From assembly GCF_002119805.1 (NCBI RefSeq), contig NZ_CP021059.1, forward strand, positions 682,001 to 746,000: a stretch of DNA of 64,000 nt. Direction: 5' to 3'. A program made the translations under genes and the position numbers. The stretch is from Macrococcoides canis. GTDB lineage: Bacteria; Bacillota; Bacilli; Staphylococcales; Staphylococcaceae. This document shows, piece after piece, positions 1 through 64,000 of the stretch (position 1 is the first letter of the stretch; the number at the start of each line of letters is the position of its first letter). The notes under the pieces were generated by a model that had not been told where the DNA came from, did no database searches, and was given only the letters and a program-made list of their open reading frames with translations.

Positions 1-719
<719 letters not shown>

Positions 720-730
720 TTGTAGTTATG

Positions 731-764
731 AAGGAGAGACGTGACGACGTCTCTTCCTTTTTTT
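731..764 (+). terminator. Rho-independent terminator of eno
   Basis: A GC-rich stem (AGGAGAGACGT against ACGTCTCTTCCT with one bulge) is followed by a run of seven T. It lies between the eno stop and secG. Confidence 0.85.
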
Positions 765-812
765 ATGTATATATGGTAAAATGTTAAAAGTTATCATATA
801 GGAGGACGACAC

Positions 813-1046
813 ATGAACACGCTATTAACAGTATTATTAATTATAGATTGTTTCGTATTAATCACAGTTGTACTTTTACAAGAAGGTAAGAGTAGTGGTT
901 TATCGGGTGCGATCAGCGGTGGTGCTGAAACACTTTTCGGTAAACAAAAACAACGTGGTGTAGAATTAATATTAAATAGAATCACAATTGTTGCATCGGT
1001 ATTATTATTCTTAATTACTATTGCCATTGGTTACTTTAATATTTAA
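813..1046 (+). CDS. secG: SecG, protein translocase subunit
   Basis: Small accessory subunit of the SecYEG membrane channel, stimulating protein export. The 77-residue protein has the SecG layout: membrane segment 1 at about residues 3-22, the conserved loop [17 protein letters not shown] (including the GLSG motif), then membrane segment 2 at about 53-75. A GGAGG ribosome site lies nine bases before the ATG. Its place directly after eno and before the carboxylesterase and rnr is the usual staphylococcal order. It is flanked by terminators on both sides, so it may be transcribed alone. Confidence 0.95.
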
Positions 1047-1049
1047 CAG

Positions 1050-1079
1050 AAGTCCGGACAATCGCGTTCGGGCTTTTTT
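1050..1079 (+). terminator. Terminator of secG
   Basis: Stem AGTCCGGA/TTCGGGCT (with wobble pairs) and a run of six T start four bases after the secG stop codon. Confidence 0.8.
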
Positions 1080-1141
1080 ATTTAAATCTGTTCGTAAAAA
1101 ACTTACAATAGTAGATGAAGTTATTATAAGGAGAATGTTTT

Positions 1142-1882
1142 ATGAAAATGAGATTACCGGAACCGTTCTTTTTTGAAGAGGGAAAAAGAGCAGTACTATT
1201 ATTACATGGATTTACAGGAAATTCATCAGATGTGAGACAGCTTGGGCGATTCCTGCAGAAAAAAGGGTATACAAGTTATGCACCGCATTATGAAGGTCAC
1301 GGCGTACCTCCAGAAGAACTGCTTGCATCAAGTCCGCATGTATGGTGGAGCCAGGTGCTTGAAGCGTATGATTTCCTTGTAGGAAAAGGGTATAATGAAA
1401 TTGCAGTAGCAGGACTGTCGCTTGGTGGTGTATTTGCGTTGAAGCTTGCACAATACCGAGATGTGCTAAGCGTTGCTACACTATGCAGTCCAATGTATAT
1501 CAAGACAACTGGTAATATGTATGAGGGTGTACTGGATTATGCTCGTGAATTTAAGAAACGTGAAGGTAAATCGGAAGCTCAGATCAATCAGGAAATGGAA
1601 GCATTCCAGCCGACAGATATGCTTGTAGATTTACAGCAGACGATACAAGACGTACGAGATACAGTAGATAATGTATATGCGCCATTGTTTGTCGCACAAG
1701 GACGACTGGATACGATGATTAATCCGGATTCGGCGAATATCATCTACAATGAAGCAGAAAGCGATGACAAAGAGATACATTGGTATGAACAAAGTGGTCA
1801 CGTTATTACGATAGATAAAGAGAAAGAACAGTTATTTGAAGATTATCATCAGTTTTTAGAACGTCTAGACTGGTCAAATTAA
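1142..1882 (+). CDS. est: Carboxylesterase, alpha/beta hydrolase (Est30 type)
   Basis: Predicted cytoplasmic carboxylesterase acting on short acyl esters; the natural substrate is unknown. The 246 residues match the Geobacillus Est30 type in size and motifs: oxyanion-hole HGFTG at 22-26, nucleophile elbow GLSLGG with Ser93, acid Asp190 in QGRLD and His220 in QSGHVI. AAGGAGA precedes the ATG by seven bases. The gene sits 12 bp upstream of rnr with no terminator between, so the two are probably cotranscribed. This secG-est-rnr-smpB order is conserved in staphylococci and bacilli. Function within the family is inferred from the motifs only. Confidence 0.92.
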
Positions 1883-1894
1883 AGGAGGAATTAT

Positions 1895-4219
1895 ATGCAT
1901 CTGTATGAACATGAAGTAATTGCATATTTAAAATCATTAAAGGGTAGTGCAGTTATGATAGAAGCAATTGAAGCGCATCTAAATCTTGAGAGTGCAGATG
2001 CATTTAAAGATTTAGTAAAGACCCTTGTGCATTTAGAACAGACAGGTAAATTGAGCCGTACAAAGCAGGATAAGTACTTTATTGCCTTCGACAGCAATAA
2101 AGCGCTCGTAAAAGGTACGTTAAGTCAGCACAAAAAAGGCTTTGCATTTGTTAGAGCAGAGGATGAAACGATCGATGACGTGTTTATTCCACCGAATAAG
2201 ATTAATCGTGCTATGGATGGAGACACAGTGCTTGTCAGTGTAACAAAAGCACGTGACGGTCGTAATGAAGGTGAAGTAAAAGCCATTGAAAAGCGTGCGA
2301 TTACTCAAGTTGTCGGTACATACACTGAAGCGAAACATTTCGGCTTTGTATTACCGGATGACTCAAGAATTACACAAGATATCTTTATTCCAAAAGGCAA
2401 GAACCTAGGGGCAGTAGAAGGTCATAAAGTGCTTGTAGAACTTACGCAGTATGCTGATGGTACGAATAATCCTGAAGGTATGGTAAAAGCTATTCTTGGT
2501 CATAAAAATGATCCAGGTGTGGATATCTTATCGATCATCTATCAGCATGGGATTAATATAGAATTTAATCCAGCGACGATTGAAGAAGCAAATAATGTAC
2601 CGGATGAAATTAGTCCTTCAGAAATTACAGGACGTACAGATTTACGTGACGTTCTGACAATTACAATTGATGGTGCAGATGCGAAAGACTTAGATGATGC
2701 AATCAGCGTGGATAAGCTGGATAATGGTAACTACCGCCTGATCGTCTCTATTGCAGATGTCAGTCATTATGTAACGGAAGGATCTAGTCTTGATGCAGAC
2801 GCTTATGAACGTGGTACAAGTGTGTATTTAGTGGACCGTGTAATTCCAATGATTCCGCATCGACTCAGTAACGGTATTTGTTCGCTTAATCCACATGCAG
2901 ATCGTTTAACATTAAGCTGTGAGATGGAAATTACTCCAAATGGTCATACGGTTAATCATAAAATCTATGAAAGTATCATTCATTCCGATGAACGTATGAC
3001 TTATGATGATGTGAATGCAATATTAGAAGATAACGATGCAGCGCTGATCAATAAATATGCGCATATTCATGAACTGCTATTACACGCGAAAGATTTAGCA
3101 GCAATACTTAAACGTATGCGCGAAACACGTGGAGAAATTGATTTCGACCTTAAAGAAGCGAAGATATTAGTTGATAAAGACGGTGTCCCTAGAGAAGTTG
3201 CAATACGAGACCGAGGACTCGGCGAACGTTTAATCGAATTATTTATGCTTGCAGCAAATGAAACTGTTGCAGAACACTTTGCGAAGATGAAAGTACCGTT
3301 TATCTACCGCGTGCATGAAGAACCGAAAGCAGATCGCCTGAAACGCTTCTTTGAGTTTATTACAAACTTCGGTATTTTAGTTAAAGGCGGCACTGAGAAC
3401 ATTCATCCGAAGACGCTGCAGAATATCGGTAAAGAAATTCACGGAAAACCTGAAGAACTTGTAATCTCAACACTTATGCTACGCTCAATGCAGCAGGCAA
3501 AGTATGCAGAAGAGAACTTAGGTCACTTCGGATTATCAGCTGAATATTATACGCACTTTACATCACCAATCCGACGCTATCCAGATTTAATCGTGCACAG
3601 ACTAATCCGTAAATACTTGATTGAAAAGTCGATGGACGATAAAGCACAGGAGTACTGGGCAGAAGAACTGGTCGATATTAGTGAACATACATCTAAACGC
3701 GAACGCCGTGCCATTGATGCGGAACGTGATACAGATGATCTGAAGAAAGCAGAATATATGGTGCAGCATATCGGAGAAGAATTTGACGGTATCATCAGCA
3801 GCGTTGCAAACTTCGGTATGTTCGTCGAACTTGAGAATACGATTGAAGGTATGGTTCATAATTCGAACATGACAGATGATTACTATAACTTTGATGAACG
3901 TCATATGGCGATGATCGGTGAACGTCACGGAAAAGTGTATAGAATCGGTCAGAAAGTACGCGTAAAAGTAGTGAACGTCAATGTAGATGAACGCATGATT
4001 GACTTTGCGATTGTTGGTATGGATATGAAGAAGATTGAAGATAAGATTCGCGAAGTGAAAATTAAAGCGAAGAAGAATACGAAATCTACTAACGAAAAAC
4101 CCCGTAAAAAAGGACGCGGAAAAGCACGTGGCGCAGAAATGAGTAAGAATAATAAAAATAAGAAACCGTTCTATAAAGCAAAAGCGGTGAAAAATTCAGG
4201 ACGTAGAAAGAAGAAGTAG
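1895..4219 (+). CDS. rnr: Ribonuclease R
   Basis: Processive 3'-5' exoribonuclease that degrades structured RNA and works with tmRNA/SmpB in removing non-stop mRNA. The 774-residue protein has an N-terminal winged-helix and two cold-shock OB folds (about 1-240), the RNB catalytic domain (about 245-575) with the metal-binding Asp cluster D259, D262, D265, D267 and D268, an S1 domain (about 625-708), and a Lys/Arg-rich tail after about 710, all typical of RNase R rather than RNase II. AAAGGAGGA lies just before the ATG. smpB follows after 10 bp, so the trans-translation genes are physically coupled. Confidence 0.97.
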
Positions 4220-4229
4220 AGGTGACGTT

Positions 4230-4691
4230 ATGCCTAAAGGAACTGGGAAAGTATTAGCACAAAATAGAAAAGCAAGTCACGATTATACGATAGAAGAAAC
4301 GATTGAAGCGGGAATCGAACTAAAAGGAACTGAAATTAAGTCCATTCGACGCGGCAGCGCGAACTTACGTGATTCCTATGCACGTGTATATAAAGGTGAA
4401 ATGTATGTCTATAATATGCACGTTGCACCTTACGAAGAAGGCAATCGATTTAACCATGACCCCCTCAGAACACGTAAATTACTATTGAAAAGAAAACAGA
4501 TCGATAAACTCTTCGGTCAGACACGTGAACAAGGGTATACACTTGTACCATTGAAGCTGTATATTAAAAACGGCTACTGCAAAATGCTAGTGGGCATCGC
4601 TAAAGGTAAGAAAGATTACGACAAGCGACATGCACTAAAAGCAAAAGAAGCGAAACGCGAAATGGACCGCGCATTGAAAGAAAGATATTAA
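4230..4691 (+). CDS. smpB: SsrA-binding protein SmpB
   Basis: RNA-binding partner that delivers tmRNA to stalled ribosomes. The 153 residues show the conserved SmpB start (residues 5-22, ending in the HDYTIEE motif), the [15 protein letters not shown] and [11 protein letters not shown] blocks of the beta-barrel, and the basic C-terminal tail ([18 protein letters not shown]) that enters the decoding site. Start ATG 4230 has AGAGGTGA at good spacing and lies 10 bp after rnr. The tmRNA gene it serves is 0.5 kb downstream, separated by a terminator and a repeat array. Confidence 0.97.
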
Positions 4692-4698
4692 AATAAGT

Positions 4699-4729
4699 GC
4701 GACCTGCATAAGTAGCAGGTCGTATTTTG
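4699..4729 (+). terminator. Terminator of the rnr-smpB unit
   Basis: Nine-pair stem GCGACCTGC/GCAGGTCGT with loop ATAAGTA and a following ATTTTG, eight bases after the smpB stop. The T tract is short, so strength is uncertain. Confidence 0.65.
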
Positions 4730-4770
4730 ATAGTTTGGTTTAAGCTGAAGTTGAGATTGGTGGTGACGTT

Positions 4771-5109
4771 GGCCCATAAATAAAAAAACATGGGCCAAGA
4801 TGAGCAAAAAGAGCATGAGATGAAGAGTGAGATGGCTCATAAATAAAAAACATGAGCCAAGATAAGCACTAAGAGCATGAGATGAAGTGTAAGTTGGCTC
4901 ATTAATAAAAAACATGAGCCAAGATGAACGCTAACAGCATGAAATGAAGAGTGAGATGGCTCATAAATAAAAAACATGGGCCAAGATGAGCACTAAGAGC
5001 ATGAGATGAAGAGTAAGTTGGCCCATAAATAAAAAACATGAGCCAAGATGAACGCTAAGAGCATGAGATGAAGAGTGAGATGGCTCATAAATAAAAAACA
5101 TGGGCCAAC
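4771..5109. repeat. Tandem 62-bp hairpin repeats between smpB and ssrA
   Basis: This fills most of the 496-bp gap between smpB and tmRNA. Units begin at 4771, 4834, 4896, 4958, 5020 and 5082 (period 62, first 63), giving five full copies and a sixth ending after its hairpin. Each unit starts with an inverted repeat, GGCTCAT or GGCCCAT, then an A-rich loop, then ATGAGCC or ATGGGCC, followed by a purine-rich spacer containing GAGCATGAGATGAAGAG. Units 1 to 3 keep perfect arm pairing despite different arm bases; units 4 and 6 have a G-T pair and unit 5 a mismatch. No credible reading frame runs through it. Confidence 0.92.
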
Positions 5110-5128
5110 TTCATTACAGTCATTTTTC

Positions 5129-5157
5129 TTGATACTCACTTATAATTTTGTTATATT
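5129..5157 (+). promoter_or_regulatory. Promoter of ssrA
   Basis: TTGATA (5129-5134), 17 bp, TATATT (5152-5157). The mature tmRNA begins about 30 bases after the -10, leaving a short leader for RNase P removal. Confidence 0.7.
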
Positions 5158-5187
5158 AGAAAATGCTAGTTATAAAATACTAACCAC

Positions 5188-5543
5188 GGGGGCGTTACGG
5201 ATTCGACAGGGGTCACTTGGGCTGGTATAGCGTGTCGGAGGGTTGTCTCCGTCATCAACACAACAGTTTATAATAACTGGCAAAACAAACAATTTCGCAG
5301 TAGCTGCCTAATCGCACTCTGCACCTCTCTCAAGCATCGCCTATGTGCCTGATGTAGAGGTTCAACTTAAGTAGGATACGCTGTACACCTCCGCTTGGGG
5401 TCTGTACAGAAGAGATTAATCGAGCTAGTTATTAACCAGGATGTCCGTTTTCAGGTTAATAGCGAATCTTAATAACAGGACTACACACGTAGAAGTATCA
5501 GCTGCAGGATCTTTGGACGCGGGTTCGACTCCCGCCGTCTCCA
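5188..5543 (+). ncRNA. ssrA: Transfer-messenger RNA (tmRNA)
   Basis: Rescues ribosomes stalled on broken mRNA by adding a degradation tag. The 5' end GGGGGCG pairs with the 3' CGTCTCC to form the tRNA-like acceptor; GGATTCGACAGGGG near the 5' end and the GGGTTCGACTCCC T-arm near the 3' end are the standard tmRNA blocks. The resume frame at 5279-5311 reads GKTNNFAVAA then TAA. The 3' CCA is not encoded: bases after the discriminator A (5543) are TAC. The tag is one Asn shorter than the S. aureus tag as I remember it (GKSNNNFAVAA) but keeps the protease-recognised AVAA end. Confidence 0.96.
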
Positions 5544-5551
5544 TACTTGAG

Positions 5552-5580
5552 CCTATAACACTTGATGTTATAGGTTTTTT
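5552..5580 (+). terminator. Terminator of ssrA
   Basis: Perfect stem CCTATAACA/TGTTATAGG with loop CTTGA, then six T, nine bases after the tmRNA end. Confidence 0.9.
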
Positions 5581-5747
5581 AATTTTTATCAGTGTCATTT
5601 TTGGACACAAAATCAATTAATTTTCACATTCAAACACAAATGATTATAAATTATATTTACTTTTCAACATATCGCTAAGACATATTGATTTACATCAAAT
5701 TTCCCTCGATAATGTATTTGTAATTATACATAAAAAGGAGAATTGTG

Positions 5748-6314
5748 ATGAAAGTTAAATTGTTAAGTATTTCGTTAATTACTTTGTCTTTATTATTTGC
5801 AGCTTGTAGTGAGGATACTGAAGATAAGAATACTAAAGAAGAGTCGAGTGCAAAAGCAACAGAAACTGAAAGTAATTCTTCAAAGATTTCGACGGAAGAT
5901 ACTGCTGAAGAATCTGTTGACACAGAAACGAATGTATCAGATGCATTAAAGCTCGGAGATACGAAGAAAATTGATGATGTCACGTTTACTGTTAATGATG
6001 TGAAGGTGACAGATGAACGAAATGAATTTAATGATGTTAAAGCTGAAAAGGTGATTACTATTTTCACAACTGTTAAGTCGGACGCTAAAGAAGATTATGT
6101 TGCGGGACAGGAAGCGGATGTGTATGTTAACGGTAAAAAATCAGAAGCATATCCATTAGGAACAGACAAGACTGAAACAATTTCTACGGGACGAACTGCA
6201 GATGTAGCACAATCCTTCGCTGTTCCTAAAGATGCTAAAGAAATAGAGATAGAGATAAAGCCATTGTTTTCAATAGGAAATGATAAAGCTCTTTACAAAG
6301 TTACAATAGAATAA
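5748..6314 (+). CDS. Lipoprotein with DUF4352-like (Telokin-like) domain
   Basis: Predicted membrane-anchored lipoprotein of unknown role. The signal peptide ends in the lipobox LFAAC with Cys20; residues 21-60 are a low-complexity Ser/Thr/Glu linker; the remainder (about 65-188) looks like a DUF4352 immunoglobulin-like fold, starting at KLGDTKKIDDVTFTVNDVKV. ATG 5748 is preferred over the overlapping GTG 5745 because AAGGAG lies at better spacing. It has its own terminator (6330-6363) and stands alone between the tmRNA and a small membrane peptide gene. DUF4352 assignment is by pattern only. Confidence 0.8.
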   Translation: MKVKLLSISLITLSLLFAACSEDTEDKNTKEESSAKATETESNSSKISTEDTAEESVDTETNVSDALKLGDTKKIDDVTFTVNDVKVTDERNEFNDVKAEKVITIFTTVKSDAKEDYVAGQEADVYVNGKKSEAYPLGTDKTETISTGRTADVAQSFAVPKDAKEIEIEIKPLFSIGNDKALYKVTIE

Positions 6315-6329
6315 ATAGTGAAGTAATGT

Positions 6330-6363
6330 AGCCTATAACAATACGTTATGGGCTATTTATTTT
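6330..6363 (+). terminator. Terminator of the DUF4352 lipoprotein gene
   Basis: Stem AGCCTATAAC/GTTATGGGCT (one G-T pair) with loop AATAC, followed by ATTTATTTT. Confidence 0.75.
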
Positions 6364-6401
6364 GTGCTATATTGGATATAGATGAGAATAAGGAGGATAT
6401 T

Positions 6402-6563
6402 ATGAATAAATTAATGAATAGTTTAGCAGTCATATTGTTTATTGCATTTTTACTGTCATTTGTTATTCCGTCAATTAATGATTACAAGTACTATTTCTTA
6501 GGCTTGGCAGTATTGTTATCGATATTAACATTATCGCAAGAAGTGAAACGATCAGATAAGTAA
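6402..6563 (+). CDS. Small two-helix membrane protein
   Basis: A 53-residue protein not assigned to a known family. AGGAGG at 6391-6396 sits at ideal spacing before ATG 6402, which strongly favours this start over longer in-frame options. Two hydrophobic segments (about residues 6-24 and 30-46) are separated by a short polar turn (PSINDYKYY), and the C-terminus is charged (QEVKRSDK). No terminator follows; the second 62-bp repeat array begins 13 bp after the stop. Possible roles include a membrane-associated regulator or simply an orphan; nothing in the context decides. Confidence 0.6.
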   Translation: MNKLMNSLAVILFIAFLLSFVIPSINDYKYYFLGLAVLLSILTLSQEVKRSDK

Positions 6564-6575
6564 GTGAATAGATTC

Positions 6576-6866
6576 GAAGTGGCGCGTGTTTCGAATTTAC
6601 GAGCCACCTTGAGCATCCATCCACTAAATATCAAATCGAAGTGGCGCGTGTTTCAAATTTACGGGCCACCTTGAGCATCCAGTCACTAAATATCATATCA
6701 AAGTGGCGCGTGTTTCGAATTTACGAGCCACTTTGAGCATCCCGCCACTAAATATTATATCGAAGTGGCGCGTGTTTAAAATTTACGAGCCACCTTGAGA
6801 CATCCCGCCACTAAATATTATATCGAAGTGGCGCGTGTTTAAAATTTACGAGCCACCTTGAGCCAT
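6576..6866. repeat. Second tandem 62-bp hairpin repeat array
   Basis: Occupies nearly all of the 363 bp between the small membrane protein and the acetyltransferase. Units begin at 6576, 6638, 6700, 6762 and 6825 (period 62, once 63), four complete and one partial. Each begins GAAGTGGCGCGTGTTT, runs through an AT-rich loop, and returns with ACGAGCCACCTTGAGC, so GTGGC pairs with GCCAC. The period equals that of the array at 4771-5109, and both place TGGC...GAGCCA followed shortly by TGAGC, although the sequences otherwise differ. No coding capacity. Confidence 0.9.
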
Positions 6867-6926
6867 CATATCCTCTTTTTGGTTTTTAGCCATCTTGAAA
6901 TGGGAATTGTATACCGAGGTGATAAA

Positions 6927-7541
6927 GTGGAGGTCGTGAAAGCGAGTAAAACAGTTGATGTTGCTGGGGAGCTTAATTTTCTTGCGCTTGGAGATATGTG
7001 CTATACGATGCTTGGAACACACGATGACAATAAAATACGTTCATATATGCAGTCATTGTTCGAGATGCCAGGCAATCGATTTAGTTATAACGATTCGTAT
7101 GTTTTAATGGATGACCAAAAAGTGATGGGGATGATGACATGCCTGCCAGTAAAGGTGTTAAATCGTGCAACTTTGAAGACGATAATAGACATTATTAAAT
7201 TACGTAAATTAAGCGCACTTAAAATCATTGTTAAACATCCGAAATCACTGCTCGCATTAATGAGGATGCGTGAGGGAAAAGAAAATGAGTATCATATCAG
7301 CATGATCGCAACGCTTCCTGAATTTCAAGGAAAAGGTGTTGCAAAAAGGTTGATTGCCCATGCGGAAGAAATGTCTATCGCAGAAGGGTTTAATAAGCTA
7401 TCGCTTACGGTCGTGAAACAAAATGAAGGCGCATTCCATCTATATAAGAAACTTGACTTTAATGTAGTAGGGACAATTGATGATAATGCATTGCATTTAT
7501 ACCGTATGCGTAAATTATTAACCGTTAATCGCGCGGATTAA
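6927..7541 (+). CDS. GNAT family N-acetyltransferase
   Basis: Predicted acetyl-CoA-dependent acyltransferase; substrate unknown. The C-terminal part carries GNAT motif A, ISMIATLPEFQGKGVAKRL, with the acetyl-CoA pyrophosphate-binding QGKGVA, followed by a motif-B-like segment (EGAFHLYKKLDFNVVGTI). I chose GTG 6927 (204 residues) because GAGGTG lies five bases upstream; an ATG at 6900 and one at 6858 are in frame but lack a ribosome site, and 6858 lies in the repeat array. The gene ends inside a palindrome shared with the convergent gene at 7525-7779. Confidence 0.82.
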   Translation: MEVVKASKTVDVAGELNFLALGDMCYTMLGTHDDNKIRSYMQSLFEMPGNRFSYNDSYVLMDDQKVMGMMTCLPVKVLNRATLKTIIDIIKLRKLSALKIIVKHPKSLLALMRMREGKENEYHISMIATLPEFQGKGVAKRLIAHAEEMSIAEGFNKLSLTVVKQNEGAFHLYKKLDFNVVGTIDDNALHLYRMRKLLTVNRAD

Positions 7542-7547
7542 CGGTTA
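7519..7547. terminator. Palindromic terminator inside two convergent coding ends
   Basis: Perfect 12-bp arms TAACCGTTAATC/GATTAACGGTTA around loop GCGCG. Both flanking genes have their stop codons within it. A TTTCTTTC stretch follows on the plus strand; the minus strand tail is weaker. Confidence 0.7.
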
Positions 7548-7779
7548 TTTCTTTCATTTCATGACTAATGCCGATAGCAATCTGGTTACTGTTATTCGGA
7601 TTGCTGAAAGTAACAGCTTCTTCATCATTAAATTCAATGACATCAAGGATGCTGTGACTTTTGTATATGGGTTTCGTTACTGCAATGTAGGATTTATTTT
7701 CTACTAATCGAATCGGAATTTTAGTATTGTTCGTTAATGACCAGCCTGGTAAATATTTAAGATTAAATGTATTTTTCAT
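7525..7779 (-). CDS. Hypothetical protein, 84 aa
   Basis: No family recognised. The ATG at 7779 is preceded on the minus strand by AGGTGA at correct spacing, which supports translation. The protein is soluble, mixed beta-rich in appearance, with an N/S/E-rich middle and no membrane segment or signal. It ends ITVNPRD, and its final 17 bases overlap the convergent acetyltransferase, both ends encoded by opposite strands of the same palindrome. The antisense overlap is small, so this is not a simple shadow frame. Confidence 0.6.
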   Translation of the reverse strand: MKNTFNLKYLPGWSLTNNTKIPIRLVENKSYIAVTKPIYKSHSILDVIEFNDEEAVTFSNPNNSNQIAIGISHEMKEITVNPRD

Positions 7780-7956
7780 AGTATCACCTAAATGTTAAAT
7801 TTGTGTTCCGTCATTTAAATTGAGGTACAAATTTAAATTGAGGTTATTTTCATATAATAAAGAACAAAGATGTTGTAAAATGGAGAAAACAGCTCGTTTC
7901 AAACACATATATACATTTTACCACAGTTTCGGGCTTTCATTTGAGGAGGATTTAAA

Positions 7957-8679
7957 TTGAGTGATAAAGGTTTAGCGATTCCAAAGATTATCGTTACATT
8001 ATCAGATGTGCAAAATGAAGATAATGTATATGTTAAAGAGGCTGAGGAAAACAGTGTTTTCTTTGATATTATTGAGTACCGTGCAGATTTAAAGGTAATG
8101 CCGGCAGCAGAGTATAAAGATGAGCTTCTGTATATTAAAAGTCATTTTCCAAATAAGAAGATTCTGTTCACATATCGCATGTTCGATGATAGAGACAGAG
8201 CAACGATTGAAGCAGCGGATTATTATGAGATTATTAAGTTTGTCATCACAAACGATCTCTGTGATATTATCGATATCGATTTAATGATCTATGAACAGTA
8301 CATGACAGATTTATTACAGCTCGCACGTCAGCATCAGATTGAAGTGCTGATTAGTCATCATGAATTTCAGTACACACCTCGTATAAAAGATATGCTTGCG
8401 ATGTATAAGAAGATGATCACATTAGATGCAGATTACTGTAAACTTGCAGTAATGCCGCATGATGGTAAAGATGTGCTGAATCTAATGGATGCAGTATATG
8501 AAACAAAGCAAGCATATGATACGAATGTTATTGGCATAGCGATGGGGGATATCGGTAAGATCACGCGACTCGCATGCGGCGTATTTGGCTCGTCGATGAC
8601 ATTTGGATATGTAGGTGAACCTGTAGCACCAGGACAGATTCATGTACGTGATCTGCATCATCAGCTTGCACTGTATTAA
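7957..8679 (+). CDS. aroD: 3-dehydroquinate dehydratase, type I
   Basis: Third step of the shikimate pathway: dehydrates 3-dehydroquinate to 3-dehydroshikimate through a Schiff base. The 240 residues fit the type I class I aldolase fold. Visible motifs are EYRAD (E40, R42, D44) that binds substrate, the catalytic His in SHHEF (134-135) and the Schiff-base Lys162 in CKLAVMP. Translation starts at TTG 7957 with GAGGAGG seven bases upstream. It stands alone, followed by the Fur-box promoter of the nitroreductase, as in staphylococci where aroD precedes this nitroreductase-gcvH neighbourhood. Confidence 0.94.
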   Translation: MSDKGLAIPKIIVTLSDVQNEDNVYVKEAEENSVFFDIIEYRADLKVMPAAEYKDELLYIKSHFPNKKILFTYRMFDDRDRATIEAADYYEIIKFVITNDLCDIIDIDLMIYEQYMTDLLQLARQHQIEVLISHHEFQYTPRIKDMLAMYKKMITLDADYCKLAVMPHDGKDVLNLMDAVYETKQAYDTNVIGIAMGDIGKITRLACGVFGSSMTFGYVGEPVAPGQIHVRDLHHQLALY

Positions 8680-8680
8680 G

Positions 8681-8709
8681 TTTACAAATGAACATCCTTT
8701 TACTATAAT
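8681..8709 (+). promoter_or_regulatory. Promoter of the nitroreductase gene
   Basis: TTTACA (8681-8686), exactly 17 bp, TATAAT (8704-8709). It begins two bases after the aroD stop codon. The Fur box overlaps its -10. Confidence 0.8.
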
Positions 8710-8728
8710 TGATAATAGTTATCAATTA
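8706..8728. promoter_or_regulatory. Fur box overlapping the -10 of the nitroreductase promoter
   Basis: Perfect inverted repeat with 10-bp arms TAATTGATAA and TTATCAATTA around TAG. Its core TGATAATAGTTATCA matches the Firmicute 7-1-7 Fur consensus (TGATAAT-N-ATTATCA) at 13 of the 14 defined positions. It would block RNA polymerase when iron is sufficient. Confidence 0.75.
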
Positions 8729-8746
8729 GTAGTGAGGGGATTATTT

Positions 8747-9280
8747 ATGGAATTAACACATGCAATTAAAGAGAGAAGAAGTATTAAGCAATATGAAGAT
8801 ACAATTGTTGATGACAGTATGGTGAAGTCAGCAATTGAACTTGCAACATATACGCCGAACCATGGTATGCGTGAACCTTGGCGTGTAATATGGGTGAAGA
8901 AAGAGCGATTAGCTGATTTCGGACAGTTGTTTGCAGAAATCGCCTTTAAAAATAATGAGGAGAAGTATCTGACTCATATAGAAACTGTTAAGAAGTTAGC
9001 TGGGGTGCTTGTCGTAGTTGGCAAACGCGATCGCCGTCAGAAAGAAAATTTAGAAGATGTACTTGCAATTGGTGGGTTTATGCAGACATTATCACTCGCC
9101 CTATTTGAAAACGGTGTCGGTAGCTGTATAAAAACACAGCCACCTTATTTAAACCCCAAAATGAACGAAGCATTAAATATAGCTGGTGATGAAATGATCT
9201 ATGGTGCGATTTATTTAACGGCACAAACTGAAGCACCGTATAAAGAGAGAAAAAATGAACAGCTGATTACGATTTTTTAA
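8747..9280 (+). CDS. Nitroreductase family protein, probably iron-regulated (NtrA-like)
   Basis: FMN-dependent NAD(P)H oxidoreductase of the nitroreductase superfamily, 177 residues. The FMN phosphate-binding start (IKERRSIKQY), the TYTPNHGMREPWRVI block and the C-terminal GDEMIYGAIYLT are typical. ATG 8747 follows GAGGGGA; the longer in-frame start at 8642 lies inside aroD and is rejected. The promoter carries a near-consensus Fur box, so expression should rise under iron starvation. S. aureus has a Fur-regulated nitroreductase, NtrA, implicated in using iron from siderophores; equivalence here is inference from family, regulation and neighbourhood. Confidence 0.88.
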   Translation: MELTHAIKERRSIKQYEDTIVDDSMVKSAIELATYTPNHGMREPWRVIWVKKERLADFGQLFAEIAFKNNEEKYLTHIETVKKLAGVLVVVGKRDRRQKENLEDVLAIGGFMQTLSLALFENGVGSCIKTQPPYLNPKMNEALNIAGDEMIYGAIYLTAQTEAPYKERKNEQLITIF

Positions 9281-9329
9281 GTGAAAGTTGCCCGTATGAT
9301 GGCGTGTTTGTGCAAAATGACCCGCCGGC

Positions 9330-9353
9330 GCCCAAACAGAGCAATATACGTGC
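9330..9353. repeat. Solitary diverged copy of the 40-bp repeat
   Basis: GCCCAAACAG followed by AGCAATATACGTGC closely matches the repeat junction GCCCAAACAG-CAGGCTATACGTGC of the array at 20751-21011. It lies between the nitroreductase and the convergent thioredoxin gene. Confidence 0.5.
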
Positions 9354-9361
9354 ATAATCAT

Positions 9362-9402
9362 CAAAAAAACTGCACATCCACTTAACTGGATGCGCAGTTT
9401 TA
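9362..9402 (-). terminator. Terminator of the thioredoxin-like gene (bidirectional)
   Basis: Long stem AAACTGCACATCCA/TGGATGCGCAGTTT (one mismatch) with loop CTTAAC; on the minus strand it ends in seven T. It can also stop readthrough from the nitroreductase. Confidence 0.85.
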
Positions 9403-9405
9403 TCT

Positions 9406-9729
9406 TTATTTCGTTAAATGTTCTGCTAAAAATGCTTTCACTGATTCAGGCGTTTTAGCATTTGCTGAATGCAGGTGTGCTAACTTTTCACTGTTCTTGA
9501 AGATTAAGATACTTGGAATACCCATAACGTCATTCTCATCTGCTGCTTCAGGTACTTGGTCACGATTAATTTTATACCAGTTATAGTTATGATATTCGTC
9601 AACGATTGGATCGATCCAGAAGTCCATACGTGTACAGTCTGGACACCAGTCTGCGAAGAACTTGATAACAACAGGTTCCTCACTTTCAATAATCTCTTTA
9701 AACTCTTCATATTGACTAATTGTTCTCAC
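9406..9729 (-). CDS. Thioredoxin-like protein (CPDC active site)
   Basis: Predicted cytoplasmic thiol-disulfide protein of 107 residues. Active site WCPDC with Cys29 and Cys32 and the conserved cis-Pro72 in GIPS mark a thioredoxin fold, but CPDC replaces the classical CGPC, so redox potential and partners probably differ from TrxA. The start is GTG at 9729 with AAGGAG upstream on the minus strand. It is divergent from the ArsC/Spx-like gene, another cysteine-redox protein, an arrangement shared with staphylococci. No export signal. Confidence 0.88.
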   Translation of the reverse strand: MRTISQYEEFKEIIESEEPVVIKFFADWCPDCTRMDFWIDPIVDEYHNYNWYKINRDQVPEAADENDVMGIPSILIFKNSEKLAHLHSANAKTPESVKAFLAEHLTK

Positions 9730-9856
9730 TTTTATTACTCCTTATATGCTTTTTTCATATTATACCCCTTTTTTATATGTATTAAAAAGAAAACGCTTAG
9801 TTGTCGGAATCTTCCAAAGTTGTTATGATTGATATATCACATTCAGGAGGTTACAT

Positions 9857-10210
9857 ATGATCAAATTTTATCAGTTACCAAGCTGTACTACATGCAGAAA
9901 AGCAGCAAAATATCTTACGGATAATGGTGTGAGTTTCGAGCCGATTCACATTGTGGAACATACACCAACTGCAAAAGAGTTTGATACAATCGTTAACAAT
10001 ACAGGTATTGATGTGGATCTATTATTCAATAAGCTGGGTACAAAGTATAAGGAGCTTAATTTGAAGGAAACATTACAAGATAAATCATACGAGGAGAAAT
10101 TAGAACTTCTTGCATCTGATGGTATGCTTGTGAAGCGTCCTTTAGCTGTTAATAAAGATAAAATCACTTTAGGATTCAAAGAAGCGGACTATAAACAAAC
10201 TTGGTTATAA
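9857..10210 (+). CDS. ArsC/Spx/MgsR family protein (YusI-like)
   Basis: Member of the arsenate reductase/Spx fold family, 117 residues. The N-terminal CTTC (Cys10, Cys13) in PSCTTCRKAAKYL and the Arg/Pro motif KRPLAV are characteristic. The sequence is closer in length and layout to the YusI group than to Spx, which carries RNA-polymerase-binding features. AGGAGG precedes the ATG. The gene lies directly upstream of gcvH, as yusI does next to yusH (gcvH) in B. subtilis. Whether it acts as a glutaredoxin-type reductase or a regulator cannot be told from sequence. Confidence 0.87.
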   Translation: MIKFYQLPSCTTCRKAAKYLTDNGVSFEPIHIVEHTPTAKEFDTIVNNTGIDVDLLFNKLGTKYKELNLKETLQDKSYEEKLELLASDGMLVKRPLAVNKDKITLGFKEADYKQTWL

Positions 10211-10283
10211 AAAAGATTGAAGAAACGCTTACATTATGTCATTATAAAAGTGTTAAGTATTTTATTTATATGGAGGGCTTATA

Positions 10284-10652
10284 ATGTCAAACTTAAAATT
10301 TTCAAAAGATCATGAGTGGGTTAAATCAGAAGATAACGTAAAAGTAATCGGAATTACAGACTTTGCACAATCAGAATTAGGGGATATCGTATTCGTTGAA
10401 CTTCCAGAAGTGGGCGATGAAATTACTACAGGTTCACCATTTGGTAGCGTTGAGTCAGTTAAAACTGTTTCTGAATTATATGCTCCAATCTCAGGTAAAG
10501 TTGTTGAAGTTAACTCTGAATTAGAAGATTCTCCTGAATTAGTAAACGAATCTGCTATGGATCAAGCTTGGATGATTAAAGTTGAAGCAGATGACAGCGA
10601 ACTTGGTGATTTAATGGATCAAGCGCAATATGATGAAATGATTAATGCATAA
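10284..10652 (+). CDS. gcvH: Glycine cleavage system H protein
   Basis: Lipoyl carrier shuttling the aminomethyl group in glycine cleavage; in B. subtilis GcvH is also the obligatory intermediate in lipoate transfer to other complexes. The 122 residues include the lipoylation motif [15 protein letters not shown] with Lys60 and the conserved start [13 protein letters not shown] precedes the ATG. No gcvT or gcvP is adjacent, consistent with a lipoyl-relay role; lipA lies 15 kb away in this window. It is followed by its own terminator. Confidence 0.96.
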
Positions 10653-10663
10653 GTGATATACTT

Positions 10664-10694
10664 TCCTTGATAATTAATTTATCAAGGATTTTTT
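10664..10694 (+). terminator. Terminator of gcvH
   Basis: Stem CCTTGATAA/TTATCAAGG with an AT loop and six T, about 13 bases after the gcvH stop. Confidence 0.85.
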
Positions 10695-10719
10695 AATATG
10701 ACGAAAAAGGTGATGGACA

Positions 10720-11109
10720 ATGTCTGTAATTCAAAAGGTCATCGTAGTAGAAGGTAAGCGAGACAAGAAAAGATTACAAGAAGTATTAACGGAACCTGTA
10801 CATATTATTTGCACGCATGGCACGATGGGCATTGAAAAGCTAGATGCCATGATTGAAGATCTGTATCATCATAAAGTTTATATCATGACCGACAGCGATA
10901 AAGCAGGTCGTAAGATTAGAGCATGGTTTAAACGCCATCTCAGTGAAGGGCATCATATCTATATCGATCCTAAGTATGGAGAGGTGAGTAACTGTCCTTT
11001 AGAATATCTGGCGAAAGTTGTCAGTCGTCATGACTTCGAGATTAAACCACAGTTTGAATGGAAAGGTAAGTCACAGCCGTATGAGTATCAGAACGCATTT
11101 GCAATCTAA
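10720..11109 (+). CDS. Toprim domain protein
   Basis: A 129-residue protein consisting almost entirely of a Toprim fold, the metal-dependent catalytic domain of primases, topoisomerases and ribonuclease M5. The conserved Glu is in VVEGKRDKKR (E11) and the DxD pair in MTDSDKAGRK (D58, D60). It is shorter than RNase M5 and lacks its C-terminal domain. AAAGGTGATGG precedes the ATG. The next gene overlaps its end by 29 bp, implying coupled translation. The same pair follows gcvH in S. aureus. Substrate unknown. Confidence 0.85.
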   Translation: MSVIQKVIVVEGKRDKKRLQEVLTEPVHIICTHGTMGIEKLDAMIEDLYHHKVYIMTDSDKAGRKIRAWFKRHLSEGHHIYIDPKYGEVSNCPLEYLAKVVSRHDFEIKPQFEWKGKSQPYEYQNAFAI

Positions 11110-11392
11110 AGATCTACAGACAGTACAAGATGATTATATTATTTTTGGTTATACCCCTTTTTGCGGCACATGCAAGCTCGCAGAAAAGATGCTGGATATC
11201 GTGAATATGTCGCTTAAGCTAGATATATTAAAGCTGGATTTGAATTATTATGAATCGCTCAGTACGCAATACAAAATTTCTAGTGTGCCTGTACTGCTTA
11301 TCGTCAAAGATAATGAAGTCGTCGATATGATATTTCGATTTGAATCAGTTACTTCAATATACGAAATATTGTCGAAATCTATTGACGAATAA
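11081..11392 (+). CDS. Thioredoxin-like protein (CGTC active site)
   Basis: Small thioredoxin-fold protein, 103 residues, with FCGTC (Cys28, Cys31) and the cis-Pro region SSVPVLLIV (Pro70). I place the start at ATG 11081, inside the Toprim gene, because an AAAGGTAAG sequence lies upstream and the mature length then fits the fold; an in-frame ATG at 11018 would add an unrelated extension. The two genes overlap in different frames. Its last codons contain the -35 element of the metN promoter. Partner proteins are unknown. Confidence 0.78.
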   Translation: MSIRTHLQSKDLQTVQDDYIIFGYTPFCGTCKLAEKMLDIVNMSLKLDILKLDLNYYESLSTQYKISSVPVLLIVKDNEVVDMIFRFESVTSIYEILSKSIDE

Positions 11393-11410
11393 TTCAAACT
11401 GCTTTATTAT
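11382..11410 (+). promoter_or_regulatory. Promoter of the metNIQ leader
   Basis: TTGACG (11382-11387), 17 bp, TATTAT (11405-11410). The -35 overlaps the end of the preceding thioredoxin-like gene; the SAM riboswitch starts about 30 bases downstream. Confidence 0.75.
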
Positions 11411-11439
11411 AAAACACATTAACAAAACAATTTAATAGT

Positions 11440-11600
11440 TGCTCTTATCAAGAGAGGTGGAGGGATGTGCCCTTTGAAGCCCGGCAACCGTCTGAAAAGA
11501 AATGGTGCCAATTCACATAAAGTGTAAACTTTAGAAGATGAGAGAGTCGAATATATCATTATGTCGTCTTTCTTATGTACTTAAGAAAGACGACTTTTTT
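11440..11600 (+). ncRNA. SAM-I (S-box) riboswitch with terminator
   Basis: Binds S-adenosylmethionine and stops transcription of the methionine importer when SAM is plentiful. The P1 strand CTCTTATCAAGAG, the GAGGTGGAGGGA block, GAAGCCCGGCAACC and GGTGCCAATTC are the hallmark S-box elements in order. The aptamer closes near GATGAGAG (about 11539-11546). The terminator is a 13-bp stem starting GTCGTCTTTC at 11563 with its partner ending GACGAC at 11594, followed by six T; the metN ribosome site follows immediately. Confidence 0.95.
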
Positions 11601-11616
11601 ATTTAGGAGGATGCAT

Positions 11617-12645
11617 GTGATTAAGTTAAATAATGTTGTAAAGACATTTACAACGAAAAAAGGAGACATCACAGCTGTCGATCATGTTTCACTGGATATT
11701 ACTCAAGGTGAAATCTACGGAATCATCGGTTTTAGTGGTGCAGGTAAAAGTACGTTAATTCGTATGTTTAACGGTTTAGAAAAACCGACATCTGGGGAAG
11801 TGACGGTCGATAATGATATTATCAACCAGCTGGATCAGAAAACTTTGAATAAGAAACGTCAGAAGATATCGATGATCTTCCAGCATTTCAATTTATTATG
11901 GTCGCGTACAGTTTATGACAATATTGCGCTGCCGCTTGAAATTGCGGGTGTCAAGAAATCTGATATCGACGGTAAGGTAAAGTCTTTAATCAATCTTGTC
12001 GGACTAAACGGTCGAGAAAATGCATATCCTTCAGAACTGTCTGGTGGTCAAAAACAGCGTGTTGGTATCGCGCGTGCACTGAGTAACGATCCGAAAGTGC
12101 TGCTATGCGATGAAGCGACGAGCGCACTTGATCCCCAGACGACAGACGAAATTCTTGATCTGCTTGTGGATATCAACAAGAAGCTGAACTTAACAATCGT
12201 GCTGATTACGCATGAGATGGAAGTTATCCGTAAGATCTGTCACCGTGTCGCAGTGATGGAGCACGGTAAAGTCGTGGAAGAAGGTTCAGTATTAAGTGTA
12301 TTCAACAATCCGCAGACAAACATTACGAAACGCTTCGTAAAAGATGATATATCTGACGAAGAGCTTGAAGCTTCTATTAAGGATATTAAAGCACAGTATC
12401 CTGTAGGCACACTGCTTCGACTTAAGTTCGTCGGTTCTGCAACTGGACAACCGATTGTCAGTCAAGTGATACAGAAATATGGTCTGGATATGAATATTCT
12501 GGCTGGTAACGTAAAACATACCCAAGCAGGGTCATTTGGACATTTAATCGTCCATCTAACGTCTGTGAATGGTGACCTTGTAAAAATTGCAGATGAGCTT
12601 AAGCGTCACGGTGTAGAAGTGGAGGTAGAACAAGATGCAAACTAG
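11617..12645 (+). CDS. metN: Methionine ABC transporter, ATP-binding protein
   Basis: ATPase of the MetNIQ importer for methionine. The 342 residues carry Walker A GFSGAGKST (38-46), the signature LSGGQKQRVG, Walker B VLLCDEATSALD, and a C-terminal NIL/ACT-like domain (about 265-342) that in this family senses intracellular methionine. GTG 11617 is chosen: AGGAGG ends at 11610, giving six-base spacing, whereas the ATG at 11611 abuts the ribosome site. The SAM-I riboswitch directly upstream confirms methionine as substrate. metI overlaps its end by 11 bp. Confidence 0.95.
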   Translation: MIKLNNVVKTFTTKKGDITAVDHVSLDITQGEIYGIIGFSGAGKSTLIRMFNGLEKPTSGEVTVDNDIINQLDQKTLNKKRQKISMIFQHFNLLWSRTVYDNIALPLEIAGVKKSDIDGKVKSLINLVGLNGRENAYPSELSGGQKQRVGIARALSNDPKVLLCDEATSALDPQTTDEILDLLVDINKKLNLTIVLITHEMEVIRKICHRVAVMEHGKVVEEGSVLSVFNNPQTNITKRFVKDDISDEELEASIKDIKAQYPVGTLLRLKFVGSATGQPIVSQVIQKYGLDMNILAGNVKHTQAGSFGHLIVHLTSVNGDLVKIADELKRHGVEVEVEQDAN

Positions 12646-13330
12646 TTTTTCAGATACGCTTAAAGAGATGCTGAGTTTCAAGAATGTAGTCTGGCCAGAT
12701 GTATGGCTAGCGACAATTGAAACATTGCAAATGACTTTAATTGCGACATTCTTTACATTTTTCTTCGGATTGATTATTGGAATCATCTTATTCCTGACAT
12801 CACGCAGTAAAAATAAAGGTGTACGTATCTTTTATTCCATCACTGCATTTTTAGTGAATTTATTCAGAGCGATACCATTTATTATTTTGATCTTGCTCCT
12901 GTTCCCTTTCACGAACTTAATTATGCACACGATCAGCGGGGTAAAAGGTGCATTACCGGCACTCATTATCGGTGCTTCACCGTTTTATGCGCGACTTGTT
13001 GAGATTGCGATGAAAGAAATCGATAAAGGCGTAATTGAAGCAGTGCAGTCGATGGGTGCAAATACTTTTACATTAATTCGTAAAGTATTGATTCCTGAAA
13101 GTTTACCGGCACTTGTGTCTGGTATTACTGTAACAGCGATTGCTTTAGTAGGGTCTACTGCCATTGCCGGCGTTATCGGAGCAGGTGGTTTAGGTAACTT
13201 AGCCTATTTAGTAGGATTCACTAGAGCACAGAATGATGTCATCTTAGTTTCAACAGTATTAATTTTAGTGCTTGTATTCGCGATACAATTTATCGGTGAT
13301 ATGATCACGAAACGTATTGATAAACGATAA
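12635..13330 (+). CDS. metI: Methionine ABC transporter, permease
   Basis: Membrane subunit of the methionine importer, also called MetP in Bacillus. The 231 residues have about five transmembrane helices and the EAA coupling loop (EIDKGVIEAVQSMGANTFTL) that contacts MetN; the C-terminal GSTAIAGVIGAGGLGNLAY segment is typical of the family. The ATG lies inside metN (11-bp overlap) with GGAGG just upstream, so translation is coupled. Second gene of the riboswitch-controlled operon. Confidence 0.95.
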   Translation: MQTSFSDTLKEMLSFKNVVWPDVWLATIETLQMTLIATFFTFFFGLIIGIILFLTSRSKNKGVRIFYSITAFLVNLFRAIPFIILILLLFPFTNLIMHTISGVKGALPALIIGASPFYARLVEIAMKEIDKGVIEAVQSMGANTFTLIRKVLIPESLPALVSGITVTAIALVGSTAIAGVIGAGGLGNLAYLVGFTRAQNDVILVSTVLILVLVFAIQFIGDMITKRIDKR

Positions 13331-13384
13331 TCAGTTCCAATGGAATTTGACTATAAATTAAATAATGGAAAGAGAGTGGATTAA

Positions 13385-14209
13385 ATGAAAAAGTTTATAT
13401 CATTATTATTCGTAGCAACATTAGTACTTGTACTTGCAGCTTGTGGAGGTAACGAAAAGAAAACTTCTAAAGAAGAAGATAAGACGATTACAGTCGGCGC
13501 TTCTCCTGCACCACATGCGGAATTACTTGAACAAGTTAAACCAGCATTAGAAAAAGAAGGCTATACATTAAAGATTAAAACAATCAATGACTATACAACA
13601 CCGAATCGTTTTTTAAATGATGGTGAATTAGATGCGAACTTCTTCCAGCATACACCATACTTAGACACAGAAAAGAAAGCAAAAGGATACAAAATTGAAT
13701 CAGCAGGTAACGTTCATATCGAACCGATGGCTGTTTACTCAAAAAAATATAAATCATTAAAAGAGCTTCCAGAAAACGCTGAAGTATTTGTATCAAATAA
13801 CCCAGCTGAAGAAGGCCGTTTCCTATCATTCTTCACTGAAGCAGGATTAATCACATTAAAAGACGGTGTTGATCCAGTAAAAGCTACATTTAAAGATATT
13901 AAAGAAAACAAGAAAAACATTAAATTTAACAACAAGCAAAGTGCTGAATTCTTACCGAAATCATACAACAATGGTGAAGGGGATGCAGTAATCATCAACT
14001 CTAACTTTGCACTTGAAAATAAATTGAATCCTGTAAAAGATTCAATCGCTATCGAAAAAAGTGACTCACCGTACGCGAACTTAATCGCAGTACAAGAAGG
14101 ACACAAAGATGATGCTAAGATTAAAGCGTTAGTAAAAGCTTTACAATCTAAAGAAACACAAGATTTTATCAATAAAAAATATGATGGCGCTGTAATTCCA
14201 GCGAAATAA
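13385..14209 (+). CDS. metQ: Methionine-binding lipoprotein
   Basis: Extracellular substrate-binding subunit, anchored by a lipid on Cys20 (lipobox VLAAC). The 274 residues belong to the NlpA/MetQ family; the mature part starts with a Lys-rich linker and carries family blocks such as DANFFQHTPYLD, VFVSNNPAEEGR and YANLIAVQEG. It follows metI by 54 bp with AGAGAG before the ATG, and is closed by a terminator, so metN-metI-metQ form one riboswitch-controlled unit. MetQ proteins can bind D- or L-methionine; exact preference cannot be read here. Confidence 0.94.
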   Translation: MKKFISLLFVATLVLVLAACGGNEKKTSKEEDKTITVGASPAPHAELLEQVKPALEKEGYTLKIKTINDYTTPNRFLNDGELDANFFQHTPYLDTEKKAKGYKIESAGNVHIEPMAVYSKKYKSLKELPENAEVFVSNNPAEEGRFLSFFTEAGLITLKDGVDPVKATFKDIKENKKNIKFNNKQSAEFLPKSYNNGEGDAVIINSNFALENKLNPVKDSIAIEKSDSPYANLIAVQEGHKDDAKIKALVKALQSKETQDFINKKYDGAVIPAK

Positions 14210-14218
14210 TATTTGAAA

Positions 14219-14252
14219 TGATGGATGTTCTCTAAGAGCATTCATCTTTTTT
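14219..14252 (+). terminator. Terminator of metNIQ
   Basis: Imperfect stem GATGGATGTTC/GCATTCATC followed by seven T, nine bases after the metQ stop. Confidence 0.8.
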
Positions 14253-14322
14253 TATTATTTAATCTCATTTAATTCATATTCGTTCTCAATTACGTTATAA
14301 TTAAAACTGTGATTTATGTCAT

Positions 14323-14357
14323 AGGTCTTTGACCTTAGATTAAAATTATTATAAACT
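14323..14357 (+). promoter_or_regulatory. Putative suf operon promoter with inverted repeat
   Basis: TTGACC (14329-14334) with TAAACT 17 bp downstream is a possible promoter. The -35 lies in the inverted repeat AGGTC-TTT-GACCT (14323-14335), which could be an operator. Both readings are tentative. Confidence 0.35.
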
Positions 14358-14396
14358 AGATAAGATGAAAATTTTATATAAATGGAGGACATCAAT

Positions 14397-15173
14397 ATGG
14401 TATCAGTATTAGAAATTAAAGATTTACACGTTGAGATAGAAGGTAAGGAAATTTTAAAAGGTGTAAACCTGACGATTAAACAAAACGAAGTACATGCAAT
14501 TATGGGTCCTAACGGAACAGGTAAATCAACTTTATCTGCTGCAATCATGGGTCATCCGAAATATACGGTAACTAAAGGGGAAGTATTACTTGATGGTGAG
14601 AACGTATTAGAGATGGAAGTTGACGAACGTGCTCAGGCTGGTCTTTTCTTAGCAATGCAATATCCATCTGAAATTTCTGGTGTGACAAACGCAGACTTCT
14701 TACGTTCAGCAATCAATGCGAAACGCGAAGAAGGTAACGAAATCAACTTAATGCAGTTTATCAAGAAATTAGATAAGAACATGGAGTTCTTAGAGATGGA
14801 TCTTGATATGGCACAACGTTATTTAAATGAAGGATTCTCTGGTGGAGAAAAGAAACGTAATGAAATTCTTCAGTTAATGATGTTAGAACCTAAGTTTGCG
14901 ATTTTAGATGAAATTGACTCAGGTTTAGATATCGACGCGCTTAAAGTTGTATCAAAAGGAATTAACGAAATGCGTGGAGAAAACTTCGGATGCTTAATCA
15001 TCACGCATTACCAACGTCTATTAAACTACATTACTCCAGACCACGTTCACGTAATGATGCAAGGTCGCGTTGTAAAATCAGGTGGAGAAGAACTTGCACA
15101 ACGTCTTGAAAAAGAAGGATACGACTGGATTAAACAAGAGTTAAATATTCAAGATGAAACTGTAGATGCATAA
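14397..15173 (+). CDS. sufC: Fe-S cluster assembly ATPase SufC
   Basis: Cytosolic ABC-type ATPase that drives conformational change of the SufBCD scaffold during Fe-S cluster assembly. 258 residues: Walker A GPNGTGKS (37-44), signature [11 protein letters not shown], Walker [13 protein letters not shown], and the SufC-typical [12 protein letters not shown]-loop. ATG 14397 is used because AATGGAGG lies just upstream; the in-frame ATG at 14382 is part of that ribosome site. First gene of sufCDSUB, the Firmicute order, and the main Fe-S system seen here. Confidence 0.97.
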
Positions 15174-15203
15174 ACCTGATTAAACATATAGGAGGAACTA
15201 TTC

Positions 15204-16508
15204 ATGAGTAATACGATAGATTTTACACACGAGATTTTAACGAATCTTTCATCTGAACGTAATGAACCATCATGGATGCAAACATTACGTCAAGATGCAT
15301 TCAATAAATTAAATACAATCGATATGCCAAAACCAGATAAAACGAAACTGGATAAATGGAATTTCGATGTGCATCATAAAGTAGTAGAAAGCGACACATT
15401 TACATCTAAAGAAACATTACCTGAATCTGTTAAAGCATTGATCGACCTAGAGAATACACATAACTTAATTGTTCAGCATAACAATACACCTGCTTTCATT
15501 GAAATTGAGGAGAAACTTCAATCTCAAGGTGTGATTATTACTGATATTCAAACTGCGCTTTCTGAGCATAGTGATCTTGTAAAGCAATATTATATGACAG
15601 ATGCGGTCAAAGTTGATGAACACCGTTTAACAGCGCTTCATGCTGCAATGATGAATGGTGGACTGTTTATCTACGTACCACGCAACGTTGTGATTGAACA
15701 TCCAGTACAGTATATTGTGCTTCATGATAATGAAGAGGCGAACCTGTTCAACCATATCATTATTGTTGCAGATGAAAGCTCTGAAGTAACTTACGTTGAG
15801 AACTACTTATCAGAAGTGACGTCAGCAAAAGGACAATTGAACATTATTTCAGAAGTAATCGCTAAAGACAATGCGAAAATTAACTACGGTGCGGTTGATT
15901 TCTTAAATAAAGATCTCGTTGGTCATGTCATTCGTCGCGGTGTTGCATCTCGTGATGCAGTAATTGACTGGGCTTTAGGCTTAATGAATGATGGGGATAC
16001 AATTCATGACAACACGACTTACTTAATGGGCGATGATTCTAAGAGTAATCTTAAGATTGTTGTTGTCGGTCGTGGATCTCAGAAACTTAACTTTACATCA
16101 CAGATTATTCAGTACGGTAAACGTTCTGAAGGCCACATCTTAAAACATGGTGTAATGAAAGACAGCGCATCATCTATCTTTAACGGTATTGGATACATTA
16201 AACATGGTGGAACGAAAGCAGATGCACAACAAGAGTCACGCGTGTTAATGCTCTCTGAGAAAGCACGTGGAGATGCGAACCCAATTCTATTGATTGATGA
16301 AGACGATGTAACAGCTGGACACGCAGCATCTGTTGGCCGTGTTGACCCGATGCAGTTATTCTACTTAATGAGTAGAGGTATTTCTAAACAAGAAGCAGAG
16401 CGTCTGGTAATACATGGTTTCTTAGCGCCTGTTGTTAATGCATTACCGATTGAAGCGGTTAAGAAGCAGCTTACAGAAGTAATTGAGTCAAAAGTAACTG
16501 GTAAATAA
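15204..16508 (+). CDS. sufD: Fe-S cluster assembly protein SufD
   Basis: Scaffold partner of SufB in the SufBC2D complex. The 434 residues share the right-handed beta-helix core with SufB (visible in HGGTKADAQQESRVLMLSEKA and [27 protein letters not shown]). Compared with SufB it lacks the extra N-terminal conserved blocks. GGAGG precedes the ATG, 30 bp after sufC. The conserved His in AGHAASVG corresponds to the residue proposed to take part in cluster assembly at the SufB-SufD interface. Confidence 0.96.
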   Translation: MSNTIDFTHEILTNLSSERNEPSWMQTLRQDAFNKLNTIDMPKPDKTKLDKWNFDVHHKVVESDTFTSKETLPESVKALIDLENTHNLIVQHNNTPAFIEIEEKLQSQGVIITDIQTALSEHSDLVKQYYMTDAVKVDEHRLTALHAAMMNGGLFIYVPRNVVIEHPVQYIVLHDNEEANLFNHIIIVADESSEVTYVENYLSEVTSAKGQLNIISEVIAKDNAKINYGAVDFLNKDLVGHVIRRGVASRDAVIDWALGLMNDGDTIHDNTTYLMGDDSKSNLKIVVVGRGSQKLNFTSQIIQYGKRSEGHILKHGVMKDSASSIFNGIGYIKHGGTKADAQQESRVLMLSEKARGDANPILLIDEDDVTAGHAASVGRVDPMQLFYLMSRGISKQEAERLVIHGFLAPVVNALPIEAVKKQLTEVIESKVTGK

Positions 16509-18222
<1,714 letters not shown>

Positions 18223-18242
18223 AATAAAAGGAGTGACGTCAA

Positions 18243-19640
18243 TTGGCTAAAAAAGCACCTGAAGTTGGAGATTACAAATATGGTTTCCACGATAAAGACG
18301 TATCGATTTTCCGTTCAGAAAGAGGATTAACAGAGGATATCGTACGTGAAATTTCAAAGATGAAAGAAGAACCACAGTGGATGCTTGATTTCCGCTTAAA
18401 ATCATTAAAGCAGTTCTATAAGATGCCAATGCCTACATGGGGTGGCGATCTTTCTGAACTTAACTTCGATGAAATTACGTATTATGTAAAACCATCTGAA
18501 CATACAGAACGTTCTTGGGATGAAGTACCTGAAGAAATTAAACAGACGTTTGATAAGTTAGGTATTCCAGAGGCAGAACAGAAGTATCTTGCAGGGGTAT
18601 CAGCACAATATGAATCAGAAGTTGTATACCACAACATGCAGGAAGACCTTGAAGAGCAAGGAATTATCTTTAAAGATACAGATTCAGCATTACGTGAAAA
18701 TGAAGATATCTTTAAAGAGCACTTTGCATCAGTAATTCCGCCGGCAGATAATAAGTTTGCAGCGTTAAACTCAGCAGTATGGTCTGGTGGATCATTTATC
18801 TACGTTCCTAAAAACGTTAAGCTTGAAACACCATTACAAGCATACTTCCGTATTAACTCTGAAAATATGGGACAGTTTGAGCGTACATTAATCATCGTTG
18901 ATGAAGGCGCTAGCGTACATTACGTAGAAGGATGTACAGCACCAGTTTATACGACGAATTCATTACACTCAGCGGTCGTTGAAATTATCGTTAAAAAAGA
19001 TGCATACTGCCGTTACACAACAATTCAAAACTGGGCGAACAACGTATTTAACTTAGTTACAAAACGTACATTCGTCTATGAGAATGGAACGATGGAATGG
19101 ATTGATGGAAATATCGGTTCTAAACTTACGATGAAATACCCAGCATGTTACCTACTAGGTGAAGGTGCACGTGGTATGACATTATCTATCGCTTTAGCAG
19201 GTCGTGGACAAGTTCAGGATGCTGGTGCGAAGATGATGCATATGGCACCAAATACTTCTTCAACTATCGTTTCGAAATCAATTTCGAAGCAAGGTGGTAA
19301 AGTAGTATATCGTGGTATCGTTCATTTTGGACGTAAAGCGACTGGCGCACGTTCAAACATCGAATGTGATACGTTAATTATGGATAACGAATCAACATCA
19401 GATACAATTCCATACAACGAAATGTTAAACGATAACATTTCATTAGAGCATGAAGCGAAAGTTTCTAAAGTATCTGAAGAACAGTTATTCTACTTGATGA
19501 GTCGTGGTATTTCTGAAGAAGAAGCGACTGAAATGATCGTAATGGGCTTCATTGAGCCATTCACGAAAGAATTACCGATGGAATATGCAGTTGAAATGAA
19601 CCGTTTAATCAAGTTTGAAATGGAAGGATCGATTGGATAA
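18243..19640 (+). CDS. sufB: Fe-S cluster assembly protein SufB
   Basis: Main scaffold subunit on which SufS/SufU-derived sulfur and iron are assembled into clusters. 465 residues with the SufB N-terminal region ([25 protein letters not shown], split over 29-53), the YVEGCTAP motif whose Cys is implicated in cluster binding, and the C-terminal [27 protein letters not shown] block. Start is TTG 18243 with AAAAGGAG upstream. Last gene of the operon, followed by a terminator. Very well conserved with S. aureus. Confidence 0.97.
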
Positions 19641-19653
19641 TTTTCATCATTAA

Positions 19654-19686
19654 GAAGATTGAGGTAAAACTCAATCTTTTTTATTT
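19654..19686 (+). terminator. Terminator of the suf operon
   Basis: Stem AAGATTGAG/CTCAATCTT with loop GTAAAA and a T-rich tail, 14 bases after sufB. Confidence 0.88.
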
Positions 19687-19771
19687 TCTGTTTTTATTTT
19701 CAATTTTTCTATAGCTTTTAAATGGAAGTTAGTATAATATTTTAATGTTAATATCACGGAGGTGGGCATAT

Positions 19772-20698
19772 ATGATAACAACATTTATTAATTCAGAAGA
19801 AGGCACGATTATTAAAGCTGAGAAATATCAACTGAATAACTGGGTTAATCTTGTCATGCCCTCCCGTGAAGAGATGGAAGAAGTCGCTGAGGCGTTTGAC
19901 TTTCCGATCGAGTTTCTTGAAGATCCACTTGATCCGGAAGAAGGTGCACGTATAGAATATGATGAAGATTCTAACAGTACACTTGTCATAACTGATTTCC
20001 CTGTACTAGATAAAAATATAAGACAGACAGAATCGTATATTACGGTGCCCATCGGTATCATCTTAAGCAAAGGATATATTATAACGATTTGTTCAAGAGA
20101 ACATGATCTGTTCAATAAGATCGTAAATCTGACCTTTGATCTTCGAATGAAATCTCGATTTCTGCTGGAAGTGATGCTTACCGTTGCAACGAAATATAAT
20201 AATACGTTAAAGAAAATAAATCGTGAGCGTATTAAGATTGAAGCAAACTTAAGAAACTCCTTAACGAATAAACAGCTGTATGAACTGATGGAGATTGAAA
20301 AGAGTTTAGTATACTTCTTAACATCACTTACAGCAAATGGCGACACAATAAAGAAGATATTCAGATCACGTTCACTTAAGCTTTACGAAGAAGATAAGGA
20401 GCTGCTCGAAGATCTGATGATCGAGAATACGCAGGCTTTAAATACGACAGAATTATATACACGAATTTTAGAAAGTATTACAGGTTCATATTCTTCATTG
20501 ATTGCCAATGAAATGAACAACATCATGCGAATATTGACGCTATTCACCGTGTTCTTGACGATTCCTACACTCGTCTTCAGCTTCTTCGGTATGAATGTGG
20601 ATTTACCGAAACTCACGTGGTACGGAACAATTGGTGTGGCATTAACATTGATGCTAGTAACGTTTATTACGCTCTATAAAAGTAAAATGTTTAAATAA
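19772..20698 (+). CDS. CorA family divalent cation transporter
   Basis: Predicted Mg2+ (or Co2+/Ni2+) channel of the CorA type. 308 residues: a long cytosolic alpha/beta N-terminal domain, a coiled-coil stalk (about 140-240) and two C-terminal membrane helices, the first ending in the GMN signature (273-275, FSFFGMNVDLP). ATG 19772 is chosen because CGGAGGTGG lies directly upstream; the in-frame ATG 19745 precedes that site. The gene is monocistronic between the suf terminator and its own. Ion specificity cannot be set from sequence. Confidence 0.93.
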   Translation: MITTFINSEEGTIIKAEKYQLNNWVNLVMPSREEMEEVAEAFDFPIEFLEDPLDPEEGARIEYDEDSNSTLVITDFPVLDKNIRQTESYITVPIGIILSKGYIITICSREHDLFNKIVNLTFDLRMKSRFLLEVMLTVATKYNNTLKKINRERIKIEANLRNSLTNKQLYELMEIEKSLVYFLTSLTANGDTIKKIFRSRSLKLYEEDKELLEDLMIENTQALNTTELYTRILESITGSYSSLIANEMNNIMRILTLFTVFLTIPTLVFSFFGMNVDLPKLTWYGTIGVALTLMLVTFITLYKSKMFK

Positions 20699-20729
20699 AA
20701 GGTCGAGACCTCGTGTCTCGACCTTTTAT
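20697..20729 (+). terminator. Terminator of the CorA gene
   Basis: Perfect 13-bp stem AAAAGGTCGAGAC/GTCTCGACCTTTT with loop CTCGT, overlapping the stop codon. Confidence 0.88.
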
Positions 20730-20750
20730 AAATTCTGCACATATAGGGTG

Positions 20751-21011
20751 CTGTACGTGCGTGAGCGCACCATTTTGCCCAAACAGCAGACTGTACGTGC
20801 GTGAGCGCACCATTTTGCCCAAACAGCAGGCTATACGTGCGCCAGAGCACCATTTTGCCCAAACAGCTGACTGTAAGTGCGCCAGCGCACCATTTTGCCC
20901 AAATAGCTGACTGTACGTGCGTGAGCGTACCATTCTGCCCAAACAACTGACTGTACGTGCGCCAGCACACCATTTTACCCAAACAGCTAGCTGTACGTGC
21001 GTGAGCGTACC
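20751..21011. repeat. Tandem 40-bp hairpin repeat array
   Basis: Fills the 323-bp gap between the CorA gene and the convergent fetB. Six complete units start at 20751, 20791, 20831, 20871, 20911 and 20951, exactly 40 bp apart, with a half unit at 20991. Each starts CTGTACGTGCG (small variations) and contains CATTTTGCCCAAACAG. A short hairpin lies at each start: GTGCG-TGAG-CGCAC in some units and GTGCG-CCAG-CGCAC in others, so the loop changes while the stem is mostly kept. Long frames on both strands here come only from the periodicity. Confidence 0.93.
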
Positions 21012-21021
21012 TCTATTCAGA

Positions 21022-21783
21022 TTATGATTTTGAATATTTTCCGATGTATTGCTGACGTGCATTAAATAAAGTTGGATAGCTTAAGAATCCAACAAGTACA
21101 CTTGATAATGTTGCTGCGGTCATCAGCAGGAATATGATTAAAAGCTGTAACTGTGCGGCAACAAGGGGATCAGCACCCCCGATGATCTGACCGCTCATCA
21201 TACCGGGAAGTTGAACAAGTCCCATCGTCTTCGTGCTTTCAATTGTTGGGATCATCGAGTTTTTGATGCTCGTCATAAGCACGCGGTGTATCGCCTGCTT
21301 CGGATTTCCGCCAAGTGACAGGATAAGCTCGATTTGTTCGTCGTTCTGATCAAGTTCGCTTAAGAATCGATTTAAGAATAGAAGTGAAAGCACCATTGCA
21401 TTCCCGATCATCATCCCGCTGATTGGTATAACGTATCTTGGTTCAAATGGAATGATGCGAAAGCCTGTAAGAATTCCGATAGTCAGTACTTCTACAACGA
21501 TAAGTGTCAGGACGATTTTCCAAGTGATTCCTTTAATCCCCTGTCCTTTTTTAACGATATTTTGCGCAGCTGCTACAATCATAAGTAAAATCATCAGGAG
21601 CATATAGATAGGGTGATTACCGTCAAATACAAAGGTCAATATATATCCGACGATCATCAGCTGGATTGTACTTCGCACAGCAGCGATGATCACATCTTTC
21701 TCAAGACCAAGCTTGAGCACAGCGCTCATTACGAGCGGAATAATCACAAAAATAAATGCGAGTGAAATTTGAAATAGTGTCAT
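21022..21783 (-). CDS. fetB: FetB-type ABC transporter permease (UPF0014)
   Basis: Membrane subunit of an exporter-like ABC system; the E. coli FetAB pair confers resistance to iron overload and oxidative stress. 253 residues, about seven membrane helices, with the UPF0014 blocks MMIGNAMVLSLLFLNRF, ILSLGGNPKQA and TKTMGLVQLPGMMSGQIIGG. The ATG overlaps the end of the ATPase gene by 4 bp (ATGA), showing translational coupling. Its 3' end abuts the 40-bp repeat array, with no clear terminator of its own. Substrate assignment follows family knowledge only. Confidence 0.88.
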   Translation of the reverse strand: MTLFQISLAFIFVIIPLVMSAVLKLGLEKDVIIAAVRSTIQLMIVGYILTFVFDGNHPIYMLLMILLMIVAAAQNIVKKGQGIKGITWKIVLTLIVVEVLTIGILTGFRIIPFEPRYVIPISGMMIGNAMVLSLLFLNRFLSELDQNDEQIELILSLGGNPKQAIHRVLMTSIKNSMIPTIESTKTMGLVQLPGMMSGQIIGGADPLVAAQLQLLIIFLLMTAATLSSVLVGFLSYPTLFNARQQYIGKYSKS

Positions 21784-22496
21784 TCGATTTCTCCTTTTAA
21801 GAAAGCTTTTAATATAGGATGTTCTGTCGTTTCAAGTTCTGAAGAATAGCCGGATACGACAAATTGTCCATCCTTTAACATACAGTAATAATCGGTGATA
21901 CGTTTTGCCTGTTCTACATCATGCGTAATCCAGATGATGGTTACACCGAACTGATCACAGATTTTGCGTATGAGTGCTTCTACTTCCTTAACGCTTCTTG
22001 GATCCAGGCTAGACGTAATCTCATCCAGCAGTAATACTTCCGGTTGATTAAAGAGTGTTCTTGCAATCGACAAGCGTTGTCTCTGTCCGCCAGATAATGA
22101 TTTAACATCAGTTGATAGTTCCGTCGTCTCCAGATTTACCTGATCCAGCAGTTCCATTGCTTTTTGTTTATCAAGCGTATCCCCGAAAATCGAGCGCGGC
22201 AGATTAAGATTATCATATACCGTCCCCTGGATCATCGGTGCACTTTGAAGTGCCATTCCAATCTGCTGTTTCAGCTTTATGAGGTCGAAAGATTGAATCT
22301 CTTTTTCACCGATATAGATATTGCCGGAATCCGGACTTCTCAGACCGTTGATTAATTTCAGCAACGTCGTCTTACCGGCACCAGAAGGACCGATAAGTGC
22401 TGTAATCTTACCGGAATGAAAGTTTGTCGTAATGTCTTTTAAGATTTGGTTATTATCAACAGAAAAGTTGATATGTTCTAATTTGATATCAGTCAT
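21780..22496 (-). CDS. fetA: FetA-type ABC transporter ATP-binding protein
   Basis: ATPase partner of the FetB-like permease. 238 residues with Walker A GPSGAGKTT (36-44), signature LSGGQ (134-138), Walker B VLLLDE (154-159) and H-loop WITHD. ATG 22496 is chosen since AAAAGGAGC lies just upstream on the minus strand; an in-frame ATG at 22526 would include that site in the coding region. The gene diverges from the DUF72 gene, with only 72 bp between them for both promoters. Confidence 0.88.
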   Translation of the reverse strand: MTDIKLEHINFSVDNNQILKDITTNFHSGKITALIGPSGAGKTTLLKLINGLRSPDSGNIYIGEKEIQSFDLIKLKQQIGMALQSAPMIQGTVYDNLNLPRSIFGDTLDKQKAMELLDQVNLETTELSTDVKSLSGGQRQRLSIARTLFNQPEVLLLDEITSSLDPRSVKEVEALIRKICDQFGVTIIWITHDVEQAKRITDYYCMLKDGQFVVSGYSSELETTEHPILKAFLKGEIE

Positions 22497-22568
22497 AAGT
22501 GCTCCTTTTAAGTTCAGTTTTCTCATCGTTTTCCTTACTTTATGATAAAATTGTAAATAGGTGATGAA

Positions 22569-23417
22569 ATGATATATATTGGATTAACAGGGTGGGGCGA
22601 CCACGATTTATTATATGAAGATTTAACGAATAAATCAGAGAAACTCTTTAACTATGCTGCACATTTTCCTATCGTTGAATTAGATGCAACTTACTATTCA
22701 CTGCAGCCAGAACGTAATATTCGTAAGTGGATCAGCGAAACACCGGATAACTTTAAGTTTATAGTGAAGATTCATCAGGCATTAACAGGACATAATGATA
22801 TCAGCAAGTTTGCTGCAAACAAAGAAGAACTGATCAGCCAGTTCAAACTGATGGTTCAGCCGCTCTTTGAGACGGGGAAGCTTGGCTGCATATTGATTCA
22901 GTTTCCACCTTGGTATGAATGTTCTACTATTAATATTAACTATATCATCTATTTAAAACAACACCTTAAACCATTTCCGCTCTGTATCGAGTTTAGGAAT
23001 GACAGCTGGTTTACAGATGATATGAAAGAGCATACGTTACAGTTTCTTTATGAACATGAACTGATTCATTCTGTGTGTGATGAACCTCAGGCAGGACATG
23101 GCTCTATCCCTTTCGTTAACAGAGTCACTTCAAATACAGCGTTGATGCGACTTCACGGAAGAAATATTGCCGGGTGGACAAAGAAGGACTTAACAGATGA
23201 TGAATGGCGAGATGTCAGATACTTATATGATTATAATGAGGCTGAACTCAAGCACATTGCACAATCATTGAAGATATTAGACCATAAAGCAAAAGACGTC
23301 TACTGTCTATTCAATAATAATTCTGGGGGACATGCAGCTAAAAATGCTAAACAGATGTGTGAGCTATTAGGTATTGAATATACAGGACTGAATCATAAAC
23401 AGCTGAAATTATTTTAG
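22569..23417 (+). CDS. DUF72 (YecE-like) family protein
   Basis: A 282-residue TIM-barrel-like DUF72 protein of unknown biochemical function. Typical blocks are the start IYIGLTGWGDHDLLY, VELDATYYSLQPERNIRKW, FKFIVKIHQALTGH, CIEFRNDSWF and the C-terminal VYCLFNNNSGGHAAKNA. AGGTGATG precedes the ATG. The gene is followed closely (8 bp) by the TauE/SafE gene and then yunD, suggesting one transcript. Function is not inferable beyond the family. Confidence 0.88.
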   Translation: MIYIGLTGWGDHDLLYEDLTNKSEKLFNYAAHFPIVELDATYYSLQPERNIRKWISETPDNFKFIVKIHQALTGHNDISKFAANKEELISQFKLMVQPLFETGKLGCILIQFPPWYECSTININYIIYLKQHLKPFPLCIEFRNDSWFTDDMKEHTLQFLYEHELIHSVCDEPQAGHGSIPFVNRVTSNTALMRLHGRNIAGWTKKDLTDDEWRDVRYLYDYNEAELKHIAQSLKILDHKAKDVYCLFNNNSGGHAAKNAKQMCELLGIEYTGLNHKQLKLF

Positions 23418-23425
23418 GAAGTGAC

Positions 23426-24262
23426 ATGATGACGATTCAAGCAATTATTATATTGATTATTCTCGGTTTATTCTCAAGTATTATCGGGTCTATCGTAGGA
23501 ATTGGTGGCGGTATCATCATTGTTCCTACACTCATATATTTGGGGATGGATGCAGCGATTATTGACGGTATTACACCACAGAAGGCGATCGGAACTTCTA
23601 CAGTGATATTAATTTCAACTGGGCTGACCGCTGCAATTGGCTATATGAAGAATAAGCAGGCAGATCTGAAGAATGCGGTCATCTTTATGATCGGTATCGT
23701 TCCGGGTGCTTTGATCGGGGCGCATTTAAGTAAGTATTTAACTTTGCATAGCTTTAATCTGTACTTTGGAATATTCCTTATTATCATGAGTATCGTCCTA
23801 TTAGTCCGTGATAAGATCAAACCGATAAAACTATTTCAGAATAAAGCACATGAGAAGACGTTTACGGACAAGGAGGGTGTGACGTATCATTACAGTATTG
23901 CCCCTGTTCCTGCTGTAATTGCGACTTTCTTTGTAGGTTGTCTGACAGGGTTATTCGGCATTGGTGGAGGTGCACTGATGACACCATTGATGATCATTAT
24001 CTTTAGATTTCCACCTCATATTGCAGTAGGTACAAGCATGATTATGATTTTCGTGTCCAGCGTTACAGGTGCAGTAAGTCATATCATTCAGGATAATATC
24101 ATCTGGACATATGCGCTTATCTTAATTGCTGCAAGCTATATTGGTGCTCGTATCGGAGTACGTATCAACAAATCGATGAAATCTTCTACAGTCGTTATGA
24201 TGCTCAGAGTGATCTTAATGCTGTTAGGTATCTATTTAATAATTAAAAGTACGATAAGCTAA
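23426..24262 (+). CDS. TauE/SafE family anion exporter (YunE-like)
   Basis: Predicted sulfite/organosulfonate exporter of the TauE/SafE family. 278 residues with about eight membrane helices in two similar halves, each beginning with a Gly-rich motif: GSIVGIGGGIIIVPTLIY near the N-terminus and GLFGIGGGALMTPLMII in the second half. Two adjacent ATGs (23426, 23429) are possible; the second has slightly better spacing from AGGAAGTG. Together with the following YunD-type gene it mirrors the B. subtilis yunD-yunE neighbourhood. Substrate is not certain. Confidence 0.87.
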   Translation: MMTIQAIIILIILGLFSSIIGSIVGIGGGIIIVPTLIYLGMDAAIIDGITPQKAIGTSTVILISTGLTAAIGYMKNKQADLKNAVIFMIGIVPGALIGAHLSKYLTLHSFNLYFGIFLIIMSIVLLVRDKIKPIKLFQNKAHEKTFTDKEGVTYHYSIAPVPAVIATFFVGCLTGLFGIGGGALMTPLMIIIFRFPPHIAVGTSMIMIFVSSVTGAVSHIIQDNIIWTYALILIAASYIGARIGVRINKSMKSSTVVMMLRVILMLLGIYLIIKSTIS

Positions 24263-24277
24263 GAGAGGTGAAGCGAC

Positions 24278-25594
24278 ATGGAAGTGAAATTATTTCACAC
24301 GAACGATATACATAGCTATTTATCCAACTATCATAAAATCAGTCGTTATCTCAATGACAGGCGTGAGGAGCACGCTAATATGATCTATTTCGATCTGGGG
24401 GATCATGTGGATAGAAGTCACCCACTGACTGAAGCAACATTAGGTAAAGCAAATATAGAATTGCTGAATGATGCGCAAGTAGACGTTGTGACCATTGGTA
24501 ATAATGAAGGCATCACGCTTGATCATGATGCGTTCAATCAACTTTATCAGGATGCTCAGTTTGAAATTACATGCTGCAATTTATTTGATGAACAAGGCAA
24601 TCTTCCAGAATATATTCGCTCATCCGTTATTATGGAAAGACAAGGCATCACTTACGGTGTCATTGGTGCTACAGCTGAATTCACACCTTTTTATAAAGCT
24701 TTAGGATGGGATGTCACCGATCCGATGTCTGCAATAATCCGTGAAGTGCATCGTATTCATGAACATGTAGATGTAGTGATTATTCTGAGCCATCTTGGAA
24801 AGTTCTTTGATCGCCAGCTTGCTGAAGCTTGTCCGCAAGTTGATATCATACTAGGTGCACATACACATCATTTCTTTGAACAAGGAGAAGTTGTAAATAA
24901 TGTACTTATCGGTGCTGCCGGTAGATATGGAGAGTACATCGGAGAGATGACCTTAACATTTGAAGGACGAAAGCTCATTCATAAAAGTGCGAAGCTGATA
25001 GATACGAACGATCTCAGATCAACAGGGGAAGACTTCTTTGAAACAGGTGCAGCGCTGCTTAGCCAAAAGATTTCAAATAAGCAGCTGAATTTACCGAGAC
25101 GCATTTACAGTGCATCTTATACAACAGATCTGCTCGCACAAGCTTTAATGGATTTTACAGGTGGGGACTGCGCATTAATTAATTCAGGTCTTATAGTCAA
25201 AGGATATGAAGGCAGCGACTTTTCATACTTTGATTTACATACGATGCTGCCACATCCAATAAATCCAGTTAAGATCACGCTCTCAGGACGTGAACTGAAA
25301 GAAATTATTAATATGAGTATGCTGCATGATCATCGCGATGAGATTGTCAAAGGCTTCGGATTTAGAGGAGATATCTTCGGCATGTATGTATGGAAGAACA
25401 TTAGCTATATACAATCACAGCAACGTTATTTCATTGGTACAGAAGAAATTGATAACCATAAGAAATATTATTTAGCGACGCTTGATATGTATACATTCGG
25501 AAGATTCTTTCCGCAGTTTACACAAAATGAAAAACGCTACTATATGCCTGAATTTTTACGAGATATTATGGAAACAGCCATTAAAAATTTATAG
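24278..25594 (+). CDS. Metallophosphoesterase / 5'-nucleotidase family (YunD-like)
   Basis: Two-domain phosphoesterase of the 5'-nucleotidase/2',3'-cyclic phosphodiesterase family, 438 residues. The metal-binding motifs are all present in the N-terminal domain: FHTNDIHS, DLGDHVDR, IGNNEG, SHLG and GAHTHH. The C-terminal domain (about 270-438) is the substrate-binding nucleotidase domain. No signal peptide is seen, so it should be cytoplasmic like YunD, unlike surface nucleotidases. AGAGGTGAAG precedes the ATG, 15 bp after the TauE gene. Exact substrate unknown. Confidence 0.87.
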   Translation: MEVKLFHTNDIHSYLSNYHKISRYLNDRREEHANMIYFDLGDHVDRSHPLTEATLGKANIELLNDAQVDVVTIGNNEGITLDHDAFNQLYQDAQFEITCCNLFDEQGNLPEYIRSSVIMERQGITYGVIGATAEFTPFYKALGWDVTDPMSAIIREVHRIHEHVDVVIILSHLGKFFDRQLAEACPQVDIILGAHTHHFFEQGEVVNNVLIGAAGRYGEYIGEMTLTFEGRKLIHKSAKLIDTNDLRSTGEDFFETGAALLSQKISNKQLNLPRRIYSASYTTDLLAQALMDFTGGDCALINSGLIVKGYEGSDFSYFDLHTMLPHPINPVKITLSGRELKEIINMSMLHDHRDEIVKGFGFRGDIFGMYVWKNISYIQSQQRYFIGTEEIDNHKKYYLATLDMYTFGRFFPQFTQNEKRYYMPEFLRDIMETAIKNL

Positions 25595-25642
25595 TACACG
25601 CAACGAGTTTATAAAATTGACAATAATGGAATGTAGCTTATA

Positions 25643-25651
25643 TGTTATAAT
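25643..25651 (+). promoter_or_regulatory. Extended -10 element upstream of lipA
   Basis: TGTTATAAT carries the TGN extension and a perfect TATAAT. A TTGACA at 25617-25622 is 23 bp upstream, too far to be its -35. Confidence 0.45.
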
Positions 25652-25680
25652 GTAATCATTAGAATTTTGGAGGGATGAGT

Positions 25681-26595
25681 TTGGCTACAAAAAATGAAGA
25701 AATACTAAGAAAACCCGAATGGTTAAAGATAAAATTAAATACAAATAAAAGTTACACTGGCTTAAAGAAAATGATGCGAGAGCATAATTTAAATACAGTA
25801 TGTGAAGAAGCGAAATGTCCGAATATCCATGAGTGCTGGGGTGAAAGAAAGACTGCAACAATCATGATATTAGGTGCAATCTGTACGCGTGCTTGTCGTT
25901 TCTGTGCTGTTAAGACAGGATTGCCGAATGAACTTGATCTAAATGAACCAGAACGTGTTGCAGAATCTGTACGTCTTATGGATTTAAAGCACGTTGTAAT
26001 TACAGCAGTAGCACGTGACGACTTAAAAGACGGTGGCGCACACGTCTACGCTGAAACTATCCGTAAAGTACGTGAAGTTAATCCATATACAACGATTGAA
26101 GTATTACCATCTGATATGGGTGGCAGCATTGAGAACTGGGAAACGTTAATGGCAGCAAAACCAGATATCTTAAACCATAATATTGAAACAGTGAGACGCC
26201 TTACGCCAAGAGTTCGTGCGCGTGCAACATATGACCGTTCACTAGAAGTATTACGCCGTTCAAAAGAACTATATCCGGATATCCCGACAAAATCGAGTTT
26301 AATGGTCGGACTTGGAGAAACGACAGAAGAAATCTACGAAGTAATGGATGATCTGCGTGCAAATGATGTAGATATTATGACAATCGGTCAGTACTTACAA
26401 CCAAGCCGTAAACACCTTAAAGTACAAAAATATTACACGCCGCTTGAATTTGGTAAGTTACGTAAAGTTGCGATGGAAAAAGGATTCAAACATTGCCAGG
26501 CTGGACCAATGGTGAGAAGTTCATATCATGCAGATGAACAAGTAAATGAAGCAGCGAAAGAAAAACATCGTTTAGGTGAGCTTTCAAGTAAGTAG
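25681..26595 (+). CDS. lipA: Lipoyl synthase
   Basis: Radical SAM enzyme inserting two sulfurs into octanoyl groups on carrier proteins such as GcvH. 304 residues from TTG 25681. It has the auxiliary cluster ligands Cys41, Cys46 and Cys52 and the radical-SAM CxxxCxxC at Cys68, Cys72, Cys75. GGAGGG ends at 25674, directly next to an ATG (25675) but six bases from TTG 25681, and S. aureus LipA begins with the same [12 protein letters not shown], so the TTG start is preferred. yutD follows within 8 bp. The enzyme needs Fe-S clusters from the suf system. Confidence 0.96.
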
Positions 26596-26602
26596 GTGCA
26601 CT

Positions 26603-27118
26603 ATGATCATACAGACTGGACAACATTATTTTGAAGTCATTGAGAATTATCGAGAAGCATTCAATCAGGAAATGTTTGATCATCGATATTCAGAAATATT
26701 AGATCGCTATCCATACATTGTTGGGGATATAGGATTTGAACAGCTTAGATTACGTGGCTTCTTTGAGGATAACAAGAAAGGCTCGGAAGTAAATAAAAGG
26801 TTCTCTACAATTCAGGATTACTTACTGGAATACTGTAACTTTGGATGCGCATATTTTGTGCTGAGAAGGCTGAATGAACAAGAAATTGTTCAACATTTCG
26901 GTGCCGATGTTGTGATTGAAGCGGTAGAATCTCAAGAAGACGAAGAGCGTACTGAAATAGAGTTAACTCAACAAAAAGAGCAGACACAAGTTGATGTAGA
27001 AGAGGAAGAACAGAAGACCGAGCAAAAGAACACAGATAGCAATGAAGAGAAAACAATAGAAAAACAAAAAGCACTAACTGTGAATGAAGATAAAACCTTC
27101 AAATTTTTTCAAAGATAA
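26603..27118 (+). CDS. yutD: YutD-like DUF1027 protein
   Basis: Conserved Firmicute protein of unknown function that follows lipA, as here, in many genomes. The DUF1027 core occupies about residues 1-103 (IIQTGQHYFEVIENYREAFN, YPYIVGDIGFEQLRLRGF, FSTIQDYLLEYCNFGCAYFVLRR). The C-terminal 65 residues are a highly charged Glu/Gln/Lys tail, expected to be disordered. ATG 26603 has AGGTG upstream; the in-frame ATG 26576 lies in lipA and is rejected. A terminator follows. Confidence 0.85.
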   Translation: MIIQTGQHYFEVIENYREAFNQEMFDHRYSEILDRYPYIVGDIGFEQLRLRGFFEDNKKGSEVNKRFSTIQDYLLEYCNFGCAYFVLRRLNEQEIVQHFGADVVIEAVESQEDEERTEIELTQQKEQTQVDVEEEEQKTEQKNTDSNEEKTIEKQKALTVNEDKTFKFFQR

Positions 27119-27135
27119 ATTGAATCTATTAAACG

Positions 27136-27167
27136 AAACCGAAAAGCAAATGCTTTTCGGTTTTTTT
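27136..27167 (+). terminator. Terminator of lipA-yutD
   Basis: Stem AACCGAAAAGCA/TGCTTTTCGGTT with a two-base loop and a run of seven T, 18 bases after the stop. Confidence 0.88.
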
Positions 27168-27181
27168 AAGAGGAGGATGTC

Positions 27182-28138
27182 ATGAAGATAGAAACTAATG
27201 CTAGATTTATCGCACGTCAGAAAAATAATACTGGAATAAGTGAACTGGAATTTCTAAACAACAAACACTTCAATGGGCAAATTAGAGTGCGTGAAAATAT
27301 GCATACTATTATACATGAAAGCTATGGTTTCAAAAATCTTAATTTTGATCCAATATCGTATGATACGCAGTTTTTGACTGCATCCATACAGAAGTTTATT
27401 ACTGGTATTGTCATTGAACAGTTAATAGAAGAAGGAAAGTTAAAACGATTTGATGCAGTGAACAAGTATATCTACAATATACCTGGTCATATCACCATTG
27501 AAGACTTACTGCTGCATATTAGCGGTCTTACACCTTATAAAGTTTATCAGAACTTCCATGGACTGGAGCAATCGATTAAACTCATACAAAAGTCAGGTGC
27601 GACATTACCTTATCATCAATTTGATTATAATGATGCGAACTATATCATTCTTGCCAAAATAATAGAAATTATCGAAAATAAATCATACAGATTGGTATTA
27701 TACGACAGAATAATCGACAAATATGAGCTTACAAATACATGTTTCTATAATGAAACGAAAGATGCAACAACAGGCATCCATCAATTTGGAAGGTTTCTCA
27801 TCGAAGACTGGCATAACGATCTTGATAAATATTATGGTGCGGGGAATATGTATATGTCATTAAGTGATATCGATACATTGTGCCGCCTGTTTGCTCAATA
27901 TCATACCTTCAATGAACAGAAGACACAGGAAATTATCAGACCTGACAGGTTCTTAAAACAGAAATACAGAAGCGGAATCTCACTGCGACCACCTTATCTA
28001 CGAATTAGAGGTACACTGTATGCTCACGATGTCGTCGCATATTTCAATGCCGAACGTTTCATTGCTGTCGCAACAAATCGGCAAAGCAATGAATATAAAG
28101 CCGAAGAAATTGTGACAAAGTTATTAAATATTTATTGA
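27182..28138 (+). CDS. FmtA-like serine hydrolase without export signal
   Basis: Beta-lactamase/penicillin-binding-protein-fold hydrolase, 318 residues. The catalytic Ser68-x-x-Lys71 (TASIQKF) and Tyr149-Asn-Asp151 (FDYNDANY) match the Ser-Lys-Asp triad of S. aureus FmtA, a teichoic acid D-alanyl esterase. RGTLYAHD stands where the third motif is expected. It has no signal peptide or membrane segment: the N-terminus is polar, and AGGAGG at the right distance fixes ATG 27182. It is followed by a clear FmtA-like paralogue that does have an N-terminal anchor. A cytoplasmic location would be odd for this family; it may be a decaying copy or have a different substrate. Confidence 0.8.
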   Translation: MKIETNARFIARQKNNTGISELEFLNNKHFNGQIRVRENMHTIIHESYGFKNLNFDPISYDTQFLTASIQKFITGIVIEQLIEEGKLKRFDAVNKYIYNIPGHITIEDLLLHISGLTPYKVYQNFHGLEQSIKLIQKSGATLPYHQFDYNDANYIILAKIIEIIENKSYRLVLYDRIIDKYELTNTCFYNETKDATTGIHQFGRFLIEDWHNDLDKYYGAGNMYMSLSDIDTLCRLFAQYHTFNEQKTQEIIRPDRFLKQKYRSGISLRPPYLRIRGTLYAHDVVAYFNAERFIAVATNRQSNEYKAEEIVTKLLNIY

Positions 28139-28152
28139 ATATATAGAAATAA

Positions 28153-28181
28153 TTGACAATTGTTGAAATGAAAGATAAATT
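28153..28181 (+). promoter_or_regulatory. Promoter of the second FmtA-like gene
   Basis: TTGACA (28153-28158), 17 bp, TAAATT (28176-28181). Indicates independent transcription of the second paralogue. Confidence 0.6.
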
Positions 28182-28211
28182 TTAGTATATCAATCACACA
28201 TAGAGGTATTT

Positions 28212-29315
28212 ATGAAAAAGTTTATCATCATTTTATTCATCATTATTTTATGGGTATCGATGTTCTTTATTATTTTTGCGCAGCCTAATATCGATCACGT
28301 AATCATAAAGAATGAAATACCAGTAAAAAAACAATTAAACTCTATTTCTGAATATAACAATCTAACTGAAGTAGAAAAGACTAAGATTACGGAATTACTT
28401 AAGCAGCATGAATTTAATGGAAGTATCTTTGTAATGTCTCATGGGAAAAAGGTTCTAAATGAATGTTTTGGATATCGAGATGCATTAAATACACGATTAA
28501 TTGAGCCAGATGATATGTATTTAATAGGGTCAAGCCAAAAGCTATTAACGGGGATATTAATTAAGCAGCTTGAAAATAAACATAAAATTGTCGTTACCGA
28601 TAATGTTCAAAAATATATACCATCATTTAATCTCCCGGATGTTACTGTTCAAGATTTATTATTGCATCGCTCAGGTCTTGTTCATTATAAAGGACATATG
28701 AATACGTATCATGGACTAGATGCATCTGTACAAAATATAATTGATCAAGGTATCGATTATCAGCATAAAGGCACATTTTTTTACAACGATGCGAATTATA
28801 TTTTACTTGCAAAGATTATTGAAAATATTTCTCATCAGTCATATAAAACCAATGTTGTTCAGCAAATTTTTAAACCGCTCAGACTCACTCAGTCTGGTTT
28901 TATAGACGATGCTGCATTTGAAGACAAACTTATAAATGGCCAGCAATTTATGGAAGAATATTGGAAGGATATCATTCCTAACGATCTTGATCGATATATT
29001 GGTGCTGGGAACATATATATGTCACCTGAGAATATGGGTACGTTAGTAAATGATTTTATTCATTATAAGATACTTGATAAAGCAGCGACCGATGCTATCC
29101 TATCTACGAATACTTTGGGTGAGGATATTCAATATCGTTATGGATTATATCGTAAAAAAGGCTATTTCAGAACACGAGGTTATTTTTACGGGACAGATTT
29201 TGTAGTCTGGTTCAATAAAGATAAGACTGTTGTAATGGCAACAAATAAAATCAAAGCAGATCATATTAAGTATAATGAAAAATTACTTGAACAAGTATTT
29301 CGTATTATCAAATAG
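28212..29315 (+). CDS. FmtA-like membrane-anchored serine hydrolase
   Basis: 367-residue protein with an N-terminal hydrophobic anchor (about residues 4-23) and an extracellular beta-lactamase-fold domain. It carries Ser107-x-x-Lys110 (LIGSSQKLLTG), Tyr191-Asn-Asp193 (FFYNDANY) and YIGAGNIYMSPENMG, all closely matching S. aureus FmtA. FmtA removes D-alanine from teichoic acids, so together with the dlt operon 3 kb downstream this would allow both addition and removal. It shares LLLHxSGL, YHGLD and YNDANYI blocks with the preceding gene, pointing to tandem duplication. AGAGGT precedes the ATG. Substrate is inferred from FmtA. Confidence 0.85.
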   Translation: MKKFIIILFIIILWVSMFFIIFAQPNIDHVIIKNEIPVKKQLNSISEYNNLTEVEKTKITELLKQHEFNGSIFVMSHGKKVLNECFGYRDALNTRLIEPDDMYLIGSSQKLLTGILIKQLENKHKIVVTDNVQKYIPSFNLPDVTVQDLLLHRSGLVHYKGHMNTYHGLDASVQNIIDQGIDYQHKGTFFYNDANYILLAKIIENISHQSYKTNVVQQIFKPLRLTQSGFIDDAAFEDKLINGQQFMEEYWKDIIPNDLDRYIGAGNIYMSPENMGTLVNDFIHYKILDKAATDAILSTNTLGEDIQYRYGLYRKKGYFRTRGYFYGTDFVVWFNKDKTVVMATNKIKADHIKYNEKLLEQVFRIIK

Positions 29316-29346
29316 AAGCGCCGGAATATTTTCCGGCGCTTCTATT
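29311..29346. terminator. Bidirectional terminator between FmtA-like and DUF3055 genes
   Basis: Perfect 16-bp arms AATAGAAGCGCCGGAA/TTCCGGCGCTTCTATT with loop TATT. The plus-strand stop codon (29313-29315) lies in the first arm. T-rich only within the arms. Confidence 0.8.
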
Positions 29347-29349
29347 TAG

Positions 29350-29613
29350 TTAAAGAATCACTTCATATAAGAAGCTCTTTATCTCTTCTGCATCACTTTC
29401 ATTGACTCCAAGAGCATGCGCTATGTAGCCAGGTTCATCCAGATCATCTCTGCCAATGATACCGAATTTATTAGACTGTGTATTGAGCACGATGGTCTTA
29501 CCATAATGTCTATCAGTCTGTATAAGTGTCAAGTCATGTCTTGTGTCACCTACAAAGCTGACAAATCTTATTTTCGCCTGTTCTTCATCATCATATAAAA
29601 ACATATCAATCAT
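29350..29613 (-). CDS. DUF3055 family protein
   Basis: Conserved small cytoplasmic protein of bacilli and staphylococci, 87 residues, function unknown. Recognised from the sequence pattern MIDMFLYDDEE, FVGDTRHDLTLIQTDRHYGKT and NKFGIIGRDDLDEPGYIAHALGV. AGGTGA lies upstream of ATG 29613 on the minus strand. It is convergent with the FmtA-like gene and divergent from yutE, the same neighbourhood as in S. aureus near the NagD and dlt genes. No membrane segment. Confidence 0.82.
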   Translation of the reverse strand: MIDMFLYDDEEQAKIRFVSFVGDTRHDLTLIQTDRHYGKTIVLNTQSNKFGIIGRDDLDEPGYIAHALGVNESDAEEIKSFLYEVIL

Positions 29614-29694
29614 ATCTTCACCTCATTTACATATAGTATACATTGAAGTGCAGCTGAATTCAAAATTTGATAAACTTATGGTGGAGGCGATGAT

Positions 29695-30132
29695 ATGTAT
29701 TTCGTAGATAGAGAAGAATTAGCTTTAAAACTGGATTATATTGATGCGTTATCAAATGAGTTAGCGCAAAGTGAAGGATTTGCGTTAGAACGTATTGCTC
29801 ATATGCTTATTGAGAGTGTGGTTGATGTTGGTAATATGATTATCGATGGGTTTATTATGCGTGACCCTGGCAGCTATAAAGATGTGCTGGACATCCTTGA
29901 GATGGAGAAAGTTATTCCGGTTCAATATGCTGAGATGATGCGCAGCACATTGTATTTAAGACAGTGGTTCGTTAGAGATTATATTAATATCGACCATGCA
30001 GAAGTAAAGCGTGTATTTATGGAGAATATTGAAAGCTATCAGCATTTTAAGGCTGATGTGAATACGTTTATCGAGCATGAGTTAGGTCCGGTATCTGCAT
30101 TTGGAAAGGGTGGCAAAGTTGAAGAAGTATAA
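29695..30132 (+). CDS. YutE-like DUF86 protein
   Basis: Helical protein of the DUF86/HepT-like family, 145 residues. Family features: [17 protein letters not shown] start, [21 protein letters not shown] and the C-terminal helix. HepT toxins carry an Arg-x4-6-His-x-Tyr motif; the corresponding region here reads [10 protein letters not shown], with Arg in place of His, so RNase toxin activity is not expected, and no nucleotidyltransferase antitoxin gene is adjacent. GGTGGAGG precedes the ATG. The next gene starts inside its 3' end, so the two are cotranslated, as yutE-yutF in B. subtilis. Confidence 0.82.
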
Positions 30133-30904
30133 AGGCTATTTACTCGATTTAGATGGAACGATGTATGCAGGGACACGTGTCATTGAAGGAGCGAAGGAAT
30201 TCATTGAATACTTGTCGAATAATGAGCTGCCTTATTTGTTTGTAACGAATAATGCTTCGAAACGTCCAGATGAAGTTGCGGATAAGTTAACGAAGATGGG
30301 ATTTGTAGCGACAGCAGATAATGTAGTGACAAGTGCGATGGCAACAGCAAGCTATATTGCTGACGAACAGCCTGGAGCAAGTGTATACGTAATTGGCGGC
30401 ACGGGTATTCGTCAGGCGCTGCAGGATGAAGGTCTGGAGATTAAAGATGATATCCAGGTCGATTATGTCGTAATCGGACTGGATATCGACATCAATTACG
30501 AAAAATTGTCTAAAGCTTGTTTAGCGGTTCGAAACGGTGCAAAGTTTATTTCGACGAACCCTGACACGTCTATTCCTACTGAACGTGGATTTCTCCCTGG
30601 AAATGGGGCTTTAACGAGCGTTATAACAGTATCTACCGGTGTCGAACCAAAGTTTATCGGTAAACCGATGGAGACGATTATGAATAAAGCTGTAGAACTC
30701 ATTCAGTTACCGAAAGAAGACCTCGTTATGATTGGTGATTTATATATGACTGATATTATGAGCGGTATAAACGCTGGAATTGATACATTGCATGTTCAGA
30801 CAGGTGTCAGCACTTATGAACAGGTGATGGCTGAACAAGTGCCACCGACCCATAGTGTGCGTAATTTATTAGATGTCATAGATCATTATGAAAAGAGTGA
30901 GTAA
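30119..30904 (+). CDS. HAD-superfamily phosphatase, NagD type (YutF-like)
   Basis: Haloacid-dehalogenase phosphatase of the NagD subfamily, 261 residues from TTG 30119. Motif I is DLDGTMYAG with Asp10 and Asp12, motif [12 protein letters not shown], and motif III/IV around [10 protein letters not shown] and [24 protein letters not shown] lies upstream and the TTG overlaps the yutE end by 14 bp; the in-frame GTG 30101 would remove that ribosome site. NagD-type enzymes dephosphorylate small sugar or nucleotide phosphates; substrate here unknown. The dehydrogenase gene follows after one base. Confidence 0.88.
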
Positions 30905-30905
30905 T

Positions 30906-31859
30906 ATGCGTGTACTCGTAACAAGAAAAATACCTGATCGCTTTATCGAGCAGTTAGAAGCATATGCTGAAGTTGATATGTATGATGAGTCTACAAACCC
31001 TATGCCAAGACAACTATTTTTGGATAAGAGTAAACAAGCGGATATTGTAATAACGATGCTGAGTGATCAAGTGGATAAAGCTTATCTTGATGATAATCGT
31101 CATCTGGAGGCAGTGATCAACTTAGCGGTCGGAACCGATAATATTGATGTTGCGTATGCACAGTCACTTGGAATCCAAGTTGCAAACACACCTGATGTAC
31201 TGACGGAGACAACGGCAGAGCTGGCATTTACATTGATGCTTGTAAGCGCCAGACGTATTGTTGAAGCAGCACAATACGTACAGAATGGTCAGTGGAAAGG
31301 ATGGTCCCCTTATCTGCTTGCAGGTGTAGATGTTTATGATAAGACAGTCGGTATATTCGGTATGGGGAGTATCGGCAGTGCGATTGCGAGAAGAACTCAA
31401 GGATTCAATATGAAGATTCTATACCATAATCGAAGTCACTCGGATCAGGCAGAACAGTTAGGTGCTCAATATGTTGATTTTGATACTTTGCTAGAAGAAA
31501 GTGATTTTATCATATGTGCTGCTCCGTTAACAGATGAAACGAAGCATGTATTTAACAAAGAGATATTCAAGAAGATGAAGAACAGCGCTATATTTATCAA
31601 CATAGGTCGTGGGGCACATGTTGTAGAACAAGATTTACTTCATGCAATTCAGACGGATGAAATCTATGCAGCTGGATTAGATGTGCTCGAGACAGAACCA
31701 ATTGCAAGTGATCATCCATTTCTAAAAGAACCACGCATTACAGTGCTGCCCCACATAGGCAGCGCTTCGAAGGATACTAGAGATGCGATGATTCAGCTGT
31801 GTATCGATAATGCAGTGCTTGCCATACGTGATGAGCCATTAAAAAGTCCGGTAAAATAG
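30906..31859 (+). CDS. D-isomer-specific 2-hydroxyacid dehydrogenase
   Basis: NAD(P)-dependent oxidoreductase, probably a glyoxylate/hydroxypyruvate reductase type, 317 residues. The Rossmann motif is GIFGMGSIGSAIARR, the substrate-binding Arg is in NIGRGA, the catalytic Glu in VLETEP and the catalytic His in LPHIGSAS. ATG 30906 is one base after the NagD-type stop with AAAGAGTGAG upstream. The same gene precedes dltXABCD in S. aureus. Substrate cannot be decided between glyoxylate, hydroxypyruvate and related acids. Confidence 0.9.
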   Translation: MRVLVTRKIPDRFIEQLEAYAEVDMYDESTNPMPRQLFLDKSKQADIVITMLSDQVDKAYLDDNRHLEAVINLAVGTDNIDVAYAQSLGIQVANTPDVLTETTAELAFTLMLVSARRIVEAAQYVQNGQWKGWSPYLLAGVDVYDKTVGIFGMGSIGSAIARRTQGFNMKILYHNRSHSDQAEQLGAQYVDFDTLLEESDFIICAAPLTDETKHVFNKEIFKKMKNSAIFINIGRGAHVVEQDLLHAIQTDEIYAAGLDVLETEPIASDHPFLKEPRITVLPHIGSASKDTRDAMIQLCIDNAVLAIRDEPLKSPVK

Positions 31860-31888
31860 TATTATGCTGATGCATAATACTATTTTTT
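31855..31888 (+). terminator. Terminator of the yutE-yutF-dehydrogenase unit
   Basis: Perfect 13-bp stem AATAGTATTATGC/GCATAATACTATT with loop TGAT and a T run, overlapping the stop codon. Confidence 0.88.
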
Positions 31889-31997
31889 GTACATTCTGTG
31901 TCTAAATTATTAACTGGAAAATTGTTGATTTTAAAGGAAGAAAATAGTAATATCATTAACTGTAAATAAATGTTTTTTAATTAATCTAATATTAATA

Positions 31998-32026
31998 TTT
32001 GAAATCTATTTGTAATATTATATAAT
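31998..32026 (+). promoter_or_regulatory. Promoter of the dlt operon
   Basis: TTTGAA (31998-32003), 17 bp, TATAAT (32021-32026), 27 bases before the dltX start, in an AT-rich stretch. Confidence 0.6.
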
Positions 32027-32052
32027 ATGAACATTGATTAAGAGGTGATGAT

Positions 32053-32187
32053 ATGAAAGATGGGATGGTAAATGAGAATTTAAAGCTAGTATTATTAACC
32101 TTACTTTATTTATCAATTTTATTTGCGTTGTTCTGGATCTATGCAGGTGGAAGTGTGGAGAACAACTTTATATATAACGAATTTTAA
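32053..32187 (+). CDS. dltX: D-Ala-teichoic acid biosynthesis membrane peptide DltX
   Basis: A 44-residue membrane peptide that heads the dlt operon. AGAGGTGATG lies before ATG 32053. One hydrophobic helix spans about residues 11-31, and the C-terminus ends FIYNEF, the motif characteristic of DltX, thought to relay D-alanine at the outer face together with DltB and DltD. dltA follows after 16 bp. The gene is short and easily missed, but motif, ribosome site and context agree. Confidence 0.9.
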   Translation: MKDGMVNENLKLVLLTLLYLSILFALFWIYAGGSVENNFIYNEF

Positions 32188-32203
32188 AGTATGAGGTGAA
32201 AGT

Positions 32204-33613
32204 ATGAAGTTTTTAGACAGGTTTAAATACACTATAATTCAACAGCCGGATGCTGTTGCATTTATCCAAAGAGAAGAAATGATGACTTATCGTTCGCTCG
32301 ACTTGCTAAGTGATGATCTTGCAAAGAAGATAGCAGGATTAAATAAACCGTTAATTATATATGGGCATATGTCAAAATGGATGATTGTCGGTATGATTGC
32401 TGCTTTAAAAGCAGGTATAGGATATGTACCGATTGATATCTCTATCCCGAAAGAGCGCATCGATAAGATTATTGAGAGTGTTCAACCGGAAATGCTCTTT
32501 GCAACGGAGAAGATAGATACTGAAGTGTCTGTGATTGTACCCGAAGAGATTCATGAAGCATCATATGGATACCATGGTATAGATGATGAAGATATTGCAT
32601 ATACTATCTTTACAAGTGGTTCAACAGGTATGCCTAAAGGGGTACAGATATTAAGTCGTTCGTTGGATGAGTTTACACAATGGATGGTTTCTTTATATGA
32701 CAAGCAGGAGCACAACTACTGGCTGAATCAGGCACCGTTATCATTCGATCTTTCTGTAATGGCAGTGTATCCAGCACTGGCGACAGGAAGTACGCTTGTT
32801 ATGATTGACAAAGAGATGATCAAGAAGCCAGTTGGCATCTATGAAACGTTACAGAAATATCCGATGTCTGCATGGGTATCAACGCCATCATTTATGGAGA
32901 TGTGCCTGATGCTTCCTGAATTTGATTCTCATCATCACCCTAACTTGAAATACTTCTACTTCTGTGGTGAGGCATTGAAGCATAAGACCGCACAGAATTT
33001 AAAGTCCAAATTTAAAGAAAGTCACATATATAATACATATGGACCGACAGAAGCAACTGTTGCCATTACAGGTATAGAAGTGACAGAACAAGTGTTAGAG
33101 ACATTTAATCCGCTACCCGTTGGTTATGCTCGTCCTGGTGTCACGTTATCACTTCACGATGATGAACTTCACATCCACGGTGAAGCGGTGAGCACAGGTT
33201 ATATTAACGCACCGGATAAAACAAAAGCACAATTTTATAATAACGGTGAACGTAGTTACCGTACGGGTGATAAAGGAAGAATTGAAGATGGACTGCTGTT
33301 TATTGACGGACGTATCGATTTCCAGATTAAGCTGAATGGATATCGTATGGAGCTGGAGGAAATTGAACATGTCATCGCAGAACAGTCAGGAATCAAAGGA
33401 TGTATCGTAACACCAGTAGAAAAGCAAGGTAAGGTTCAGTATTTAATTGCACATATCGTTACCGATAATTTTGATGAAGCACTTATGAAAGATGCATTGA
33501 AAACAGTATTACCTGAATACATGATACCGAGGAAGTTCAATGTTATTGAGCGTATACCGATGACTGCAAACGGTAAAGTTGATCGCAAGGCGCTACTAGG
33601 TGACAGCAAATGA
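32204..33613 (+). CDS. dltA: D-alanine--D-alanyl carrier protein ligase DltA
   Basis: Adenylates D-alanine and loads it on the carrier DltC, first step of teichoic acid D-alanylation. 469 residues of the ANL adenylate-forming family: A3 motif FTSGSTGMPKG (136-146), the NTYGPTEATV motif, YRTGDKGRIEDG and the C-terminal catalytic Lys in TANGKVDRKAL. GAGGTGA precedes the ATG. dltB overlaps the end by 4 bp. D-alanylation lowers surface charge and protects from cationic peptides. Confidence 0.97.
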   Translation: MKFLDRFKYTIIQQPDAVAFIQREEMMTYRSLDLLSDDLAKKIAGLNKPLIIYGHMSKWMIVGMIAALKAGIGYVPIDISIPKERIDKIIESVQPEMLFATEKIDTEVSVIVPEEIHEASYGYHGIDDEDIAYTIFTSGSTGMPKGVQILSRSLDEFTQWMVSLYDKQEHNYWLNQAPLSFDLSVMAVYPALATGSTLVMIDKEMIKKPVGIYETLQKYPMSAWVSTPSFMEMCLMLPEFDSHHHPNLKYFYFCGEALKHKTAQNLKSKFKESHIYNTYGPTEATVAITGIEVTEQVLETFNPLPVGYARPGVTLSLHDDELHIHGEAVSTGYINAPDKTKAQFYNNGERSYRTGDKGRIEDGLLFIDGRIDFQIKLNGYRMELEEIEHVIAEQSGIKGCIVTPVEKQGKVQYLIAHIVTDNFDEALMKDALKTVLPEYMIPRKFNVIERIPMTANGKVDRKALLGDSK

Positions 33614-34821
33614 TACCTTATGGTGATTTTCCGTTCTTCTTTATCGCACTCGCATTACTCTTACCTGTCGTCATACTTGGTTTATTAGGGAAGAGAAATG
33701 AATATTATAACTGGTTTGTTACGATTATTATGCTCGTGCTCATCTTCAAAGATCCTAATGAAAATTTCTTGGGTATTTCAATTTTATCCTATGAATTTAT
33801 AAGCTTTGTCATGTATGTGACTTATCAGCTTATACTGATAAAAAGCTATGTCTCGATTGTTAAACATAAAAATACGTTATTATTGTTTGTAACATTTCTC
33901 ATCCTGTCAATTTTACCGCTTGCAGCAGTAAAAGTAATACAAAGTTCACTCTTCGGCTTAAATGGACATACCGATACATTCTCAATCAAGTCACTGATCG
34001 GATTTCTTGGAATATCTTATATTATGTTTAAATGTATCCAGATTATTATGGAGATTAGAGATAAGCGCATTAAAGAGATACATGTAATCGAAGTCATAAA
34101 ATTTCTGACATTCTTTCCGACAATCTCATCAGGACCGATTGATCGCTTTAAACGTTTTAATAAAGATGTCACTAAAGGCTTTACGAAAGAAAAGTATACA
34201 GAGCTTTTAAATAAAGCAATACATTATATCTTTATAGGGTTCTTATATAAATACATCATCGCGTATTACATCAACCAGAAAGTCATATTAAATATTAATT
34301 TTGATAGTGCTGACATTTGGATGAAAATCATCTATATGTATGCGTATAGCTTCTACTTATTCTTTGATTTTGCAGGCTATAGCTTATTTGCAGTTGCCTT
34401 CAGCTATATTATGGGAATTGAGACACCGCCAAACTTTAATCAGCCATTTAAAGCAAAGAATATTAAAGATTTCTGGAACCGCTGGCATATGTCTCTGTCA
34501 TTCTGGTTCCGGGATATGGTATATATGCGATTTGTCTTCTTTATTACTAAAAATAAATATATTAAAAATAATTTTACAACAAGCAATATCGGCTTTATGC
34601 TTAATTTTCTGTTCATGGGCATATGGCACGGAATTGAATGGTTTTATATCGCATATGGTCTATACCATGGAATATTATTCGTACTGTATGGCTATTACGA
34701 ACAGTACCGCAAAAAACATCCATACACATTACCTGCAAAAGTCGTTGATACATTCGGAATCATCATTACATTCCATGTAGTCGCGTTTGGATTTTTAATC
34801 TTTTCAGGAAAACTATTTTAG
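33610..34821 (+). CDS. dltB: D-alanyl transfer protein DltB (MBOAT)
   Basis: Polytopic membrane O-acyltransferase that channels D-alanine from DltC to the outer side. 403 residues with about eleven hydrophobic segments. The MBOAT signature FMGIWHGIEW holds the conserved His340, and FWNRWHMSLSFWFRDMVY is the DltC-contact region seen in the family. ATGA overlap with dltA implies coupled translation. Confidence 0.96.
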   Translation: MIPYGDFPFFFIALALLLPVVILGLLGKRNEYYNWFVTIIMLVLIFKDPNENFLGISILSYEFISFVMYVTYQLILIKSYVSIVKHKNTLLLFVTFLILSILPLAAVKVIQSSLFGLNGHTDTFSIKSLIGFLGISYIMFKCIQIIMEIRDKRIKEIHVIEVIKFLTFFPTISSGPIDRFKRFNKDVTKGFTKEKYTELLNKAIHYIFIGFLYKYIIAYYINQKVILNINFDSADIWMKIIYMYAYSFYLFFDFAGYSLFAVAFSYIMGIETPPNFNQPFKAKNIKDFWNRWHMSLSFWFRDMVYMRFVFFITKNKYIKNNFTTSNIGFMLNFLFMGIWHGIEWFYIAYGLYHGILFVLYGYYEQYRKKHPYTLPAKVVDTFGIIITFHVVAFGFLIFSGKLF

Positions 34822-34832
34822 GAGTGAAATAA

Positions 34833-35069
34833 ATGGAATTTAAACAGGAAGTTTTAGACGTTATCGCAGAAGTAGCAGAAAATGATATTGTGAAAGAAAA
34901 TCCAGATATCAAAATATTCGATGAGAACATATTAGACTCATTTGCAACAGTAGGATTATTGCTTGCACTTAATGAACGTCTGGATATGGATTTAACAATT
35001 ACAGATTTTGATCGTGATGAATGGGCAACACCAAATATGATCGTCGATGTATTAGAAGGATTAAGATGA
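34833..35069 (+). CDS. dltC: D-alanyl carrier protein DltC
   Basis: Acyl-carrier-type protein that carries D-alanine on a phosphopantetheine arm. 78 residues, acidic, with the attachment Ser36 in [13 protein letters not shown], four-helix ACP-like layout. TAGGAGTGA precedes the ATG, 11 bp after dltB; dltD overlaps its stop by 4 bp. Confidence 0.97.
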
Positions 35070-36232
35070 TCAAGAAGTTTTTACCCGCAATCATTGCTGT
35101 AAGTCTGTTTATCATTTTCTTACTTATACCGGCGCCATTCATTAAGAAGTATATCCCTCTTCATACAGTGACAGGAGAAGGCGTAAATTTAAATGAAACG
35201 ACTTTTAAAGGCAGTGAAATCCAGACAGAGATGTTTAATGATGATAAATTTTATCCGATTTTCGGCTCAAGCGAGCTGGAAAAACGTGACCCTTTTCATC
35301 CCGCACATATCTTTAAAGAGAAGAAGATTGGTAAGATTCCCTTTCTTATCGGTACTGGGGGTTCGACAAATTTAATTCACGCTATCAATATCGGAAGTCA
35401 TAGCGGACACATTGAAAAGAAAAAAATAGCCATTATTATCTCACCACAATGGTTTACACAAAGCGGTCTGGATGATAATAATTTTTCAGCAAGATACTCT
35501 GAATTGCAACTCGATCGACTATTAAGTAGCCCGGATGTATCTCATGCATTAAAAAGCAGAATCAGTCAGCGACTTATGAATTTTTCTGCTACGAAAGAAG
35601 ATGCACAAGTACAGCTATATGCAGACGGTAAAGAAGATGAAAGTGATGTATCATCATCATTTACAGGAGGCATCTATGAAAATTTGATGGAGAAAAATGA
35701 TATCGTTAAATCTAAATTCATGATACCGGGAAATCGTTTCAAAAAAAGACAGCATGTGGATCTGCAGCATAAATCATGGGATGAAATTAGACAATCTGCT
35801 GTTAAATTTGGAAGAAGAAAAGCAACGAATAATCCATATTATATGAGAAATGAATATTATGACAAGATACAAAAACATCAGAAAAAGATATATCGCCATG
35901 GTGAATTCGATGAAAACTCACAGGAGTTTGATGATTTACAGTTATTACTCGATATATTAAAAGAAAGTAAGGCTGATCCACTCTTTATTTCGATACCTGC
36001 AAATGGGAAATGGTATGATCATATCAATATCCCAGCCGCACAAAGAAAACCAGTATACGATAAAATTAATAAACAAATAACAGCATCAGGATTTAAACTT
36101 TATGATTTAACAGATAAGGAATATGAACCTTACGTATTAAGTGATGCAGTGCATATCGGCTGGAAAGGCTGGGCATATATCGATGAACAGATGGATAATC
36201 ATATTCATAATCGCCCGATAACAAATCCATAA
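35066..36232 (+). CDS. dltD: D-alanyl transfer protein DltD
   Basis: Membrane-anchored SGNH-like enzyme acting on the outer face in the final transfer of D-alanine to lipoteichoic acid. 388 residues: single N-terminal membrane helix (about 4-21), the catalytic Ser in [10 protein letters not shown] (68-69), and the C-terminal Asp-x-x-His in [13 protein letters not shown] 35066 overlaps the dltC stop (ATGA); a longer in-frame start at 35021 lies inside dltC and is rejected. Last gene of dltXABCD. Confidence 0.96.
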
Positions 36233-36296
36233 ATATAAACACTTAAAAATTAAAAAAGTAAAAAACAAAAGTAAAAAACAAAAAATAAAAAACAAT

Positions 36297-36331
36297 AATA
36301 AAATCCCAAATCAACCATGTTGATTTGGGAT
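36297..36331 (-). terminator. Terminator of nfu (bidirectional, also dlt)
   Basis: Perfect 13-bp stem ATCCCAAATCAAC/GTTGATTTGGGAT with a three-base loop; the minus strand continues TTTATT. An A-rich tract (36240-36300) lies between it and dltD. Confidence 0.82.
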
Positions 36332-36337
36332 AATTTA

Positions 36338-36580
36338 TTAGAATACTTGTTCAACTTCAACGACACCAGGCACTTCTTCAAGTAACGCGCGTTCGATACC
36401 TGCCTTTAATGTGATTGTAGAAGAAGGACATGTACCACATGCACCAAGAAGACGCAATTTCACGATACCATCTTCGACATCAACTAATTCGCAGTCACCG
36501 CCATCTCTTAAAAGAAACGGACGTAACTTTTCAAGCACTTCATTGACTTGGTCAAACATTGTTTGCTGTTCAGTTGTCAT
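36338..36580 (-). CDS. nfu: Fe-S cluster carrier, NifU C-terminal domain protein
   Basis: Small Fe-S carrier that hands clusters to target enzymes, 80 residues. The CxxC that binds the cluster is Cys48-Gly-Thr-Cys51 in [21 protein letters not shown] precedes ATG 36580 on the minus strand. It diverges from yuzD, and the HesB-type carrier gene is 2 kb away, so Fe-S delivery genes cluster here as in B. subtilis (yutI, yutM). Likely acts downstream of SufBCD. Confidence 0.95.
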
Positions 36581-36680
36581 AATAACTCCTTTCCAAGAGT
36601 ATTACTATGTAATTACTCATTTCTTTAGTATAATCAATATAGCATATTTTAATGAAAAAATTAAGGGGGATGGCTTATAA

Positions 36681-37004
36681 ATGATAAATGTTATCATCTA
36701 TGGTGCTGATGTTGTCTGTGCAAGCTGTGTGAATGCACCGACGTCAAAAGATATTTATGACTGGATTCAACCGAATTTGACGAGAAAGTTTCCTGAACTT
36801 GAATTTAATTTTAATTATATTGATATTAATAATAGTTCTAATTTAACGGATCATGATGAGAATATCATTGAACAGATTAATAATGATGAATTATTCTATC
36901 CGCTTATTACGATGGATGATGAAATCGTAGCAGATGGATATATTCAGCTGCCACAAGTGACAAAGTTTGTGGAGAAGAAGTATATAAAAAGCGATGCTAA
37001 ATAG
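36681..37004 (+). CDS. yuzD: YuzD-like DUF1462 protein
   Basis: Thioredoxin-fold-like DUF1462 protein, 107 residues, function unknown. The start IIYGADVVCASCVNAPTSKD has a CxxC (Cys13, Cys16), and the remainder is typical of the family (FNYIDINNSSN, FYPLITMDDEIVADGYIQL). The ATG has AAGGGGGATGG upstream. It is divergent from nfu, convergent with the yutJ flavoprotein gene. The CxxC suggests a redox or metal-linked role, but that is inference. Confidence 0.85.
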   Translation: MINVIIYGADVVCASCVNAPTSKDIYDWIQPNLTRKFPELEFNFNYIDINNSSNLTDHDENIIEQINNDELFYPLITMDDEIVADGYIQLPQVTKFVEKKYIKSDAK

Positions 37005-37018
37005 CATCGCTTTTTATT
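36986..37018 (+). terminator. Terminator of yuzD
   Basis: Stem AAAAAGCGATGCTA/TAGCATCGCTTTTT with a two-base loop AA, overlapping the stop codon and ending in ATTT. Confidence 0.85.
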
Positions 37019-37052
37019 TGTTCGAAGCTAAACGCTCGTATGATAGCCTCTT

Positions 37053-38117
37053 TTATCCATTATGATATTTATACAGCCACAGGACGCCGGATTTCATAAG
37101 TCGTGCGAGTCTGCCGGTAACGGTTTTTTCCATTAAGAAGGCAAATCCTTCTTTATCTCCTAGAGAGCCCATAAATCCTTGAACTTTAAGTTCTGGCATC
37201 GTTTCAGGAAGCGGCTTATTCTGCCATACGTGTTTCATAACATCTACGATCTGTTCTGCCTGCAGTTCAGCGAGTTGTGCACTTGGTGCATGTGGTAATG
37301 CGGCACAGTCACCTACAACGTACACATTATTATGTTCAGGTATTTGATGATATTGATTCACTTTGACACGATTCCCGTCCCCAAGTTCCACTGGTAATGT
37401 GCGAACGAGTTCGACAGGTTGTATTCCTGCTGTCCATACACATATATCGACTTCATATGTGACATCGTTGTTATATAGCTTTCCAGGTTCTACTTTAACA
37501 ACGTTAGAGTTTGGTATCACTTCAACGTCGTTCTTATCGAACCATTTCTTTACGTATGCACTTAATTTCTCTGGGAATGCAGGAAGTATGCGTTCTCCGC
37601 GGTCAAAGAGTCGAATCTTCAGATCCTTTCTTGATTCACGTAATTCACTCGCTAGTTCGATACCACTTAAACCTGCACCGACAATACCAACGCAGCTTCC
37701 GCTTGGTAAGTCAGCAATCGCCTGATATGTTTTGCGTGCTTTCGTCATCGTCTGAATACTGTACGTGTATTCTTCAGCACCCGGTACGTTATGATATTTA
37801 TCTTCACAGCCGAGTCCGATAACGAGTTCATCGTAATCTACATGATTTTCACCGAGAGAAATAATCTGCTTATCCAAGTCGATATGTGTGATTTCCCCGA
37901 AGACGATATTCAGTCGTTTGTCCTTTGGAAATTCCACGCGTACATCTTTATCCGATTCCGTTCCAGCTGCGAGCGCATAGAACTCCGTCTTAAGTCCGTG
38001 AAATGGTATCTTATCAATTAATGTAATATTGTACTCATCCGGTAATGTATTAGGCAAAAGACGTTGCATAATACGCATATTACCGTATCCCCCACCAAGT
38101 AACACTAAATTTTTCAT
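37053..38117 (-). CDS. yutJ: NAD(P)/FAD-dependent oxidoreductase, NDH-like (YutJ)
   Basis: Pyridine nucleotide-disulfide oxidoreductase family flavoprotein, 354 residues. The FAD dinucleotide fold is LVLLGGGYGNMR, the second NAD-binding fold VGIVGAGLSGIELASELR, and the C-terminal FAD motif VYVVGDCAALPHAPSAQLAE. It is related to but shorter than the NDH-2 encoded at 39023 and lacks that protein's C-terminal membrane-binding region length. GGGGAG precedes the ATG. Its electron acceptor is unknown. Confidence 0.88.
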   Translation of the reverse strand: MKNLVLLGGGYGNMRIMQRLLPNTLPDEYNITLIDKIPFHGLKTEFYALAAGTESDKDVRVEFPKDKRLNIVFGEITHIDLDKQIISLGENHVDYDELVIGLGCEDKYHNVPGAEEYTYSIQTMTKARKTYQAIADLPSGSCVGIVGAGLSGIELASELRESRKDLKIRLFDRGERILPAFPEKLSAYVKKWFDKNDVEVIPNSNVVKVEPGKLYNNDVTYEVDICVWTAGIQPVELVRTLPVELGDGNRVKVNQYHQIPEHNNVYVVGDCAALPHAPSAQLAELQAEQIVDVMKHVWQNKPLPETMPELKVQGFMGSLGDKEGFAFLMEKTVTGRLARLMKSGVLWLYKYHNG

Positions 38118-38181
38118 TGTATTCTCCCCATTTGTAAGTCAAAGTTCTATAGTTTTTATACAATTTAAATTATAATATAGT

Positions 38182-38222
38182 TTGACTTTAATTTATAGCG
38201 ATTGTAAGTATCTCGCTATAAA
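38182..38222 (+). promoter_or_regulatory. Putative yuzB promoter with inverted repeat
   Basis: TTGACT (38182-38187), 17 bp, TAAGTA (38205-38210). An inverted repeat TTTATAGCGA-N11-TCGCTATAAA spans from the spacer past the -10, a possible operator in this divergent yutJ/yuzB region. Confidence 0.4.
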
Positions 38223-38276
38223 AAAACTTAATGATTCTTGATAAGTAATAGTTATCATGTTTAAAAGGATGATCAG

Positions 38277-38513
38277 ATGAATCCAATCGTAGAATTTTGT
38301 ATTTCTAATTTAGCTAAAGGCGGTCAGGTCGTTTTTGATGAGTTATCTCAGGATGAGCATCTGGACGTACTTGAATATGGGTGTCTGACTTATTGTGGAC
38401 AGTGTAACGACAGCCTATATGCACTGGTTAATGGTGATATCGTTACTGGGGAGACACCTGAAGCGTTAAAGAAGAATATTTATCAGCACATAGAAGAAAC
38501 ATGGATTTTTTAG
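38277..38513 (+). CDS. yuzB: YuzB-like DUF1450 protein (UPF0349)
   Basis: Conserved Firmicute protein, 78 residues, function unknown. The start [12 protein letters not shown] and the [15 protein letters not shown] block with its CxxC are family hallmarks; an additional Cys lies in YGCLTYC. AAGGATGATCAG precedes the ATG. Its stop is 11 bp before the HesB-type gene, and ndh lies just downstream, the same cluster as in B. subtilis. The cysteine-rich pattern is consistent with metal binding, but this is not established. Confidence 0.87.
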
Positions 38514-38524
38514 GAGGTAATACG

Positions 38525-38884
38525 ATGTCAACAGTAATTTTAACGGAAGCAGCAGCGTATGAAGTGAAATCGATGATGGAGAAAAACGGTATGCCGGATG
38601 GCTATTTAAAGATATCGGTCAAAGGTGGTGGCTGCACCGGATTATCATATGGTATGAGTGCAGAAGAGGCACCAGCGGATAATGATGAAGTACTTGATTT
38701 CTATGGTGTAAAGGTACTTGTAGATAAAGCAGACGCACCCATATTAAATGGAACGACTGTAGACTTCAAACAGTCGTTGATGGGTGGCGGCTTTGCAATC
38801 GAGAACCCGAATGCAATCGCTTCGTGTGGTTGCGGCAGCTCATTCAGAACGAAAGATGTGGCGGGGACACCTGAGAACTGTTAA
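38525..38884 (+). CDS. A-type Fe-S carrier (HesB/IscA/SufA family)
   Basis: Iron-sulfur cluster carrier protein, 119 residues. The three cluster ligands are Cys37 in GGGCTGLSY and Cys101/Cys103 in SCGCGSSF. ATG 38525 is chosen because AGGAGG lies directly upstream; an in-frame start at 38501 would overlap yuzB. Together with nfu it likely distributes clusters made by the suf system to targets such as LipA. Confidence 0.94.
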   Translation: MSTVILTEAAAYEVKSMMEKNGMPDGYLKISVKGGGCTGLSYGMSAEEAPADNDEVLDFYGVKVLVDKADAPILNGTTVDFKQSLMGGGFAIENPNAIASCGCGSSFRTKDVAGTPENC

Positions 38885-38899
38885 ACAGTTTTTATTTTA
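38876..38899 (+). terminator. Weak terminator after the HesB-type gene
   Basis: Six-bp stem AACTGT/ACAGTT with loop TAA (the stop codon) followed by TTTATTTT. Short stem, so uncertain. Confidence 0.4.
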
Positions 38900-38910
38900 C
38901 TTGTATATGC

Positions 38911-38939
38911 TTGAATTCAAAGTGTAAAAGGATTATTAT
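38911..38939 (+). promoter_or_regulatory. Promoter of ndh
   Basis: TTGAAT (38911-38916), 17 bp, TATTAT (38934-38939). The Rex-type operator begins 26 bases after the -10. Confidence 0.6.
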
Positions 38940-38965
38940 AAAAGGTGGAATATTTAAAATTATAT

Positions 38966-38983
38966 TTGTGACATATCTCACAA
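38966..38983. promoter_or_regulatory. Rex-type operator upstream of ndh
   Basis: TTGTGACATATCTCACAA is a perfect inverted repeat (TTGTGA-N6-TCACAA) that fits the Firmicute Rex site TTGTGAA-N4-TTCACAA at all but the two inner positions. Rex senses NADH/NAD+ and controls ndh in B. subtilis. Confidence 0.72.
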
Positions 38984-39022
38984 GATTATTGAATCAAAAT
39001 TATATAAGAATGGGTGAAATCG

Positions 39023-40240
39023 ATGGGATTTGAGAGAAAGAAAGTTGTTATTTTAGGTGGAGGCTATGCTGGCTTACAGACAGCGACTAAACTTCAGAAG
39101 TTAGTAAGTTCACAAGATTGTGATATTACGTTGATCAACAAGAATGAATATCACTATGAAGCAACTTGGTTACATGAAGCTTCAGCAGGTACACGTGAAT
39201 ACCAAGATTGTTTATATCCAATTGCAAGTGTATTAAATCAATCTAAAGTTGACTTTGTTACTGCAGAAGTTACAAAGATCAACAAAGACGAGAAAACTGT
39301 TGAAACGACTAAAGGAACGTTCAATTTTGATGTTTTAGTTGTAGCATTAGGTTTCGAATCTGAAACATTCGGCATTTCTGGTATGAAAGAACATGCTTTC
39401 CAAATTGAGAATATCAATACTGCACGTCGTATTGCTACGCATATTGAAGAGCGTTTCGCACATTATGCAAACAGCACAGACAAAGATGATAAAGACTTAG
39501 CAATCCTAGTTGGTGGCGCAGGATTCACTGGTATCGAGCTATTAGGTGAGCTTGTTGAACGTATTCCTGAACTATGTAAAGAATACAATATCGATCAGTC
39601 TAAAGTAAAAGTAACATGTGTTGAAGCAGCACCGAAAATGTTACCGATGTTCTCTGAAACATTAGTGAAGTACGTTGTAGATTATCTTGAAGCACGTGGT
39701 GTTGAATTCAAGATTGCTACACCAATCGTTGCAGCAAACGAAAATGGTTTCGTAGTTAAAGTTGACGACAAAGAAGAACAGCTTTATGCAAATACAGTAA
39801 TCTGGGCTGCTGGTGTACGTGGTTCTAAGTTAATGGAAGAATCATTTGATGGCGTTAAGCGTGGTCGTATCGTAGTGCGTGAAGACCTGCGCATCGACGG
39901 TTACGATGATATCTTCGTTATCGGTGACTGTTCAGCAGTGATGGTTGGCGAAGGTGACAATAAACGTCCATTACCAACGACAGCTCAAATTGCAATGCAG
40001 CAAGGTGAATTTACTGCAGATGCGATTAAACGTTTATTAAACAATGAGAAATTAGCTACTTTCGAATATGATGACAAAGGTACAGTATGTTCATTAGGTT
40101 CACACGATGGTGTAGGTGTTGTATTCGGTAAAGAAATTACTGGTAAGAAAGCAGCATTTATGAAGAAATTAATCGATACACGTGCTGTATTCAAAATTGG
40201 TGGTACAGGTGTAGCATTCAAAAAAGGTAAATTTCTATAA
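39023..40240 (+). CDS. ndh: Type II NADH dehydrogenase
   Basis: Non-proton-pumping NADH:menaquinone oxidoreductase, the entry point of the respiratory chain. 405 residues, very close to S. aureus NDH-2. FAD-binding [12 protein letters not shown], the conserved [16 protein letters not shown]-binding [16 protein letters not shown], and FVIGDCSAV followed by [11 protein letters not shown] are present. ATG 39023 has GGTG upstream at suitable spacing; a GTG at 39014 is less likely. The Rex-type operator before it suggests induction when NADH accumulates. The C-terminal amphipathic region should attach it to the membrane. Confidence 0.96.
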
Positions 40241-40276
40241 TCGTTATAGAATTTGTATAAAGAATCTAAGTTTGTA

Positions 40277-40309
40277 GGGATGGGATGCAATGTCCCATCC
40301 TTTTTATTT
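40277..40309 (+). terminator. Terminator of ndh
   Basis: Perfect stem GGATGGGA/TCCCATCC with loop TGCAATG and a T run, about 37 bases after the stop. Confidence 0.85.
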
Positions 40310-40327
40310 ATATAAAGTGGTGAGTAG

Positions 40328-40807
40328 ATGAAAAGAGATAAAGTATGGCTTGGGGTTAGTGGGCTTGTAATGAATGAGCAAGGAGAATGGCTGGTCGTTA
40401 CGAAGCAATATGGCGGGATGAAAGGGATGTGGAGCTTTCCGGCAGGTTTTGTCGATAATGGAGAGACCGCAGACCAGGCAGTATTAAGAGAAATATATGA
40501 AGAGACGGGTATTGAAGGTTCTGTTGAAGGGGTTATTGGATTACGTACCGGGGTTATTAAAGATATCATTTCAGATAATATGGTCATATTTTTAGTACGT
40601 CCTTTTCATACAGCTATTCGACAAGATATTCCGGACGAAGAGATTAAAGATGTGCAGTTTCGTAGCACTGATGATTTATATCAGGATGATAACTGTAGTC
40701 CTATGGTTAAAGCACTTATCGAAGAGATGCAGGACCCTTTACGTTTAAAGAGCACGACTTCTCCAGGTGCACAGTTTAACTATACACATTACCATTTATT
40801 TTTATAG
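40328..40807 (+). CDS. Nudix hydrolase
   Basis: Hydrolase of a nucleoside diphosphate linked to another moiety, 159 residues. The complete Nudix box G-x5-E-x7-REIYEETGI spans residues 40-62 (starting GFVDNGE). GTGGTGAG precedes the ATG. It starts a run with yuiB and the aminopeptidase-like gene, spaced 10 bp each, so an operon is likely. Substrate (ADP-ribose, NADH, mutagenic nucleotide or other) cannot be told. Confidence 0.9.
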   Translation: MKRDKVWLGVSGLVMNEQGEWLVVTKQYGGMKGMWSFPAGFVDNGETADQAVLREIYEETGIEGSVEGVIGLRTGVIKDIISDNMVIFLVRPFHTAIRQDIPDEEIKDVQFRSTDDLYQDDNCSPMVKALIEEMQDPLRLKSTTSPGAQFNYTHYHLFL

Positions 40808-40817
40808 GAGGATTCAA

Positions 40818-41138
40818 GTGACAGCATTATTACAATTAATTATTTCTACGCTCTTGTTTTTTGTACTGTTTTTCGGAATCGCATTTATACTCAATATGCT
40901 GTTGAAATCTACGTGGATCATGACAGTGCTTTATCCTTTTGTCGTATTTGCAATCGTGGATAAGATTTCTACAGCAGATTATATACTGAAACCAAAATTC
41001 GCAATTAGCCAGCTTATACGTGGCATCACACATCTAATGCCCGCCGATATCATCATGTTATCAGGTGGATTTATCGGTGCAGTGACAGCAGGATTTGTGA
41101 TTCGCAATTTACGTCGTAGCGGTTACAGCATGTTTTAG
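40818..41138 (+). CDS. yuiB: YuiB-like membrane protein
   Basis: Small integral membrane protein, 106 residues, with about three hydrophobic segments (6-28, 33-47, 76-95). Resembles B. subtilis YuiB, whose gene also neighbours ndh-like and antiporter genes. GTG 40818 is chosen as AGGAGG is seven bases upstream; the in-frame ATG 40767 lies inside the Nudix gene. Function unknown. Confidence 0.82.
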   Translation: MTALLQLIISTLLFFVLFFGIAFILNMLLKSTWIMTVLYPFVVFAIVDKISTADYILKPKFAISQLIRGITHLMPADIIMLSGGFIGAVTAGFVIRNLRRSGYSMF

Positions 41139-41148
41139 AGGTGAGCAG

Positions 41149-42117
41149 ATGAATAATGAAGTTAAAGCACATATAGCACGCTATATGTGTTTTTTACCAT
41201 CACAAATAAGCCAGTTGAAACCTTATATTGATGACGATCTATTTAATGATATTAAGACGGTATATCCATTGCATAGTAACGAAATCATCATCAGAGAAAT
41301 TAATGGGAAACACTATACTTTAATTCCATGTGGCAATTTGAAGCACTATCAGTTCATCGATGTAAGAAAACTGATGAAAAAGATTGACACGCTTCACTCA
41401 GTACATGCAGAAGTGAATGTTGACTTCACATTGCTCTCTCATTATCTTGACAGTGAGTTTGTAGACATAATTTCAGAACTGATACATAAGAAACAAAAGA
41501 AAGAAATGATAAAGTCTAAAGCAGTACCAATTGATGCAGCAGTATATCGTCATAAAGCACTTGAAATCGAACGTTATTTTCCGCTTTCTTATGATCATGT
41601 TCAGCAAGTAGAAGAAGCAATTGGAGACGGTGAACGACTTTATATTATTATAAGCCATCCACAAAGTGCGCTTTATCATGTAGAACTGAACAATGAAGAT
41701 GTCATGAAAGTTGTTTATCAGCCTGGGACGCAGGAAACAGCGAGAATTGCGTATAATAATCGTCTGATTGAAATCAAATCACCCGTGCCAAACGGGATTA
41801 TCTATGACGCACTCAGCTATGCAAAGCAATATAGAAAAATGCCTGTAATCATAACGCATCTAAACAGTGAAGCATGGATAACGATCAGCGGAACATCAAG
41901 TGCGTATATCGACACATTGCTTCGTTTATCTCTGCCGGTTCGGTTTAGTTATGATGTGGCAACTTCTGAAACTTTATTAACAAAAGCTACAGCCGGTAAG
42001 ATGCTGTTTAACGAAAGCAAGGCGTTTCACTGGATTGATTTCGGGGAGCAGTGGAATTTAACGAGCTATTATCAGTATATTTTAAATAATTTAGTTAAAT
42101 CGGTTGACGAAAAGTGA
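41149..42117 (+). CDS. Degenerate M17 leucyl-aminopeptidase-like protein, active site lost
   Basis: Intact 322-residue gene with a good ribosome site (AGAGGTGAG). Several blocks recall staphylococcal M17 aminopeptidases (about 490 residues): YTLIPCGNLK at 56-65, VEEAIGDGERL before the linker, IEIKSPVPNGIIYDALSYAKQY where M17 enzymes have VEVMNTDAEGRLVLADA, VIITHLNSEAWITISG in place of VIMDFATLTGAAIVALG, and AFHWIDFG near the end. The metal ligands Asp and Glu of DAEGR read Val and Asn here, the Arg is missing, and the segment with the catalytic Lys and DSGG motif is deleted. It sits between yuiB and yuiF, where the aminopeptidase gene lies in S. aureus and B. subtilis. No catalysis expected; homology is by eye. 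Confidence 0.7.
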   Translation: MNNEVKAHIARYMCFLPSQISQLKPYIDDDLFNDIKTVYPLHSNEIIIREINGKHYTLIPCGNLKHYQFIDVRKLMKKIDTLHSVHAEVNVDFTLLSHYLDSEFVDIISELIHKKQKKEMIKSKAVPIDAAVYRHKALEIERYFPLSYDHVQQVEEAIGDGERLYIIISHPQSALYHVELNNEDVMKVVYQPGTQETARIAYNNRLIEIKSPVPNGIIYDALSYAKQYRKMPVIITHLNSEAWITISGTSSAYIDTLLRLSLPVRFSYDVATSETLLTKATAGKMLFNESKAFHWIDFGEQWNLTSYYQYILNNLVKSVDEK

Positions 42118-42168
42118 AAAATGCTTTAGTATGCTAATATATTAGAGAGCTAAAGTGAGGTTAAAAAT

Positions 42169-43482
42169 ATGAATGCAGTTTTAATTGCAGTACTAGTAAT
42201 GGTTGTACTAAGTTTATGCCGACTGAATGTCGTGTTGTCATTATTTATCGGTGCATTGGCAGGTGGACTTGTCTCTGGACTGGGAATAGATAAGACAATC
42301 GGTATCTTTACAGAAGGCATTGTAGATGGCAGTGAAGTAGCCCTCAGCTATGCACTGCTCGGAGGTTTTGCAGCGATATTATCTTACAGTGGTATTACAG
42401 ATTATTTCGTTGAGAAAATTATCAATATGCTTAAAAAAGACAATACAGTTAAGACGAGAACAGTGACGAAAGTGACGATACTTGTGTCATTGATTATTAT
42501 TTCCTGTATGTCTCAAAATATTTTACCGGTACATATTGCTTTTATTCCGATTATTATTCCGCCGCTTTTAAGTTTATTCAATGAACTTAAAGTCGATAGA
42601 CGCTTAATCGCTGTCATATTAACGTTCGGATTAAACTTTCCATATGTATTAATGCCGTATGGATTCGGTTATATCTTCCACGGTATTATTAAAAAAGGAT
42701 TTGATAAAGCAGGTCACCCGATAGAAATGAATCAGATCTTTCCTGCGATGACCATCCCGTCATTAGGATTTATCGTCGGTTTAATATTAGCGTTTATAAT
42801 ATTCAGAAAACCACGCGAATATAAGATGATTCAATTTAAAGAAGAAGTTACGAGAAAAGCATTGAAACCATATGTTGTAATTGTTTCTATCATTGCGATT
42901 ATTGCAACATTTTTAGTACAGCTTACGACAGAATCAATGATTTTCGGTGCACTCGCTGGGATTCTAGTATTTTTCCTGTCCTTTGCATTTGACTGGAAGA
43001 CACTCGACGATGAGCTTGTTTCAGGGATTAAGATTATGGCATATATCGGTGTCGTTATGCTTACCGCGAATGGGTTTGCAAGTGTAATGTCTGAAACAGG
43101 TGATGTTGAACGTTTAGTTGCTGATATGGTTCACTTTACAAATGGATCTAAAGCGTTGACGATTATCTTTATGTTAATTGTAGGACTCATTGTAACACTC
43201 GGTATTGGTTCGTCATTTGCAACGATTCCGATAATTGCAGCGCTCTTTATCCCGCTTGGTGAATCTATCGGTTTATCAACTGCCGCAATTATCGCAGTTA
43301 TCGGTACAGCTGGTGCTTTAGGAGATGCAGGTAGTCCTGCAAGTGATTCTACATTAGGTCCAACCGCTGGACTGAATATGGATGGTCAGCACAATCACAT
43401 ATGGGATACATGTGTACCGACATTCCTGTTATTTAATATCCCGTTAATCATTTGTGGATTTATCGCTGCAATGATATTATAG
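42169..43482 (+). CDS. yuiF: Na+/H+ antiporter family protein (YuiF-like)
   Basis: Polytopic membrane transporter of the Na+/H+ antiporter/NhaC-like ion transporter superfamily, 437 residues with about eleven hydrophobic segments. Family blocks include SQNILPVHIAFIPIIIPPLL, FPYVLMPYGFGYIFH and the C-terminal GTAGALGDAGSPASDST with the conserved Asp pair. GAGG precedes the ATG. The thioesterase gene follows after 21 bp. B. subtilis YuiF has the same neighbourhood. Transported ion is inferred; YuiF-type proteins could carry other substrates. Confidence 0.85.
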   Translation: MNAVLIAVLVMVVLSLCRLNVVLSLFIGALAGGLVSGLGIDKTIGIFTEGIVDGSEVALSYALLGGFAAILSYSGITDYFVEKIINMLKKDNTVKTRTVTKVTILVSLIIISCMSQNILPVHIAFIPIIIPPLLSLFNELKVDRRLIAVILTFGLNFPYVLMPYGFGYIFHGIIKKGFDKAGHPIEMNQIFPAMTIPSLGFIVGLILAFIIFRKPREYKMIQFKEEVTRKALKPYVVIVSIIAIIATFLVQLTTESMIFGALAGILVFFLSFAFDWKTLDDELVSGIKIMAYIGVVMLTANGFASVMSETGDVERLVADMVHFTNGSKALTIIFMLIVGLIVTLGIGSSFATIPIIAALFIPLGESIGLSTAAIIAVIGTAGALGDAGSPASDSTLGPTAGLNMDGQHNHIWDTCVPTFLLFNIPLIICGFIAAMIL

Positions 43483-43503
43483 TCAAAAACGATAGGAGAC
43501 TGT

Positions 43504-43896
43504 ATGGAAGCAATTCATCAATTATTCGAGCAGAACAATTTAATGAACCATCTCAATATGAAGTTTCATTCTTTCGATGGCCAGACGATAATACTTACAA
43601 TGCCAGTACAAAGAGAAGTGACTCAGCCATTTGGTTATCTCCATGGAGGCGCGACTGTCGCCTTATGTGAAACAGCTGCTTCACTCGGGTCAAAACTTCT
43701 CGTTTCAGAAGATGAAATTCCGTTAGGATTAGAAATCAATGCCAATCACATTAGAAGTGTGACGAGCGGGACAGTTGAAGTTCATGCGAGTATCGTCCAT
43801 AAAGGTCGATCGACACATATTTGGCAGATGGAAGTTGTGCAGGGCGAAACACTGATCAGCATCAGCAGGGCGACCATTGCTATCAAGAAGAAATAA
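43504..43896 (+). CDS. Hotdog-fold thioesterase (PaaI/YuxO type)
   Basis: Acyl-CoA thioesterase of the hotdog superfamily, 130 residues. The catalytic helix motif FGYLHGGATVALCETAAS with conserved His-Gly-Gly and Glu is typical; the protein resembles B. subtilis YuxO (MenI), which hydrolyses dihydroxynaphthoyl-CoA in menaquinone synthesis and also lies next to the mrp antiporter genes. TAGGAG precedes the ATG. MenI function is likely but not proven; other PaaI-group thioesterases share the motif. It is convergent with mnhG and shares its terminator. Confidence 0.87.
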   Translation: MEAIHQLFEQNNLMNHLNMKFHSFDGQTIILTMPVQREVTQPFGYLHGGATVALCETAASLGSKLLVSEDEIPLGLEINANHIRSVTSGTVEVHASIVHKGRSTHIWQMEVVQGETLISISRATIAIKKK

Positions 43897-43897
43897 A

Positions 43898-43937
43898 ATA
43901 AACGCATCCGTTAAAGTTACGGATGCGTTTATTTTTT
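43898..43937. terminator. Bidirectional terminator between thioesterase and mnhG
   Basis: Perfect stem AAACGCATCCGT/ACGGATGCGTTT (43900-43930) with loop TAAAGTT; T runs follow on the plus strand, and TATTTTATTT on the minus strand. Confidence 0.88.
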
Positions 43938-43946
43938 ATTCTGATT

Positions 43947-44288
43947 TTATTTAACGTCCTTTAGATCATCTCTGACTGTACTATCAGTATACTTCGTACC
44001 GCTGTAATAGGCGCTGCGCATAATAAGATGAGATCCGATAGGTCCTGTCGTAAAGATAAATAATATCGCAAGAAGTAATGTCGGTTCAAAGTGATGATCT
44101 CGTGCTAAGAAGTACAAGAAAACACCGAACATCATAAACATGACACCTAGCGTGGATGATTTACCTGCAGCGTGCGCTCTCGTATACACATCAGGTAGAC
44201 GAATAAGTCCGATTGCGCTGACACATGATAACAGTGCACCAATCATAATAAAGATAATGCTAATGATCTGTACGATTGTTCCGATCAT
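43947..44288 (-). CDS. mnhG: Na+/H+ antiporter subunit MnhG
   Basis: Small membrane subunit of the multi-component Mnh/Mrp antiporter, 113 residues with about three hydrophobic segments. IGLIRLPDVYTRAHAAGKSSTLGV is the hallmark of the MrpG/PhaG family. ATG 44288 follows GGAGAG; a longer in-frame start at 44324 lies deep in mnhF. Last gene of the operon, closed by the shared terminator. Confidence 0.93.
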   Translation of the reverse strand: MIGTIVQIISIIFIMIGALLSCVSAIGLIRLPDVYTRAHAAGKSSTLGVMFMMFGVFLYFLARDHHFEPTLLLAILFIFTTGPIGSHLIMRSAYYSGTKYTDSTVRDDLKDVK

Positions 44289-44562
44289 ATTCCACGATCT
44301 CTCCTTTTTGCATAAATTTCGCAAACGCTGTTGTTCCTAAGAAAGCGAGAACTGCGAGCAGCATGATAATACTGATGAAATATTTTGTATTTAATAATAC
44401 TGAGAATAATGCGATCATTGCCATCAGTGAAATGCCTAATGCATCTAAACCGACAACGCGATCTGCAAGTGTTGGTCCTTTTATCACTCGATATAATATG
44501 CCAAGCATTGCAAAAGAAACGAGAATCAACGCAATAATAATTATTATGTCCATATCTATCAT
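44260..44562 (-). CDS. mnhF: Na+/H+ antiporter subunit MnhF
   Basis: Membrane subunit of the Mnh/Mrp complex, 100 residues, about three membrane segments. KGPTLADRVVGLDALG is the family signature. AGGAGATTGG precedes ATG 44562, which overlaps the mnhE stop by 4 bp; its 3' end overlaps mnhG by 29 bp. Tight overlap throughout the operon indicates coupled translation of the subunits. Confidence 0.93.
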   Translation of the reverse strand: MIDMDIIIIIALILVSFAMLGILYRVIKGPTLADRVVGLDALGISLMAMIALFSVLLNTKYFISIIMLLAVLAFLGTTAFAKFMQKGEIVEYDRNNRTDH

Positions 44563-45038
44563 TGGATACCAATCTCCTTTATCGCTTTTTCAAAAGACTG
44601 TTTGATGCCTTCACATTCAGATTCGATATCACTGAAATCGATAGAATGAATATAAAGTTTAGATTTATCATCACTCACTGCTACAACAACGGTACCAGGT
44701 GTAAGTGTGATAAGCAGAGATAACAGACTAATTTCCCAGTCTTTTCTTAGAGATGTCTCATAAGTGAAAAATGCAGGCTTTATATCCACTTTTGGTGCCA
44801 TAACAATCTTTAATACACCGATATTTGCTTTAAAGAGTTCAAGGATAAAGATTGCAAATAATCGCAATACCTTCAGGAACGGAATGAGATAAAATCCACC
44901 TGGCAGAAATGGACGCATAATATACAGCGCAAACAAACCGAATAGATATCCCAAAATGAGATTACCAAGTGAAGCTGAACCGGTCATGATCACCCACATG
45001 ATGACCAGGCCGATATGAATAATAAGTTGTATTGCCAT
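44559..45038 (-). CDS. mnhE: Na+/H+ antiporter subunit MnhE
   Basis: Membrane subunit of the Mnh/Mrp antiporter, 159 residues: hydrophobic N-terminal half and a C-terminal cytosolic part with LRKDWEISLLSLLITLTPGTVV and YIHSIDFSD, typical of MrpE. GGGGGTG precedes the ATG, which begins one base after the mnhD stop. Confidence 0.94.
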   Translation of the reverse strand: MAIQLIIHIGLVIMWVIMTGSASLGNLILGYLFGLFALYIMRPFLPGGFYLIPFLKVLRLFAIFILELFKANIGVLKIVMAPKVDIKPAFFTYETSLRKDWEISLLSLLITLTPGTVVVAVSDDKSKLYIHSIDFSDIESECEGIKQSFEKAIKEIGIQ

Positions 45039-45039
45039 A

Positions 45040-46521
45040 TTATTTCACCCCCAGAGCTTTAACATAACTCACCGGATCATAAATATGCTCAGCTGCAGCT
45101 GCTATATATGGATAAAGCTGTTCGCTGCAGAATCCAAATAATACGGCTGCTGATGTCATGATAACAGCAGCAATCAGCATCTTATGGTAAGGTTGTGTTT
45201 TGTACACAATCCCTTTATCATCACCGAAAAATACCATGATAAAGATTTTGATAACAGAAAGCAGTACGATTAAACTGCTGATTAATATGATAATTGCACT
45301 CGCTGTATATCCTTCCATAAAAGCAGCTTTTACGATAAAGTACTTGCCGAAGAACCCACTGAGTGGTGGAATACCTGCAAGACTTAAGGCTGAAATAAAG
45401 AATGTCCAGCCGAGCACCGGATAACGTTTAATTAAACCGCTAATATTTCTAATATCAGTTTCTCCTGTAATCTTAATAATCACACCAACAAGCATAAAGA
45501 GACTTGCTTTAATGATCATATCGTGAATTAAATAGTATATGCCACCGATTGTAGACTCTTTTGTGAAGATGACGATACCTATAATAATGACACCGACAGC
45601 AATCATGATGTTATAAATAATGATCTTCTTCATATCGAAATATGCAATCGCGCCGATACAGCCGAATATGATCGTTAACAGCGCAAGAACAAGTAAGATA
45701 TTCGTTACCACTGGTCCTGAATAACTGAAGAACAAGCTATATGTTCTATAGATTGCATAGACACCGACTTTCGTAAGCAATGCCCCGAACAATCCTAAGA
45801 TTGGTATCGGAGGCGCATAATAAGCGCCAGGCAACCAGAAATAAAGCGGGAACATTCCGGCCTTCGTTGCAAATATGAAGATAAATAAAATAGATACAAC
45901 GATAATAATATCCTGATCCTGAATCGTTGATATTCTATTGCTGATATCTGCCATGTTCAGTGAGCCGACTACAGAATATAGCATACCGATTGCCAATACG
46001 AAAAAGGCAGAAGATGTAACATTGATCAATATATATTTAATGCTTTCCTGTAACTGTATCTTCGTACCTCCAATGATCATGAGTACATAGGAAGCGATTA
46101 AGAATACTTCAAAGAATACGAACAAGTTAAAGATATCTCCTGTTGAGAATGCACCGTTAAGTCCGGCAAGCATAAACATTACAGAAGTATAGTAATAATA
46201 AGTTTCACGATCTTTTCCAATCGTCTGATAAGAATAGAAGATCATGAGCAATGTAATAAATGTAGAAGTTACTACAAGAATCGAAGCAAACATATCAGAA
46301 ACAAGGACGATACTATAAGGCACTTTCCAGTTTCCGAGTTCTAAATATGTCGTTCCATATTTGTAAACATGGATGAACTGTATTGCCGTTGCAATAAGTG
46401 TGATTAATGTGCCGAAAAAAGCGACCATACGCTTTATGATCGGTCGTTTCCCAATCAGGATTAATATAATTGCGGTAATCGCGGGCAGAATGATCGGCAT
46501 AATAACTAAGTTATTCATCAT
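45040..46521 (-). CDS. mnhD: Na+/H+ antiporter subunit MnhD
   Basis: Large subunit homologous to NADH dehydrogenase NuoM/NuoN channels, 493 residues with about fourteen membrane helices. The conserved Glu in helix 5 ([17 protein letters not shown]) and Lys residues in [19 protein letters not shown] and [14 protein letters not shown] are present. Two adjacent ATGs (46521, 46518) are possible; AAGGGGG suits either. Overlaps mnhC by 11 bp. Proton/sodium translocation is assigned from the family. Confidence 0.95.
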
Positions 46522-46852
46522 CCGGTACCCCCTTAAAATCAGCTACATTATCAGTTCCAAGTTCTTTATAGCTACGAAAAGCAAGCACTAGGAAAAATGC
46601 AGTTACCGCAAAGCTGATAACGATCGCTGTTAAAATTAATGCCTGTGGAATAGGATCCACATATATCTTCTGCTTTCCGGAATAAATCGGAGAAGCAGCA
46701 TTCTTTAAAGTACCGCTCGTAAGAAGCAGCAAGTTGACCGCGTGCGAAATGATTGAAGAACCAATTATTATTCTAAGTAAACTTTTAGAAAGAATTAAAT
46801 AGACGCCAGCAGCCACTAATATGCCGCTTAAAATAATTATTAATATTTCCAT
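46511..46852 (-). CDS. mnhC: Na+/H+ antiporter subunit MnhC
   Basis: NuoK-like subunit, 113 residues, three membrane helices with the conserved acidic residue region and the stretch [21 protein letters not shown] typical of MrpC. The ATG overlaps the mnhB stop by one base (TAATG) with GGAGAG upstream. Confidence 0.94.
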
Positions 46853-47280
46853 TATTCATTCTCTCCAATCGTTAGGATGATTGTCAGTGTCGTTCCGATA
46901 ACGACGAGCATTACGCCGATATCGAAAAATAATGCTGTATGGTAATGTATTGCGCCAAGAACAGGTACATGCAGTTCGCCAAAAGAATGTGTAAAAAATG
47001 GATTACCTTGCAATATACTGACGAGCGGTGTCGCATAGCAGAATATAAGTCCGATACCGATCACTTTTTTGAAGTCGATCGGTAATATACGATATAAAGT
47101 CTTAATATCATAAGCAATCAAGATGATCAGTAACGCCGCTGAAATTAATAATCCGCCGACGAAACCACCACCAGGTAAATAATGTCCGTTCATAAATATA
47201 GAGAATGCAAACATTACAATAATGAAGAAGACGACAAGTGTACAAAATTGTAATATCACATCATTATTTTGTTTCTTCAT
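46852..47280 (-). CDS. mnhB: Na+/H+ antiporter subunit MnhB
   Basis: Membrane subunit of the antiporter, 142 residues, four hydrophobic segments; [20 protein letters not shown] is the MrpB signature. ATG 47280 is selected because AGAGGTG lies six bases before it, while the upstream GTG (47289) is part of that site; 142 residues also equals the S. aureus MnhB length. It overlaps mnhA by 17 bp. Confidence 0.94.
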
Positions 47281-49642
47281 TATGTTCACCTCTCGTCTTT
47301 CTTAATCTGACTAGTGTATAAATACCGATTCCGGCAATGGCGAGTACACTTGATTCGAACAATGTATCGAAACCACGGAAATCTACAAGAATGACATTGA
47401 CCATATTTTTTCCTGCTGCAAGATCATATACATTTTTAATGTAGTATTCAGAAATAGATGTAAAGTGTTTATTGCTATAAGCTACTAACGCAATAAGCGA
47501 GACGATTGTCCCTGTTGTAATCGCGATGATTACATTCGTAATCTTAAATTTCTTTTCCTCAGCGTGACGGTATTTCTTTGGCATATGATAGAAACACATC
47601 AGGAATAAAGCAGTTGAAATTGTTTCTATCGATAGCTGTGTCAAAGCAAGGTCCGGCGCTTTAAAGAATACGAAGAGTAAAGCGATAGAATATCCGATCG
47701 CACTCAGCATTATGATGCTGAATAATCGTGATTGAGCTTTTAATATCATTAGTGTTGCAATGACGATGATCAGTATAAGGATAAGCTCATAGAGACGAAT
47801 ATTCGCAATGGATTCAAAGTATATTGATAAATCTGTTTTTAAAAATACATATACAGACATCAATAACAATGTCGAGAAGATACTTACGATACTAAAACGA
47901 ATAGAATGATAGACAAGCCTTCTATTCACTTCGTAGCTGAGCTTTTGTGACTGATCTAATACGATGTCGTATAAATTATTCAGTTTTACATGTTGTGGCC
48001 ATAGCTGATAAACCTTCTGCCACTTCGAAATAAAGTAGAGCAGCACACTACCAATAATAATGATTGCCAAGGTAATTAAAAGTGGTGTATTAACACCATG
48101 GAAATGATGAATATGCTCTAAAGTAACACTATCGTTCACAACTGCGCTTGTTGCGGATTGCAATAGCGGACGGAACATATCCGGTAATACTGATATTACT
48201 AACATCACTGAAATAAGGATGATCGGTGATAGTAAGAATAATATCGGTGCTTCGTGTGGCTTCTTTTCAGATTTGTTTTCAATTTTATTTGGCAGGAATA
48301 CATCTTTAATCAGCTTTAAGGAGTAGATAAATGTAAATAAGCTGCCGACAAACATGAGTAATAGCAGAAACCCGCTTAGCAATGCATTAAATAATCCGTG
48401 TTCTGTTGATAATAAAACAGACTCTAAAAACATTTCCTTACTGATAAAGCTATTAAACGGAGGGACACCAGCCATGCTGAGTACACCTAGCGTAGTCAGT
48501 GTAAAAGTGATAGGCATGATAAACATTAAACCGTTTAACTTATGAATGTTACGCGTCCCTGTTTCATGGTCGATAATACCGACAAGCATAAACAGTGACC
48601 CTTTAAATGAAGCATGGTTTAAAATATGAAATACGGCAGCAGTAACTGCGATATAATACGCTGTTTCATGACCTGCTTTTAGACTGACTGATCCAATGCC
48701 AAGTAAACTCATAATCAGACCAAGCTGACTCACTGTACTGAAAGCTAAAATACCTTTCAGATCAATTTGATTGACTGCTTTAATAGAAGCAAAGCACATT
48801 GTGAATAACCCGACGATAACAATTGCATACGTCCATGTATTACTTACTGCAAATAGCGGTGTAAATCTGGCAATTAAATAAATACCCGCCTTAACCATCG
48901 TTGCAGAATGCAGATAAGCGCTGACAGGGGTCGGTGCTTCCATCGCATCTGGTAACCAGATATGGAATGGAAACTGCGCAGATTTTGTAAATGCTGCTAG
49001 CAAAATAAGTACAGCTGCTAATGTGAACAATGAATGTGACTGCACTTTTGCAGCTTGTGCGAACATTTCAGAAATAACTGGTGTACCCGTAATCCCGATA
49101 AGGATGCTCAGTCCACCAAGCATCATCAATCCACCAAACACTGTAATCAGCATGGACTTGAGTGCACCGTCCGTTGATTTCTCTTTATGGTACCAGAATG
49201 AAATCAAAAGGAAGCTTGAGATACTTGTCAGCTCCCAGAATAAGTAGAGCGATAAGACGTTATTGCTCGTTACAACACCTAACATTGCCCCCATAAATAA
49301 CAGTAGGTATGTATAGAAGCGACCGAGTGCTTCTTCCTTATGCAGGTAATGAATAGAATAAAAAACAACGAGCGTCCCAATAATTGAAATAAGTAATGTA
49401 AATAACAATGCCAAGCCATCCAGTCGAATATCGAAGTTCAGGCCGATACTTGGCATCCAGGCGAAGTGCTTGATAATGGGTGCGTGCAGTACTGTTTGTA
49501 TGAGCGATAAAAAGTAGAGCGACGCGATCACAGGTACAAGTAATACAAAATAACCTGTATGTATGCCTTTAATATACTTTGCCAAAATGCCAGGTAAAAG
49601 ACTAGCGAAGATTGGAAGTAATACGATTAATAATATAGACAC
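47264..49642 (-). CDS. mnhA: Na+/H+ antiporter subunit MnhA
   Basis: Largest subunit, NuoL-like, 792 residues with about twenty membrane helices. The N-terminal channel domain has the helix-5 Glu in LSLYLFWELTSISSFLLISF and Lys in AFTKSAQFPFHIWLPDAMEA; the C-terminal extension resembles MrpA with APDLALTQLSIETIST and VILVDFRGFDTLFESSVL. The start is GTG 49642 with AAAGGAGG upstream. First gene of mnhABCDEFG. The complex exports Na+ in exchange for protons and supports alkaline and salt tolerance. Only one mnh operon is in this window. Confidence 0.95.
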   Translation of the reverse strand: MSILLIVLLPIFASLLPGILAKYIKGIHTGYFVLLVPVIASLYFLSLIQTVLHAPIIKHFAWMPSIGLNFDIRLDGLALLFTLLISIIGTLVVFYSIHYLHKEEALGRFYTYLLLFMGAMLGVVTSNNVLSLYLFWELTSISSFLLISFWYHKEKSTDGALKSMLITVFGGLMMLGGLSILIGITGTPVISEMFAQAAKVQSHSLFTLAAVLILLAAFTKSAQFPFHIWLPDAMEAPTPVSAYLHSATMVKAGIYLIARFTPLFAVSNTWTYAIVIVGLFTMCFASIKAVNQIDLKGILAFSTVSQLGLIMSLLGIGSVSLKAGHETAYYIAVTAAVFHILNHASFKGSLFMLVGIIDHETGTRNIHKLNGLMFIMPITFTLTTLGVLSMAGVPPFNSFISKEMFLESVLLSTEHGLFNALLSGFLLLLMFVGSLFTFIYSLKLIKDVFLPNKIENKSEKKPHEAPILFLLSPIILISVMLVISVLPDMFRPLLQSATSAVVNDSVTLEHIHHFHGVNTPLLITLAIIIIGSVLLYFISKWQKVYQLWPQHVKLNNLYDIVLDQSQKLSYEVNRRLVYHSIRFSIVSIFSTLLLMSVYVFLKTDLSIYFESIANIRLYELILILIIVIATLMILKAQSRLFSIIMLSAIGYSIALLFVFFKAPDLALTQLSIETISTALFLMCFYHMPKKYRHAEEKKFKITNVIIAITTGTIVSLIALVAYSNKHFTSISEYYIKNVYDLAAGKNMVNVILVDFRGFDTLFESSVLAIAGIGIYTLVRLRKTRGEHNEETK

Positions 49643-49674
49643 CGATTGAACCTCCTTTAAATTTCATACTCTCT

Positions 49675-49680
49675 ATTATA
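49675..49680 (-). promoter_or_regulatory. -10 element of the mnh operon
   Basis: TATAAT on the minus strand, 33 bases before the mnhA start. No good -35 is visible at 17 bp. An inverted repeat TGGC-AGTC-GCCA lies at 49703-49714 just upstream. Confidence 0.45.
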
Positions 49681-49813
49681 CAGAAAAATGTGTGTTTATT
49701 AATGGCAGTCGCCACATTGAAATGTCATTCCCCTTATAAAATTCATGTTTCTTTAAATAAGAAGAAATTGCATTTTCTAAAAATTAAAGTTCACAAAATC
49801 GTCACAAAAAAAC

Positions 49814-50191
49814 TTAAAATTTAACTTTATATTGTCTCTCATATTCTGATTTTAAATTTTGAAGCATTTTTAAGGACTGCTGATTAAATGCACTGTCCTC
49901 TTTATTAAGTTTATCTTCCATTTTAAAGAGTGCATTTTGAAGAGATGCTTCATATGAAATGATATCTTCCTCATAAGGCTTCAATAAATTTTTATCAACA
50001 ATTCTTTTTTCTTTGAAGCTTAATGCACGGCGTTCATGAAAGAAGACATTTTCCACTTCATTGCGGTTATGGAGATCACCTTGAGTTGGGTGAGTGATAA
50101 CATTTACGACTTGAACAAGTTCACCGTTCGGTCTTGATTCCAGATGCTCAACAATATAAATTCCTGTTTTGTGCATAAGTCTAAAATACAT
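49814..50191 (-). CDS. kapB: Kinase-associated protein B family (KapB)
   Basis: Small cytosolic protein related to B. subtilis KapB, first named for its link to sporulation phosphorelay kinases; in non-sporulating staphylococci its role is unknown. 125 residues with the family blocks KTGIYIVEHLE, VVNVITHPTQGDLHN and VFFHERRALSFKEKR, then a helical C-terminal half. Three ATGs lie close together (50200, 50197, 50191); AAAGGATG upstream fits 50191 best. It precedes the mnh operon and is divergent from the cyclophilin gene, as in S. aureus. Confidence 0.82.
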   Translation of the reverse strand: MYFRLMHKTGIYIVEHLESRPNGELVQVVNVITHPTQGDLHNRNEVENVFFHERRALSFKEKRIVDKNLLKPYEEDIISYEASLQNALFKMEDKLNKEDSAFNQQSLKMLQNLKSEYERQYKVKF

Positions 50192-50255
50192 ATTCATCAT
50201 CCTTTTATGTTAAAATGGTTTATTGTAAACATCATATCATGAAGGAGAGAGAAAA

Positions 50256-50846
50256 ATGACTAATTTTCCTCAATTAAGTACAGAAATTTCTGAAAACGAA
50301 AAACTCGTAACAATGCATACAAATAAAGGTGTAATGAAGTTTAAGCTATTTCCTGAAATTGCTCCTAAGACTGTAGAGAACTTTATTCAGTTATCACAAA
50401 AAGGATACTATGAAGGTATCACGTTCCACCGTGTAATCAATGACTTTATGATCCAGGGTGGAGACCCAACTGGTACAGGTATGGGTGGAGAAAGTATCTA
50501 TGGCGACAAATTCGAAGATGAATTCTCGATGGAAGCATTCAATCTATACGGTGCCTTATCTATGGCTAATGCAGGTCCAGATACGAATGGTTCACAGTTC
50601 TTTATCGTACAGATGAAACAAGTACCAGCACAGATGTTATCACAGTTAAAACAAGGTGGATGGCCAGAAGAGATAGTAGATGCGTATGCTGAACATGGAG
50701 GAACGCCATGGTTAGACCAGAAACATACGGTATTTGGTCAGCTCGTTGAAGGTGCAGATACGTTAGAAACAATTGCAGCAGTTAAAGTAGGCGCGCAGGA
50801 TAAACCACTTGAAGATGTAGTCATCGAACGTATTGAAGTTCAATAA
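50256..50846 (+). CDS. ppiB: Peptidyl-prolyl cis-trans isomerase, cyclophilin type
   Basis: Cytosolic cyclophilin accelerating proline isomerisation in protein folding, 196 residues. Family motifs: [21 protein letters not shown] with the catalytic Arg and Phe-Met, [19 protein letters not shown], and [18 protein letters not shown]. There is an insertion around residues 125-155 relative to short bacterial cyclophilins, as in the staphylococcal protein. GAAGGAGAG precedes the ATG. Monocistronic with its own terminator. Confidence 0.94.
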
Positions 50847-50854
50847 AGAAATCG

Positions 50855-50895
50855 TTCATAAGTCATGAAATCGTCATGACTTATGAATTTTTTTT
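50855..50895 (+). terminator. Terminator of the cyclophilin gene
   Basis: Perfect 14-bp stem TTCATAAGTCATGA/TCATGACTTATGAA with loop AATCG and eight T. Confidence 0.92.
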
Positions 50896-50941
50896 ATGTC
50901 CATCATGTTATAATAATAAAAATTAGGAGTGTGAAGTAATT

Positions 50942-51145
50942 ATGATGGAATTTCTATATTTCCCTGAAAATAAATGGGAGTATATACCTGCAGTCATGTC
51001 ACTGATCTTTTTTATGGTGCTTGCATATATCACATATCGTTTCTTTAAGAAGAATTCAGAAGCGGAAGAGAAGAAGTTAAAAGCATTTGAAGCGGAAGTC
51101 ATGCAAAGATTAAAAGAGGATAAAGACAATGAATCCAGAATTTAA
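50942..51145 (+). CDS. Small single-pass membrane protein
   Basis: 67-residue protein of unknown function with one membrane helix (about 14-35, YIPAVMSLIFFMVLAYITYR) and a charged coiled-coil-like C-terminus (NSEAEEKKLKAFEAEVMQRLKEDK). AGGAGTG lies upstream, somewhat far from ATG 50942; ATG 50945 is an alternative. It overlaps the DUF1871 gene by 17 bp, so the two are likely translated together. The topology suggests a membrane tether with a cytosolic helix. No known family recognised. Confidence 0.65.
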   Translation: MMEFLYFPENKWEYIPAVMSLIFFMVLAYITYRFFKKNSEAEEKKLKAFEAEVMQRLKEDKDNESRI

Positions 51146-51383
51146 TATTAAGATGTATCAAATTTTAAACAGATGGAATCCGATGCAGCTAGAAGATGCA
51201 AGTGAAGGTGATATGGAATATTACGAAATTATGGATATCATCCATCAGAAGCTGCCGCATCAAATTACAGTTGAAAAGATTCAGAATGTCTTTAAATTCA
51301 GCTTTGACAGTGCCCCTTCAAAATCGGAAATAGAACACGTTATCGCTCAAATATATGCATTAGATCAATCATGTGAAGTATAA
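51129..51383 (+). CDS. DUF1871 family protein (YugE-like)
   Basis: Small acidic, largely helical cytosolic protein of 84 residues, function unknown. The pattern NRWNPMQLEDASEGDMEYYEIMD and the short helical length fit DUF1871, represented by B. subtilis YugE; the S1 protein downstream corresponds to the nearby YugI. The ATG lies within the preceding gene, and its stop lies in the loop of a terminator hairpin. Confidence 0.75.
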   Translation: MNPEFNIKMYQILNRWNPMQLEDASEGDMEYYEIMDIIHQKLPHQITVEKIQNVFKFSFDSAPSKSEIEHVIAQIYALDQSCEV

Positions 51384-51403
51384 ACTTCACATGATTTTTT
51401 TTT
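51369..51403 (+). terminator. Terminator overlapping the DUF1871 stop
   Basis: Stem TCATGTGAAG/CTTCACATGA with loop TATAAA, which contains the stop codon, then eight or more T. Confidence 0.88.
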
Positions 51404-51450
51404 AATGTTTTAATTATGATAAAATAGTGTTAAGAAAATGAGGGATGACG

Positions 51451-51819
51451 ATGAAGAAGACATATAAAAAAGGACAGTTTATTAAAGTAAAGATTACAGG
51501 TATCCAGCCGTATGGTGCCTTTGTTGAAACAGAAGATCATACTGAAGGGTTGATTCATATCTCTGAAGTGATGAACGACTATGTCCACAATTTAAATCTG
51601 CTGCTTTCTGTTGGGCAGATCGTGAAAGTAAAGGTGTTAAATGTTTCAGAGGATGGTAAGCTCAACTTAAGTCTGAAAGAAAACGAGTATTTTAAGAAGC
51701 AGGAAAGAAAGAAGATGAAACGCTCTGTGCTGGAGCAGCTGGATGAACCTGAGTCTATAGGGTTTGAAACGCTTCAGGAGCGCTTGCCAGGATGGATAAA
51801 ACGCGGATTAAAGCTATAA
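51451..51819 (+). CDS. S1 RNA-binding domain protein (YugI/GSP13-like)
   Basis: Small protein with one S1 domain (about residues 6-80; QFIKVKITGIQPYGAFVET, EGLIHISEV, VGQIVKVKVLNVSEDGKLNLSLK) and a basic C-terminal extension, 122 residues. Resembles B. subtilis general stress protein 13 (YugI), which associates with ribosomes. ATG 51451 has GAGGG six bases upstream; ATG 51445 is too close to it. Single-gene unit. Precise role is not established. Confidence 0.86.
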   Translation: MKKTYKKGQFIKVKITGIQPYGAFVETEDHTEGLIHISEVMNDYVHNLNLLLSVGQIVKVKVLNVSEDGKLNLSLKENEYFKKQERKKMKRSVLEQLDEPESIGFETLQERLPGWIKRGLKL

Positions 51820-51950
51820 TTTTTATTCATGAATTTGTATAAATAATTTTTGTGAAAATTTCGAGCATTTAGGGTTGAACTATTGAAGAAAATTGTTCAT
51901 TATATGTATGTAAGGGTTTTCTAACCACAATACTAAGGGGGAAATAATAA

Positions 51951-53495
51951 ATGATTCCGTACAAACATGAACCTTTTACAGATTTCACTGTAGAAGAGAA
52001 TAAACAAGCGATGCTAAAAGGTATCGAAACAGTAAAAGGATATTTAGGAGAAGACTATCCACTCATTATCGGTGGTGAGCGTATTTATACAGATAACAAA
52101 GTACGTTCTTACAATCCGGCAAACCGTGAAGAAACTGTCGGTAACGTATCACAAGCAACACAAGAACATGCTGAACAAGCGATGAAGGTTGCTAAAGAAA
52201 CATTCAAGACATGGAGAAATACAGATCCAAAGATGCGTGCAGACATTCTGTTCCGTGCGGCTGCTATCATTCGTCGCCGTAAACATGAATTCTCAGCAAT
52301 CATGATCAAAGAAGCTGGTAAGCCTTGGAACGAAGCAGATGCAGATACAGCTGAAGCGATTGACTTCCTTGAATTCTACGGTCGTGAAATGTTACGTATT
52401 AAAGATGGCGTGAAAGTAGAGAGCCGTCCTGGTGAATATAACCGTTATGATTATATCGCTTTAGGTGTAGGTGTTGTCATCTCACCTTGGAACTTCCCGT
52501 TAGCAATTATGGCAGGAACAACTGTAGCGCCTTTAGTTACGGGTAATACTGTACTGCTTAAACCTTCTCACAACACTTCAGTTGTTGCGTATAAATTTAT
52601 GGAAGTATTAGAAGAAGCAGGTATGCCTAAAGGGGTAGTCAACTATATTCCTGGTTCAAGCCGTGATATCGGTGACTTCATCGTGGATCACGTAGATACA
52701 CGTTTTATCTCATTCACAGGAAGCCGTGACGTTGGTGTTCATATTTATGAACGTGCAGCGAAAGTACATGAAGGTCAATTGAACTTAAAACGTGTTATCG
52801 CTGAAATGGGTGGTAAAGATACAATCGTTGTTGACTCTGAGGCTGATTTAGAATTAGCTGCTGAATCAATCGTTAAATCAGCATTTGGATTCTCTGGTCA
52901 GAAATGTTCTGCATGTTCTCGTGCAGTGATCGTTGAAGATGTTTATGATGAAGTGGTTGCATTAGTTAAAGAGAAGACTGAAAAGTTATCAGCAGGTAAC
53001 CCTGAAACAAATGAACACTTTATGGGACCAGTAATTGATGAGAAATCTTTAAACAAAATTAAAGAATATATTGAAATCGGTAAATCTGAAGGACGTTTAC
53101 TTGTTGGCGGTACTACAGATGAGTCAGTAGGTAACTTCGTTAACCCTACAGTATTCGTTGATTTAAAACATGATGACCGCTTAATGCAGGAAGAAATCTT
53201 TGGACCAGTAGTCGGTATTACAAAAGCGAAAGATTTCACGCAGGCAATCGAGTATGCGAACGATACAGATTACGGATTAACAGGTGCAGTGATTACAAAT
53301 AACCGCGAGCATCTAGAACAAGCACGTCGTGACTTCATGGTAGGTAACTTATACTTCAACCGTGGATGTACAGGTGCAATCGTTGGATACCAGCCATTCG
53401 GTGGATTCAAAATGTCAGGTACTGACTCTAAAGCTGGTGGACCGGATTACCTAGTATTACACATGCAAGGTCGTACAACTTCTGAAATGCTTTAA
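51951..53495 (+). CDS. rocA: 1-pyrroline-5-carboxylate dehydrogenase
   Basis: Oxidises pyrroline-5-carboxylate (glutamate semialdehyde) to glutamate with NAD+, the last step of proline and arginine breakdown. 514 residues of the aldehyde dehydrogenase superfamily: [14 protein letters not shown] and the NAD-binding FTGSRDVG, general base Glu in AEMGGKD, catalytic Cys in [11 protein letters not shown] (Cys319 or 322), and [21 protein letters not shown] precedes the ATG. RocD and GluD follow, so arginine-derived ornithine can be taken to 2-oxoglutarate by neighbouring genes. Confidence 0.96.
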
Positions 53496-53511
53496 TCTAT
53501 AACACAAATCT

Positions 53512-53540
53512 AAACAGTAGTGCACCGCACTACTGTTTTT
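53512..53540 (+). terminator. Hairpin/terminator between rocA and rocD
   Basis: Stem AAACAGTAGTGC/GCACTACTGTTT with loop ACC and a T tail, 17 bases after rocA and 19 before the rocD start. May terminate or only reduce readthrough. Confidence 0.7.
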
Positions 53541-53558
53541 AAAAAAAGGAGAATAATA

Positions 53559-54752
53559 ATGACTAAATCACAAGATATTATCGAAATTACAAATCATTAT
53601 GGTGCACCAAACTACCATCCACTACCAATCGTTATCTCAGAAGCTGAAGGGGTATGGGTAAAGGATCCTGAAGGGAATAAGTACATGGATATGTTATCTG
53701 CTTATTCAGCAGTTAACCAAGGGCACCGTCATCCTAAAATTATTCAGGCTTTAAAAGACCAGGCAGACCGTGTTACTTTAACGTCTCGTGCATTCCACAG
53801 TGATCAATTAGGGCCTTGGTATGAAAAGATTTGTAAGCTTGCTGGTAAAGAAATGGTATTACCTATGAATACTGGTGCTGAAGCGGTTGAAACTGCGATT
53901 AAAGCAGCACGTCGCTGGGCATATGATGTTAAAGGTGTAGCGAAGGATCAAGCAGAAATTATCGCAATGAAAGGTAATTTCCATGGTCGTACGATGGCTG
54001 CAGTATCTTTATCAAGTGAAGCAGAATATCAACGTGGCTATGGTCCATTATTAGGTGGATTCAAATTAGTTGAATTTGGTGATATCGAGCAGATTAAAGC
54101 TGCCATTACACCGAACACTGCTGCAGTATTGCTTGAGCCAATTCAAGGTGAAGCAGGAATCAACATTCCTGAAGATGGATTCTTAAAACAAGTACGCGAC
54201 GTATGTACTGAAAACAACGTATTATTTATCGCTGACGAAATTCAGGCTGGACTTGGCCGCTCTGGTAAGATGTTTGCTACAGACTGGGATAACGTCGTGC
54301 CAGACATGTACATTTTAGGTAAAGCATTAGGTGGTGGGGTATTCCCAATCTCATGTGTGTTAGCGGATAAAGAAATTTTAGAAGTATTCAATGCAGGAAG
54401 CCACGGTTCAACATTTGGTGGTAACCCATTAGCATGTGCGGTATCAAGTGCTGCATTAGATGTGTTAGTTGATGAAAAGTTAGCAGATCGTTCATTAGAA
54501 TTAGGAGAATACTTCCAGTCGAAATTGAAAGAAATCGACAATCCAGTGATTAAAGAAGTTCGTGGTAAAGGATTATTCATCGGTGTTGAATTAAATGAAG
54601 CAGCACGTCCATACTGTGAACAACTTAAAGAATTAGGTTTATTATGTAAAGAGACGCATGACACGGTAATCCGTTTTGCACCACCTTTAATCATCTCTCA
54701 AGAAGACTTGGACTGGGCAATCGACAAAGTGAAACAAGTATTTTCAAAATAG
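53559..54752 (+). CDS. rocD: Ornithine aminotransferase
   Basis: PLP enzyme moving the delta-amino group of ornithine to 2-oxoglutarate, giving glutamate semialdehyde, the substrate of RocA. 397 residues, class III aminotransferase: [22 protein letters not shown] contact [14 protein letters not shown], and Lys255 in [19 protein letters not shown] precedes ATG 53559; an in-frame ATG at 53520 lies in the hairpin before it. A cre site begins directly after its stop codon. Confidence 0.95.
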
Positions 54753-54768
54753 TTGGTAGCGTTTTCAA
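54753..54768 (+). promoter_or_regulatory. CcpA catabolite-response element (cre)
   Basis: TTGGTAGCGTTTTCAA matches WTGNAARCGNWWWCAW at 15 of 16 positions. It lies right after rocD and 78 bp before gluD, fitting glucose repression of glutamate catabolism. Confidence 0.65.
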
Positions 54769-54845
54769 TTTTAGGCTTTTAAAAGTTTTTTAATATGTTA
54801 CAATTAACAATGTAGAATTATAGAATGAAAAAAGAGGCGAATAAA

Positions 54846-56090
54846 ATGTCAGAAACTACTAGCTTAGTGTCATCTACACAGGAAATTATTCATGAAGCTC
54901 TAGATAAATTAGGCTTTGATGAAGGTATGTATGATTTAGTGAAAGAACCATTACGTTTATTAACAGTACGTATTCCAGTACGTATGGATGATGGTTCAGT
55001 TAAAACTTTCACGGGTTACCGTGCTCAGCATAATGATGCTGTAGGTCCTACTAAAGGTGGGGTACGTTTCCATCCGGACGTTGATGAAGATGAAGTGAAA
55101 GCTTTATCAATGTGGATGACATTAAAGTGCGGTATCGTCGATTTACCTTATGGTGGAGGTAAAGGGGGTATCGTCTGTGATCCACGTCAGATGAGTATTC
55201 ATGAAGTAGAACGTCTTTCTCGCGGATATGTTCGTGCAATTTCACAAATTGTAGGCCCGACAAAAGATATTCCAGCACCAGACGTATTTACGAACAGCCA
55301 GATTATGGCATGGATGATGGATGAATACAGCATGATGGATGCTTTCAACTCACCTGGATTTATCACAGGTAAACCGATTGTTCTTGGTGGTTCTCAAGGA
55401 CGCGACCGTTCAACAGCATTAGGTGTTGTTATCGCAATCGAAGAAGCGGCGAAACGTCGTGGTAAACAGATTAAAGATTCTCGTGTTGTTATTCAAGGAT
55501 TCGGTAATGCCGGAAGTTTCTTAGCGAAGTTCTTATACGATGCCGGAGCTAAGATTGTCGGTATTTCAGATGCATACGGTGCTTTACATGATCCGAATGG
55601 TTTAGATATCGATTATCTATTAGATCGTCGTGATAGTTTCGGAACAGTAACAAATCTTTTTGAAGATACTATTACAAACAAGGAATTGTTCGAACTAGAT
55701 TGTGACATTTTAGTACCTGCAGCAATCTCTAACCAGATTACTGGAGATAATGCACATGATATTAAAGCTGAGATTGTTGTAGAAGCAGCAAATGGTCCTA
55801 CTACACCTGAAGCAACTAAGATCTTAACTGAACGCGGTATTCTACTCGTACCAGACGTATTAGCAAGTGCTGGTGGGGTTACGGTTTCTTACTTTGAGTG
55901 GGTGCAGAATAACCAAGGATATTACTGGACAGAAGAAGAGGTTAATGAGAAGTTACGCGATAAGCTTGTAACAGCATTTGATAATGTATACTCATTAGCA
56001 GAAAATAGAAAGATTGATATGCGTCTAGCAGCATACATTATCGGTATTAAGCGTACAGCAGAAGCAGCGCGTTACCGTGGATGGGCTTAA
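54846..56090 (+). CDS. gluD: NAD-specific glutamate dehydrogenase
   Basis: Catabolic glutamate dehydrogenase converting glutamate to 2-oxoglutarate and ammonia. 414 residues, nearly the S. aureus GluD sequence: PTKGGVRFHPDVDEDEVKAL, the substrate-binding LKCGIVDLPYGGGKGGI, and NAD-binding VVIQGFGNAGSFLAKFLYDAGAKIVG. ATG 54846 has AAGAGGCG upstream; an ATG at 54825 in the same frame precedes this site. Preceded by a cre, followed by a strong terminator. Confidence 0.96.
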   Translation: MSETTSLVSSTQEIIHEALDKLGFDEGMYDLVKEPLRLLTVRIPVRMDDGSVKTFTGYRAQHNDAVGPTKGGVRFHPDVDEDEVKALSMWMTLKCGIVDLPYGGGKGGIVCDPRQMSIHEVERLSRGYVRAISQIVGPTKDIPAPDVFTNSQIMAWMMDEYSMMDAFNSPGFITGKPIVLGGSQGRDRSTALGVVIAIEEAAKRRGKQIKDSRVVIQGFGNAGSFLAKFLYDAGAKIVGISDAYGALHDPNGLDIDYLLDRRDSFGTVTNLFEDTITNKELFELDCDILVPAAISNQITGDNAHDIKAEIVVEAANGPTTPEATKILTERGILLVPDVLASAGGVTVSYFEWVQNNQGYYWTEEEVNEKLRDKLVTAFDNVYSLAENRKIDMRLAAYIIGIKRTAEAARYRGWA

Positions 56091-56112
56091 TCATTGTCAA
56101 TTCAATAATTAT

Positions 56113-56154
56113 TATGACATAATATGCTTAATTGCATATTATGTCATTTTTATT
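56113..56154 (+). terminator. Terminator of gluD
   Basis: Perfect 14-bp stem ATGACATAATATGC/GCATATTATGTCAT with loop TTAATT and T-rich tail. Confidence 0.88.
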
Positions 56155-56166
56155 TAGGAGGAAATT

Positions 56167-57327
56167 ATGAATCAATTTACATTTTATAATCCAGTTAAAT
56201 TAGTATTTGGGAAAGAAAGTCTGGAACAGCTCAACGATATGGTGAAAGCCTATAGTAACGGGAACAAAGTATTGCTTACTTACGGTGGAGGTAGCATTAA
56301 GAAGACAGGTCTTTATGACAAAGTGATGGAAAAACTATCAGACTTTGAAGTATTTGAACTGGCTGGTATAGAACCGAATCCACGTGTTGAAACAGTGCGT
56401 AAAGGTGTAGAGATTGTTAAGGAAAATGCTATTGACTTTATCGTAGCAGTAGGAGGCGGATCTGTAATCGACGGTACAAAATTGATTGCAGCTGCAAGTA
56501 AATATGACGGTGATGCATGGGATATCGTTACACGTAAAGCAGAAGTGAAAGATGCAGTACCATTTGGAACGGTATTAACATTATCCGCAACAGGTTCTGA
56601 AATGAACTCAGGCAGTGTGATTACGAACTGGGAGACGAACGAGAAGTTAGGATGGGGCTCACCGCTTGTGTTCCCTAAGTTCAGTCTGTTAAACCCGGAA
56701 GTTCTTTACACATTACCAGAACATCAGACCGTGAATGGGATTATTGATAGTATGAGTCATCTATTAGAACAGTACTTTAACGAAGCGGATAATACAGAAG
56801 TGCAGGATCAGATGATCAGCGGCGTAATGAAAACTGTCATGAAGACAGGTCCAGTTGCAGTGAAAGAACCTGAGAATTATGAAGCACGTGAGACATTGAT
56901 GCTATCATCAACTGTTGCATTAAATGGCTTCCTGCGTCTAGGTTATGTCGGTGACTGGGCAACGCATAACTTAGAACATGCAGTAAGTGCTGTTTATGAC
57001 ATCGCACATGGCGCAGGACTTGCGATATTATTCCCTGAGTGGATGCGTTATGTTAGTAAGCAATCTCCAGCACGATTTGTAAAGTTTGCGGAAGATGTGT
57101 TCAACGTAGAGGCAGCGCTATCTGATGAAGAGAAGATTAATTATGCAATCGATGAACTTCAGAACTTTTGGACAAGTCTTGGAGCGAAACAGAAGTTATC
57201 TGATTACGGCGTGAAAGAAGAAGATTTAGAAGTATTTGCTGATAAAACTTTAATCTATGGCCCGTTCGGTAACTTCTATAAGTTACAGCGTGAAGATATA
57301 TTAGCAATCTATAAAGCAGCATTATAA
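56167..57327 (+). CDS. Iron-containing alcohol dehydrogenase (butanol dehydrogenase-like)
   Basis: NAD(P)H-dependent, iron-activated alcohol dehydrogenase, 386 residues, similar to B. subtilis YugJ/YugK. Family motifs: start FTFYNPVKLVFGKES, LTYGGGSIKKTGLYD, VGGGSVIDGTKLIAA, TLSATGSEMNSGSV and the metal-binding His region GDWATHNLEHAVSAVYDIAHGAGLAILFPEWM (split over two stretches). AGGAGG precedes the ATG. It would reduce aldehydes or oxidise alcohols; substrate unknown. Convergent with argH, sharing a terminator. Confidence 0.92.
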   Translation: MNQFTFYNPVKLVFGKESLEQLNDMVKAYSNGNKVLLTYGGGSIKKTGLYDKVMEKLSDFEVFELAGIEPNPRVETVRKGVEIVKENAIDFIVAVGGGSVIDGTKLIAAASKYDGDAWDIVTRKAEVKDAVPFGTVLTLSATGSEMNSGSVITNWETNEKLGWGSPLVFPKFSLLNPEVLYTLPEHQTVNGIIDSMSHLLEQYFNEADNTEVQDQMISGVMKTVMKTGPVAVKEPENYEARETLMLSSTVALNGFLRLGYVGDWATHNLEHAVSAVYDIAHGAGLAILFPEWMRYVSKQSPARFVKFAEDVFNVEAALSDEEKINYAIDELQNFWTSLGAKQKLSDYGVKEEDLEVFADKTLIYGPFGNFYKLQREDILAIYKAAL

Positions 57328-57338
57328 TATGAATCAAT

Positions 57339-57370
57339 AAAAGCAGCGGAATGAATTTCCGCTGCTTTTT
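57339..57370. terminator. Bidirectional terminator between alcohol dehydrogenase and argH
   Basis: Perfect 13-bp stem AAAAGCAGCGGAA/TTCCGCTGCTTTT. The argH stop codon lies at its right edge. Confidence 0.88.
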
Positions 57371-58742
57371 ACATGCATTGTTCTGCTTTTTCTATTTGTT
57401 TCATGACGCTGTCAGTGCTTGTACCATTGTCATTGATTCTTCTATTTACTGCATATTCAGGGTTAAGCTTTGTATAGATATCATTTGTGATAGCTTTATT
57501 AACCGTCTGATAATGATCTAATGGGATATCCTTTAACAGTATGTTGTTATCGATCGCATAAAGAACGAGTTGTCCTGTCATTTCGTGTGCATCTCTAAAA
57601 GGAATGCCGAGCGTCACGAGATAATCCGCAAGTTCCGTCGCATTTGAGAAATCATTTTGTGTGATGTCTGACAGATGCGCGGCATTGACTTTCATTGTAT
57701 CGATCATACCAGTAAATATTTGAACTGACTGCAGTGCTGTATCGACACTGTCGAAGAATCCTTTCTTGTCTTCTTGCAAGTCTTTGTTATAGGCAAGTGG
57801 TAAGCCTTTTATCGTCATCAACAGTCCCATATAGTTACCAGCTACTGTTCCTGATTTACCACGCACAAGTTCGGCCATATCTGGGTTCTTCTTCTGTGGC
57901 ATAATAGATGAGCCTGTCGTGTAAGCATCGCTTAAAGTAACAAATTTAAATTCTTCGCTGCACCATAGTATAATTTCTTCTGAGAAACGAGACAAATGCA
58001 TCATCAGCAGATTGATGTTATGCATTATATCGAGTACATAGTCTCTGTCGCTCACAGCATCGATGCTGTTCGGATAAACTTCGTCGAATTCAAGAAGTGA
58101 CGCTGTATACTTCTGATCGATACGAAAGGTAGTTCCTGCGAGTGCTCCTGAACCGAGCGGTGATATATTGATGCGTTTTAAACCTTCGCTGAATCTTGCT
58201 TTATCACGTTCCAGCATCCAGAAATATGTCATAATATGATGGCTGAACAGAATCGGCTGTGCGCGCTGAAGATGGGTATATCCTGGCATAATCACTGTAT
58301 TGTACTGCTTACTTAAATTGATTATAACTTGTTGTAATGCTTTTATTGATGTAATGATGGCTTGTGTCATCTCTTTCGCATATAAGTGCATATCAGTTGC
58401 GACCTGATCATTTCTCGAACGTGCTGTATGCATCTTACCTCCGACAGGGCCAATCTTTTCTATCAGCAGTTTCTCGATATTAAGATGGATGTCTTCCAGT
58501 TCTTTTTTGAAGGTAATATGACCTGCTTCATAGTCCTGAGTAATCTGTTCTAGTCCATCAATAATTTGACGCGCTTCATCTGAAGTGATGATATTCGTCT
58601 TCTCTAGCATCGTAACGTGCGCGATACTACCTTTAATATCTTGATAGAACAGTCTCGCATCGACTTCAATCGATTGATTGAAGTCTGCGACCTGTTCACT
58701 CATGCTTTCTTTGAATCTACCACCCCATAATGCCTTACTCAT
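57369..58742 (-). CDS. argH: Argininosuccinate lyase
   Basis: Last step of arginine synthesis: splits argininosuccinate to arginine and fumarate. 457 residues of the fumarase/aspartase superfamily with the signature [15 protein letters not shown], the [15 protein letters not shown] block and [14 protein letters not shown] 58742 is selected because AGAGGTG lies six bases upstream; two in-frame starts further up overlap that site. It overlaps the argG end by 8 bp, so argGH are translationally coupled. Confidence 0.95.
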
Positions 58743-59943
58743 GCGCATCACCTCTATACACTCTCGTTGCCTGCTTCACTGGAAGTTCATAGATTTCGAT
58801 AAATCCGACACTTGCCTGCTGATTGAATGTATCTTCTTTCGTATAAGTAGCAAGCTTCTCGTTATACAGTGTGTTATCACTTTTTCTGCCGATAACTGTG
58901 ATATTCCCTTTATAGAGCTTGACCTTTGTTTCTCCGTTAACGTATTGCTGCATATCTGTTAACAGATGTTTTAGATGATCTGCAAGTGGAGAGAAGAATA
59001 GGCCGTTATATATAAGGTTAGCAAACTGCTGCTCGACATATGGTTTAAAGTGCTGCACATCTTTCGTTAAAGTGATCGTCTCAAGGTCGTTATGGGCTTT
59101 AAGAATGATCATTGCACCTGGTGCTTCGTATACTTCACGTGACTTAATACCGACAAGACGGTTCTCAACGTGATCGATTCTGCCGACACCATGTTTGCCG
59201 CCTAGTTCATTAAGCTGTTTAATAATTTCGTGTAATTTTAAAGCCTGTCCGTTCAATGCAACTGGAAGTCCTGCTTTAAATGTAATATCAATAATTTCTT
59301 CTTCATCTGGAGCATCTTTCGGTGATACCGTTAAGTCATATGCATCTTCCGGTGGCGCTGCATATGGGTCTTCTAATATCCCGCATTCGTTACTTCTGCC
59401 CCATAAATTCTGATCGATTGAATACGGTGAATCTAAATTGATCGGCACAGGAATATCATGTGCTTTAGCGTATTCAATCTCTTCTTCACGACTGAATCCC
59501 CAGTCACGTACCGGTGCAAGTGTTGTAATAGAAGGATCGATACTATGAATTGCCACTTCAAAACGCACCTGGTCATTTCCTTTTCCTGTACAGCCATGTG
59601 CGATGAACTTCGCATCATGTTGATGTGCAACTTCTACAAGCGCTTCAGCGATCAGCGGTCTGCTCAGTGCTGAAATCAGCGGATATGTATTTTCATATAG
59701 ACTGTTACCTTTAATTGCATATGATAAGTAGTCATCTGCATACGTTTCAATCTTATCGAGCATAATCGATTCAATCGCACCAACTTTGAGCGCTTTTTCT
59801 TTAATGTGTGCGAGATCCTTTCCTTCACCGACATCAAGGCAGCATGCGATAACATCGTATCCTTTCTCGATTAACCATTGAATTGCAACACTCGTGTCAA
59901 GTCCTCCAGAATATGCTAATACCACTTTTTGTTTTTCATTCAT
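58735..59943 (-). CDS. argG: Argininosuccinate synthase
   Basis: ATP-dependent joining of citrulline and aspartate. 402 residues: PP-loop AYSGGLDTS near the N-terminus, [16 protein letters not shown], and the [16 protein letters not shown] block. A run of five G precedes the ATG at modest spacing (ACGGGGGTAATTGAA). The promoter region upstream carries ARG-box-like sequences. Genes for citrulline formation are not in this window. Confidence 0.96.
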
Positions 59944-59998
59944 TTCAATTACCCCCGTTAGTTGTTTTTAATTTAGTCTATTTATTAATATACATAAT

Positions 59999-60042
59999 AA
60001 TGTATCAGTATGCATAAATAAAATCAAGTATAAATATGCATT
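59999..60042 (-). promoter_or_regulatory. argG promoter with ARG-box-like sites
   Basis: On the minus strand TTGATT (60022-60027), 17 bp, TACATT (59999-60004). Two TATGCAT-centred, AT-rich sites (about 60009-60027 and 60025-60042) resemble ArgR/AhrC boxes imperfectly and overlap the -35, fitting repression by arginine. Confidence 0.45.
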
Positions 60043-60107
60043 TTTAAGAATAAAAATATATAATCATTAAAAATTATTAGTGTAAGCGCTTTATAAATCA
60101 CTATGGA

Positions 60108-60136
60108 TTGAGAACTTAAGTTGAATCGAGTACAAT
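60108..60136 (+). promoter_or_regulatory. Promoter of pgi
   Basis: TTGAGA (60108-60113), 17 bp, TACAAT (60131-60136), about 31 bases before the pgi start. A partial cre-like sequence TGTAAGCGCTTTATAA lies upstream at 60081-60096. Confidence 0.7.
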
Positions 60137-60167
60137 GATTGTGAAACTATGAACAGGAGGAATAGAA

Positions 60168-61505
60168 ATGACGCATATTAAATTTAACTACGACATGGCT
60201 AAGTCATTCGTAGGAGATCATGAATTAACACAGATGCAGGACTTAGTGAAAAATATTCATCATGTAATCCATGAAGGTAGTGGTGCAGGCAGTGATTTCC
60301 TAGGCTGGCTGGATTTACCGGTAGATTATGATAAGGATGAATTTGCACGTATAAAAGAAAGTGCGAAGAAGATCAATGCAGATAGCGATGTGTTAATTGT
60401 TATCGGTATTGGAGGATCATATCTTGGTGCACGTGCTGCAATCGAGATGCTGAATAAATCATTCGATCATCTGAAATCAGATAAGACACAGATTATCTTT
60501 GCAGGACACCAATTATCTTCAAGCTATTTGAACGATTTAATTGAATATGTTCAGGGCAAAGATTTCTCGGTGAACGTGATCTCTAAATCAGGTACGACGA
60601 CTGAACCTGCAGTCGCATTCCGTGTGTTTAAGAAACTATTGGAAGAAAGATATGGTAAAGAAGGCGCGAAATCACGTATTTATGCAACTACGGATAAAGC
60701 TAAAGGCGCATTAAAGTCACTTGCCACAACAGAAGGATATGAAACATTCGTTGTGCCGGATGATGTCGGTGGACGTTTCTCAGTATTAACAGCAGTTGGC
60801 TTATTACCGATTGCTGCAGCAGGTCACGATATTGATGCAATGATGGAAGGTGCTGCAAGTGCACGTAGGGAACTTGGTTCATCAGAGCTTACAGAGAACA
60901 TCAGCTATCAATATGCAGCGCTGCGTAATATTTTATATAACAAAGGGTACACGATTGAAATGTTGATCAATTATGAACCGAGTCTTCAATACTTCAATGA
61001 ATGGTGGAAGCAGCTGTTCGGTGAGTCTGAAGGTAAAGACTTTAAAGGCATCTATCCATCAAGTGCGAACTTCTCGACGGATCTTCATTCATTAGGTCAA
61101 TATGTTCAGGAAGGGCGCCGTGACATCTTTGAAACAGTTGTGAAAGTAGCGACTCCAAGAAGCGATGTAACGATTGAAGCGGATGAGAATGATCTGGATG
61201 GTTTAAACTTCTTAGCGGGTAAAACTTTAGATTTCGTTAATACGAAAGCGTTCCAGGGGACATTGCTCGCACATAGTGACGGTGGCGTACCGAACTTAGT
61301 TGTTGAAGTGCCACAGCTTGATGCATATACGTTCGGTTACTTAGTGTATTTCTTTGAGTTAAGTGTTGCAATGAGCGGTTACTTGTTCGGTGTTAATCCA
61401 TTTAACCAGCCCGGTGTTGAAGCATACAAACAGAATATGTTCGCATTGCTCGGCAAACCAGGATTTGAAGACAAGAAAGCAGAACTGGAAGCAAGACTTC
61501 AATAA
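60168..61505 (+). CDS. pgi: Glucose-6-phosphate isomerase
   Basis: Interconverts glucose-6-phosphate and fructose-6-phosphate. 445 residues, the short Gram-positive form: phosphate-binding [26 protein letters not shown], the active-site region [18 protein letters not shown], and the C-terminal [22 protein letters not shown] precedes the ATG. Divergent from argGH with 224 bp between. Monocistronic with its own terminator. Confidence 0.97.
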
Positions 61506-61527
61506 TCTGCATCATATTATTTTGAAA

Positions 61528-61562
61528 ACAAGCTATGAAACGGTTCATAGTTTGTTTTTTTT
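61528..61562 (+). terminator. Terminator of pgi
   Basis: Stem ACAAGCTATGAA/TTCATAGTTTGT (one G-T pair) with loop ACGG and seven T. Confidence 0.88.
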
Positions 61563-61608
61563 AATATTTACATTATAATCACATAAAAGCATAGTGTGAG
61601 GTGATGGC

Positions 61609-62175
61609 TTGTTTTCAGAAGCACAGTTACTCGAATTATTTGAACGATTTAAAGGTCTCGGCATTATTATTGCATTTCTACTGCCATTTATTGAAGCATT
61701 TATTCCGATTTTACCGATTATGGTCTTTGCGGTAGTGAATGTAAACGCGTATGGTCTTATACCTGGGTTCTTGATTACGTGGAGTGGTGCAGTTGCTGGA
61801 GCCTATTGTGTTACGCTGTTAGTCAGAACGTATGGTCAGCATCGATTTTTAAACCGACTGAGCAAACATCCACAGACATTAAGATTTATAAGAAGAGTAG
61901 ATGACAAAGGGATGCTTCCATTATTTTTGTTGCTCTGCTTTCCATTTACACCTTCCAGTATTGTCAATATAGTTGCTGGTCTAAGTACGATCGATGTTAA
62001 GAAATATTTATGGGCAGTTATATTCGGTAAAGCGATTATGCTGTTTACTTTAAGCTTTATCGGCAACGATATATATTCCTTTGTGAAAGCACCTGAAAAG
62101 AGTATAATTGTTATTATAGTGCTTGTAATTCTGTGGTGGATCGGTAAAAGAATTGAACAGCATCTAGATAGATAA
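61609..62175 (+). CDS. TVP38/TMEM64 (DedA-like) family membrane protein
   Basis: Polytopic membrane protein of 188 residues with about five hydrophobic segments. The pattern LPFIEAFIPILPIMVFAVVN near the N-terminus and the LLCFPFTPSSIVNIVAGLS block with F-x-P-x-S are characteristic of the VTT/DedA superfamily, members of which move lipids across membranes. Start TTG 61609 is supported by GAGGTGAT just upstream. spsB follows after 33 bp, so both may share a transcript; the same gene pair is found before the signal peptidase in staphylococci. Substrate unknown. Confidence 0.82.
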   Translation: MFSEAQLLELFERFKGLGIIIAFLLPFIEAFIPILPIMVFAVVNVNAYGLIPGFLITWSGAVAGAYCVTLLVRTYGQHRFLNRLSKHPQTLRFIRRVDDKGMLPLFLLLCFPFTPSSIVNIVAGLSTIDVKKYLWAVIFGKAIMLFTLSFIGNDIYSFVKAPEKSIIVIIVLVILWWIGKRIEQHLDR

Positions 62176-62208
62176 GTGATAAATATAAAATAAGTTGAGG
62201 TGCTCCTT

Positions 62209-62757
62209 TTGAAGCAGGAATTTATTGAATGGCTGATTGCGATTGTCATTGCCACAGTATTATATTTTGTTGTAAAGACATTCTTCTTTATTTCCTATTC
62301 TGTAAGCGGCGATTCAATGTATCCGACTTTCAAAGATGATGATAAGGTCATCGTTAATAAGATGAGTACACTACATAATGGCGATGTGATCGTCTTTCAC
62401 GCAGGACAATCTCAAGATTATATTAAACGGATTATCGGAAAGCCGGGAGATAGCGTAGAATACAGAGATGATGTTTTATATATCAACGGTGAACGTATAG
62501 AAGAACCTTATCTTCAGGAAAACAGAATTGCTAAGACAAATATTTTGCTTACAGAAAATTTCAAAGTAAGTGATATTTCTGGTACAGAAGGTAAATCAGT
62601 CATTCCAAAAGGCAAGCTGCTAGTCCTTGGAGATAACAGAGAGACGAGTAATGATAGCAGACATTTCGGATTGATCAAAGAACAGCAAGTTGTAGGAGAA
62701 GTACAGGTAAGATATTGGCCGCTAGATACACTCCATGTGAATTTTAATCCACAATAA
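62209..62757 (+). CDS. spsB: Signal peptidase I
   Basis: Membrane serine protease that removes signal peptides from exported proteins. 182 residues: N-terminal membrane anchor (about 8-28), nucleophile Ser36 in SGDSMYPT, general base Lys73 in YIKRIIGKPGD, and LVLGDNRETSNDSRHFG. TTG 62209 is six bases after GAGGTG; an in-frame ATG at 62200 is inside that site. Staphylococci usually have an inactive spsA before spsB; none is seen here. addB follows after a terminator. Confidence 0.95.
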   Translation: MKQEFIEWLIAIVIATVLYFVVKTFFFISYSVSGDSMYPTFKDDDKVIVNKMSTLHNGDVIVFHAGQSQDYIKRIIGKPGDSVEYRDDVLYINGERIEEPYLQENRIAKTNILLTENFKVSDISGTEGKSVIPKGKLLVLGDNRETSNDSRHFGLIKEQQVVGEVQVRYWPLDTLHVNFNPQ

Positions 62758-62765
62758 ATATAGAG

Positions 62766-62806
62766 ACAACTTTACAAAATGTTCGCGTTTGTAAAGTTGT
62801 TTTTTT
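62766..62806 (+). terminator. Terminator of spsB
   Basis: Perfect 13-bp stem ACAACTTTACAAA/TTTGTAAAGTTGT with a nine-base loop and T run, ending at the addB ribosome site. Confidence 0.9.
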
Positions 62807-62819
62807 AGGAGGAAACAGA

Positions 62820-64000
62820 TGACAGTTCAATTATTACTCGGTAGAAGAGGTACTGGAAAGACTCATGAAATTATCGAAAGAATAAAGGCACAGTTAAAAG
62901 GACAGCCACTCGGCGATCCTATTATTATGATAGCGCCGAGGCAGAGCACCTTTCAGATTGAACAGGCGTTGAGTCATGATGAATTGATTAAAGGAAGTAT
63001 GCGTACAGCAATCTATTCATTTGATCGACTGTTCTGGAGGCTTGAAAGTGAAGAAGGAAGCACGGACTTGCAGCATATTTCAAACAGCGGCGTTGAAATG
63101 CTGACGTATCAAATATTGAATGAACATAAAGAGCGTTTAAAACGATTTCAGTCAACAAGTGCATACTTTGGTTTTAGTCAGAAGATGGCAGCGGTGATCT
63201 CAGAACTGAAAAAATATAATGTCACACCGACAGATGTTCAATCCCTTCTGGAAAAAGAAATTGATGTGCGTACGAAAGATAAGCTGCATGACATTCATGA
63301 AGTGTATCGCGCTTTGGAAGAGAAGATGAACGGACAGTATATGCAGACAGAAGATATGCTTGTTTCTTTATGCAAAATGATAGAAACATCAAAGACGATT
63401 CGCAATGCGGATATCTACATTGATGGCTTCTATAACTTTACGACTGTAGAATATATGGTCATCCAGTCGTTAGCACAGCATGCGAAATCACTGACAATCG
63501 CATTGACAATTGATCAGACGGACCCTGTACTGTTTAGAAAGACGACAGAAACGTTGAATCATATTAAAACGTATTTGCATGAACGCGCATTAACGTATCA
63601 TGTCGACAATATGCATGCTCCTTATCGTTTTAATGATGAACTGAGCACGCTTGAAAGTAGTTTCTCACGTGAAGTCTCAATCAGTCACCCGGAGCATATA
63701 CATTTATCACAGCATCCCTCTGTATCTGCTGAAGCTGCGCATATCACACATCAAATAATGGAGCTCGTCAGAAGTGGAGAGAGATTTAAGGATATTGCAG
63801 TACTCTATCGAGATGAAAGCTATGTCAAACAGCTGATCGATGTGTGCCGTAAACATCAGATTCCATATCATACAGACTATAAAGCGCTGATGATTCACCA
63901 TAAAGCAATTGAACTGATTCGTTCTTTACTGGATGCTTTTAAGACGAATATGCGCATTGAACATCTCTTTCGAGCACTGAAGACAGGTCTAATTACACAC
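62820..64000 (+). CDS. addB: ATP-dependent nuclease subunit AddB, N-terminal part (continues past window)
   Basis: Subunit of the AddAB (RexAB) helicase-nuclease that processes double-strand breaks for recombination. AGGAGG precedes ATG 62820, and the frame is open to the window end, giving 393 residues of a protein normally near 1,150. The N-terminal Walker A is GRRGTGKT (8-15), followed by the AddB-type helicase-like region (IMIAPRQSTFQIEQAL, SFDRLFWRL, DIYIDGFYNFTTVEYMV). The C-terminal Fe-S nuclease domain lies beyond the window. addA is expected downstream. Confidence 0.95.

Follow-up and report, generated by a model that had tools for sequence, protein, structure and literature searches.

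A hairpin array between smpB and ssrA

In the window, the 64,000-nucleotide stretch of Macrococcoides canis DNA analysed here, smpB and ssrA are separated by an array of six hairpins (4770-5107). The smpB gene (4230..4691, + strand) is a 153-aa ORF with 95% identity to SmpB of M. caseolyticum DSM 20597 (locus L036). Directly 3' of it lies a probable terminator (4699..4729, + strand), a hairpin with a T-rich tail read from the sequence as GCGACCTGC..GCAGGTCGTATTTTG, whose stem was reported by the terminator scan for the − strand only. On the other side, a candidate ssrA promoter (5129..5157, + strand; TTGATA-17-TATATT, a consensus match only) precedes ssrA, the tmRNA gene (5188..5543, + strand; ARAGORN and Rfam RF00023), so that the array is flanked by the probable smpB terminator and the candidate ssrA promoter.

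The six hairpins, all on the + strand, follow one another at spacings of 63, 62, 62, 62 and 62 bp, which bears out the regular row that a first-pass annotation had described. Their arms are 8 bp long (TGGCYCAT/ATGRGCCA) and enclose an A-rich centre of 11 nt, or of 12 nt in unit 1, where the loop has one additional A. Hairpin 1 (4770..4797) has the arms TGGCCCAT/ATGGGCCA, and hairpins 2 (4833..4859, loop 11 nt) and 3 (4895..4921) have the arms TGGCTCAT/ATGAGCCA. The paired arm change noticed in that annotation, CCC/GGG in unit 1 against CTC/GAG in units 2 and 3, thus holds for the three perfectly paired units. It does not extend to the other three, each of which has one uncompensated mismatch: T-G in hairpins 4 (4957..4983) and 6 (5081..5107), both with the arms TGGCTCAT/ATGGGCCA, and C-A in hairpin 5 (5019..5045, arms TGGCCCAT/ATGAGCCA).

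Between the hairpins (4798..5080, + strand) are five 35-nt spacers in two variants, and the alternation of these variants, also pointed out before, is real: among exactly 62-bp units, those two apart are 94.4% identical and adjacent ones 87.6%. TRF likewise scored 92% matches for a 124-bp period and 87% for a 62-bp period. Since units at lag 2 are more alike than neighbours, the last expansion of this array may have been by a two-unit step, as had been proposed. The proposal does not carry over as clearly to any other of the 19 arrays tabulated, however; in only three others does lag 2 exceed lag 1, by a margin of at most about 1%.

A second array of the same family, with five hairpins at spacings of 62, 62, 62 and 63 bp, lies at 6580..6855 with its A-rich centre on the − strand and one mismatched pair in every hairpin. 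At this site an array is present only in the source genome, with a weak single match nearby in genome G006. The window also contains a different tandem array (20751-21011, 40 bp x 6.5 copies) shortly 3' of a probable terminator; it has one diverged relative in the source genome (G000:C1:521550-521770) and no match in the 8 other genomes of the genus. A further 41-bp array of 12.6 copies, with another unit again, lies at L011:980-1495 (G000:C1:1712979-1713494).

A genus-wide family at the 3' ends of genes

By blastn against 40 genomes, the ssrA-site array gave 10 matches in its own genome (G000, 2.36 Mb) and matched 5 of the 8 other genomes of the genus and 0 of the 31 outside it. A covariance model (37 nt, built from 53 hairpins) matched 7 of 9 genus genomes, some hairpins being counted on both strands. 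At a stricter cut-off it matched 8 of 108 genomes of the bacterial family, the sole one outside the genus (G014) by a single weak match. Two genus genomes missed by the model, G003 and G007, have the same architecture with different arms, and we refer to such hairpins as the sister type. A direct scan of the fetched stretches, with hairpin length limited to 26-28 nt and a grouping distance of up to 135 bp, so that 62 bp was not imposed, found 37 arrays with 163 hairpins, including three sister-type arrays (4 hairpins). The main type accounts for 34 arrays and 159 hairpins, distributed as 10/59 in G000, 7/28 in G004, 8/33 in G005, 6/35 in G006, 2/3 in G008 and 1/1 in G001. These main-type counts come from a second scan, the initial one having overlooked the TGGCACGT type, and they miss some of the weak single model matches in G006 and G004, two of which lie outside the fetched stretches.

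Arrays were found in eight of the nine genus genomes, and the ninth (G002) has single hairpins of the sister type at five loci. A wider pattern gave 4-23 matches per genome in all nine; outside the genus it gave one match each in 9 of 99 family genomes, where the reversed control matched 16 of 99 (and 1 of 9 in the genus). Within the genomes searched, the repeats are confined to the genus, and relatives elsewhere with other arms would escape the pattern. Plasmid and phage collections gave no blastn match (records near the source genome may be excluded from them, and distant relatives could escape), on which ground a plasmid or phage origin was rejected. Among open-licence PMC texts we found no paper on Macrococcus repeats of this kind, and the main text of PMC12306157 (RepRanger) mentions neither Macrococcus nor Staphylococcus.

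The arrays lie directly 3' of genes, past a stop codon or terminator, at about nine sites. The first-pass annotation had suggested looking for location bias and for copy-number variation across Macrococcus genomes, and both are present. Bias to gene 3' ends is strong: when the main arrays are oriented by their A-rich centre, 32 of 34 have a left-hand ORF directed at the array (mechanical ORF calls), the exceptions being the 6580-6855 array and a groEL array of G000 interrupted by an insertion element. Within main-family arrays all units have a single orientation, and counted per site the agreement is 8 of 9, which is modest evidence by itself. The right-hand ORF faces the array in 14 of the 34; one of these ORFs is spurious and lies inside ssrA, and another encodes an IS transposase. 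Inspection by eye shows a probable terminator separating gene from array at six of the nine sites; at the others the array begins immediately behind the stop codon or within it.

Clustering by flanking ORFs placed eight of the nine sites in at least two genomes. Genomes G000, G004, G005 and G006 have the ssrA site, a site where a NERD-domain gene faces an aldehyde dehydrogenase gene, and sites at an NMN-transporter gene, an amidohydrolase gene (followed by what we take, by reading, to be ribD) and a small gene. Three genomes have the site between a LacI-family gene and a facing histone-deacetylase-family gene, presumably ccpA and acuC. The chaperonin (groEL) site is found in G000, G005 and G008, with a single hairpin 3' of the apparent groEL end, judged by eye, in G004; the DUF456 gene site is found in G000 and G005. 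The insertion element in the groEL array of G000 (L012, about 5400-6870) has two ORFs, of which the 269-aa one carries HTH_21 and rve domains.

Copy number varies between species. At ssrA there are six hairpins in G000, four in G004 and in M. caseolyticum DSM 20597 (L036), two in G006 and one in G005, and the spacers there differ between species with little variation inside the array, which points to local turnover. Of 13 named Macrococcus or Macrococcoides smpB loci only that of DSM 20597 has an ssrA array; the covariance model matched none of the 12 others (L037-L048), and in six of these no ssrA start was found 3' of smpB on the + strand. In these other species ssrA follows a short promoter-like region lacking hairpins of this model. 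It could be supposed that the array regulates ssrA, for example as a curved or protein-binding activating region upstream, given that 21 bp separate hairpin 6 from the candidate −35 box and that hairpins are present at ssrA in all four of G000, G004, G005 and G006. We consider this highly improbable: the family also occurs between facing genes, as the 14 arrays with a facing right-hand ORF attest, G005 has a single hairpin at ssrA, and other species do without them. A tmRNA-specific role was rejected as a general explanation, the family being present at about nine sites. The placement beside ssrA, one of these, is incidental, and the ssrA-site array is probably not a tmRNA regulator.

Some sites may retain traces of how units come and go. 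Compared with a two-hairpin array in L011, the corresponding array of G005 (L122) cleanly lacks a hairpin between CAAG repeats. In G004 and G006 (L135, L129) the first 20 nt of the spacer recur in the right flank, which is not so at all sites; spacers may thus derive in part from unique flanking DNA. At the small-gene site (G000, 1957 kb) all six genomes in which the gene was found have a hairpin, and an empty site was sought among them and not found. In three of these (L132, L134 and L123, from G001, G008 and G005) the stop codon of the small gene falls in the hairpin centre, and their proteins are 98-100% identical to one another and 51-59% identical to those of G000, G004 and G006. Judging by these sequences, the small gene and its hairpin may have moved together.

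Fixed geometry and paired arms

Each repeat consists of a 27-bp palindrome, with 8-bp arms around an A/T-rich centre of 11 nt, and a spacer of 35 nt in the main family and 34 nt in the sister type. Among 125 main-family gaps, 115 are of 62 bp and the rest of 61 (4), 63 (3), 46, 69 and 124 bp. A length of exactly 27 nt is shared by 156 of the 159 main hairpins and by all 58 sister hairpins, which is partly by construction given the 26-28 nt limit; covariance-model matches, for which indels are allowed, nearly all span 37 nt. The spacers are far less constant in sequence. Over 468 pairs, the cores of 35-nt main spacers taken from separate sites share 27.4% identity, compared with 26.0% (sd 0.4) in shuffled sequences, and spacers of the same site in different species average 42% (55 pairs). 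Main spacers across sites therefore keep a trace of relatedness yet equal length, and since their identity is about that of shuffles, the period outlasts the sequence. Between neighbouring units of main arrays (83 comparisons) the difference per site is 2.9% in the arms, 3.8% in the centre and 10.9% in the spacer middle, the last figure being lowered by the omission of unequal-length pairs and of spacers more than 40% different. The palindrome, A-rich centre included, evolves about 3-4 times slower than the spacer.

At least three arm types occur within the genus, TGGCTCAT, TGGCCGAT and TGTCCGAT. The pattern TGGCCGAT-N11-ATCGGCCA, with at most 2 mismatches, matched all nine genus genomes and its reversed control gave one match each in two. 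Among the matches listed, which do not include those of G006, those in G004 are main-family members and those in G000 and G005 are an unrelated repeated sequence. The sequence TGGCCGATCACCCTCTCAGGTCGGCTA, on one strand or the other, is present in five identical copies in G005 and five in G000 (G000:C1 positions 432959, 1845624, 2030492, 2275950 and 2318777), and presumably belongs to a multicopy gene. The sister set itself comprises 58 hairpins at 26 loci in G001, G002, G003, G007 and G008, three of the loci being also in the 37-array scan, with arrays of at least two hairpins in all of these genomes except G002. Its 32 gaps are of 61 bp in 26 cases, 62 bp in 4 (the TGTCCGAT type) and 122 bp in 2, where a degenerate unit is skipped. 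Counted by eye, a predicted gene ends at the array at 25 of the 26 loci. The exception, a single TGGCCGAT hairpin in G002 (L166:4023-4049), stands between divergent ORFs, 16 bp from one start, and could be an operator.

For 95 pairs of sister spacers from separate sites, taking the better of the two strands, identity is 50%, and shuffles give 33%. By sequence comparison the whole 61-bp unit is clearly of common origin, and descent alone could account for the constant period. Helical phasing of the units is weak evidence, whole turns requiring about 10.2 bp per turn at 61 bp and about 10.3 at 62 bp; as proof it is weakened by the 61-bp lineage.

The first-pass annotation had taken the paired arm changes as a sign of selection on pairing in RNA or on a palindromic protein site. 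Covariation is real: in a set of 49 distinct hairpins, standard pairs fill 93.2% of pair cells, and 0 of 500 shuffles reach the covariation score, the structure having been derived from the tested hairpins themselves. Two of the five measures do not exceed shuffles (double-change pairs, 3 vs 2.9; pair types, 8 vs 7.8). The arms covary in the sister stems too. However, paired changes in a DNA palindrome are not, alone, proof of RNA function. Mismatches in the main family are G-T in 34 cases and A-C in 29 (22 and 21 among distinct hairpins), and because selected pairing should give an excess of G-U over A-C, selection on RNA pairing is disfavoured. The corresponding sister counts, 4 and 10, are uninformative, those hairpins being unoriented. 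A symmetry kept at the DNA level, by a protein site or by template switching, fits the arm covariation better than RNA-pairing selection does.

The same results bear on a wider proposal, that the hairpins act within read-through transcripts, stabilising or terminating them or sequestering a protein or small RNA. The location at gene 3' ends with biased orientation and the covarying arms would suit such a role, as would the strong folding of the ssrA-site array as RNA, with z of −8.25 and −8.70 on the two strands against dinucleotide shuffles (100 each). A STAR-like S. aureus transcript with regular palindromes, Teg12, is reported in PMC2873960, and the authors of PMC3733652 take it as a sign of RNA function that REPs have G-T pairs and lie at gene ends. 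Against this stand the near-equal G-U and A-C counts and the probable terminator that precedes the array at six of nine sites. When the whole + strand is folded to minimum energy, moreover, only units 1 and 3 keep their own hairpin, the other four pairing across units. No U-run was seen after the hairpins and a terminator scan of window positions 4600-7000 reported none of them, so that they were rejected as intrinsic terminators. An Rfam search of positions 4000-8000 (E up to 1) matched only tmRNA models, including a sub-threshold permuted-tmRNA match at 5071-5311 (28.1 bits vs a cut-off of 47) that overlaps hairpin 6, and a known RNA family was rejected accordingly. We regard an RNA element as unlikely.

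Relation to known repeats and a putative docking array

By anatomy these are tandem palindromic intergenic repeats of the general REP/BIME/STAR kind, and a new, genus-wide variant of it. They resemble STAR elements, as those are described in PMC3532100, in being intergenic, dispersed and tandem, with locus-specific spacers and variable copy number; in the Macrococcus arrays, too, spacers are alike inside a locus and different between loci. They differ from them in that the S. aureus gapR spacers vary between 40 and 44 bp, against 35 or 34 here, and in that STAR elements were found to share no neighbourhood between two species (both after PMC3532100), whereas eight of nine sites here are common to at least two genomes. 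Membership was rejected, as the STAR motif TNTGTTGNGGCCC, allowing up to 2 mismatches, is missing from the ssrA-site array and occurs 5 times in the whole window against 6.2 expected.

The likeness to REPs is that of extragenic palindromes of 20-40 bp, often clustered, 3' of genes or between facing genes (PMC3733652); here the palindrome is extragenic and of 27 bp, with 59 copies in 10 arrays in G000. That number is below the more than 100 per genome given as usual in PMC2817692. Neither GTAG nor CGTC recurs as a regular tag at the stem foot. Of the 159 main hairpins, no more than 7 have GTAG and no more than 11 have CGTC within 8 nt of it, and among the 58 sister hairpins CGTC is present in at most 5 and GTAG in none. 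A further difference from REPs is that the units of a main-family array all point the same way. Well-studied REPs are tied to a RAYT transposase. The Y1 transposase domain (PF01797) was found in none of eight of the nine genus genomes, G000 included, and in one copy in G006; this and the tag counts led us to reject a RAYT-driven REP.

A palindromic repeat of about 27 nt, a spacer of about 35 nt and a constant period also recall CRISPR, which was rejected because spacers repeat within the arrays, being near-identical where CRISPR spacers are unique. The CIRCE operator of HrcA is, like the present palindrome, an inverted repeat of 27 bp; its centre is not conserved, and a dimeric repressor binds it. 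Its arms are different, as is its 9-9-9 geometry. G000 does have a CIRCE-like site with a single mismatch, but as a separate element close to groEL (L012:9050-9076).

What these arrays do may be approached from their constant parts. The most likely reading of the sequence comparisons, to which we give slightly less than even weight, is that of a DNA-level element at gene ends, a putative docking array for a dimeric DNA-binding protein. The palindrome would be preserved as DNA, serving to dock a protein that may be a nucleoid protein, or gyrase as at the BIMEs of E. coli. Lined up where a transcription unit ends, the sites of an array might buffer supercoiling or separate neighbouring genes. 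Such docking is plausible but unproven. In E. coli, gyrase cleavage sites are over-represented at BIME-2 elements (PMC6379681). A transcription-coupled role is unsettled even there, because, according to the same paper, the BIME-2 gyrase signal rose rather than fell when transcription was blocked. The arrays themselves turn over locally by whole units, in concerted evolution, as copy number and spacers differ between species at the same site while the units of an array stay alike.

Turnover of that kind could also belong to non-functional, self-amplifying tandem repeats, in which slippage or unequal recombination copies units, template switching keeps their symmetry and gene ends are merely tolerant. 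This is a serious contender that comes close behind the docking array. Site-specific spacers, the 6/4/2/1 copy numbers at a single site and the hairpin cleanly missing from between CAAG repeats in G005, the kind of trace expected of slippage, are all in keeping with it. Template switching between inverted repeats is reported to homogenise their arms (PMC8604942), and STAR elements, which have no known function, show similar behaviour (PMC3532100). Local slippage with template switching could thus explain symmetry and homogeneity without function, and placement at gene ends could reflect tolerance, there being no promoter to damage, instead of function. Neutral amplification fits less well with arms and centre that evolve about 3-4 times slower than the spacer, with a period that survives near-complete spacer turnover and with an orientation biased in 32 of 34 arrays and at 8 of 9 sites.

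A more specific and, as we see it, rather doubtful proposal is that the family is a Gram-positive counterpart of the gyrase- or nucleoid-protein-binding BIMEs that has spread without RAYT. Putative dimeric sites about six helical turns apart would stand at the ends of smpB, a groEL gene and others, with 8-bp arms, an 11-bp centre and a 61/62-bp pitch conserved and arms of at least three types. With no Y1 transposase in most hosts, a fixed geometry, sites common to several species and a low copy number, the spread and the function of such repeats are testable in a tractable genus.
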